Assembly (NCBI GenBank): GCA_009840225.1
Contig: VXOE01000394.1
Coordinates: 1 to 38,197 of the forward strand
Reading direction: 5' to 3'
DNA: 38,197 nt
DNA from: Caldilineaceae bacterium SB0662_bin_25
GTDB taxonomy: Bacteria > Chloroflexota > Anaerolineae > Caldilineales > Caldilineaceae
In this document: one piece after another, positions 1 through 38,197 of the stretch
Layout of the letters: every line of letters starts with the position of its first letter
Numbering within the stretch: the stretch's first letter is position 1
The notes under the pieces: model-generated
The model's database searches: none
What the model was told of the DNA's origin: nothing
The model's input: only the letters and a program-made list of their open reading frames with translations
Translations under genes and position numbers: made by a program

Positions 1-562
<562 letters not shown>

Positions 563-617
563 TGTGTGTTTCTCCGAACGGCAGTGACCGGTTCCAGTTG
601 GACTGAACTGAAATTCA

Positions 618-1604
618 TTATTCCACAGGAGGCTGTTCGGCGACACTTTCGCTAGTGGCAGGCGATTGATATTCGGCCACGGCCAGCGCGAAGCCGACCG
701 TTCCGCGCGTGCGTTTCACCCACCAAACGATCAGGAGAGAACCAGCTACTATCGCGGCGATGCCAAGCAGGCCGGCCTCGGGACCGAAAGCGCCGCCTGT
801 CCAAAGGTTGGGACCGCCCTGTTGCACGGCGATGAAGGTTGTTTCGTTGGCGGATGTTCCACTAACGGGAAAGCCGAAGACGTTGCCCTGGAAAAAGTTC
901 CAGGTTATGTGAATGCCGATCGGCATGGCCAGCTGGTCGGTGAGGATGAAGGGCAGCCCAAGGAAGAGGCCGGCGAGGAAGAGGTTCAGGGTGCTGACAA
1001 CAGTTGCATTGGGGTTGCCGGCATGGAGGAGCCCAAAGACTGCTGAAGAGATGAGCCAGGCAAGCAATATGGCCCTTCTCCGGCCCAAGGGACTGAAGCT
1101 GAGGCCCTCGGCCAGGTTTTTGAAGTGATACCCGCGCGACAAAAGTTCTTCGTATATGCCCACGGTAAGGAACAGGATCAGAGGCCAGAAAATGGCCAGG
1201 CCGAAAGGAACAGACCTGTTCGTGAGGAAGATTTCTTCGACTGTGACCCACCCCAGGGCCAGTTCGACAAGGAAGATAAGCAGCATGAGAAATGCGCCCA
1301 GGAACAGCCCGTAGCCGAGATCACGCCACCAGTGGGATGAGAATTGCAGGCCGAGATCGGAGATGGGCCTGCGGTCCAGAAAGCGGGCTGCGAGTAACGT
1401 GCCAGCGACGATCGCCAGTCCGGACAGGGCCATTTCAACGAGGCCAATGGCAAAGCCGTCCTCCAGATCCTCCGATGCAAGTGAAAGGAGTATGTCGAGC
1501 GCGACAAATAGGACGGCGACCAGGACAACATGGAGGGTTAGCCGCCACAGGGCTCGCAGGCGCCTGTCATCGGAATTCCAGAACGGGAGCAAAATACGTT
1601 TCAC
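618..1604 (-). CDS. CPBP-family intramembrane metalloprotease (copy 1)
   Basis: A 328-residue multi-pass membrane protein of the CPBP (CAAX protease and bacteriocin-processing, formerly Abi) family. Diagnostic motifs are present: EELLSRGY with E152, E153 and R157, a His at 194 in the GLLHAGNP helix, and H232/N236 in [11 protein letters not shown]. These match the metal-binding and catalytic positions of type II CAAX-like proteases. Start is GTG (Met-Lys-Arg-Ile), preceded by AGAAGGA about 10 bases upstream; an ATG two bases further upstream is out of frame. The substrate is unknown; family members process prenylated peptides, bacteriocins or membrane signalling proteins. It is a tandem paralogue of the next gene upstream, and argH follows on the same strand. 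Confidence 0.88.
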
Positions 1605-1756
1605 ATTTGAGCGTCCTTCTTTTGGGGTCTAAGAACAGCGGCAGCAAACGATTGCGTCTGGGTTCGAACTTTGGACGCCTGCGGGCACTTTCTGAAGATC
1701 GTACTCAGACCCTGCGAAGTGTGCAAGAGCAGAGTCAGAACAGTTCGCTCGGGACT

Positions 1757-2731
1757 TTAGTTTGCGGGAGGCCGCCGGTATTCGGCGAGAGAAAGTGATA
1801 GGTCAAGCGTGCCGCGAGTGCATTTTACCCACCAGATCATGGCCAGGGAGCCGACAATTATACCTATGAAGCCAAGCAGCCCTGCCTCCGGGCCGAAGCC
1901 ACCGCCAGTCCAAAGATCAGGGCCGCCCTGTACGGTATTGAAGATAGTGGTCCGGAAAAAGGTCAGGCCGCTGACCGGAAAGCCGAAGACGTTGCCCTGG
2001 AAAAAGTTCCAGGCGATATGGACGCCGATGGAAAGGGCGAGTTCGCCGGTCAAAAGGAAGGGCAGTGCAAGGAAGACTCCTGCCAGCGTGATTTTGAGGG
2101 TCGTGCCTACAGTTGCGCCGGGGTTGGCGGCGTGAATCAGTCCGAAGAGGATGGAGGTTACGATCCACGCCAGGAAGAGGGACGTTCTGGTACTAAGGGG
2201 GCCGAAGTTGAGGCCCTCGGCGATGTTTTTCATCTGATAGCCGCGAAAGACGAGCTCCTCGTAGGTGCCCACCAGTGTCATTTGGACCAGGAAGATGAGG
2301 AAGGCGACAAAGAATGGGAAGGGCATAAGTGTAACAAACATGCCTTCGATCGTGATCCATCCCATGGCCAACTCAATGACAAAGATTCCTCCCATCAGGA
2401 AACCGCCAAGAAGCAGGCCAAAGAGCAGGTCCCGGCGCCATTGTGTATTCCAGACCAAGCCGTAGTCGCTAAAGCTGCGGCGATCCAGGAACCTGGCCGC
2501 GGCGATTGTAACGACGACATATATCAGGCCGGTCAACAGCAGGGCGACCATATTTGCGATGGGGTCCGGGCCGCTATCGCTGCTGCTCCCGGCTCCTGAA
2601 AAGAGGGGGCGCAGTACAGCCGTAGTGCTCTGCAGTCCGGCAAAAATCAGTAAGAAATGTAGTATCACGCGCCAGAGCGCGCGAAGTCTTTTGTCGTTGG
2701 GACTCCAAAACAGCTGTAAAACGTAGTTCAT
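1757..2731 (-). CDS. CPBP-family intramembrane metalloprotease (copy 2)
   Basis: A 324-residue multi-pass membrane protein, paralogous to the gene just downstream. It keeps the EELVFRGY motif (E158, E159, R163), H200 in the LIHAANPGA helix and H238/N242 in VHIAWNFFQGN, so it should be an active CPBP protease. The N-terminus (RLRALWR block) and the C-terminal FGPEAGLLG / WWVK-TRGT blocks are shared almost residue for residue with copy 1, while the middle and the first helix differ. Start ATG has AAAGGTG about 11 bases upstream. The divergent DUF1992 gene begins less than 100 bp away, so both promoters must lie in or near this short gap. Substrate unknown. Confidence 0.88.
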   Translation of the reverse strand: MNYVLQLFWSPNDKRLRALWRVILHFLLIFAGLQSTTAVLRPLFSGAGSSSDSGPDPIANMVALLLTGLIYVVVTIAAARFLDRRSFSDYGLVWNTQWRRDLLFGLLLGGFLMGGIFVIELAMGWITIEGMFVTLMPFPFFVAFLIFLVQMTLVGTYEELVFRGYQMKNIAEGLNFGPLSTRTSLFLAWIVTSILFGLIHAANPGATVGTTLKITLAGVFLALPFLLTGELALSIGVHIAWNFFQGNVFGFPVSGLTFFRTTIFNTVQGGPDLWTGGGFGPEAGLLGFIGIIVGSLAMIWWVKCTRGTLDLSLSLAEYRRPPAN

Positions 2732-2814
2732 TTTGGTTATGGCACCTTTCAGTGGGGCGATCCCAGTTTGAGAGTCGCCTTCGCTTTGTGATAGGATTCA
2801 CATACAGATTGCAG

Positions 2815-3390
2815 ATGGAGGGGGTTGTGGGCGAGCAAGACAGGCCGGGTGCAACAGAGAAGGTGTCTTCGCCGAAAGTCGGAAATGTCACTCGCCGGCG
2901 CGGCCGACGGCGGGGGCTGAACGAATGGCAGGATCTGATAACAGAGCAGCTAGATGAGGCGGCAGCAAACGGCGCCTTTGAGAATCTTCCGGGCAAGGGA
3001 CAGCCGCTGCGCCTAGACCGATTCCCCAACGAGCCAGACGATATGCGGATGGCGAACAAGCTGCTCAAGGACAACAATCTGACGCCGAGCTGGATCGGTG
3101 ATCGCAAGAAGCTGTTGACGCAGATCGAAGCGCTGCGTGCGGAGATGAAGCGGCGATGGGAGCAGACGTGCGCGGGTGTGCAGGCCGCTGGGAGTGAGCG
3201 AGAGACTTTTGCACGGTCCTGGCGTCGCAGTGTTCGCGATTGGGAAGCGCGCATAGGGGAGCTGAACAGGCGTATCGTCAGCTTGAACATCAGCCTGCCC
3301 ATTTGGCGAATGGAGCTGCACAGGTTGCGGCTGGATGAAGAGTTGAAGCGAATTGGCGCTGTGAATGGGGACGGCGAGTCCCTCTTGTAA
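2815..3390 (+). CDS. DUF1992 protein (DnaJ-subfamily-C member-28-like domain)
   Basis: About 191 residues. The core LNEWQDLITEQLDEAAANGAF, followed by FENLPGKGQPL and the NELxDxxRMANKLLK-type stretch, is the DUF1992 signature found in bacterial YhdN-like proteins and in the eukaryotic DNAJC28 C-terminus. No J domain (no HPD motif) is visible, so a co-chaperone role is only suggested by the name. The C-terminal half is Arg/Lys/Glu-rich and probably helical. Start is uncertain: ATG at 2815 is used here; GTG at 2752 would add 21 residues reaching close to the divergent CPBP start, and GTG at 2827 is also possible. No clear Shine-Dalgarno sequence decides between them. It converges with the deacylase gene at 3458. 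Confidence 0.85.
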   Translation: MEGVVGEQDRPGATEKVSSPKVGNVTRRRGRRRGLNEWQDLITEQLDEAAANGAFENLPGKGQPLRLDRFPNEPDDMRMANKLLKDNNLTPSWIGDRKKLLTQIEALRAEMKRRWEQTCAGVQAAGSERETFARSWRRSVRDWEARIGELNRRIVSLNISLPIWRMELHRLRLDEELKRIGAVNGDGESLL

Positions 3391-3457
3391 TTCCTCGTTT
3401 TTCTGGTACCCTCCTTTTCCCGACTGGCGTTCCTGAAGGTCGAAACCCAAGGAACTG

Positions 3458-5083
3458 TTAGTCTCTTCTGACGAACCGGCCCGGAACGGCGCCGGTATGT
3501 TCTCCGTTGCGCAGTACGCGCTCGCCGTTGACCCATACGTCTTGCACGCCGACAGAGAGTTGATGGGAGTCGGCGAAGGTTGCGCGGTCGCTGATGGTGT
3601 GCGGATTGAAGAGGACGACATCAGCGTAGAAGCCTGTGCGCAGGTGGCCGCGTAGGCGCAGACCGAGGCGGTCGGCCACGGCACCGGTCATCTTGTGGAC
3701 AGCGTCCTCAAAGGTGAGGAGGCGCAGGTCGCGTACATAGTGGCCGAGAACGCGGGGGTAGGTGCCGTATGCGCGGGGGTGGGTGGGGCCGAGTTCGGCT
3801 GCCCAGGCCGGATCGACGCCGGCGGCGTCGGTGGAGAACTTGATCCAGGGTAGCGGCAACTGGGTGCGCAGGTTGTCTTCGCTGATGGAGAGGAAGATGG
3901 TGCCGATACGCTGGCCTTCGGAGCGAAGGAGGTCGATGGTGCAGTCGAGCCAGTCCTGGCCCCTCTCGGCGGCGATCTGGGCGAGGTTTTTGCCGATGTA
4001 GGGCTGGTTTTCCTCTTTGTAGAAACCAACAGGTAGTACGCCGGAAGCGCCGCCGCGCGTGGAAGGTTGGCCATTGCTGGCCGGGTCATCCAACATCTCC
4101 TTGCGGATGCGCGCACGCACGCCAGGATCCTCCAGATTCTCGAAGAAATTCCCGTCGGCCGCGGTCCAAGTCGGCAGCAGTGAGGAGAGACCGGTGCCGG
4201 AGGCGGCGTAGGGATACATATCGGCAGTGACGTCGAGGCCTTGGGCGCGGGCCTCTTCGATGCGGGCGATTGTGGAAGGCATTTTGTGCCAGTTGGCGGC
4301 GCCGGAGGCTTTGAGATGATAGATCTCGACGGGCAGGTCGGCGCGGCGGCCGATGGTCAGGGCCTCTTCCAGCCCTGCGAAGAGCTGCGCGCCTTCCGAG
4401 CGCATGTGGGTGATGTAGAGGCCGTTGTAGCGGCTGACGACTTTGCAGATCTCGATCAGCTCGTCGGTGTCGGTGTAGGAGTCCGGGGGGTAGATGAGGG
4501 CGTAGGAGACGCCGAAGGCGCCGTCCTCCATGGCCTCCGCCATTGTGCGGCGCATGAGTTCGAGTTCGCCGGCTGAGGGCCGGCCCATTTCCATACCTTT
4601 GCCGACGTGGCGCAGGGTGCCGCCACCGAGGAAGGAGCCAATATTGGGTGAGACGCCGGCGTCTGCGACGGCCTGCAGCCAGTCGCCGAAGCGGGTCCAG
4701 CCGCGTATCTTCTCGTGCCACTCCTCGCTGATGGGCATGGGCAGGATGGCGTTTTCCATGGGATCGGTGTGGCGGCCGGCAACGGGAGCCGGGGTCCAGG
4801 CTTCGCCCATGATCTCGGTGGTGACGCCCTGTGTGATCTTGGAGAGGCAGCGGCCGTCGATCATGAGGGAGAGGATGGAGTGGCTCTGAATGTCAATGAA
4901 GCCGGGGCAGGCGACGAGGCCGGAGGCATCGACTAGCTCGGCGACGCTGGCGGCGGAAATGGCGCCGGGCGGGGCGATGGCTTCGATGCGGTCGCCGGTG
5001 AGGAGCAGGTCGCCGTACTGCCAGGGGTTGCCGGTGCCGTCGACAATGCGGGCATTGCGGATGAGGGTGGAGGATTCAGGCAT
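3458..5083 (-). CDS. N-acyl-D-amino-acid deacylase-like amidohydrolase
   Basis: A 541-residue amidohydrolase-superfamily protein with the D-aminoacylase layout: an N-terminal beta-sandwich strand set (LIRNARIVDGTG), PGFID at 60-64, a TIM barrel, and a C-terminal GxxADVVLFNP return to the sandwich. Family role: hydrolysis of N-acyl-D-amino acids or related D-configured amides. Of the metal ligands known from Alcaligenes faecalis D-aminoacylase, equivalents of H69 (H68), H220 (H226, THMRSEG), H250 (H256, YHLKASG) and D366 (D419, FSTDA) are present. The first His of HxH is Gln66, however, and the bridging Cys96 lies where Gly-Glu-Ala-Trp (93-96) occurs. The metal site is thus altered and the substrate uncertain. 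Last gene of a three-gene operon; 8 bp separate it from the beta-lactamase-like gene. Confidence 0.85.
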   Translation of the reverse strand: MPESSTLIRNARIVDGTGNPWQYGDLLLTGDRIEAIAPPGAISAASVAELVDASGLVACPGFIDIQSHSILSLMIDGRCLSKITQGVTTEIMGEAWTPAPVAGRHTDPMENAILPMPISEEWHEKIRGWTRFGDWLQAVADAGVSPNIGSFLGGGTLRHVGKGMEMGRPSAGELELMRRTMAEAMEDGAFGVSYALIYPPDSYTDTDELIEICKVVSRYNGLYITHMRSEGAQLFAGLEEALTIGRRADLPVEIYHLKASGAANWHKMPSTIARIEEARAQGLDVTADMYPYAASGTGLSSLLPTWTAADGNFFENLEDPGVRARIRKEMLDDPASNGQPSTRGGASGVLPVGFYKEENQPYIGKNLAQIAAERGQDWLDCTIDLLRSEGQRIGTIFLSISEDNLRTQLPLPWIKFSTDAAGVDPAWAAELGPTHPRAYGTYPRVLGHYVRDLRLLTFEDAVHKMTGAVADRLGLRLRGHLRTGFYADVVLFNPHTISDRATFADSHQLSVGVQDVWVNGERVLRNGEHTGAVPGRFVRRD

Positions 5084-5091
5084 GGATGGGG

Positions 5092-5991
5092 TCAGGATTC
5101 AGAGAATGTGTCGTACAGGAGCCGGCCGATGCGGCCGAAGGCAGCGTCGATGGCGATGGGTTGTTCTTTGCTGGCGATAGGGTCTTCGGAGACAGCTTCG
5201 TCATCCCAGCGGGAGAAGACGGTGACGGCGACGTGAGAGTTGTCGCCGGCGTAGATGATACCGCTGTCGTTGCGGATGCCGGGGAGTGTGCCGGTCTTGT
5301 GGGCGCAGGGCGTGCCGGGCGGGAGGTAGCGGGGCAGGCGGTCGTTGAGCTGCTGCTTGAGGAGGATATCGAGCATGGCGTCGCAGGCGGCGCGGTTGAC
5401 GGTCTCGCCGCGCCAGATGCGGGCCAGGAGTTCGGTGAGGGCGGCGGGGGTGCCTGTGTCGTTGTCGGGGCCGAGGCTGTAGGAGATGCCGGTGCGGTTG
5501 CGGGGCCCCTTGGCGAGGGCGAGTATGTCCTGGGTGGGGTCGGAGGAGGGGAGGAGGTCGTCGAACAGCTCGCGAATGGTTAAGGGCACGTGAATGTCGG
5601 TGAGGCCCAGGTCGTGCATGGTGCGAGTGACGGCGTCCTTTCCCAGACGGTGCATGACCATGTCGGTGGCGGTGTTATCGCTGATGATGATCATGAGCGA
5701 CAGCAGGTCCTTCACGGTAGGGGCGAGGCCGTCGTCGAAGAAGACGAGGATGCCGCTGGGCAAGTTTTTTTCGGCGGTGGTCAGCTGCCAGCGGTCGTCG
5801 AGGGTGAATTGGCCCTCTTCGATCTGGCGGAAGGCTTCGACGAGGACGGGAATTTTGAGGACGCTGCAAAGCGGATAGACGCGCTGGGCGTCGACGTCAG
5901 TGCGCTGGCCGGTCTCGAGGTGGAGGGCGGAGACGGCCATTTCGGCGCCGCTGTTCTCGGTGATATTGCGGATGTCGGATTCTAGAGACAT
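5092..5991 (-). CDS. Serine hydrolase, class A beta-lactamase-like
   Basis: A 299-residue protein of the penicillin-binding/beta-lactamase fold (Beta-lactamase2 type). It has the nucleophile motif S43-V-L-K46, the SDN motif at 104-106 and KTG at 232-234, all in the right order. A Glu at 141 sits 35 residues after the SDN Asn, close to the spacing of Glu166 in class A enzymes, but the usual ExxLN loop reads ELFDD. It could be a beta-lactamase, a D,D-peptidase or an esterase-like relative. No signal peptide is visible, so a cytosolic role is possible. Start chosen at ATG 5991 (Met-Ser-Leu-Glu); the frame stays open upstream but there encodes only Thr/Ser/Ala-rich shadow of the neighbouring isomerase. 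Pairing with a D-amino-acid deacylase suggests work on D-configured peptides or amides. Confidence 0.86.
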   Translation of the reverse strand: MSLESDIRNITENSGAEMAVSALHLETGQRTDVDAQRVYPLCSVLKIPVLVEAFRQIEEGQFTLDDRWQLTTAEKNLPSGILVFFDDGLAPTVKDLLSLMIIISDNTATDMVMHRLGKDAVTRTMHDLGLTDIHVPLTIRELFDDLLPSSDPTQDILALAKGPRNRTGISYSLGPDNDTGTPAALTELLARIWRGETVNRAACDAMLDILLKQQLNDRLPRYLPPGTPCAHKTGTLPGIRNDSGIIYAGDNSHVAVTVFSRWDDEAVSEDPIASKEQPIAIDAAFGRIGRLLYDTFSES

Positions 5992-6025
5992 GGACGGTTT
6001 CCGAGTGTTCGGTTGGTTGGCGTGA

Positions 6026-6943
6026 TCAGGGCATGAAGTTCTTGAGATAGCGGCCGCTCTGGACAAGGGAGGCTTTGCGGCTTTCGAGCGAGTCTTCGTA
6101 GGCGCGGTCCTCGACTTCGATGCAGACGGGGCCGTCGTAGCCGACGTCGCTGAGGACGGAGAAGAACTGGCCCCAGTCGATGTCGCCGAGGCCGGGCAGT
6201 TTGGGCACGTGGAACTCGAGGGGGGTGGCCATGATGCCGACTTCGTCGAGACGGTGCTTGTCGAGGCGCACGTCCTTGGCATGGACGTGGAAGAGCTTGT
6301 CGGTGAAGTCCCGGATCGGCTTGAGGTAGTCCATGTGCTGCCAGATCATGTGCGAGGGGTCGTAGTTGAGGCCGAAATTGTCGCTGGGGATATCGGCGAA
6401 CATACGGCGCCAGATGGCGGGCGTGTGGGCCAGGTTTTTGCCGCCGGGCCATTCGTCGCTAGTGAAGGCCATGGGGCAGTTTTCGATGCCGATCTTGACG
6501 TTGTGGTCCTCGGCGAAGCGGATGAGGGGCGTCCAGACTTCGAGGAAGCGGGGCCAGTTGTCGTCGACTGATTTGGTCCAGTCGCGGCCGACGAAGGTGT
6601 TCATGATGCCGATGCCGAGGAGTGCGGAGGCCTCGATGACGCGCTTGATGTGGTCGATAGCGACCTGGGCTTCGGCCTGGTCCGGGGTGAGGGGGTTGGG
6701 GTAGTAGCCGAGCCCGCTGATGGAGATGCCGGCGGAGGCGGCGAGGTCGTTGACGCGGGCGGCGTCTGCTGCGGTGAAGCCGACGACGTCGATGTGGGTG
6801 ACGCCGGCGTAGCGGCGTTCGGCTTTGCCGGCGGGCCAGCACATGAGCTCGACGGTGGAGAAGCCGTTTTCGGCGGTGAATTGGACGACCTCTTCGAGGG
6901 AGAGGTCGGGGAGGATGGCGCTGGCGTAGCCTAGTTGCATCAT
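6026..6943 (-). CDS. Sugar phosphate isomerase/epimerase (AP endonuclease 2 TIM barrel)
   Basis: A 305-residue TIM-barrel protein of the xylose-isomerase-like / AP endonuclease family 2 superfamily. The divalent-metal ligands typical of the fold are recognisable: Glu in IGIENCP, Asp-His in NYDPSHM, His in FHVHAKD and Glu in CIEVED. Members interconvert sugars, inositols or hydroxypyruvate-type compounds; the substrate here cannot be told. Start: Met-Met-Gln-Leu at 6943 (or 6940), because AAGGAG lies at 6955-6960, about 11 bases upstream; the longer frame up to 6991 starts inside the promoter region. First gene of the operon with the beta-lactamase-like and deacylase-like genes, with a 34-bp gap to the next. 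Confidence 0.87.
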
Positions 6944-6993
6944 TGGGGTGGTTGCTCCTTTGTGGTTTTCGTTGCACGGGAATACTTCCACAC

Positions 6994-7022
6994 ATCATAG
7001 AGTTTTCAAATTGAGGTTTCAA
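6994..7022 (-). promoter_or_regulatory. Sigma70-type promoter of the isomerase operon
   Basis: On the minus strand a -35 hexamer TTGAAA (7017-7022) and a -10 hexamer TATGAT (6994-6999) are separated by exactly 17 bases. Each matches the consensus at five of six positions. It lies about 50 bp upstream of the isomerase start and would give a leader of roughly 45 nt containing the Shine-Dalgarno sequence. The -35 box overlaps the stop codon of the upstream helicase gene (7019-7021), so the metabolic operon has its own promoter at the tail of the low-GC cassette. Confidence 0.6.
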
Positions 7023-9238
7023 CTCGGTTGTAGAAGGTTCATCCGATTGGCCTTTACGAGCCACTCTCTTGTGCCACTAACATCGAAAGTTTTGGCTCCA
7101 TATCCTTCATCCAAGAGATCTTCGGGCAACAAATGGTCATATTTCTCTGTTTGCTTATTCACAGACAGTTTGGCCAAATCAGTATTGGAAACACCTTCCT
7201 CTTCAGCAAATTCGTTAAGGCAATTAAAGAGGGATGAGTGAGAGGCGTCATCAACTTCAATGATTCCTCTGAAACTGTTTGCTTTGTAACCGGCCCTAAC
7301 CAATAGCAGAGTCAATGTATTTATGACCTTATCTCCCATCCAAGGAATCAAACAAACATATTGTCCATGACTAACAACACGCCTGTTTTCCAGCCTCAGG
7401 TCTCGAAATGAAGCCAGGCCTTCAGAAAACAATCTTCGTGCCGTGTCATCCAAGAAGTCTATCGTTTTTCCTCCGGCCTCAACCCGATAATCTCCACTCA
7501 TATAGACATTCAACATTTCCTGTCGAACAAGATCGTGTACCGACATTCCACCGCCAAGGAAGACCGGCGGCTTGCCTCCCCTAGCAGGTACCACATAAAT
7601 TGCCTTCTTCTCTACGTCAATGTCGAGGACTTTCCACCGGTTTCCCCCAAATATAATATGCTGGTCTGGAGCAACAGGAGACTCAACGGGAAGCATCCCC
7701 AGGATTTTCCCCCCTTCTTTTACGATGATCCTATACTCCTGTGGTGTCTCGAAGACGGCATAGAAAGAAAAGTGGTTGACAAGCCGTTCTCCCTGTTCTG
7801 CAAGCACCAGTTCACCGCTGGACAATTGTGAAATCAGACTGCTTTCCCCCATTGCAGAGAGCAGGGCCTTGAAATGGTCGACAGAAACCTTGTCAAAAGG
7901 GCCAGATCTACAGAGAAGTGACCATAGTTGGTCTGTTCGCACTCCTCCCCACTGCGCTGTGACCGCCAGGACCTGATGCAAGAGTGTAGAGAAATGATAT
8001 AAATCGCTATCTGCTGGTTCATACCATTTTCGCAATAGGAGGCGGATCATCGCCAAACTCTGCAGAAGACTCAAACGCAGTCTGTCCGAGAGACTTGCGT
8101 TGGCTGTTAACTCGTCCTCTATGATGAACGTCCGAAGTACAGCCGGTGAGCCCCGACGCCCGGAGCGACCGAGTCGCTGCCGAAGGCTGGCCACGGAATG
8201 CGGTGCCGTGATTTGGGCAATCGAGTTTACCTTCCCAATGTCCATGCCCAATTCCAATGTCATCGTACAGACAGCGGTTGTAGGAAGCGTCTCCATATGC
8301 AGCCGTTTTTCCACGAAGCTACGCAGTTCTTTGGAAAGCGAACCGTGGTGGGCAAAAAACTCCTGAGGCACTTGGTTGTCTTGGCATAGATCATTGAGCC
8401 TCGCCACATACATTTCTGTATTGTGTCTGCTGTTTGCAAAGACCAAGTGAGAATCACCTCGTAAAAGCGCATAGAGATCCTCGGCGATCCGAAGCTCAGC
8501 CGGGTCTTCCTCTTCATGGGAAGCTGGGTTCAAGTAGCCCCTTAATTGCATTTTCAGAGCACTTTTGTTATCAGAATCAACTATGAGTTTGCATGGGAAA
8601 GAGCGATTTGGCCTTAGGCAATCCAGGACGCTGTCCATGTCTCCCAGTGTGGCGCTAAGTGCCAGCCTGGGGATAGGGGATCCCTGTCGGTCGAGAAGAT
8701 GCTCCAGTCGCGCCAACAAAGATTGAAGGTGGTAGCCACGTTCGAAACCAATGAAGGCGTGGTACTCGTCGATGACGACGTACTTTAGTGACTCAAACGC
8801 CGCTCGTACCCATCCTGCATCTAGAATAAGCCGAGCCTCAAGCGATTCGGGCGTAATAAGCAAAATGCCTTCGGGAAACTGCCTGGCAGCTTTCTTTTTA
8901 GACGGGGGGCTATCGCCATGCCAGGGAGTCACCTTCATGTCGATCATTTCGCAGAGGCTCTCCAGGCGGCGATACTGATCATTGATCAGAGCCTTCAACG
9001 GGCTTATGTAAAGAATACCAAATCCATCGGACTCGCCTGCTGTGGCACTGCAGGCAGGAAGAAACACGGCCTCTGTCTTTCCTCCCGCTGTTGGAGCACT
9101 GATTACGACGTCTGACTTACCGGAAAGTATCGGCTTGATGGCGCTCTTTTGAATCGCCCACAAGTCCCGCCATCCCTGCTTGTAGACCCATTTCTGGACA
9201 GCGGGGTGCAAGAGCAAGAATTCGTCGTTCATTGTCAT
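7019..9238 (-). CDS. DEAD/DEAH-box helicase, Lhr / BrxHI-like
   Basis: A 739-residue superfamily 2 helicase. Motifs by residue: Walker A APTAGGKT 48-55, the TPES block near 130, DEYH 157-160 (motif II), SAT 195-197, and motif VI QRLGRSGRRG 354-363. The C-terminal part (GGNRWKVLDID..., ARGGKPPVFLGGG) resembles the region after the helicase core in Lhr-type proteins, which are usually longer. BREX type 2 systems encode an Lhr-like helicase (BrxHI) next to BrxD; this gene likewise follows a BrxD-type ATPase, with which it shares an ATGA stop-start overlap. Likely ATP-driven nucleic-acid remodelling in the cytosol, possibly in phage defence (inference). Gene and neighbours are clearly AT-richer than the flanks. 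A second ATG two codons in (9232) could also serve as start. Confidence 0.88.
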   Translation of the reverse strand: MTMNDEFLLLHPAVQKWVYKQGWRDLWAIQKSAIKPILSGKSDVVISAPTAGGKTEAVFLPACSATAGESDGFGILYISPLKALINDQYRRLESLCEMIDMKVTPWHGDSPPSKKKAARQFPEGILLITPESLEARLILDAGWVRAAFESLKYVVIDEYHAFIGFERGYHLQSLLARLEHLLDRQGSPIPRLALSATLGDMDSVLDCLRPNRSFPCKLIVDSDNKSALKMQLRGYLNPASHEEEDPAELRIAEDLYALLRGDSHLVFANSRHNTEMYVARLNDLCQDNQVPQEFFAHHGSLSKELRSFVEKRLHMETLPTTAVCTMTLELGMDIGKVNSIAQITAPHSVASLRQRLGRSGRRGSPAVLRTFIIEDELTANASLSDRLRLSLLQSLAMIRLLLRKWYEPADSDLYHFSTLLHQVLAVTAQWGGVRTDQLWSLLCRSGPFDKVSVDHFKALLSAMGESSLISQLSSGELVLAEQGERLVNHFSFYAVFETPQEYRIIVKEGGKILGMLPVESPVAPDQHIIFGGNRWKVLDIDVEKKAIYVVPARGGKPPVFLGGGMSVHDLVRQEMLNVYMSGDYRVEAGGKTIDFLDDTARRLFSEGLASFRDLRLENRRVVSHGQYVCLIPWMGDKVINTLTLLLVRAGYKANSFRGIIEVDDASHSSLFNCLNEFAEEEGVSNTDLAKLSVNKQTEKYDHLLPEDLLDEGYGAKTFDVSGTREWLVKANRMNLLQPS

Positions 9239-10545
9239 AGAGTAAAGCTGGCCAGACCATCCCCGGAGTCCTCAAGCCCTGGCATATCGCTGGCCCGATC
9301 TTCCGGAATTGCAACGGAACCTAACAGGTCGCTCCATTCCATGTCTTGGTTCTGTTCCAAGACTGACATCATGTCGGCAAATGCCTTGATAGTGTTACGA
9401 GGTGTTCGGAAATAGGCATCGCCGATCGTATTGCTACAGTGATTTAAGAACGCCTCCAAAGCTTCATCTGGAACAAGATATCGATTTTCATCTCCCAACG
9501 CGAAAACGCGCCTGATGTTTTGCAGGAGGACATAGACCTCTTCTGGTGTCAGATTAGCTAAGTGAAGGGTAGGAGAGGAGTAATCGACCACGCCTGCTCG
9601 CCGCGCGAAACTGTTTTCCGCCAACCGCGACTGAAGGGCCTCATAGCTGTACAGTCCTTTACGTGTGTCGAAGAGGAACTCCGGCGTGCCTCCCATCAGG
9701 AACCCCAAGTGTTCTGCGGTGCCCTGAAGACAGTCGTTGAGGATCCACAGAATTTGCTCGTAGTTGGACAGGCGGGCGCGAGTACTGCTGAGCTTGTAGA
9801 GGTTGACCATTTCGTCCAGACAGACCAGCAAACCCCTATATCCGGCCTGGATCACAAGCAGACTCATGATCTTCAAGTTGCTGTAAAGTGAGGTGTCTGA
9901 AATGATGTCACGGACGCCGAGCGCTTTGCGAGCATCGGTTTTTGTCGAGAATTCCGCTCGCAGCCAGCGGATGGCGTTTGACATCAGTTCGTCATCATTG
10001 GTTGCATGCCCATGCCAGTACGACTCGATAACTTTGGCGAAATCATACCCGCCAACGTGTTCGGATATGGACGAAAGGCGCTCATCGATCACGGCGGCAA
10101 CGGACACTCCTTCCGAGGTGGCAGCTTGGTGGGCGCTGTTGACGAATCTTTCGACAATGGCCGTAAGAGCGTTGCCCTGCGGTTTGTTCCGCGTTGCCAT
10201 GTTGCGCATGAGTTCTGAGTAGAGATTCCTGGCCTGTCCTGAGGATGCGTGAATCCGTCTGTCAGGCGCCAGGTCTGCGTTAACCGAAACCAGCTGTTTT
10301 TCGAGGGCAATTGCCCTGATTACGCTCAGAAAAAAGGTCTTGCCAGAGCCGTATTCGCCTATAATCAGACGAAATGCAGACCCGCCCTGCGCAATTCGAT
10401 CTATGTCCTTGTTGATGGCCTCGATCTCGTTGACGCGTCCAACCTGTATGTGTTGGATACCGGCACGTGGAGCGACACCTGCCTTGAGCGACTGGATTAT
10501 TGCGTCACGTTCTCTGGGTCGTATTCGCGTTCGAATTAATGTCAT
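9235..10545 (-). CDS. brxD: BrxD-type P-loop ATPase (DUF2791, BrxC/BrxD family)
   Basis: A 436-residue ATPase. The start IRPRERDAIIQSLKAGVAP followed by HIQVGRVNEI is typical of the DUF2791 / BREX BrxD family. Walker A GEYGSGKT occupies 63-70; the Walker B strand GLLVCLDE ends in D244-E245; a sensor-like GGTPEFLFD and an arginine-rich LQSRLAE follow. In BREX type 2 (Pgl) systems BrxD sits beside the BrxHI helicase, as here, but its biochemical job is unknown. The gene is coupled on both sides by ATGA overlaps, with the TerB protein upstream and the helicase downstream, so the three products are probably made in fixed ratio and may form a complex. No PglX, PglZ or BrxC/PglY gene is in the window. 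The symbol reflects family similarity, not proven function. Confidence 0.85.
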   Translation of the reverse strand: MTLIRTRIRPRERDAIIQSLKAGVAPRAGIQHIQVGRVNEIEAINKDIDRIAQGGSAFRLIIGEYGSGKTFFLSVIRAIALEKQLVSVNADLAPDRRIHASSGQARNLYSELMRNMATRNKPQGNALTAIVERFVNSAHQAATSEGVSVAAVIDERLSSISEHVGGYDFAKVIESYWHGHATNDDELMSNAIRWLRAEFSTKTDARKALGVRDIISDTSLYSNLKIMSLLVIQAGYRGLLVCLDEMVNLYKLSSTRARLSNYEQILWILNDCLQGTAEHLGFLMGGTPEFLFDTRKGLYSYEALQSRLAENSFARRAGVVDYSSPTLHLANLTPEEVYVLLQNIRRVFALGDENRYLVPDEALEAFLNHCSNTIGDAYFRTPRNTIKAFADMMSVLEQNQDMEWSDLLGSVAIPEDRASDMPGLEDSGDGLASFTL

Positions 10546-12971
10546 GACATCGGTTCTTGGGTCTGAAAAGTGGAAATCTCTTCGGCCAAGTCAAGGTCTA
10601 CAAACAAGGTGGCGCCGTCTTCTATCAAGGGTGCGCCTACTCTTTCAAACGCCCAGTCGTTAATCGTTTCGACAGCCCCAGCGGCCATAAGGTGGAGTTC
10701 ATTGCAAAGCTCCTCCAATTCTTCGTTGGTCCAATCTGCCTTAGTGACAAGCTTGCCGTAGAGTTCTTGAAATGGGGAGTCCAGTCCCTCAAGCGACCCG
10801 TTTCTCGGGAGAGCGGCAGTGGGCGTTTCGATTTCGGGTTCTTCATCGAGGTCATCTTCGGCGAATATTGACTCAAGGACGGATTGGGCTTCCTTGGTCT
10901 CCGCTTCAAGCAGTCGCACAAGATCGCGATCAAGGGCTAAGGAAGAAGCAGGCTGGGTCGAGGGGGTAGAGGAGAGAATCGCGGCTTTGTCTGAGCGCTG
11001 AATCCTGCTGGAGGAAAGTTTGTGAATATCACTGGCTACCGACCCCTTGTCGAGACCAAGTCGCATGTAGAGCTTTTCGAGCTGTCTGACCTCTGAAGGA
11101 TCGATCTTGCCGTCTGCCAGCACAACGCTGACCAATATGTGGCTGATGGCAACTTTTTCGCCAGTTCCAAGAGCATCTAACCGACTCTTCAAACCCGACA
11201 TGTTTGCGGGTGCGTTGAGACGCCACAGCAGATATGCATCGAGCGACCGTCTTTCCGTTCCCGAAAGACGACTTTCCTGAAAGATCACGTCCCTCAGGGC
11301 CTTAACTTCCGTGTCGCTGATATGGTCGTCTGCGGCGGCGACAAGAGAGCCAAGGCGCAGCATCGTGCTGACCTTTATGAACTCCTGTGACGGAGAAAAG
11401 CTGTCTCCGTGTCCGCCATGGAAGAGTACGATCTTGCCGTTAATTTCAGGCTTAGCATTGTGAAACCGAATATCCGGCGCGACGCCATATCCTGCTTTCT
11501 CAGCGATATTTGACAACATTTCGGCTTCCCTTTTATTTATTTTTGAGGGGGCGCCTTTGCCAAAATGGTCAAGAATCGATTTGACTGAGACCAGTGCGCT
11601 CGGACCATCTACCTGCGTCTTTATCCACGACCTGAATTTCTCGAGACGGGGATTGGAGACCTTGGCAGCCAGGTCGTTGGGCAAGAAAGAGAAGGCGAGC
11701 AAAGAATCATGCGAATTCTCGGGTCGACCGACAAAGCGACTGAATTGAGCGAGTTCGCTGGTGCAAGATTCGGCCAAAGAGACCAGTACATTGAAGGGTC
11801 CCCTAAATCGACTTACGTCGGGAAGTTCGGGTCTGAAGGTATAGTATTCGATCAGGGAAGGGCTTGCGGGTTGGTAATCGAGCTGTAGTCTCGTCTTGGT
11901 AGGCGTTACCTTTAGACCGTCGCCAAACTTGCTCCAGTATCGCATCTTGAAGAGGGCATTGAATTCGTCCGGACAACGACGGGCTGGCGTGCGTAATGTA
12001 TATTCAGGATGGCTCCTCACCCAAGCGAGGGCTAATTCCGCATCGACAGGCTCTCCGTTCTGGACAATGTTGGCCAGCCTGAATTTGAATGCGGATGTAA
12101 AGCCATTTCTCGCAACCAATAGGTCGAAATCAGGTATTGGACCAAGGCTATTGTGATTTAAGATCCAAACATGTGACAGTAGGTCAGTCACATAGGAGCG
12201 AAACGAAAGTTTGTCGCCATAAATGCTTCTCAGTCGTTTCAGTTCCCGTATCAGAGCCTTTCGTTCGCTATCTGAGACTACGCCCTTCGCGTCGTCAACA
12301 AGCAAACGTCTTTCGATGCCGTAGAAGTAGAGGAAGGCATACCCTATGTATGTCTCAGGGTCAGAACGGTCGCTGGCGAGCCACTCGATATATGCAGCAC
12401 GGCAGTTGGGTGAGATGCGGCTGTAACTGGGCCAATAGTCCATTTGGTAGCCAGCATAGTTGGGATATTTGAAGTCAATGTCCAGGTTTGGATTGACTAA
12501 GGACGCGTCACTATCGGCAGTGAAGCGCGCCATATCAGTCAGTTGGTCACCAAAGTAGAAGAATCCTCCTTGGATGCTGAATTCTCCAACATTTACGCTC
12601 TCTCCGGGCCTGATCCACCTGGCTTGTCCCTTAGCCCTTCTTTGCCGACTCTTTTTTGCGAGTGACGAAGAAGGGAGGCGAAAGTCAGCAAGGTCCTTCA
12701 CCACTTTCTTCGGATCCACTCCCTCTTGTGGTCTTGGTTTCTTCGCGACACTCTTTGGTTTCTCCTTTGCCTCTGCGTTTGACTTCTTGACTGCGAAGAT
12801 ACCAGCAACAATTGAAAGGGGCCAAAAGAGCACGACAAAGCCTATACTGATCGCCCCGGTGAGCACCATCAGAATCGTGAATGCAAGTGCCAGGGGCACA
12901 TTCGAATAGAACAGCCCGATCGGCCCGAGCATCAGAGTAAGCAGGAATCCCTTCAGATAGGACTTCCTCAT
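10542..12971 (-). CDS. Membrane-anchored TerB_N / TerB / TerB_C domain protein
   Basis: An 809-residue multidomain protein. Residues 5-24 and about 28-62 are hydrophobic, ending in Lys-Lys; they resemble the small TM2/superinfection-immunity-type membrane domain. A basic linker (66-115) follows. TerB_N starts near 128 and includes YWPSYSRISPNCRAAYIEWL and GYAFLYFYGIERRLL (180-225). The TerB helical domain is at about 530-650 with acidic, metal-site-like loops (AADDHISDTE, LADGKIDPSE). TerB_C is at about 680-803. TerB proteins are tied to tellurite/stress systems and predicted to bind metal at the membrane. First gene of the coupled cassette, overlapping brxD by 4 bp; no strong Shine-Dalgarno or promoter was recognised in the 127-bp upstream gap. 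Its likely role is a membrane platform or sensor for the ATPase-helicase pair (inference). Confidence 0.85.
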   Translation of the reverse strand: MRKSYLKGFLLTLMLGPIGLFYSNVPLALAFTILMVLTGAISIGFVVLFWPLSIVAGIFAVKKSNAEAKEKPKSVAKKPRPQEGVDPKKVVKDLADFRLPSSSLAKKSRQRRAKGQARWIRPGESVNVGEFSIQGGFFYFGDQLTDMARFTADSDASLVNPNLDIDFKYPNYAGYQMDYWPSYSRISPNCRAAYIEWLASDRSDPETYIGYAFLYFYGIERRLLVDDAKGVVSDSERKALIRELKRLRSIYGDKLSFRSYVTDLLSHVWILNHNSLGPIPDFDLLVARNGFTSAFKFRLANIVQNGEPVDAELALAWVRSHPEYTLRTPARRCPDEFNALFKMRYWSKFGDGLKVTPTKTRLQLDYQPASPSLIEYYTFRPELPDVSRFRGPFNVLVSLAESCTSELAQFSRFVGRPENSHDSLLAFSFLPNDLAAKVSNPRLEKFRSWIKTQVDGPSALVSVKSILDHFGKGAPSKINKREAEMLSNIAEKAGYGVAPDIRFHNAKPEINGKIVLFHGGHGDSFSPSQEFIKVSTMLRLGSLVAAADDHISDTEVKALRDVIFQESRLSGTERRSLDAYLLWRLNAPANMSGLKSRLDALGTGEKVAISHILVSVVLADGKIDPSEVRQLEKLYMRLGLDKGSVASDIHKLSSSRIQRSDKAAILSSTPSTQPASSLALDRDLVRLLEAETKEAQSVLESIFAEDDLDEEPEIETPTAALPRNGSLEGLDSPFQELYGKLVTKADWTNEELEELCNELHLMAAGAVETINDWAFERVGAPLIEDGATLFVDLDLAEEISTFQTQEPMS

Positions 12972-13098
12972 TTTGACATCTCTTGCATTTGTTCAGGCTT
13001 CCCCAGGCACTCGCATGGACAGTTTTCTCGTTGGACAGAATACGTTTCACCAAAGGCGCCAAAGTGTGCTCAGCCACACCACACGTCAGGAGCACGTC

Positions 13099-14253
13099 TC
13101 AATCATTCTTGATCTCCACCCACCGCTCCTGCTCGTGACTTTGGAGGATGGCCTCGCAGAGGAGGATTTCTTTGTGGCCGTCGGCGAAGGTGGGGAAGGG
13201 TTGGGGTGCGTTGAGGTCGCCGGCGGCGATGTAGTCGTAGAAGGACTTGAAGGAGTGCTTGAAGGAGTCGTCGTAGCCCTCGTTGTGGCCGCCGGGATAG
13301 CCGATGTGGGCGAGGGCGGCTTCGGAGACGAGGCCGGGGTCGCGGAGCAGGAGTTGGTTGGGCTGGTTGCGGTGGCCGATCCAGAGTTCGTTGGGCTGTT
13401 CGCTGTTCCAGGCGACTGAGGCTTCGGAGCCGGCGATCTCGTAGCGGAGACAGTTTTTGCGACCGGCGGTTATCTGGGAGACCCAGAGCGATCCGTGGGC
13501 GCCGTTGGAGAAGCGGAGGAGCGCGGCGCCGCTGTCCTCGGTCTCGATGTCGATGGACTCGGTTGCGTTGGGGGCCTGGACCTTGGCGGAAAAGGTCTCG
13601 ACTTCGCCGGTGGGGCGCTGGCGGGTGGTATAGACGGTCTTGAGGTCGGCCTGCACGGCGGTGACGGAAAGGCCGGTGATGAACTGGACGAGGTCGAGCC
13701 AGTGGGTGCCGATGTCGGCGACGGCGCGCAGTTTGCCGCCTTCGCTGCTGAGAACGCGCCAGTTGTAGTCGGTGGGGTAGAGGAGCCAGTCCTGCACGTA
13801 ACTGCCGGTGATGGAGTGAATCTGGCCGAGGGTGCCGCTCTGAATCATGGAGCGGACTTCCCAGTTGAGAGGATAGAAGCGCATGTTGTAGTTGACGCCG
13901 GCGGCGAGTCCGCTTTCGCTAGCCAGCTGCACAAGCGCGCCGGATTCGGCTGAGGTCATGGCGAGCGGCTTTTCGCAGTGGACGTGTTTGCCGGCCTGGA
14001 GGGTCTGGCTTGTTTGCTCGAAGTGATGGCGATTGGGGGAGGTGATGTGGACGGACTCGATCTCGCCGTCGGCCAGGAGGTCGGCAAAGTCGCTGTATGC
14101 TCTTGGGATGCCGAGGTCGGCGGCGGCGCGCTGGGATTTCTCGGCGGAGGAGCCGAGGATGCCGGCCACGTTGATGCCCAGGCGGCGCAGGCCTTCGGTA
14201 TGGGCAGGGCCCATGAAGCCGGTTCCGACTATAGCAACGTTAGAGACGCTCAT
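13099..14253 (-). CDS. Gfo/Idh/MocA family oxidoreductase
   Basis: A 384-residue NAD(P)-dependent sugar or inositol dehydrogenase-like protein. The Rossmann motif GTGFMG is at 10-15, the EKPLAM motif with catalytic-type Lys95 is at 94-99, and D180/H184 in ADIGTHWLD match the substrate-binding Asp-His pair. The family oxidises or reduces ring hydroxyls of sugars, inositols and their derivatives. It lies 62 bp downstream of a ribose-type permease gene on the same strand, so it probably acts on the sugar or polyol imported by that transporter. Start ATG at 14253 gives Met-Ser-Val-Ser-Asn-Val, directly before the Rossmann strand. Its stop is followed by a sharp drop in GC into the TerB cassette. 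Confidence 0.9.
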
Positions 14254-14315
14254 TGTTTCACCTCATAGAATTGGTTGTACAGCCAGATACAGTTACCGGC
14301 CGACAGTCGCTGCGT

Positions 14316-15322
14316 TCAAGCCCTTCGAGTGAGACCGGCGTAGCCCCAGGCCAGTGCCAGGACGATAGTGCCGTAAACGACCTGCTGGATGGCCTGGCCG
14401 ACGTTGAGGAAGGTGAGCATCGAGTTCAGGACGCTGAGAATGAGCGCGCCGAGGATGGTGCCGGTGTAGCCGCCGACGCCGCCGAAGATGGAGGTGCCGC
14501 CGATTACGGCTGCGGCCACGGACGGCAGGAGAAAGGCGTTGGCAAGCTGGAGGTCGACGGCGCCGGTGCGGCCGCCGAGAAGGATTCCGCTGATGGAGCC
14601 AAGGACACCTGCCACGATGTAGGCGGTGATGCGCACCTGCCAGACGCGCACGCCGGCGAGGCGCACGGCTACCTCGTTATCGCCGATTGCATAGAGGAGG
14701 CGTCCCCAGCCTGTGCGCCTGAGGAGCCAGATCAGTCCCCCGGCGATCAGTGCCCAGACGACGACACTGTAGGGGATGCGATTGCCCAGGAAAGAGCCGC
14801 CACCGATCAGTTTGAGGAAGGGACCCATCTGCGTTGAGCCCTGCAGGATGGTCTGTGCCCAAGCGGTGAAGAGGCCGAGCAGAATGCCGGACATGGCCAG
14901 GGTCATGATGAGGGGGTTGACGCGGAAGACGGCGACACCGACACCGTTGGCGCTGCCGACGACCAGGCCGACCAGGACGCCCAGAAGGATGGCGATAGCG
15001 GCGCCCTCGGAAGACTGATTGGCGGCGACGTAGGCGGAGCCGGTTGCAATCATGGTCACGGACAGATCGATGCCGCCGGTGAGCATGAGGATGGTCTGGG
15101 CGCCGGCAAGGATGCCGAGCGGGGCGGCCTGCAGCAGAGTGTTACGCGCTCCGCTGACGGAGAGGTAGTTCGGTTCGATGAAGCCCGTCACGAGGACGAG
15201 GATGGCAAGGATACCTGTCAGCGCCAGTGTCGGGTGGTCGGAGGCGAGTGCGGCGACGCGGGCGACGGGGCCGCTGGGCGTTGCGGCAACGGAAGTGGAC
15301 TGTGGGGGCGTGTTGGACTGGC

Positions 15323-15326
<4 letters not shown>
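14316..15326 (-). CDS. CUT2 (ribose-type) sugar ABC transporter permease 2
   Basis: A 336-residue inner-membrane permease of the BPD_transp_2 family (RbsC-like), with around ten hydrophobic segments. Typical blocks are visible: [36 protein letters not shown], a [24 protein letters not shown] cytoplasmic loop and the C-terminal [22 protein letters not shown]. Its start codon overlaps the stop of the upstream permease (ATGA). Together the two permeases should form a heterodimeric channel. The imported sugar cannot be deduced; the adjacent Gfo/Idh oxidoreductase hints at a sugar or polyol. Confidence 0.9.
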
Positions 15327-16323
<997 letters not shown>

Positions 16324-16327
<4 letters not shown>

Positions 16328-17868
16328 GCGGGGACCTCCAATCCGTGTGCGGCGGTGAGCAGGGAAGCCTCGGTTGCGTGCGCAGCGTTCTGTTCATCGA
16401 CGATGCGGCCATCGTGCATGATGAGAACGCGGTCACAGACGAGGGGGATTTCGGCGAGCTCACTGGTATAGAGAAGGATCGCGGCGCCGCTGGCCGCCAA
16501 CTCGCGCAGAAGGGTGTAGATTTCCAGCTTGGTCTGGACATCGATGCCGCGGGTTGGGTCGAAGCAGAGCAGTGTGCGAAAGCCGGCCACAAGCCAGCGG
16601 CCGATGGCAACCTTTTGCTGGTTTCCGCCGGAGAGGCGGCGCACCTGCGATGCGGCACGGGTATCGATCGAGAGCCGGTCGATTGCGTTCATGACGCGCT
16701 GGCGCTCGTCGGCCGGTATGCGCAGCCACTGGCGGATGCGGCTGAAGAGGGGTACGACGAGATTCTGGCGCACTGACAGATTGGGCAGCAGGGTCAGCAG
16801 GCGGTCACCAGGGATGAGGACGACGCCGTCGCCGACAGCATCGTATGGTGCGCGCCAGCGGCGCTGACTGCCGTCGACAAGGATGTCGCCGTCGGAAGGT
16901 TGCCGGTCGCCTGAGAGAAGGGAAAAGAGACGCTCCTGGCCCTGGCCTTCAAGGGCGACGAGGCCGAGAATCTCGCCGCGGCGCAGTTCGAAGGAGATTT
17001 CGCGCACGACGTCGCCAGAGTTGAGGCCCTGGACGGCGAAAGCGGTCTCCTGGGACGAAGAACGGGAGCCTGACTCATGATGCGTAGCTGGGTCGGGCTC
17101 GTCACCTTCCTCCAGCTCGCTGACACGGGTGCCAAGCATGGCTTCGACCAGCTCATGTTCGTCAACATCCTGCATGGTACCGGTCAGTGAGCCGTTGGCA
17201 ACGGTTGCGGCTGTGTTCGGCTCGAAGAGGGCGACGTTGCGGCCGTCGCGCAGGATGGTGGCGCGGTCACAGATGCGTCTTACCTCGGCGAGCCGGTGGG
17301 TGATGAGGACAGCGGCGCGGCCCTGTTTCCGCCAGTCGGTGAGGAGGGCGAAGACGCGTTCGGCCTGGTCGGCGGTTAGGGCGGCGGTTATCTCATCGAG
17401 CAGAAGGACCTGCGGGTCACGGGCAAGGGCGCGAGCGAGGTCGACTACGCGCAGGATTTCCAGCGGAAGATCACGCACGAGGATGTCAAGGTCAAGATCT
17501 TGCAGATCGAACCAATTGAGCCAGTTCGTGAAGGCAGACTCTTTGATCTCGCTGAGCTGGAGATTCTGGATGACGGAGAGATCGGGAATGAGCGCGGGAT
17601 CCTGAAAGACGGTTGCGATGCCTGCGGCCATGGCATCGACGGGGTCATGGAGTTGCGCGGCGCGACCATCGACGTGGACGGCGCCTGTGTCTGCGGTATG
17701 GACGCCGGCCAGGATCTTGACGAGGGTGCTCTTGCCGGCTCCGTTTGCGCCAAGAAGCGCATGGACCTCGCCGCGGCGGACTGCGAAGTCAACTTCTCGC
17801 AGCGCCACGACGGGTCCATACGATTTTGCTACTCTGAAGGTCGCAAGCAGTGGCTGCGACTCACTCAT
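16324..17868 (-). CDS. CUT2 sugar ABC transporter ATP-binding protein (double NBD)
   Basis: A 514-residue fused double ATPase, as usual for RbsA/MglA-type importers. The first domain has Walker A GANGAGKST (40-48) and Walker B LLLDE followed by ITAAL (to about 163). Its expected LSxxxxQ signature reads PLEILRVVDLARAL and looks degenerate. The second domain has the degenerate Walker A (ALEGQGQERLF) normal for this family and an intact RRLSGGNQQKVAIGRWL signature. One functional composite ATP site is therefore likely. A linker rich in Asp/Glu/Ser (around 240-265) joins the halves. Energises uptake through the two permeases that follow; 30 bp downstream of the binding-protein gene. Confidence 0.9.
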
Positions 17869-17898
17869 ATCGAGTTCGATCCAACGGTGGGCGGGAGC

Positions 17899-18969
17899 CT
17901 ATTCGCCCGGCGCCGTGCAGGCGGAGACATCGGCGCTGCCGTTGTAGCTGGTGTAGGGTTCAATGTCGACGTATGTGCTCCAACCGACCTGCTCGTCGGG
18001 CGCGTAGATTGCATTGAGCGCGTCGAGATCGGCGGTGGTGAAGACCTGCGGTGTGAGAATGGTCTCGTGAGGCGGGTTGTTGCCTGTCAAGGCATCGAGC
18101 GCGATGGCCATGCCGACGGCGCCGATGGCGGGCGGGTTGGTGACGGCTGCGCCGATCAGACCTGCATCGGCGAGCTGGATCAACTGCTCCACGAAGCCGT
18201 TGTTGTCGGCGCCGACGATGGGTACGAAGTCAACGTCGGCGACCTGGAACTGCTCGACGACCGGATAGTCGATGCCGGAAGTCCAGATGCCGTCGATCTC
18301 CTGGGTGGTGATGAGGTCGAGGGCCTGCTGGGCGCCGGTTGAGGGGTCCCAGCCGGTGAAGGTGGAGGCGACGACTTCGATGTCAGGATAGTTGGCGAGG
18401 GCTTCCATGAAGCCGTTGTGGCGGTCGGTGTCGGCGGGGACGCCGTCGATGCCGCGCATTTCCACGACCTTGCCTGAGCCACCGAGCTGCTCGAAGAGCC
18501 ATTCGGCGCCGAGGCGGGCGTAGGCGGTCTGGTCATTGGTGGCGACGTAGGCGCCTTCGGCTGTCACGGCCTGGTCGACAGCGACGACGACGATGCCTTG
18601 GGCGATGGCCGATTCGATGACGGCGTTGAGGCCCTCACGATCGGTCGGGTTGAGAATGATGGCGTCGACACCTTGCGAGATGAGGCCCTCAAGGTCGGCG
18701 ATCTGCTCGGTGGGGCCGCCGTTGCGGTTGACTACGACGACGCTGTCGACGAGTCCGCTGGCTGTGGCCTCGGCCTTGATGGCGCAGATCATCTGCTCGC
18801 GCCAGCCGTTGCCTACGAGGGTATTGCTGACGCCGACGACGAAGCCGCCTTCCTCCTCCATCATGTCGTCGCCGCCTGCTTCCGGTGCGACGGCGACACA
18901 GGCGGTGAGCGCCAGAGCGAGTGTCAGCAGCAGTGTGAGAATAGTGAATCGTTTTGACTGGATCTTCAT
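17899..18969 (-). CDS. Sugar-binding lipoprotein of the CUT2 importer
   Basis: A 356-residue periplasmic-binding-protein type 1 (Peripla_BP_4, RbsB-like) lipoprotein. The signal peptide [15 protein letters not shown]... ends in a lipobox LTAC (Cys24), followed by an acidic linker ([11 protein letters not shown]). The mature part shows the typical [28 protein letters not shown] and VAVDQAV blocks. ATG at 18969 was chosen because AGAGGAG lies just upstream and the lipoprotein signal starts there; the longer frame to 19038 overlaps the upstream permease gene. First gene of the operon: binding protein, ATPase, two permeases, oxidoreductase. It follows the oligopeptide permease stop by 40 bp, so read-through from that operon is possible. 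Confidence 0.9.
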
Positions 18970-19009
18970 GACGAACTCCTCTTTGAGACTGAAATGTCGA
19001 AAAAACTCA

Positions 19010-19909
19010 TCAATCCCGTTCCCTCGGATCGAGAGCATCGCGCAGGCCGTCGCCCAGGAAGTTGAAGGCCAGCACTGTGATCACGATCATGAGGCCGGGA
19101 AAGAAGGCAATATGGGGGAAGCGCAGGATAAAGGCTCTTCCATCCGCAAGGGTGCCGCCCCAGGAGGGGTTGGGCGGGCGGATGCCCAAGCCGAGGAAGG
19201 AGAGCGCGGATTCGAGAATTATAATGCCCCCGATGCCGAGGGTCGCCAAAACGATGATCGGGCCCATGACGTTGGGAAGGAGGTGGCGCCAGATGATGCG
19301 CCAGTCGCGCACGCCGACGGCGCGGGCGGCGGTGACGAAGTCGGTCGCCTTCAGGGACATGATGTCTGCGCGTACGACACGGGCGAAGCGGGCCCAGCCG
19401 GTGACGCCGATGACGACGACGGTGGTAACGAGGCTCGGCCCCAGAACTGCGGCGAGCACGACCAGCAAGGCGATGATGGGGAAGGCCATGAGCGTATCGA
19501 TTACCCTGGAGATCAGGGTGTCCTCCCAACTGCCGAGGTAACCGGCCACTGCGCCGATGACTACGCCTAAGGTAACAGCGATGCCGGTTGCCAGCAGGCC
19601 GACGAGCAAGGCGACGCGTGTGCCGAAGATAACGCGGCTGAGGAGGTCCCGTCCCAGATGGTCGTAGCCGAAGGGATGAGCTGGGGTAGGACTGCCGCCG
19701 CGCATGCCGCGAAAGATTTCGTCAATGGGGTCGTAAGGCGAAATGAAGGGAGCAAAGATCGCCATCAGCGCCAAGAGGATGATCACAACCAAGCCACCGA
19801 GGGCAATACGATTGGCGCAGAAGCGCCGCCAGGCCTGACTCCATTCGGAGCGGTGGGCCGTTTCAGAGATGAGTTGAGTGTTTGCCGCCGAGGTAGTCGA
19901 ATCCGACAT
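19010..19909 (-). CDS. Oligopeptide/dipeptide-type ABC permease (DppC/OppC-like)
   Basis: A 299-residue inner-membrane permease of the peptide/nickel importer family. Visible family features are the N-terminal cytoplasmic stretch before the first helix, [20 protein letters not shown], and the ATPase-contact loop [21 protein letters not shown], followed by [17 protein letters not shown]. It should pair with the DppB-like permease at 21094-22056 and the binding protein at 22137. A lower-GC segment carrying a toxin-antitoxin pair now separates it from dppB by over 1.1 kb, which is unusual because dppB and dppC are normally contiguous. No dppD/dppF ATPase genes are in the window. No clear Shine-Dalgarno sequence before ATG 19909. 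Confidence 0.9.
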
Positions 19910-20037
19910 AGCTTAATCCAAAGAAAGAGCGGTGCGATAGACGCGCCGTTCAAACTACTACTTGAGATGTTCAGGATGCAATTCAGCTACACAAAAGGTG
20001 AAGGGCATCGTATTGCGACACGTGGTCGACCCTCAGT

Positions 20038-20388
20038 CTATTCGTACTCTATGACCGCTGCTATCGCCCCGACAATCGAACTCATGAGGTCTTCAGAAAC
20101 TGTGCCTAATTTGCGGACGAATCGCTGTGTATCGATTCCACGAAGTTGCAGCACATCAGCTGCGGAGGGCTTGCTCAACCCATTGATGCCGTCAGGGATG
20201 ATTCTGACATGCCAAAGGTTTCGGGTAAAGTAACTCTTCCACTCTGTCAGAGGAGCGACCAACCGTATTGGTAAAACGCCAATCGCATCAGAGTTTACAA
20301 CCACTACAGGACGCGTCTTCCGGATTTCGGCGCCGAGAGTGGGGTCGAGGCTTACTAACCATATTTCCCCGCGCCTACCAACTGTCAT
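20038..20388 (-). CDS. PemK/MazF-type endoribonuclease toxin
   Basis: A 116-residue toxin. The N-terminus RRGEIWLVSLDPTLGAEIRKTRPVVVV is the PemK/MazF signature, containing the conserved RGEIW and KTRPVVV with its Arg. Family members cut mRNA at short specific sequences and stop growth when the antitoxin is degraded. A second conserved block follows around IRLVAPLTEW, and the rest fits the compact SH3-like fold. Full length for the family. Its ATG overlaps the antitoxin stop (ATGA at 20385-20388), the usual arrangement for a coupled toxin-antitoxin operon. It sits inside a peptide-transporter operon, between dppB- and dppC-like genes. Confidence 0.92.
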   Translation of the reverse strand: MTVGRRGEIWLVSLDPTLGAEIRKTRPVVVVNSDAIGVLPIRLVAPLTEWKSYFTRNLWHVRIIPDGINGLSKPSAADVLQLRGIDTQRFVRKLGTVSEDLMSSIVGAIAAVIEYE

Positions 20389-20660
20389 TTAAAGTCTCCC
20401 GCTTGCCATTCGGCACGCTCATCGCCTGATTCTTCGTAGTACACCTTCATCCGTTCAGCCTGTTGGGACAAGAGCTTGCGGCGTTCTTCAATAGAGCTGT
20501 CCCCAAACGCAGTACGAGAAGAACGCGAAAGATCGTCTTGGGAGAGGGACTCCGCGTCCCTTTCTGCGAGGTTCTGCAAGATTTGAAAAGCGAGCGACAG
20601 TTTTGTCTCAGGAAGACTGTTGACTAACTCCTGGACTTGGGCATGCGTAACGTTTCCCAT
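20385..20660 (-). CDS. Antitoxin partner of the PemK/MazF toxin
   Basis: A 91-residue acidic protein, directly upstream of and overlapping the toxin. Start ATG at 20660 was chosen because GGAGGAG lies about 5 bases upstream; the longer frame to 20828 has no such signal. The N-terminal part (THAQVQELVNSLPETKLSLAFQ) looks like the helical segment of DUF2281-type antitoxins, and the C-terminus (RRKLLSQQAERMKVYYEESGDE) is a charged amphipathic tail of the kind that wraps MazF-like toxins. No clear AbrB or ribbon-helix-helix motif was recognised, so its DNA-binding and autoregulation are only presumed. Confidence 0.8.
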   Translation of the reverse strand: MGNVTHAQVQELVNSLPETKLSLAFQILQNLAERDAESLSQDDLSRSSRTAFGDSSIEERRKLLSQQAERMKVYYEESGDERAEWQAGDFK

Positions 20661-21093
20661 ATGAACTCCTCCGCTCCGGCAAGTACTCGTCTTTAACTCT
20701 CTTGACCAGCATTGACTTCGAGCTTCAGGCCAACGCAAGCATTGTGTGATGCCATGACTATAGGCCTTGCCGGTCGAATTCGCAATAGCTCCCTGAACAG
20801 GATCAGGAAATAGATCAATCACGTGCATAAGCGGTGCTGCAGTAGATGCACTGCCCTTTCAGTAGGGGGGCACCACAGCTACGGCATTTCTATTGTGTCC
20901 ACGTTACTGGCTGCGAAGTATCCTCCGGCTTAACAGCGGTAGCGACACCTGAAGGGTTAACCGCTCCCAGCGTTTCTGCCAAGAGATGGCTGTTCCAAAG
21001 TTCAGTTTCGCTGTCTGTCAGTTTGCCGATTTAGGGCGTTCGGTTTGCGCTAACCGGACGACAGTGCCTGTGCTAAGAAAGAGTTGAATCACG
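20661..21093. other. Intergenic region upstream of the toxin-antitoxin pair; no gene supported
   Basis: 433 bases between the dppB-like stop and the antitoxin start. Apart from the GGAGGAG ribosome-binding site at its low-coordinate end I see no supported gene. A short minus-strand frame near 20900-21030 reads well for about 40 codons (LTDSETELWNSHLLAETLG) but has no ATG, GTG or TTG start and no recognisable homologue; it could be a relic. No insertion-sequence ends or long direct repeats flanking the cassette were found by eye. Confidence 0.5.
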
Positions 21094-22056
21094 CTAATTG
21101 ATTCGAATACGCGGGTCGATGATGGCGTAGGTGAGGTCGGTGAGCAGGTTGACGACGACGACGAGCACGGCCAGCACGACGACCAGGGACTGAACGACCT
21201 GGTAGTCGAGGCGAAAGATCGAATCAGTGAAAAGGCGTCCGATGCCAGGGATAGCGAAGACGGTTTCGACGACGATGGTGCCACTGAGAATAAAGGCGAT
21301 GCGGAAACCGATGACGGTTACAACCGGGAGCAGCGCGTTGCGGACTGCGTGGCGGACGAGCACGATCATGTTCGGCAGCCCTTTGGCGTAGGCTGTGCGC
21401 ACGTAGTCCTGGGTAAGGACTTCCAGGGTCGAGGCGCGCATAACGCGCGTCAGGACGGCCATTTGTTCGGTGGTCAGCACCAGGACAGGAAGGATGTAGC
21501 CTTGCCACGACTTCAGCCCGAAGGGTGGAATGCGGCCGATCAGGGGCAGGTCGCCGAACCAGCGCGGTACGTATAGGGCGAAGAGTACGATGAGCATGAG
21601 GGCGAGCCAGAAGTTGGGCAGGGCAACGCCCAGAGTCGAACCGACGGCTGTACTGTAATCGAAGGAGGAGTTGCGGCGGACGCCGGCGATGATGCCGGCC
21701 GGAATGGCAACCAGCAGCGCAAGCGCCAGAGAGGTGACATTCAGGATCGCGGTTACCGGAATAGCCTCGAAGATCATCTGCCGCACGGGTATTCCCTTGC
21801 GGATCAGAGAGTCGCCGAAATCTCCGCGCAAGAGGTTCCACGCCCAGAGAAAGAACTGTTCATGATGGGGGCGATCCAACCCCCAGCGGGCGCGGATTGC
21901 CTCCATTTGTTCCTGGCTAATGCGAATTTCGCCCTCACCCAGCAGCAGGTAGGTGGGGTCGCCCGGCATCAAGCGTATAACGACAAAGGTGCCGACGCTG
22001 ATCAGAACAATCACGACGGCGCCTTGCAGGATGCGGCGGGCGATGTAGGTAAGCAT
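21094..22056 (-). CDS. Oligopeptide/dipeptide-type ABC permease (DppB/OppB-like)
   Basis: A 320-residue inner-membrane permease with the classic opening MLTYIARRILQGAVVIVLIS and MPGDP, the large first periplasmic region (RARWGLDRPHHEQFFLW) and the ATPase-contact loop YVRTAYAKGLPNMIVLVRHAVRNALLPVVT. Full length. It follows the solute-binding protein by about 80 bp, a gap that contains a strong hairpin, and would normally be followed at once by a DppC-like gene; here the toxin-antitoxin segment intervenes. Imports peptides or other large solutes in this family; actual substrate unknown. Confidence 0.9.
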   Translation of the reverse strand: MLTYIARRILQGAVVIVLISVGTFVVIRLMPGDPTYLLLGEGEIRISQEQMEAIRARWGLDRPHHEQFFLWAWNLLRGDFGDSLIRKGIPVRQMIFEAIPVTAILNVTSLALALLVAIPAGIIAGVRRNSSFDYSTAVGSTLGVALPNFWLALMLIVLFALYVPRWFGDLPLIGRIPPFGLKSWQGYILPVLVLTTEQMAVLTRVMRASTLEVLTQDYVRTAYAKGLPNMIVLVRHAVRNALLPVVTVIGFRIAFILSGTIVVETVFAIPGIGRLFTDSIFRLDYQVVQSLVVVLAVLVVVVNLLTDLTYAIIDPRIRIN

Positions 22057-22093
22057 AAAGGGCGAATTTCAGTGGTTAGTGGTCAATAATCAG

Positions 22094-22129
22094 TGGCCGG
22101 TGACTCGCTAGACGTCGAGTCACCGGCCA
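22094..22129. terminator. Perfect 14-bp hairpin between binding-protein and permease genes
   Basis: The arms TGGCCGGTGACTCG (22094-22107) and CGAGTCACCGGCCA (22116-22129) are exact inverted complements around an 8-base loop. It lies 8 bases beyond the stop of the solute-binding protein gene and 38 bases before the dppB-like start. There is no U-rich tail on the minus strand, so it is more likely an mRNA 3'-end stabiliser or partial attenuator that raises binding-protein levels over permease levels than a full terminator. Confidence 0.6.
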
Positions 22130-22136
22130 AGGGTTT

Positions 22137-23789
22137 CTATTCCTCGATCCACCATTTGTAGGCTTGCTGGTACATCGAGCTGTTCTTGGGGCCTTCGGGC
22201 AGGCCCTTGATGCGGGCGTTAAAGACGTTCATCCACTCGTCGAACTGCAGGTTGAGAACAGGCTGCTCTTCGACGAAGATCTCCTGGATCTCGTGATAGT
22301 AGGGCTCGCGCTCTTCGTAGGCGACGACCTGAAGTCCCTCTTCGATGAGCTGGTCGACGCGGGCGTTGTTGAACTGGGCAAAGTTGTTGCCGCCGGTGGA
22401 GTGCAGTGTGCTGAACGGGTCGGGCTCGACGGCGCTGCCGTAGGTCCAGTTGTAGAGGGATGCGTCCATAGTGCCTTCGCGCATGCCTTGCAGGATGGTC
22501 GCTACCGGCGCCTCTTCCAGCTGCACGTCGACACCGACATCGGCGAACATGAGCTGGGCGAGTTCGGCGATGGGGCGGCGGGCCTGGTCGCCGGTAATGG
22601 TGGTAATGGTGAAAGAAAGACTCTGGTCACCCTTGGCGCGGATGCCATCGCCGCCGGCAGCCCAGCCAGCGCCGTCGAGGAGAGCCATGGCCTCCTGCGG
22701 GTCGAAGTCGTACTGCTTGAGGCCGGTGTGGTGATAGGGGCTGGCGGGCGTGAGGTTGGAGTGGGAGACCTGTGCGGCCCCGTTCCAGAGCTCGTCGATG
22801 ATGCGCTGGCGGTCGAGGGCGTACATCAGGGCTTGGCGCACCTCTTTTTCGGCCAGCTGCGGGATGCTGTTATTGAGCGGGAAGTGCTTGATCGAGTTGG
22901 CGAGGGTGCGGAAGTTGACGTAGCCCGGATCGGCCTCGAGGAATATGCTGTCTTCGACGAGGAGCGGCCAGACGGCGGAGTCGGCCTCGCCGGTCTGGAG
23001 GGCGATCATGCGCACGGAGGGTTCGGGCACGATGTCTTCGCGCAGCACGTCGATATTGGGCCGGCCGCGGAAGTGATCGTCGAAGGCTTCGAGTTCGGTG
23101 AACTCTGCGGGGCGCCATTCGCGCAGCTTGTACGGGCCGGTTCCGATCGGCGAAGTGCTGTAGGTCTCCTCGCCCACTTCGGCGTGATAGGCCGAATGGA
23201 CGATGGGGACGGTGGCCCAAGAGGTGAGCGAAGCGGCGTTGACGGCGTCCATATTGACCTGGACGGTGTATTTGTCTGGCGCTTCGACAGAGCCGATGCC
23301 GGTGAAGCGGCCGACGATGGGGGCGCCGTTGTCAGGGTTGCGGTAGTAATTGTAAGTGTAGGCGACATCTTCTGCGGTCAGTTCAGAGCCGTCGTGGAAG
23401 AGTACGCCTTCGTGCAGATGGAAGGTGTAGGTGAGGCCATCTGCTGCGACGTCGATGGATTTGGCCAGTACCAGTTCCTGTTCGTTGAACTCGTCAACTG
23501 TTACGAGCGGATTCTGGATGTTGATGATCATCACCCAGTGGACTGTGGGGCCCATGAAGGCTGGGCTGAGGCCGGCGACTTCCTGGTGGCCCACCCAGGT
23601 CATTGTGCCGCCCTGCTTGGGGCCGCTCATTTCGGCGGCAGGGGCTTCTTCAGCCGCTGCTGCGGGGGCGGCTTCGCCGGTGTCGGCGGCGGGGGCCGCG
23701 GGTGCGCAGGCTACCAGGAGGGCAGCAGAGCCGCTGAGGGCGGAATAACGCAGAAAATCGCGCCTGGTCATGGAATTCTTCTGTTTCAT
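22137..23789 (-). CDS. Peptide/solute-binding lipoprotein (SBP_bac_5 family)
   Basis: A 550-residue extracellular binding protein of the peptide/nickel ABC importer family. A Tat-type motif (MTRRDFLRYSALSG) precedes a hydrophobic stretch and the lipobox LVAC (Cys28), then an Ala/Pro/Glu-rich linker typical of Chloroflexota lipoproteins. Family blocks follow: LTYTFHLHEGVLFHDGSELTAEDVAYTYN, and VRQALMYALDRQRIIDELWNG. Full length for the family. Start ATG at 23789 has AAGGAG at 23800-23805; Met7 (MTRRDF) is an alternative. First gene of the oligopeptide-type importer; the ATPases must be encoded elsewhere. Confidence 0.92.
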   Translation of the reverse strand: MKQKNSMTRRDFLRYSALSGSAALLVACAPAAPAADTGEAAPAAAAEEAPAAEMSGPKQGGTMTWVGHQEVAGLSPAFMGPTVHWVMIINIQNPLVTVDEFNEQELVLAKSIDVAADGLTYTFHLHEGVLFHDGSELTAEDVAYTYNYYRNPDNGAPIVGRFTGIGSVEAPDKYTVQVNMDAVNAASLTSWATVPIVHSAYHAEVGEETYSTSPIGTGPYKLREWRPAEFTELEAFDDHFRGRPNIDVLREDIVPEPSVRMIALQTGEADSAVWPLLVEDSIFLEADPGYVNFRTLANSIKHFPLNNSIPQLAEKEVRQALMYALDRQRIIDELWNGAAQVSHSNLTPASPYHHTGLKQYDFDPQEAMALLDGAGWAAGGDGIRAKGDQSLSFTITTITGDQARRPIAELAQLMFADVGVDVQLEEAPVATILQGMREGTMDASLYNWTYGSAVEPDPFSTLHSTGGNNFAQFNNARVDQLIEEGLQVVAYEEREPYYHEIQEIFVEEQPVLNLQFDEWMNVFNARIKGLPEGPKNSSMYQQAYKWWIEE

Positions 23790-24295
23790 CTGTTACTGTC
23801 TCCTTGACTTGATGCAAGTATGGTGTGATAGCGGTCGACCAGTGGCCGACCGAGTTGAATGGGATAGCGATTGACGACCCCACGATAAGTGCAACTTCGG
23901 CTGGCAGGGTCAAGTGAAAGGACGGGCGAAAGACTCTACGGGAAGTGCGGTTTGGCCGCCCAGGCTCCCCCAAATTCGTTAAAGGGGATGAGGGAGGAGA
24001 CTGTTCGGCGCGAAGAACAAATTATGTGCGATTTTGCGCTTTTTTTGTAAGCCCTCGCCTCGTCAGTCTGTGAGAGTATAAACAGAGAAAGGGGTGCTGT
24101 CAAAAAATGGGGCAATTCTGACGGTAGGCGTCATATCTCGTGTGGCGACCCGCCTCGCGAATGGCTGAGATGGGTCTGATGACAGATGACGGCACACCGG
24201 TGGAGAGGTAATTCTCGGGCAGGTGAGGGGGGCAGGGGTTGTGATAGAATGTTAAGGCGTGAAGGGTAGGAAACTGACCAGGATAAGGTACTGCA
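23790..24295. other. Divergent intergenic region between importer and AAA ATPase
   Basis: 506 bases between two divergently transcribed genes; no open frame with recognisable protein similarity. It must contain the promoter of the importer operon (minus strand) and of the ATPase (plus strand). An AT-rich patch with a T7 run occurs at about 24040-24047. GC content falls here from the importer side towards the ATPase. No repeats or insertion-sequence ends recognised. Confidence 0.5.
24242..24250 (+). promoter_or_regulatory. Possible extended -10 promoter of the AAA ATPase
   Basis: The sequence TGATAGAAT contains an extended -10 TG and a -10 hexamer TAGAAT (24245-24250) matching five of six consensus bases, 46 bp before the ATG at 24296. 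No good -35 box is found 16-18 bases upstream, which extended -10 promoters can tolerate. Tentative. Confidence 0.3.
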
Positions 24296-25519
24296 ATGCA
24301 GGAAGATACAAGGTTTCTCCGGACGCTGCAGTTGCGAAATTTGTTGTCGTTCGGGCCGGAATCTGAGCCGATTGAATTTGGGCCGTTGAATGTGCTGATT
24401 GGGCCGAACGGATCGGGAAAGTCGAATGTCATCGGAGCAATTGACCTTCTGCGGTCATCGGCTACCGACCTGGTTGCGCCAATTCGTGAGGGAGGGGGTA
24501 CGGAGGAATGGCTGTGGAAGGGAGTCGAGCAAACGCCTGTGGCAAGGCTCGACGCAACAATTCGCCTGCCTGACCACAAGTGTCCCTTACGCCACGAGTT
24601 CTCCTTCGTGTCGGTTCGACAGCGTTTTGCACTGGTCGATGAGCAGCTCAATTGCGACGTTGAAGAGTTGAATGAGGACAAGAAGACGGCCTTCTCTTAT
24701 TCCCTTTACAAAGGAGATCTCGTCTTCGATATTCCTGAAGATAATGACGACGACAGAAGCACAGGAAGTAAGAAAGGCACCCGACTCTTTCGAGATGAAT
24801 ACCTAACGCCGAATCAGTCCATACTTTCACAATTGCGAGACCCGACCCAATACCGGGAGATCACCTATTTGAGTGACAGTTACAAGATGTTCAAGCTGTT
24901 TCGGTCCTGGAACTTGGGCCGAAATTCCAATCTGCGCCGCCCGCAGCCGGTTGACCTGCCCAACGACTTCCTAGCTGAAGATGCAAGCAACCTTGGTCTC
25001 GTTCTCAATTTCCTCGAACGGACGGGGGACATAAAGGACACGTTAAACGCGCATCTCGCAAGGTTCTATGATCAATACATAGGCTACTCCGTCTCGGTGG
25101 AGGGTGGTACTGTCCAAGTTTTCCTGCGAGAAAAGAACCTGCGTGGTTGGATCCCGGCCTCGCGATTATCTGACGGAACACTGCACTTTCTGTGTCTTGC
25201 CACCATACTTTGCCACCCTTCCCCTCCACCCCTTGTATGCATTGAGGAGCCTGAGATTGGGCTGCATCCAGACATATTGCCGATTGTAGCAGAGATGCTG
25301 CTCAAGGCGTCCGAGCGAACGCAGATCATCGTTACTACGCACTCCGATATTCTTGTCGATGCTCTTTCGCACGTACCTGAAACCGTAGTGGTGTGCGAGA
25401 AGGAAAGCAATTCGACAACTGTACGCAGGCTGGATAAGGATGAGCTGTGCAAGTGGCTTGAAAAGTATACATTGGGCGATCTATGGCGTAGCGGCCAGCT
25501 TGGCGGAAACAGATGGTAA
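24296..25519 (+). CDS. AAA ATPase, SMC/RecF-like (AAA_21 type, defence-associated)
   Basis: A 407-residue ABC/SMC-superfamily ATPase. Walker A GPNGSGKS is at 36-43, after the FLRTLQLRNLLSFG start typical of RecF/OLD-like proteins. An LSDGT signature lies at 291-295, Walker B VCIEEPE at 314-320 followed by IGLHPD, and a switch His at 349 in VTTHSDIL. A charged insertion (about 120-170) is probably an arm. Such single-domain ATPases are often paired with an effector nuclease (DUF4276, DUF4435/TOPRIM) in defence modules, for example AriA-AriB in PARIS. Here the next gene, overlapping by 7 bp, is a DUF4276 protein that is broken. Sampled GC is about 42%, far below neighbours, which suggests horizontal acquisition. 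The ATPase frame itself is intact. Confidence 0.85.
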   Translation: MQEDTRFLRTLQLRNLLSFGPESEPIEFGPLNVLIGPNGSGKSNVIGAIDLLRSSATDLVAPIREGGGTEEWLWKGVEQTPVARLDATIRLPDHKCPLRHEFSFVSVRQRFALVDEQLNCDVEELNEDKKTAFSYSLYKGDLVFDIPEDNDDDRSTGSKKGTRLFRDEYLTPNQSILSQLRDPTQYREITYLSDSYKMFKLFRSWNLGRNSNLRRPQPVDLPNDFLAEDASNLGLVLNFLERTGDIKDTLNAHLARFYDQYIGYSVSVEGGTVQVFLREKNLRGWIPASRLSDGTLHFLCLATILCHPSPPPLVCIEEPEIGLHPDILPIVAEMLLKASERTQIIVTTHSDILVDALSHVPETVVVCEKESNSTTVRRLDKDELCKWLEKYTLGDLWRSGQLGGNRW

Positions 25520-26121
25520 GGGTAACCGTCTATGTGGAGGGAGGCGGTCGCGGCAGGATGGCAACAGATTGTCGTAGAGGGTTTTCTGAGTTCTTTCGAA
25601 AGGCCGGACTGGAAGGTCATATGCCCAGCATCGTCTCCTGCGGAAGCAGAGGCAATGCTTTCGCCCGCTTTTGCATTGCAATGAGTGATGCGGAGCCTGA
25701 CGAAATCCCTCTCTTGCTGGTCGATAGCGAAGGTCCTGTCCGGCCGAGGCGATCAGTATGACAGCATTTGGGATCATCTCCCGACCGATGGGAGCGTCCC
25801 CAAAGATGCGAGGACGAGCAGGCGCATCTGATGGTGCAATGTATGGAGTCTTAGTTTCTGGCGGACGCTTCGACGCTTGAATCTTACTTTGGGGCCGGAT
25901 CCAGGTTGTCTCCTGTACGAAATGATATTGAAGGTATCTTCAAGGAAGATGTCTTGAGCCGGCTGGGTTCGGTCAGCCGCGGCAGTAGAAAGGGTGTTTA
26001 TCACAAGAGCCGCCATTCTTTCGACATTCTGGCCAGGATCGACCCGGAGAAAGTGAGCCGGCGTTCGCACTTCGCTAAACGATTGATTGATACCTTGAAG
26101 AGTTACCTCATCCCCACATAG
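25513..26121 (+). pseudogene. DUF4276 protein, disrupted (partner of the AAA ATPase)
   Basis: The N-terminal part (25513-25761; VRVTVYVEGGG, then IPLLLVDSEGPV) is the start of a DUF4276 protein, a family of about 200 residues with a TOPRIM-like fold. The sequence then moves to frame 2 (YDSIWDHLP from 25757) and back to frame 1 near 25807 (CEDEQAHLMVQCMES). There a TAG at 25852-25854 stands where the family has Trp in the M-E-(A/S)-W-F-L-A-D motif. The C-terminal part (KGVYHKSRHSFDILARIDPEKV) is intact to 26121. So two compensating frameshifts plus one nonsense codon disrupt it, unless these are sequencing errors. It overlaps the ATPase gene by 7 bp. Confidence 0.8.
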
Positions 26122-26169
26122 ATCGTCAGGTTGTATCAAATCCATCAGTAACACTCGAAGGAAGAAGCC

Positions 26170-27498
26170 ATGAACAGCGCGCAAACCGTAACCGTCCCCT
26201 CCCGCTCGTGGTTTGGGGACGCAGATCGCACGCTTATTTTTCCGGCCGGCTGGGAACTTCATGTCTGCGGGAGCGTGGATGCTCCAGCGCTCAGTTCGGC
26301 GCAGATTGCGGCGGCGTTTGATATTCCGATTGGGACGCCCCGCATTCGCGAGGTGGCCGAGGGAAGGGCGAGCGCCGCGATTATTGTCGATGATTTGAGC
26401 CGGCCGACGCCGGCGGCGGAGATGCTGCCGTATGTGCTGGAGGAGCTGGCTGAGGCCGGTGTTCCTAAAGGCGAGACGGTGATTGTGGTTGGCGGCGGCA
26501 CGCACCGGCCGCTGACGGACGAGGAGATGGTGAAGAAGGTGGGCGCGGAGGCGGCGGCGAATTATGCGACGACTTCGCACGATTTCATGGCGGGGGACCT
26601 GGTCGCTTACGGCAGTCTGGAGGACGGGACGCCGATTTATATCAACCGCATTGTGGCTGAGGCCGAGTTCAAGATCTGTGTGGGGGGTATCTTTCCGCAC
26701 GGCTCGGCCGGTTTTGGGGGCGGCGCCAAGCTGATCGTGCCGGGGGTGGCGGGCTTTGCCACCATCTTTCATTTCCATGGTTTTTCGCCCACGCGGGGAC
26801 AGGGCAATATCGAGCGCCGGAAGCCGTCGGAGGAGGATATGGGCAAGGTGACGCTCATCGACGGCGGAGTGCGCGATCTGCGGGACGTGGCTGAGGAGGT
26901 GGCGGGCAAGATTGGATTGGATATGGTGGTAAACAGCGTCATCACCAGCCGCAGGCAGATTGCCGGTCTTTTTGTCGGCGACTTCGTGAAGGCGCATCGT
27001 GCCGGGGCACGTTTTGCGCAGAGGACATACGGTACGACGATTCCGAACCGGCTGCGGCAGGAGGCGGACGTTGTGGTCTGCAACGGGTATCCACTGGACG
27101 CCGATCCGGTGCAGGGGTCAAAGGCGCTGTGGCCGCTGCCCTATTTTGAGCGGGAGCCGTATAAGGTCGTTCTAAACGCGGCTTGTGACGGCATCTCCTA
27201 TCATGGATTGCATCAGCAGCTGCCGTGGGAGCAGTACCTGAAGCGCAGAGCTGCGGCCGATGCTACGCCGGATCCGAAGGCGGTGGTCAATGGGCGGGAA
27301 AGCCTGCACATCGTCTCCGAACATTTTCAGGCGGCTGAGTTTGCTATCAAGCACGGGAGCGACCTTCTGTACCGGGACTGGCAGACGCTGATCGACCAGC
27401 TGGCGGCCAGGCTGCCGGCGGACGCCACGGTTGCCATCTTCCCCAACGCCTCGACCCAGGTTCTGGCGAGAGAAGAGCCCGTTGCCGTGGGGGCATAG
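26170..27498 (+). CDS. LarA-like nickel-pincer racemase/epimerase (DUF2088)
   Basis: A 442-residue homologue of lactate racemase LarA, a cytosolic enzyme using a covalently bound nickel-pincer nucleotide to racemise or epimerise 2-hydroxyacids. Compared with Lactiplantibacillus LarA, equivalents are visible for the DDxxRP block (D74-D75-R78), the catalytic His of GTHR (H112), the His of the PHG motif (H177), the cofactor-attaching Lys (K187 in GGGAKLIVPG) and a nickel-ligand His near 201-203 (HFHG). The substrate may be another hydroxyacid, as this superfamily is diverse. Start ATG has AAGGAAG about 5 bases upstream. The cofactor synthesis genes larB, larC and larE are not in the window. The HD gene follows 48 bp downstream on the same strand. 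Confidence 0.88.
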   Translation: MNSAQTVTVPSRSWFGDADRTLIFPAGWELHVCGSVDAPALSSAQIAAAFDIPIGTPRIREVAEGRASAAIIVDDLSRPTPAAEMLPYVLEELAEAGVPKGETVIVVGGGTHRPLTDEEMVKKVGAEAAANYATTSHDFMAGDLVAYGSLEDGTPIYINRIVAEAEFKICVGGIFPHGSAGFGGGAKLIVPGVAGFATIFHFHGFSPTRGQGNIERRKPSEEDMGKVTLIDGGVRDLRDVAEEVAGKIGLDMVVNSVITSRRQIAGLFVGDFVKAHRAGARFAQRTYGTTIPNRLRQEADVVVCNGYPLDADPVQGSKALWPLPYFEREPYKVVLNAACDGISYHGLHQQLPWEQYLKRRAAADATPDPKAVVNGRESLHIVSEHFQAAEFAIKHGSDLLYRDWQTLIDQLAARLPADATVAIFPNASTQVLAREEPVAVGA

Positions 27499-27546
27499 TA
27501 TTACCTGGCGGCCCAACGTTTCGCGCAAATGAGAGGAGAGGGACGC

Positions 27547-28137
27547 ATGGCATCGATGGATGAACTGCGCCGGGGTGTGAGTGAAAGCCTGCCGGAGGTC
27601 AATGAGATCAAGGATGAAGAGCTGCGGGGGCTGGTGATCGAGGCGTGGGCGTTTGCGCTGTCAGAGTCGGAGTTTACGCGCATCGACCAGATCCGGGGGT
27701 CGGGTGTGCCGGACTCGCCGGCGCTGAAGGACGGCACGCAGGCGGAGCATTTGCGCGGGGTGGCGCGTATGGCCCAGGGGCTTGCCGACGGTCTGGAGGC
27801 GGTCCACGGGGATATCGGGATCGACAGGGACCTGCTGTGGGCGTGTGCGCTGTGCCATGACGTGGGCAAGCCGTTTGAGTTCAGCCCGCGGAACCAGGCG
27901 CGCTGGCAGAACGACGTGGGCGCGGCGGGGTTTCCGTCGATCCGGCATTCGGTCTACGGGGTGCACGTGGCGTTGACGGTAGGGCTGCCGGAGGCGGTGG
28001 CGCATACGGCGGGCGCGCATTCGGCCGAGGGGGAGTTGATCAAGCGCAGCCTGGAAAACACGCTTGTGAACAGCGCGGACCACGCCTATTGGGCGGCGAT
28101 GGAGAGGGCCGGGCAGTTGGAGATGGACGAGGAGTAG
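27547..28137 (+). CDS. HD-domain phosphohydrolase-like protein
   Basis: A 196-residue HD-superfamily protein. Residues expected for a metal-dependent phosphohydrolase are visible: H68 (QAEHLRGV), the H104-D105 pair in ALCHDVGKPF, H134 and H140 in SIRHSVYGVHVAL, a further His near 153-158, and D178 in NSADHAYW. Families with this order hydrolyse nucleotides or phosphoesters; the substrate is unknown. Start ATG at 27547 was chosen because GAGGAG lies just upstream; the frame could start at ATG 27529 but that would include the ribosome-binding site. Probably co-transcribed with the LarA-like gene. Its stop and the stop of the convergent dioxygenase gene are separated by a single base. Confidence 0.85.
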   Translation: MASMDELRRGVSESLPEVNEIKDEELRGLVIEAWAFALSESEFTRIDQIRGSGVPDSPALKDGTQAEHLRGVARMAQGLADGLEAVHGDIGIDRDLLWACALCHDVGKPFEFSPRNQARWQNDVGAAGFPSIRHSVYGVHVALTVGLPEAVAHTAGAHSAEGELIKRSLENTLVNSADHAYWAAMERAGQLEMDEE

Positions 28138-28138
28138 G

Positions 28139-28930
28139 CTAGGGAGTCGGAACGGGTTCTCCGTGCTGAGCGACGATTTCGCGCATTCCGTCCCATTCGA
28201 GCCAGATGTCGGTCAGGGCTTCGAAGAGCTGGGCCCTGAGATCGACGTGTTGCAGGCGAAAATAGATGGCGTAGCGCGGGTGTGGTGAGACATTAGGCGA
28301 GGCGCAGTGGGCAATCTGGTAATGCACGAGGAAGGCGTCACCGGCGCGGGCGGTCAACATGTGAGGTTGCGGCATATTTATGGGCGGCATGCCTTCCGCC
28401 CCCCCGCGCATCAGGATGTCATGGCCATTCTGGTTGAAGTATTGTTCGTAGAGACGATGGGTTCCGGGCCAGACGGCCAGGTTTCCGGCGTAATCGGAGG
28501 AGACGTCGCTGAGGGCGATGCCGACCAGCATTGTGAATCGGCGGAGTTCGCCGGCCGGGACGCCGTTGTGGGGTGAGTAGCGGCCATCCAGATGGGGACG
28601 CAGCGCGGGCGGCGGGTCGTCCAGCAATGGAAAGCGAACTGCGATCTGGCCGCGTTCAACAGGATTGACTTTCCCGGCACCAATCATAGACTCTGCCAAC
28701 TGTTTGACGGGCGTCTTGTTGTACAGATCAGTGATCTCCGGCGCCTGGCGCAACTCGGGGCAGAATGACTGTGCTTGGAAAGTAATCATATTTGCAGGAT
28801 CGATGCCTTTGCCAAAGGAATGGTTGATTGCTTTGACGGCGGTGTCGACCATCACGCCGGGGACGGCGCCGGGAATCTGCACATAGCCTTTCTTGTATAG
28901 TTCAAGTTTCTGGGCGTGGGTTACTTTCAT
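28139..28930 (-). CDS. Phytanoyl-CoA dioxygenase (PhyH) family protein 1
   Basis: A 263-residue Fe(II)/2-oxoglutarate-dependent oxygenase-like protein. The metal triad is recognisable as H113-x-D115 (RPHLDGRY) and a distal His at 208 (YQIAHCASPN), with Arg219 a likely 2-oxoglutarate anchor. Bacterial members hydroxylate diverse small molecules, so lipid alpha-oxidation should not be assumed. ATG at 28930 (Met-Lys-Val-Thr) was chosen; the same frame stays open upstream to 29197, but that extension runs through a dispersed repeat and is unlikely to be translated. A candidate promoter lies at 28968-28997. Convergent with the HD-domain gene. Confidence 0.85.
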   Translation of the reverse strand: MKVTHAQKLELYKKGYVQIPGAVPGVMVDTAVKAINHSFGKGIDPANMITFQAQSFCPELRQAPEITDLYNKTPVKQLAESMIGAGKVNPVERGQIAVRFPLLDDPPPALRPHLDGRYSPHNGVPAGELRRFTMLVGIALSDVSSDYAGNLAVWPGTHRLYEQYFNQNGHDILMRGGAEGMPPINMPQPHMLTARAGDAFLVHYQIAHCASPNVSPHPRYAIYFRLQHVDLRAQLFEALTDIWLEWDGMREIVAQHGEPVPTP

Positions 28931-28967
28931 GGTAATACCTTCGCAGTTCGCCTGGATGTGTAGGGTA

Positions 28968-28997
28968 ATTTTAATACCGTATTGCGGAACGCGGCAA
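28968..28997 (-). promoter_or_regulatory. Candidate promoter of PhyH protein 1
   Basis: On the minus strand, TTGCCG (28992-28997) and TAAAAT (28968-28973) are separated by 18 bases, matching the sigma70 consensus at four and five positions. A leader of about 30 nt would reach the ATG at 28930. The -35 box lies within the edge of a dispersed repeat copy, so the element may have supplied part of the promoter. Tentative. Confidence 0.35.
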
Positions 28998-29176
28998 GCA
29001 GGGCCGCGGCGGGGGTGCAGCCCATTTTTGGGGTGAGAGAGGGCAGGCACAAGGCCTGCCCCTACGGGGATTTGACTGGGCTGGCGGGATGTGGTCTGGC
29101 GAAACTCTTCCGATAAGGCACCTGTCACCAATGTCGACACCATGTCGTCGAGGCATGTTGTAGGAGGGGGGCGTTG
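28978..29176. repeat. Dispersed intergenic repeat, copy A
   Basis: About 200 bp in two parts. The 29069-29176 core resembles 37979-38090, with 16 differences in a gap-free 78-base stretch. The lower part has a hairpin (29041-29061) and similarity to 37850-37930. On the minus strand both copies read alike for 26 codons (PTTCLDDMVSTLVTGALSEE here; PTTCLADLVSIFVTGALSKD in copy B). No mobility gene is associated. The 28931-29207 gap holds nothing else apart from the candidate PhyH promoter. Confidence 0.6.
29041..29061. repeat. GGGCAGGC hairpin unit, copy 1
   Basis: GGGCAGGC-ACAAG-GCCTGCCC, an 8-bp perfect stem with a 5-base loop, followed by CCTACGG. The identical 21-mer recurs at 33219-33239, followed by CTACG, and degenerate relatives occur near 37855-37885 and 37911-37925. 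Behaves like a REP-type palindromic unit. Confidence 0.7.
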
Positions 29177-29207
29177 CCGGGGGTACCCCCCGCACAAGGG
29201 AGGGTGC

Positions 29208-29360
29208 TTGCGCCCGACTGCCGATTTGATCGCGGCCGCGGTTGCGGAGCTGCAGGCGGTGGGCTACCTGCCGTTGGGGCTTGTGCTCGGCCTGATTATT
29301 GTCGGGGTTGGGGCGTACTTTATTGCAGTGCTGCGCGCAGAGGAGCCGTCTGCGGCTTAA
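29208..29360 (+). CDS. Possible small single-pass membrane protein (50 aa)
   Basis: A TTG-initiated frame of 50 codons: a short polar start (LRPTADLIAAAVAELQAVG), one strongly hydrophobic segment (LPLGLVLGLIIVGVGAYFIAVL) and an acidic end (RAEEPSAA). GGGAGGG lies just upstream of the TTG. The single clean helix flanked by charged ends argues for a real small membrane protein, or the surviving C-terminus of a larger one, but there is no homologue I recognise. It lies directly downstream of a dispersed repeat, 103 bp before the fucose-isomerase-like gene. Low confidence. Confidence 0.35.
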   Translation: MRPTADLIAAAVAELQAVGYLPLGLVLGLIIVGVGAYFIAVLRAEEPSAA

Positions 29361-29463
29361 TGGGACCGGAGTTTATGGGCGGCCCGATTTGAGCTTAATG
29401 AACGCCTCCCGGTTACAGTTTCAGCGCCAGTATGTTACGGCAGGTTTCCAAAGGGAGATCTTT

Positions 29464-30888
29464 GTGAAAAAGACGAGAATTCGAACACTATTTCTGGGCA
29501 GGCCAAAAGGTGACAGCTTTCCCGGTGAGGAGAACGAAGAGTGGCCGATCTATCAGGGTTCGTTCAGCCATGAGAACCTGGCCGCGCGCTACAGGGAGGA
29601 GTTGAAGGCGTACGGGAGAGAGGTGGAATTCACGGGCCAGACGCTGGTGCGGACGCGTGGGGAGTTGGTAGACACGGCTGCGAAGGTACAGGACGAGGAC
29701 GGTGTCCTTGTTTTCATTCTGGGCCTGTTTCCGAATGTAATGCAGAAGGAGATTGCGAGCTGGGGCAAGCCGACGGTGATGTTCAACCCGACGGAGGCGC
29801 CGCTTTCGCCGCTGGCCTGGCTGCACAATTTCGTGCCGGTGAAGGGCAAAAGCAACGTGATTCCGGTGCTTTCGTCGGATTTCGCGGACGTGGGGAAGAA
29901 GATCGGCGTGTTGAAGGCTATTCATAAGATGCGACAGTCGAAGGTGCTGTACCAGCAGTCGCACACGCCGAAGCAGGTGGAGTCGAGCCGCAGGTGGTTC
30001 GAGGAAGGGTGGGGCGGGATCCATCTCTTTTCCGACCTGACGCCGTTGAGCGACGGCTTTATCAAGCAGGCGAAGGAGAGGTTGGGGCTTGAGATCAAGG
30101 ATATCCCTCCTCAGCGGCTGATCGCGGCCTACCAGAACGCCGATGCCAGGGCTGCGGAGGCGCTGGCGCAGAGTAGGATTACGGGGGCCACGGATGTGGT
30201 CGAGCCGACGAGGGAGGACGTGGTCGAATCGTGCAAGCTGTACCTGGGGATCAAGCAGATTCTGGCCGAGGAGGGGGCTCAGGGTATCACCGAGCACGGC
30301 ATCTGTATGGGGAGCGGGCCGTATCCGCTGCCGTGCCTGGCGTTTTCGATGCTGAACGACGAGGGGCTGGCCGGGATCTGCCAGCTGGACCTGTCGAGTA
30401 CGATCACGCAGCTGTTGATCGGGTATCTGGCGGACCGGCCGGGCTTTATCGGCCATATTCATATCGATACGGGGCGGAATCTGATCGGGATGTCCCACGA
30501 CTTCAGTGCGACGAGGCTGGGGGGATGGGAAAGCGAGGAGGCGGAGGAATACGCTTTTCGCAATCACCAGGGGTTGTACCGAAGCACGTGTGTGAACGTA
30601 CAAATGGAGGTGGGGCAGACGGTGACGATCGCCCAGTATGTGCCCTTCGACCGCATGTATGTCTTTACCGGGGTGATTGACAGCAATGTGAGTCCACAGC
30701 GGGACTGCCGGACGTCGGTGGCGATCCGGGTAGCCGACGTGAAGAGGCTGCTGCGGAACTGTATGAAGGCGGAGCACCCGCTGACGCCGGGGGGCCACAG
30801 GCTCCTGTTTTACGGGGACTGGGTGGATGAGATTGAGGATTTGGGGCAATTGTTGGGATTTGAAGTTGTGAACGATATGGAGCAGTAG
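29464..30888 (+). CDS. L-fucose/L-arabinose isomerase-like protein
   Basis: A 474-residue protein with the layout of the FucI/AraA-related family: an N-terminal Rossmann-like domain (VLVFILGLFPNVMQKEIASWGKPTV), a middle domain with the GICMGSGPYPLPCLAFSMLNDEGLAGICQLDL segment, and a C-terminal domain with HIHIDTGRNLIGMSH. Family members isomerise aldoses and ketoses with a Mn-type metal, but many homologues have no assigned substrate. Start chosen at GTG 29464 (Met-Lys-Lys-Thr) with GGGAG about 8 bases upstream; the longer frame to 29299 has no comparable signal. It is followed 19 bp downstream by a dehydrogenase, so isomerisation and oxidation of one sugar or polyol is a likely pairing. Confidence 0.78.
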   Translation: MKKTRIRTLFLGRPKGDSFPGEENEEWPIYQGSFSHENLAARYREELKAYGREVEFTGQTLVRTRGELVDTAAKVQDEDGVLVFILGLFPNVMQKEIASWGKPTVMFNPTEAPLSPLAWLHNFVPVKGKSNVIPVLSSDFADVGKKIGVLKAIHKMRQSKVLYQQSHTPKQVESSRRWFEEGWGGIHLFSDLTPLSDGFIKQAKERLGLEIKDIPPQRLIAAYQNADARAAEALAQSRITGATDVVEPTREDVVESCKLYLGIKQILAEEGAQGITEHGICMGSGPYPLPCLAFSMLNDEGLAGICQLDLSSTITQLLIGYLADRPGFIGHIHIDTGRNLIGMSHDFSATRLGGWESEEAEEYAFRNHQGLYRSTCVNVQMEVGQTVTIAQYVPFDRMYVFTGVIDSNVSPQRDCRTSVAIRVADVKRLLRNCMKAEHPLTPGGHRLLFYGDWVDEIEDLGQLLGFEVVNDMEQ

Positions 30889-30907
30889 GGGAAATGCGGG
30901 CAGGAAA

Positions 30908-31954
30908 GTGATCAAGATCAAGGCTGTTGAAATCACTGGGCCGCGACAGGTAACTGTTGTCGAGGATGAGCTTGCGGAACCGGGCGCGGGGGAAGTGGCG
31001 ATGCGCTCGCTGTACTCGGGCATCAGTCATGGGACAGAGATGAACGTGTATCGCGGCGACGCGCCGATGTGGCAGCGAAAGCAGGACCGTCGCAGACGGC
31101 TGTTCGTGGAGTCTGACGAACCCGAGTGGGAATACCCCTTGCGATACGGGTATGCTTGCGTTGGTGTGATCACGGCTGTGGGGCGCAATGTGACAGAGTT
31201 TGCAGAAGGCGACGTCGTCTTCAGTTTTGCCCCGCACCAGTCGGCGCACGTGCTGCCGGCGGGTTCGGTGTCCAAGCTGCCGAAGGGACTTGATCTGCGG
31301 GCAGGTGTGCTCACGGCCGTCCTGAACACTACTTTCAACGGCATATTGGACGCGGACCTGCATTTGGGGGAGTGCGTGGTGGTCTTCGGCCAGGGTGTCC
31401 TGGGGCAGTTGACGGTGCAGTGGGCCAAGCTGTCTGGCGCGTCACCGGTGATCGCGGTTGACCTTATCGAGAAGAGGCTGGAGATTTCCAAGAGGGTGAG
31501 CGGCGCGGATCTCGTCTTCAATGCGGGCGAGGAAAGGGACATCGCGTTGGCGGTGCGGGAGTTGACGGACGATCGCGGTGCGGACGTGGTGTTCGAGTTT
31601 TCGGCGAGTGATCGGGCTCTGAACGAGGCGATCCGCACTGTTTGTTACAACGGCAAGGTGATCGTGATGTCGTGGTATGCGGGCGCGCTGGCCAACGTCT
31701 ACCCTGGCGCGGAGTTCCACCACAACCGCATACAGCTGATCTCGTCGCAGATAGCCGGCATCAGCCCTGAGCTGTCGCATCGGTGGACGGCCGCGCGGCG
31801 CATGGAGGCGGTGCTTTCATTGATGCCCAAGCTGAATCTGGAGGGGTTGATTACGGATGTGGTCGACCTTGAGGGTGCGGCTGCGGCCTACGAGATGATC
31901 GATACGCGCCCGCAGGATGTTTTGCAGGTGGTGCTCGACTACGGTGAGGACTGA
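30908..31954 (+). CDS. Medium-chain (zinc-type) alcohol dehydrogenase-like oxidoreductase
   Basis: A 348-residue MDR-superfamily protein starting at GTG (Met-Ile-Lys-Ile-Lys). The N-terminal GroES-like domain has GEVAMRSLYSGISHGTEM, where the catalytic zinc Cys of classical alcohol dehydrogenases is replaced by Ser. The nucleotide-binding motif is GQGVLGQL, followed by an acidic VDLIEKRLE strand end, which favours NAD(H). Similar proteins are annotated as zinc-binding dehydrogenases or BchC-like. AGGAAA lies immediately before the GTG, an unusually short spacing. Probably co-transcribed with the isomerase-like gene. Confidence 0.85.
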   Translation: MIKIKAVEITGPRQVTVVEDELAEPGAGEVAMRSLYSGISHGTEMNVYRGDAPMWQRKQDRRRRLFVESDEPEWEYPLRYGYACVGVITAVGRNVTEFAEGDVVFSFAPHQSAHVLPAGSVSKLPKGLDLRAGVLTAVLNTTFNGILDADLHLGECVVVFGQGVLGQLTVQWAKLSGASPVIAVDLIEKRLEISKRVSGADLVFNAGEERDIALAVRELTDDRGADVVFEFSASDRALNEAIRTVCYNGKVIVMSWYAGALANVYPGAEFHHNRIQLISSQIAGISPELSHRWTAARRMEAVLSLMPKLNLEGLITDVVDLEGAAAAYEMIDTRPQDVLQVVLDYGED

Positions 31955-32070
31955 GCCTTGACGCTTGCGGAAGGGAATAAATGTGAACCCTTCTTGATTA
32001 TCGCACTTTCAAGTAGGGCTCGTTGACGTTTGCCTGAGCCGGGAGGTCATTTTATAGAAGCTTGTCTATC

Positions 32071-32097
32071 CGCGAAGTTACGCGAAGGGTCGCGAAG
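32071..32097. repeat. Three CGCGAAG heptamers at 10-bp period
   Basis: CGCGAAG occurs at 32071, 32081 and 32091, separated by TTA and GGT. A 10-bp period puts all three on the same face of the helix, which would suit a protein-binding array; it could equally be a short repetitive-DNA unit. Confidence 0.5.
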
Positions 32098-32133
32098 AAC
32101 AACTGGAGCGTAGCGGACTCTATTGGCGTGAAA

Positions 32134-32160
32134 TTGCGGCTCCTCGCGGATAAGCCGCAA
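32134..32160. terminator. 8-bp hairpin, possible structure downstream of the dehydrogenase gene
   Basis: TTGCGGCT (32134-32141) and AGCCGCAA (32153-32160) pair perfectly around an 11-base loop. There is no T-run after it, so intrinsic termination is doubtful; it could stabilise an mRNA end. Confidence 0.35.
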
Positions 32161-32296
32161 TGTGCCCCCGCATGCCGCTTCTCTGACGAAGGCCAACAGG
32201 CCCCAGACAGGTGCGATCCCATTGGGTAAACCGAGGGAATCATCTTGGCGTCAGACGGGAGACACCTAAGCTTTCGCCCAGGTCAGGAAAAACTGA

Positions 32297-33205
32297 ATGA
32301 ACATCGACGAAATTGTTGCCAATTTTGATCGGGACGGGTACGTCTTGTTGCCGCAAGCGATTGGCCCTGAAGAGCTGGCGGCCCTGCAGGAAGATTCGGC
32401 CCATATCATTGAAGAGGGCTATGAGGGCAAGGAACCCGAGAGCGACTACTTCTTTGATGCGCTGCCGGATACGGGTGAGGTTGTATTCCACCGTGTGCAG
32501 TATGTCTTCCCTAAGGCCAAGAACAACTCGTTTATCAAGCTGCTGGCGCATCCGCTGGTCCTGCAGGTGGTGCAGCGGCTGCTGGGGGATGACTTCATCT
32601 GTGAGGCGGAGGCGTTTGTTTTCAAGGTGCCGGGAAACGGCAAGGAGGTCCCGGTCCATTGCGACGGTGATCCCAGCCAGCCGGATGTGATGGAAATGGT
32701 GTTCAACGTCGACTACTATCTGGACGACGCCACACCAGAGAACGGTTGCCTGCTGGCGGCGCCGGGCAGCCATAAGCTGAATCTGTCCGGAGAGGAGGTG
32801 AGGGCGCAGGGCTTTGACTATCCCGGCCTGATTGAACTGCCGGTCAAGGCGGGCGACGTGCTGTTTCACAATGTCAAGTTGGTGCATGGCTCCAGGCGGA
32901 ACAGTGCCAACAGTTTGCGGCGCACGCTCTACTATGCGTTCCATTCTCTGAGCGCGGCGGCGCGGCAAGGCGAACCCAGGTCGGAGGGGTCGTACCTCAG
33001 GCCGGGTCAGACGGTGCCCCAGAGCTGGATCGATGAGCGGCTGCGGCTGATGATGCACGCCATCGATCTGCGCAAGGAGAGCAGTTACGGCCGCGATGAG
33101 GTCCCCTTCCCCTATGAGCCGCCGGCGGGCTACGACGTGGCGTGGCCGTCAGCGGATGAGACGATGAATTACCGGCCGGCGCTGGGGTACAGCAAGTACT
33201 ATTGA
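32297..33205 (+). CDS. Phytanoyl-CoA dioxygenase (PhyH) family protein 2
   Basis: A 302-residue Fe(II)/2-oxoglutarate-dependent oxygenase-like protein. Iron ligands are H121-x-D123 (VPVHCDGD) and distal H197 (LVHGSRRNSA), with Arg209 placed to bind 2-oxoglutarate. The DRDGYVLLP start and AAPGSHK block are typical of the family. It shares little with the 263-residue PhyH protein at 28139 beyond the motifs, so it is not a recent duplicate. Start ATG follows CAGGAAAAACTGA, an AGGA with fair spacing. Bacterial PhyH enzymes hydroxylate varied amino acids, lipids and secondary metabolites; substrate unknown. Confidence 0.88.
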   Translation: MNIDEIVANFDRDGYVLLPQAIGPEELAALQEDSAHIIEEGYEGKEPESDYFFDALPDTGEVVFHRVQYVFPKAKNNSFIKLLAHPLVLQVVQRLLGDDFICEAEAFVFKVPGNGKEVPVHCDGDPSQPDVMEMVFNVDYYLDDATPENGCLLAAPGSHKLNLSGEEVRAQGFDYPGLIELPVKAGDVLFHNVKLVHGSRRNSANSLRRTLYYAFHSLSAAARQGEPRSEGSYLRPGQTVPQSWIDERLRLMMHAIDLRKESSYGRDEVPFPYEPPAGYDVAWPSADETMNYRPALGYSKYY

Positions 33206-33218
33206 GGTTTGGCCTGCC

Positions 33219-33239
33219 GGGCAGGCACAAGGCCTGCCC
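33219..33239. repeat. GGGCAGGC hairpin unit, copy 2, between convergent genes
   Basis: Identical to the 21-mer at 29041-29061. Here it lies 14 bases after the PhyH 2 stop and 50 bases before the convergent VanZ-like stop. The preceding GCCTGCC can pair alternatively with GGGCAGGC, so two mutually exclusive hairpins are possible. It may work as a bidirectional transcript end, though it lacks T-runs. Confidence 0.7.
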
Positions 33240-33289
33240 TACGCTGAGTGAGGGGATGGCTGGGGCGTGTGCCGGCTTGATGTTGGCCG

Positions 33290-33853
33290 TCAGTCCGGCT
33301 GGTTTCGGAAGCGCCAGCGGCGGGCGTAGGAGAGGGCCATGCTGGCGGCAACGGCCATGACGGCGGCGAGGACGTTGAAGAGGAGGTCGCGCTCGTCGTA
33401 GGCGCGATTGGGCAGGTAGGCTTGAATGTTTTCATCGATGAGGCCGATCAGCGAAGCGGCTATGACCGCGAGCAGAGCGGGTACGGGGACGCGGCGGCCG
33501 TGGCTGGCGCGTTCCTTTAGCGCTTCGTAGATGAAGACGGACAGTACCCCGTATTCGATGAGGTGCGTGCGCTCCTCCGGGGTCGCCATGCGCACGAAGA
33601 CGAGGATGTAGACGGCGGCCACGCCGAGCGCGACCCCGATTTCAAGTCCTCCCGGGCGCGCTTTGAGCCCGTAGACCAGGATTACAGCCCCGACCAGTAA
33701 AAAACTGACCATGAAGAGGGCTTCGAGCAGGCCGTGTGTTCGCAGGTGCCCGGCAAGTGTGCGCGCGAGCCCGAGCGTGGAGTAGATGGCAACGACTACG
33801 GCCAGTGCCCAAAGCCAGAGGCGGCGTTCTCGATTGGAAGTGAAAAGGGACAT
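33290..33853 (-). CDS. VanZ-like membrane protein
   Basis: A 187-residue membrane protein with about five hydrophobic segments. The stretches EERTHLIEYGVLSVFIYEAL and GLIDENIQAYLPNRAYDERDLLFN are the conserved VanZ-like core, in which an Asp/Glu-rich motif precedes the last helix. VanZ itself raises teicoplanin resistance by an unclear route; most homologues have no known role, perhaps in envelope biology. Start ATG at 33853 (Met-Ser-Leu-Phe) was chosen because the longer frame to 33907 is translated from the 96-bp repeat immediately upstream. No clear Shine-Dalgarno sequence. Confidence 0.82.
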   Translation of the reverse strand: MSLFTSNRERRLWLWALAVVVAIYSTLGLARTLAGHLRTHGLLEALFMVSFLLVGAVILVYGLKARPGGLEIGVALGVAAVYILVFVRMATPEERTHLIEYGVLSVFIYEALKERASHGRRVPVPALLAVIAASLIGLIDENIQAYLPNRAYDERDLLFNVLAAVMAVAASMALSYARRWRFRNQPD

Positions 33854-33868
33854 GGAGATCGTTAGTTT

Positions 33869-33964
33869 GTTTGCGCTTCGCCAAATGCGCTGTTTGCCCT
33901 TCGCCAAATGGCCGAGGATGGCGTCGGCTCAGGGCAAAGGATGCGGTCGGCTCAGCGCAAAGTC
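33869..33964. repeat. 96-bp nested inverted-repeat element, copy 1
   Basis: From GTTTGCGCTTCGCC to GCGCAAAGTC. It differs from copy 2 (35984-36079) at a single base (GCCAAATG versus GCCATATG). Left arm: two tandem units, TTTGCGCTTCGCCAAATGCGC and TTTGCCCTTCGCCAAATGGCC, each within 21 bases. Right arm: two units of GTCGGCTCAGsGCAAAG. TTTGCGCT pairs with AGCGCAAA and TTTGCCCT with AGGGCAAA, giving nested stems. It lies between the VanZ-like start and the MalG-like stop. Confidence 0.85.
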
Positions 33965-34012
33965 AGTGAAAGGGCATATTCGAAAGAGACTTGAGGGCGG
34001 CGCGGCCGGGGA

Positions 34013-34912
34013 CTACCCTTTAATACCGGTGAGGGTGAAGCCCTCGGTGAAGTAGCGCTGCCCATAGTATGATAGCGCCATCATGGGCAGAGATACAAGA
34101 ACGGACATGGCCATCATCGGCCCCCACTGGGTGTCGCCGCGCGAGCCGATAAAGCCCATCATGGCGAGAGTAAGGGTCTGCATGCTCTTGTCCTTGAGGT
34201 AGAGGAGAGGGAAGAGGAGGTCATTCCAGGCCCAGGCGGTGACGATGACAATCTGCAGGGCGAGGATGGGCTTGGAGAGAGGGATGATGATACGCCATAG
34301 GATGACCAGATCGTTACAGCCGTCGAGGCGGGCGGCTTCAGAGAGTTCGTTGGGAATGGCGCGGAAGAACTGGCGCAGGACGAAGACCATGGCGGGATTG
34401 AGCGCGAGCATTGATGGGATAATGGCGGGCAGCCACGTCCCAACCCAGCCCATGCGGGCCATCATCACAAAGCGGGGCACCATTGTTACGAAGTCGGGCA
34501 TCAGCATGAGGCTGATGTTGAGCATCATGAGCAGCTCGCTGCCGGGAAACCTCATCCGTGCGAAAGCATACGCGGCCAGAACACAGGAAGCCATTGTGGG
34601 TACGAGTACGAAGACCGCAAGCATGAGGGTGTTGCGCAGGTGGAGGAGCCAGTCGCGTGCGCGCCAGCCGTCGGCGAAGTTCTCGAGGGTGACGGGGTTG
34701 GGAATCCACTGAATGGGGAAGGTGATGCGCATCTGTTCGAGCGTTTTGAAGGCGTTGCTGAACATCCAGAAAACGGGCAACAGGGCGAGGAAGAGAAAGG
34801 CTGCGATCAGCAGATAGGCGTTGGCGTGCTGAATGATTCTGCTGGCGCGCATGCCGAGAGTGAAGCGGCCCGCGGGAAAAATGTATCGGCGTGCGGTGCG
34901 AATGCCTGCCAT
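34013..34912 (-). CDS. CUT1 carbohydrate ABC permease (MalG-like)
   Basis: A 299-residue inner-membrane permease with six likely helices. The MalG-family ATPase-contact loop is ELSEAARLDGCNDLVILWRIIIPLSKPIL; the end YYGQRYFTEGFTLTGIKG is the usual C-terminus. Start ATG at 34912 was chosen because it lies 5 bases after the MalF-like stop; the frame extension to 35005 would be buried in that gene. Second permease of a CUT1 importer (binding protein, MalF-like, MalG-like), specific for an unknown oligosaccharide or glycoside; the ATPase is not in the window. Confidence 0.91.
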   Translation of the reverse strand: MAGIRTARRYIFPAGRFTLGMRASRIIQHANAYLLIAAFLFLALLPVFWMFSNAFKTLEQMRITFPIQWIPNPVTLENFADGWRARDWLLHLRNTLMLAVFVLVPTMASCVLAAYAFARMRFPGSELLMMLNISLMLMPDFVTMVPRFVMMARMGWVGTWLPAIIPSMLALNPAMVFVLRQFFRAIPNELSEAARLDGCNDLVILWRIIIPLSKPILALQIVIVTAWAWNDLLFPLLYLKDKSMQTLTLAMMGFIGSRGDTQWGPMMAMSVLVSLPMMALSYYGQRYFTEGFTLTGIKG

Positions 34913-34917
34913 ACGAC

Positions 34918-35877
34918 TCAGTTGCCTCCCTCGTAGTAGACCCAGCTTGCGGAGGTGCGGAAGAGGAGGACGACGATGATCATGCTGATGACGAAAAGAA
35001 TCCATGAGAGCGCGGCGGCGTGGCCCATTCTGAAGTACCTGAAGGCGTTTTCATAGATGAGTTGGCCGTAGAACATCGAGCCGCCGGCGGGGCCGCCGCC
35101 GGTCATCAGCATGGGGACGGAGAACATCTGAAAGGCGCCGATCAGGCTTGTGAGGAGGTTGAAAAGGGTGTAGGGAGTCAGCATGGGCAGCGTGACTTTG
35201 AACAGTGTCTGGATAGACTTTGCGCCGTCGATTTTGGCTGCGTCGTAAAGTTCCTGGGGCACATTCTGTAGCCCGGCGAGGAAGATGAGCATACCGATAC
35301 CGCCCTGGATGGCCATGAAGATGAAGACCCATTTGACCATCACGGGATCTGTGAGCCAGGCCTGCCCCTTGGGGAAGCCGAGCATTTTGAGGACGGTGTT
35401 GATGAGGCCGAGGGAAGGGCTCCAGATGAAGAGGAAGACGGCGGCGGCGCCGGCTACGGGGACGGTGCCGGGCACGAGGGCGAGCGTGCGGAAGACCTGG
35501 AGGCCGCGCACTTTTACGTTGAGGAGCAGCGCCTGCAGCAGGCCGACGACCAGCCCGCCGGGAACGGAGACAACCACGTAGAGCAGCGTGTTCATCAGGG
35601 CTTTGCGGGTATAGTCGTGCTCTGCGAGATTGACGTAGTTGCGGAATCCGATCCACTTGGCGGGCTGGAAGACGTCGTAGATGGTGAAGCTGTGGTAGAA
35701 GGAGTCGAGGATGGGGTAGGCCTGGAAGGTGAGGACGCCCACGAACCAGGGGAGAAGGAAGAGGAAGGGGAGCATGCGGCGACGGAAACTGCGGCCGCGG
35801 GCCCAACGGTTAGGGAGTCCGGGGTCTGCGGCGGGACCCAGGCCTGGTTGCGGGGCGCTCAGTAGTGGTGAAGTCAT
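34918..35877 (-). CDS. CUT1 carbohydrate ABC permease (MalF/UgpA-like)
   Basis: A 319-residue inner-membrane permease. After a basic N-terminus (RSFRRRML) come six predicted helices. The ATPase-contact loop reads ELYDAAKIDGAKSIQTLFKVTLPMLTP, followed by GAFQMFSVPMLMTGGGPAGGS, typical of UgpA/LacF types. ATG at 35877 (Met-Thr-Ser-Pro) is preferred; the frame reaches 35982 but that part is Pro/Arg-rich and runs over the intergenic hairpin. Between this gene and the binding protein lie a hairpin and copy 2 of the 96-bp repeat. Confidence 0.9.
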   Translation of the reverse strand: MTSPLLSAPQPGLGPAADPGLPNRWARGRSFRRRMLPFLFLLPWFVGVLTFQAYPILDSFYHSFTIYDVFQPAKWIGFRNYVNLAEHDYTRKALMNTLLYVVVSVPGGLVVGLLQALLLNVKVRGLQVFRTLALVPGTVPVAGAAAVFLFIWSPSLGLINTVLKMLGFPKGQAWLTDPVMVKWVFIFMAIQGGIGMLIFLAGLQNVPQELYDAAKIDGAKSIQTLFKVTLPMLTPYTLFNLLTSLIGAFQMFSVPMLMTGGGPAGGSMFYGQLIYENAFRYFRMGHAAALSWILFVISMIIVVLLFRTSASWVYYEGGN

Positions 35878-35936
35878 ATCAAACCTGGTGGTTGAGAGGT
35901 GATTCGGGGCCTTTGGGATGGGATCCCTGAAGGGAC

Positions 35937-35970
35937 GGTCGCGCCTTGGGGCGGGAGCCAAGGCACGACC
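35937..35970. terminator. Hairpin between binding-protein and MalF-like genes
   Basis: GGTCG-C-GCCTTGG (35937-35949) pairs with CCAAGGC-A-CGACC (35958-35970) with one internal mismatch and an 8-base loop. As with the oligopeptide importer, a strong hairpin follows the binding-protein gene and precedes the permeases, probably lowering permease expression relative to the binding protein. No T-run for full termination. Confidence 0.5.
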
Positions 35971-35983
35971 GGGATGTGTCACG

Positions 35984-36079
35984 GTTTGCGCTTCGCCATA
36001 TGCGCTGTTTGCCCTTCGCCAAATGGCCGAGGATGGCGTCGGCTCAGGGCAAAGGATGCGGTCGGCTCAGCGCAAAGTC
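35984..36079. repeat. 96-bp nested inverted-repeat element, copy 2
   Basis: Same orientation and 95 of 96 bases identical to copy 1 at 33869-33964. It ends 6 bases before the stop codon of the binding-protein gene on the minus strand, so it is transcribed within the CUT1 operon. The two copies enclose the two permease genes. Confidence 0.85.
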
Positions 36080-36085
36080 GGGCGG

Positions 36086-37468
36086 CTAACTTTGGGTCTC
36101 CCAGTATTCGTCGAGGGACTGCTGGAGTTCATTGTTGATGTCGAAAAGGGCGTCTTCGGGTGATTTGACGCCGACGGTCACCTCTTCGAAGGCCCGAGCC
36201 CAGAGGTTTTCGCACTGGGACTGGACTGGCGTGAGGAACTCGCTGGGGCTCCAGAGCCGGTCGGCTTCGAGCGGTGCGTCGAAGAACCATTGCAGGCCGG
36301 GCACGCTGGAAAGATCGATGGCGTCGAGCAGCGGTTTGCTCCACATGGCGGCGGCGCGGATTTCGAATTCTATGAGGCCGACTTCGACGCTGGTCATGTG
36401 AATCATGAAGGTGAGAGCGTCTTCGGCGACCTGGGTGGAGCGGGGCATGAAGAGCGTATGGCCTGTGCCGAAGTCGATGGCCTTGTTGCCTTCGTTGAGG
36501 TTGGGGTGGAAGTTGTAGCCGATGGATTCGAGTTCAACGCCGGTGACTTCGACCATACTGCGCAACCCGCCGGGCAGCCAGTTGCCGTCCATGACCATGG
36601 CGCGCTTGGCGTTGTTGAAGCCGCTGGAGGGATAGCCGGACCAGTAGCCCCACTGGTCTCTTAAGGCCAGCATCTTGTCTATGCCCGGGTCGGTGTAGAA
36701 CTGGGCGATGATGTCGAGGCCTTCTGCCCACGCTTCGGTGTCGAAAGTAAAGGTGCGCTTGTCTTCGGAGATGTAGTTTTCGTCGAAGACGACAGGCCAG
36801 GCGATGACGGTGAAGCCGTAGGCGTCTTTGGGGTCGAATCCGGCCCGGGTGAGGTTACCATCGTCGTCGTACTGGAGGAGCATGCGGGACCACTCGAGCA
36901 TTTCAGGCCAGCTTCTTGGGCCGACTTCAGGGTCGCCGCCGACTTCTTCGATGAGGTGTTTGTGCCAGCAGATGGCGGGCATGGAGCCGCCTTCAAGGGC
37001 GGGGATGCCGTAGGTAACGCCGTCCCATTTGCCGTTGTCCCACTGTGAGCCGAGGTAGATGTCGGGGTCGAAGTCGGGGGCGTTGGCGATGAGGTCGTCG
37101 AGCGGGAGCATGACGCCGCGCGCCATCAGTTCGGCGAAGCCGCCGATGTAGCGATGGTAGACGTCGGGCGCGGTGCCGCCGGCGACGGCGGTCATCGTGT
37201 CCTCGGGGGATACGTGTAGGCGAATCATTTCGATGGAGATGTGTGTGCCCTTTTCGTCAAACAGTTCGATGCAGGGCGTCCAGATGTCGCCATCACCGGA
37301 GGTCTGCCAGCCGGACTGGACGGAGACGGTGACCGGTTCCATGGCTGTCTCCATGCCGCCGTCAGCGGTGTCCTGGGTAACGGGCTGGCAGGCGGCGAGA
37401 AGAGCGGCGCCGCCGGTGGCTCCGGCGAGTGAAAGAAACTCTCTGCGGCTGAAACCTTGCTTGCGCAT
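36086..37468 (-). CDS. CUT1 extracellular sugar-binding lipoprotein
   Basis: A 460-residue family 1 (SBP_bac_1-type) solute-binding protein. A Tat-type start MRKQGFSRREFLSLAG is followed by a hydrophobic stretch and the lipobox LAAC, then an acidic linker. The mature part has AVAGGTAPDVYHRY and other blocks of sugar-binding proteins. ATG at 37468 was chosen because GGGAGGAAAA lies about 10 bases upstream; the longer frame to 37567 has no such signal. First gene of the CUT1 operon. A perfect TTTGTACAAA palindrome lies 23 bases upstream of the start codon. Confidence 0.9.
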   Translation of the reverse strand: MRKQGFSRREFLSLAGATGGAALLAACQPVTQDTADGGMETAMEPVTVSVQSGWQTSGDGDIWTPCIELFDEKGTHISIEMIRLHVSPEDTMTAVAGGTAPDVYHRYIGGFAELMARGVMLPLDDLIANAPDFDPDIYLGSQWDNGKWDGVTYGIPALEGGSMPAICWHKHLIEEVGGDPEVGPRSWPEMLEWSRMLLQYDDDGNLTRAGFDPKDAYGFTVIAWPVVFDENYISEDKRTFTFDTEAWAEGLDIIAQFYTDPGIDKMLALRDQWGYWSGYPSSGFNNAKRAMVMDGNWLPGGLRSMVEVTGVELESIGYNFHPNLNEGNKAIDFGTGHTLFMPRSTQVAEDALTFMIHMTSVEVGLIEFEIRAAAMWSKPLLDAIDLSSVPGLQWFFDAPLEADRLWSPSEFLTPVQSQCENLWARAFEEVTVGVKSPEDALFDINNELQQSLDEYWETQS

Positions 37469-38086
37469 GTTCTGTTTTCCTCCCGAGGTCTTTGTACAAA
37501 AGTAAGCAGAATGGATGGGAAAGTTGATGAATGCGGTCTCTGTCTTGATTCCAGCACAGGGTATCACAGTTCAAGGAGAAAACAAACCACTTTTCTGAGA
37601 AATGAATGGCTCCCATGGTGGACGCGTTTGCGCGCTTCCCTCTGGCCATTTCACATGGTTCAGCAGATGGCTGCCACGAACTATGGCGGGGCTAGATTCC
37701 GTTCTGCTTTTTTGGAATGCAGCAAGAGGCAGGGCGCAGATTCCGCCCTCCTGATTTCTCCGTGTAGGGTGCATCATAGTCTTGGGGTGGGGATAGGCTG
37801 GTGGGGAATCCATGGCGGCGGTGGCTGAAATTGTTTAACGTCTTTTGGCGAGACGCAGGGCAGGCCCCGGGCCTAGCCTTACGGTGGAGTCCGTCAGTTG
37901 GGCGTGCGAGGGCAGGCACAAGGGCGGGGAGAGAGTGGAGAGGAGTGAGGAGAGAGTGCGGCAGTTTTGTCTGAGTGAGATTGACTCGGGGACTTGGGGG
38001 GGACGTGGTTTGGGGGAGATCTTTCGACAGGGCACCCGTTACGAATATCGACACCAGGTCGGCGAGGCATGTTGTTGGGGGGGGGG
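37469..38086. other. Upstream region of the CUT1 operon; no gene supported
   Basis: About 620 bases. The low-coordinate end holds the ribosome-binding site, a TTTGTACAAA palindrome at 37491-37500 (possible operator) and presumably the promoter of the binding-protein gene, though no strong -35/-10 pair was found. The frames between 37571 and 37830 lack any protein-like character. From about 37850 onward the sequence is a decayed copy of the dispersed repeat. Confidence 0.5.
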
Positions 38087-38090
38087 CGTG
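37850..38090. repeat. Dispersed intergenic repeat, copy B
   Basis: Related to copy A at 28978-29176 and in the same orientation. The core 37979-38090 aligns with 29069-29176. Between the core and the GGCAGGC-type hairpin relics (37855-37925), copy B has about 50 extra bases rich in GAGAG/GTGAG. The high-coordinate end merges into the noisy poly-G contig tip. Confidence 0.55.
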
Positions 38091-38197
38091 GGGGGGGGGG
38101 GGGGGCGCCCACACACCCCCCCGCGGGGGGGGGCCCCCCCCCCCCCCACAAAATTTTGGGGTTGTTGTGTTGGGATTTATTAGAAAAAACGCGGGGA
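38087..38197. other. Low-complexity contig tip, probably artefact
   Basis: Long G and C homopolymers, then an AT-rich tail (AAAATTTTGGGG, TTTATTAG, AAAAAA). It resembles the poly-G start of the window and no gene or repeat continues through it. Probably erroneous read-end extension. Confidence 0.7.

What the first reader, a model, noticed from the sequence alone, without database searches (positions are those of the whole stretch)
7019..12971. Stand-alone TerB_N/TerB/TerB_C + BrxD ATPase + Lhr-like helicase cassette, a candidate defence system outside BREX
Three genes coupled by two exact ATGA overlaps encode a membrane-anchored TerB-type protein, a BrxD (DUF2791) P-loop ATPase and an Lhr/BrxHI-like helicase. 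Established: BrxD and BrxHI occur together in BREX type 2 with PglX, PglZ, PglW and PglY; TerB domains belong to ter stress systems. Seen: none of the other BREX genes is present, and metabolic genes flank directly on both sides. Inference: the TerB protein supplies a membrane platform or sensor in place of BREX recognition parts, and the ATPase-helicase pair acts on invading nucleic acid. Linkage of TerB_N/TerB_C proteins with ATPases and helicases may have been noted in comparative genomics, but I know of no experimental function for this trio.
Basis: partly seen in the sequence, partly recalled or inferred. Interest (0 to 1): 0.82.

Follow-up and report, generated by a model that had tools for sequence, protein, structure and literature searches.

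The report
A Shango anti-phage defence system
Three linked genes in an uncultured Caldilineaceae-type bacterium are the already described Shango anti-phage system, sitting in a spot between metabolic genes where related genomes carry the same system, a different defence-type helicase, a repeat element or almost nothing.

Summary
Three minus-strand genes (809, 436, 739 aa) joined by two ATGA overlaps encode a TerB_N/TerB/TerB_C protein, a BrxC/BrxD-family ATPase and an SF2 helicase. But the trio is a known system, Shango: PADLOC gives SngA 4.7e-90, SngB 4.2e-178, SngC 9.1e-259, well above BrxD and BrxHI. Shango homologues have published anti-phage activity (PMC10250203). The order A-B-C recurs in 78 of 80 fetched relatives; in the other two the contig ends before SngC could finish. 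The own genome shows no PglZ and no second BrxC/BrxD over cut-off.

Two modest points may be new. First, the gap between an oxidoreductase and an isomerase gene is a variable slot in this genus: of 16 genomes with the oxidoreductase, 5 hold Shango, 1 a DruE-type pair, 3 a repeat-family insert, 6 are nearly empty, 1 is cut by a contig end. Second, the SngA N-terminus varies: membrane segment(s), membrane segment(s) plus about 240 residues, or none predicted. Mechanism is unproven; I favour a membrane-tethered helicase acting on phage DNA.

The parts
10542..12971 (-). SngA: N-terminal hydrophobic hairpin (about residues 18-49), TerB_N (122-330), middle region (331-539), TerB (540-643), TerB_C (669-799)
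   Evidence: PADLOC SngA 4.7e-90; Pfam; hydropathy
9235..10545 (-). SngB: AAA+ ATPase of the BrxC/BrxD family; Walker A GEYGSGKT from residue 63, Walker B LLVCLDE from residue 239
   Evidence: PADLOC SngB 4.2e-178; Pfam PF10923 2.6e-149; motifs
7019..9238 (-). SngC: SF2 helicase; motifs APTAGGKT (48), DEYH (157), SAT (195), QRLGRSGR (354)
   Evidence: PADLOC SngC 9.1e-259; Pfam DEAD and Helicase_C; motifs
10542..10545 (-). ATGA overlap of SngA stop and SngB start
9235..9238 (-). ATGA overlap of SngB stop and SngC start; a 4-base SngB/SngC overlap is seen in 59 of 78 relatives
13099..14253 (-). GFO/IDH/MocA oxidoreductase: upstream border of the variable slot, not part of Shango
   Evidence: Pfam; present in 16 of 17 genus genomes
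6026..6991 (-). Xylose-isomerase-like TIM barrel: downstream border of the variable slot, not part of Shango (frame as listed; relatives' junctions suggest a later start)
   Evidence: Pfam; slot census

Best explanation
This is a complete Shango anti-phage system (SngA-SngB-SngC), of low GC and probably foreign origin, in a slot between two metabolic genes of an uncultured Caldilineaceae genus. Identity, order and base composition are shown; anti-phage function is transferred from tested homologues and was not tested here. Most likely mechanism (inferred, about 0.4): SngA sits in the inner membrane through its N-terminal hairpin and holds the TerB modules as sensor or tether; SngB, an AAA+ ATPase, loads or activates SngC; SngC unwinds or moves along incoming or replicating phage DNA near the membrane, stalling replication or exposing the DNA to host nucleases. 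No nuclease domain was recognised in the trio by Pfam. The confidence given is for identity and anti-phage role; the mechanism alone is about 0.4.
For: All three proteins hit the Shango models best (SngB 590.9 vs BrxD 147.4 bits; SngC 859 vs BrxHI 381.3; SngA the only PADLOC hit). The order recurs in relatives. Walker and helicase motifs are intact and their key residues are invariant in the alignments. GC 0.50-0.53 and GC3 0.52-0.60 against flanking genes at 0.63-0.66 and 0.82-0.88. [quoted passage not shown] N-terminal membrane segments are predicted in 52 of 81 SngA proteins. SngC, BrxHI, DruE and DpdJ are reported as a potentially distinct clade of immune SF2 helicases (PMC12278908, passage). 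BrxD is proposed to load or activate BrxHI (PMC12839542, passage). SNIPE shows that a membrane-bound protein can cut phage DNA during injection (PMC13190303, abstract). SngA diverges most: identity to the window's protein 33-64%, against 67-89% for SngB and 52-86% for SngC, as a sensor might.
Against: No Caldilineaceae Shango has been tested with phage. Shango did not act on all phages tried. 29 of 81 SngA proteins, that of G001 included, show no N-terminal membrane segment at my threshold (some truncated or borderline), so anchoring may not be essential. Nothing shows what SngA senses. No promoter signal: 2 promoter-like sites in the region against 4.6 expected. SngA divergence could be relaxed constraint, and part of the low column identity comes from length variation at its N-terminus.
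Confidence: 0.85

Rival explanations
1. Same Shango system, but it works by abortive infection: SngB-SngC sense phage DNA and SngA is a membrane-acting effector that stops the cell.
For: Many SngA homologues have a predicted membrane segment and no nuclease domain was recognised in the trio.
Against: [quoted passage not shown] The G001 SngA lacks the membrane segment while the TerB domains are kept.
Confidence: 0.25
2. A remnant or accessory module of BREX type 2 (BrxD plus BrxHI) that gained a TerB gene.
For: SngB and SngC are recognisable relatives of BrxD and BrxHI.
Against: No PglZ and no second BrxC/BrxD over cut-off in the own genome; SngB is far below the NCBIfam BrxD cut-off; an SngA frame accompanies SngB in 80 of 80 fetched relatives. 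PglX and PglW were not searched.
Confidence: 0.03
3. A housekeeping or tellurite/oxidative-stress module, not defence.
For: The TerB domain is named for tellurite resistance; flanks are metabolic.
Against: Patchy presence (SngA in 5 of 17 genus genomes, 0 of 29 other family members), different base composition from the flanks, SngB-like matches on 684 plasmid records (646 at 60-80% identity), and phage assays on homologues.
Confidence: 0.04

Closest known systems
Shango (SngABC), tested from P. aeruginosa PA14 and reported from E. coli
   Same: Three genes: TerB protein, ATPase, helicase; best PADLOC hits for all three.
   Different: Host is Chloroflexota. SngA here has two overlapping N-terminal hydrophobic segments; outside the genus 48 of 76 SngA proteins have an N-terminal segment at my threshold, mostly a single one.
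BREX type 2 BrxD-BrxHI dyad
   Same: PF10923-family ATPase beside a BrxHI-like helicase.
   Different: No PglZ found in the genome; BrxD equivalog cut-off not met.
Druantia DruE
   Same: SngC and DruE are placed in one potential immune helicase clade (passage); a DruE-type helicase fills the same slot in congener G015.
   Different: Much larger helicase with a different partner; no TerB or PF10923 protein in that insert.
SNIPE
   Same: Works-like analogy only: membrane-bound action on entering phage DNA (abstract).
   Different: SNIPE is a nuclease; no homology was tested or is claimed.

Membership tests
Shango | SngA: TerB-type protein matching the SngA model | tested here: met
   PADLOC SngA 4.7e-90, 301.7 bits
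Shango | SngB: ATPase matching SngB better than BrxD | tested here: met
   590.9 vs 147.4 bits
Shango | SngC: helicase matching SngC better than BrxHI | tested here: met
   859 vs 381.3 bits
Shango | Three adjacent genes in the order A-B-C | tested here: met
   same order in 78 of 80 relatives
Shango | Anti-phage activity | not testable with these tools
   Shown for homologues by others
BREX (type 2) | PglZ present | tested here: not met
   No match in the own genome, 94.95% complete
BREX (type 2) | A further BrxC/BrxD-family ATPase besides the trio's | tested here: not met
   Only SngB over cut-off; one 21.6-bit match below the 22.2 cut-off
BREX (type 2) | BrxD equivalog score | tested here: not met
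   144.7 bits, cut-off 350
BREX (type 2) | PglX and PglW present | not tested
   No genome search was made for these

The most novel reading that the evidence does not exclude
In this Caldilineaceae genus the gap between the oxidoreductase and isomerase genes of a sugar-type operon is a small defence hotspot that keeps the operon's direction and exchanges immune cassettes built on related SF2 helicases (Shango SngC, DruE type). Shango there has a modular sensor whose membrane hairpin and a second N-terminal module are gained and lost while the SngB-SngC engine stays fixed.
Probability: 0.4. Interest if true: 0.42.

Novelty: new member of a known kind. Interest (0 to 1): 0.27.

Why it matters
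The trio's identity is settled, so it need not be chased as a new system. Shango's mechanism is still listed as unknown in a 2026 review (PMC12926258, passage). The natural variation of SngA at this slot (membrane segment, segment plus extra module, neither) shows which part may be swappable and suggests a direct membrane-tether test. A defence slot between metabolic genes, with no tRNA in the window and no integrase among the 21 window proteins scanned with Pfam, would be an unusual kind of hotspot.

Tried and rejected
BREX remnant: disfavoured by the PglZ, BrxC/BrxD and BrxD-equivalog tests. Solved structures by sequence: none for SngB at E 0.1; for SngA one weak hit (2h5n, E 0.015); SngC matches other SF2 helicases. 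Phage records: no SngB match at E 1e-20. Promoters and terminators: not above shuffles. Repeats: nothing that I could take for slot-edge duplications; no tRNA in the window.

Different histories of Shango and flanks: not shown. With the five carriers and six topologies, the flank proteins accept the best Shango topology (p-AU 0.716) and two of three flank-type ones; Shango rejects the three flank-type topologies that I tried.

Neighbour enrichment: 47 of 80 loci qualified (three genus loci left out; at least 4 kb needed on each side and all three genes present). Of 94 nearest ORFs, 93 were scanned; one of 1571 aa was dropped for length. Pfam showed among its first 25 of 81 families 5 UvrD-type helicases, 5 FAD oxidoreductases, 4 Fic, 2 AbiEii, 2 ArdC-type, 2 integrases, 1 EcoRV and various metabolic proteins; the PADLOC hits shown are nearly all GajB/UvrD-type models on the same 5 members. 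No control was run: inconclusive.

Alignments: 51, 45 and 31 of the 74 listed relatives, plus the window's own, for SngA, SngC and SngB. Six loci (L044, L058, L060, L074, L091, L106) were left out of the list as cut, shortened or incomplete. The extra SngA module of G008, G011 and G001 was not recognised by Pfam; 'TPR-like' in my notes was by eye only.

Papers. Passages and one section: PMC10250203. Passages only: PMC10952713, PMC10221251, PMC12839542, PMC12926258, PMC13192584, PMC12278908. Abstract and outline: PMC13190303. All others: search listing only. Millman et al. 2022 was not read; it is known here through PMC10250203 and recall. Searches that could have shown a Shango mechanism, SngA membrane anchoring or Shango in Chloroflexota. 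I saw no such report in the listings, but PMC10924106 holds both 'Shango' and 'Chloroflex' and was not opened, and preprint and subscription literature is mostly not held.

Full report
What is there. Three genes on the minus strand from 12971 to 7019 encode proteins of 809, 436 and 739 aa. Both junctions are ATGA overlaps. The first has TerB_N, TerB and TerB_C domains and an N-terminal hydrophobic hairpin. The second is a BrxC/BrxD-family ATPase and the third an SF2 helicase. Active-site motifs are intact.

What it is. PADLOC identifies the trio as Shango: SngA 4.7e-90, SngB 4.2e-178, SngC 9.1e-259; the BREX relatives come second (BrxD 1.7e-43, BrxHI 2e-114). The NCBIfam BrxD model is far below cut-off. 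The own genome (94.95% complete, 396 contigs) has no PglZ match and only one PF10923 match over cut-off, SngB itself. TerB_N gives one match, SngA. Shango was tested by others: the PA14 system in PAO1 changed plating 10-100-fold for many but not all phages and protected liquid cultures; the authors also cite a tenfold effect on two phages for the E. coli system (PMC10250203). A 2026 review lists its mechanism as unknown (PMC12926258, passage).

Host. Three genus relatives have contigs whose lengths equal those of records titled Caldilineaceae bacterium (G011 with OY282376.1, G008 with JAJDXQ010000045.1, G001 with VXMH01000076.1), which lies in Chloroflexota.

Relatives. A scan of genome contigs with SngB found 513 encoding stretches; the best 80 were kept. 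An SngA frame lies upstream of SngB in 80 of 80 (partial in L044, L058, L060 and L074) and SngC downstream in 78 of 80; in L060 and L106 only about 1.9 and 2.2 kb of contig remain after SngB. SngC is shortened in L091. A 4-base SngB-SngC overlap is seen in 59 of 78. Apart from three Caldilineaceae records, the kept loci are by title mostly Gammaproteobacteria, at 67-74% SngB identity. In plasmids, 684 records match SngB at E 1e-20, 646 of them at 60-80% identity; 542 are predicted conjugative. No phage record matches. In Chloroflexota SngB was found at E 1e-80 in 6 of 301 genomes drawn, the own one included. SngA was found in 5 of 17 genus genomes and 0 of 29 other members of the family.

The slot. 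The upstream oxidoreductase gene is present in 16 of 17 genus genomes; G003 lacks it. I fetched its surroundings in the 15 others. Between it and the isomerase gene, measured between tblastn match ends, lie: Shango in 5 (G000, G001, G008, G011, G012); in G015 8.8 kb with two overlapping genes, a 1194-aa protein without a Pfam or PADLOC match and a 1641-aa helicase matching DruE (9.3e-219); 1.2-1.4 kb without an open frame above 146 aa in G004, G005 and G002; 51-99 bp in G016, G013, G006, G007, G009 and G010 (G013's contig ends inside the isomerase gene); and in G014 the contig ends within the slot. In the 11 slots without Shango, tblastn found no Shango remnant; the only matches were short SngC ones in G015 (E 0.01 and 0.80), where the insert itself encodes an SF2 helicase. 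The 1.3-kb insert of G004 has counterparts in the slots of G005, G002 and G014 and belongs to a dispersed repeat family: matches in 16 of 17 genus genomes, 36 reported in the own genome though only 24 of 171 candidates were scored there. Shango has GC 0.50-0.53 against 0.63-0.66 in six flanking genes. In all six genomes the cassette runs in the direction of the flanking genes.

History. The five Shango loci form one clade against 13 chosen outgroups (support 1.000). On the unrooted flank-protein tree of 14 of the 16 genomes (G013 and G014 not included), four carriers have non-carriers as nearest neighbours and G011 branches next to a mixed group. That fits repeated exchange at one slot or one gain with several losses. 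A topology test did not separate these.

SngA N-termini. Own and G012 have the hydrophobic region shortly before TerB_N. G008 and G011 have it plus about 240 extra residues. G001 has extra residues that look related by eye and no predicted membrane segment. At my threshold two segments score in own and G008 and one in G011 and G012, so 'hairpin' in the last two is by eye. Of 81 SngA proteins examined (79 of the 80 loci, L044 dropped as cut at its start, plus own and G012), 52 have a segment within the first 150 residues and 29 do not; several of the latter are truncated or just below threshold. SngA is the most divergent component: mean column identity 34% (52 sequences), against 80% for SngB (32) and 61% for SngC (46). 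Within SngA the N-terminus and linkers vary most.

How it probably works. Shown: domain content, intact motifs, recurrent order. From papers: anti-phage activity of homologues; BrxD proposed to load or activate BrxHI; SngC, BrxHI, DruE and DpdJ in one potential immune helicase clade. Inferred: SngA tethers or senses at the membrane, SngB loads SngC, SngC acts on phage DNA. The membrane analogy is SNIPE (abstract), with no homology claimed. I put this at about 0.4 and an abortive-infection version at 0.25. The lack of a membrane segment in G001 and others counts against a strict need for anchoring.

Verdict. It is a new member of Shango in a host group where I saw no report (one paper holding both words was not opened), with a possible defence slot and SngA modularity as the fresh elements.

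Noticed in passing
L119:3203-11709 (G015) and L131:2240-10785 (G003): Two overlapping genes: an unknown 1194-aa protein (no Pfam or PADLOC match at E 0.001; possible C-terminal Cys/His finger by eye; no plasmid match) and a DruE-type helicase. The pair recurs in G003, which lacks the oxidoreductase gene, at 58% and 76% identity; the helicase was found in 2 of 17 genus genomes.
   Followed up: partly
L107:12660-13960 (G004): The 1.3-kb insert in the slot belongs to a dispersed repeat family with matches in 16 of 17 genus genomes.
   Followed up: partly
window:24296-25519 (+): ATPase matching AAA_21 ('putative AbiEii toxin' model, 6e-37) and AAA_15; possibly another conflict gene.
   Followed up: no
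window:25774-26997 (-) and 29488-31023 (-): Open frames of 407 and 511 aa without a Pfam match at E 0.001; may not be genes.
   Followed up: no
plasmid records: SngB-like matches on 684 plasmid records, 451 named Klebsiella, 542 predicted conjugative.
   Followed up: no
L008 and L010 (G072): The SngA match of another Chloroflexota genome falls in two adjacent pieces that both reach the model's C-terminal part, suggesting a repeated or rearranged end just before SngB.
   Followed up: no
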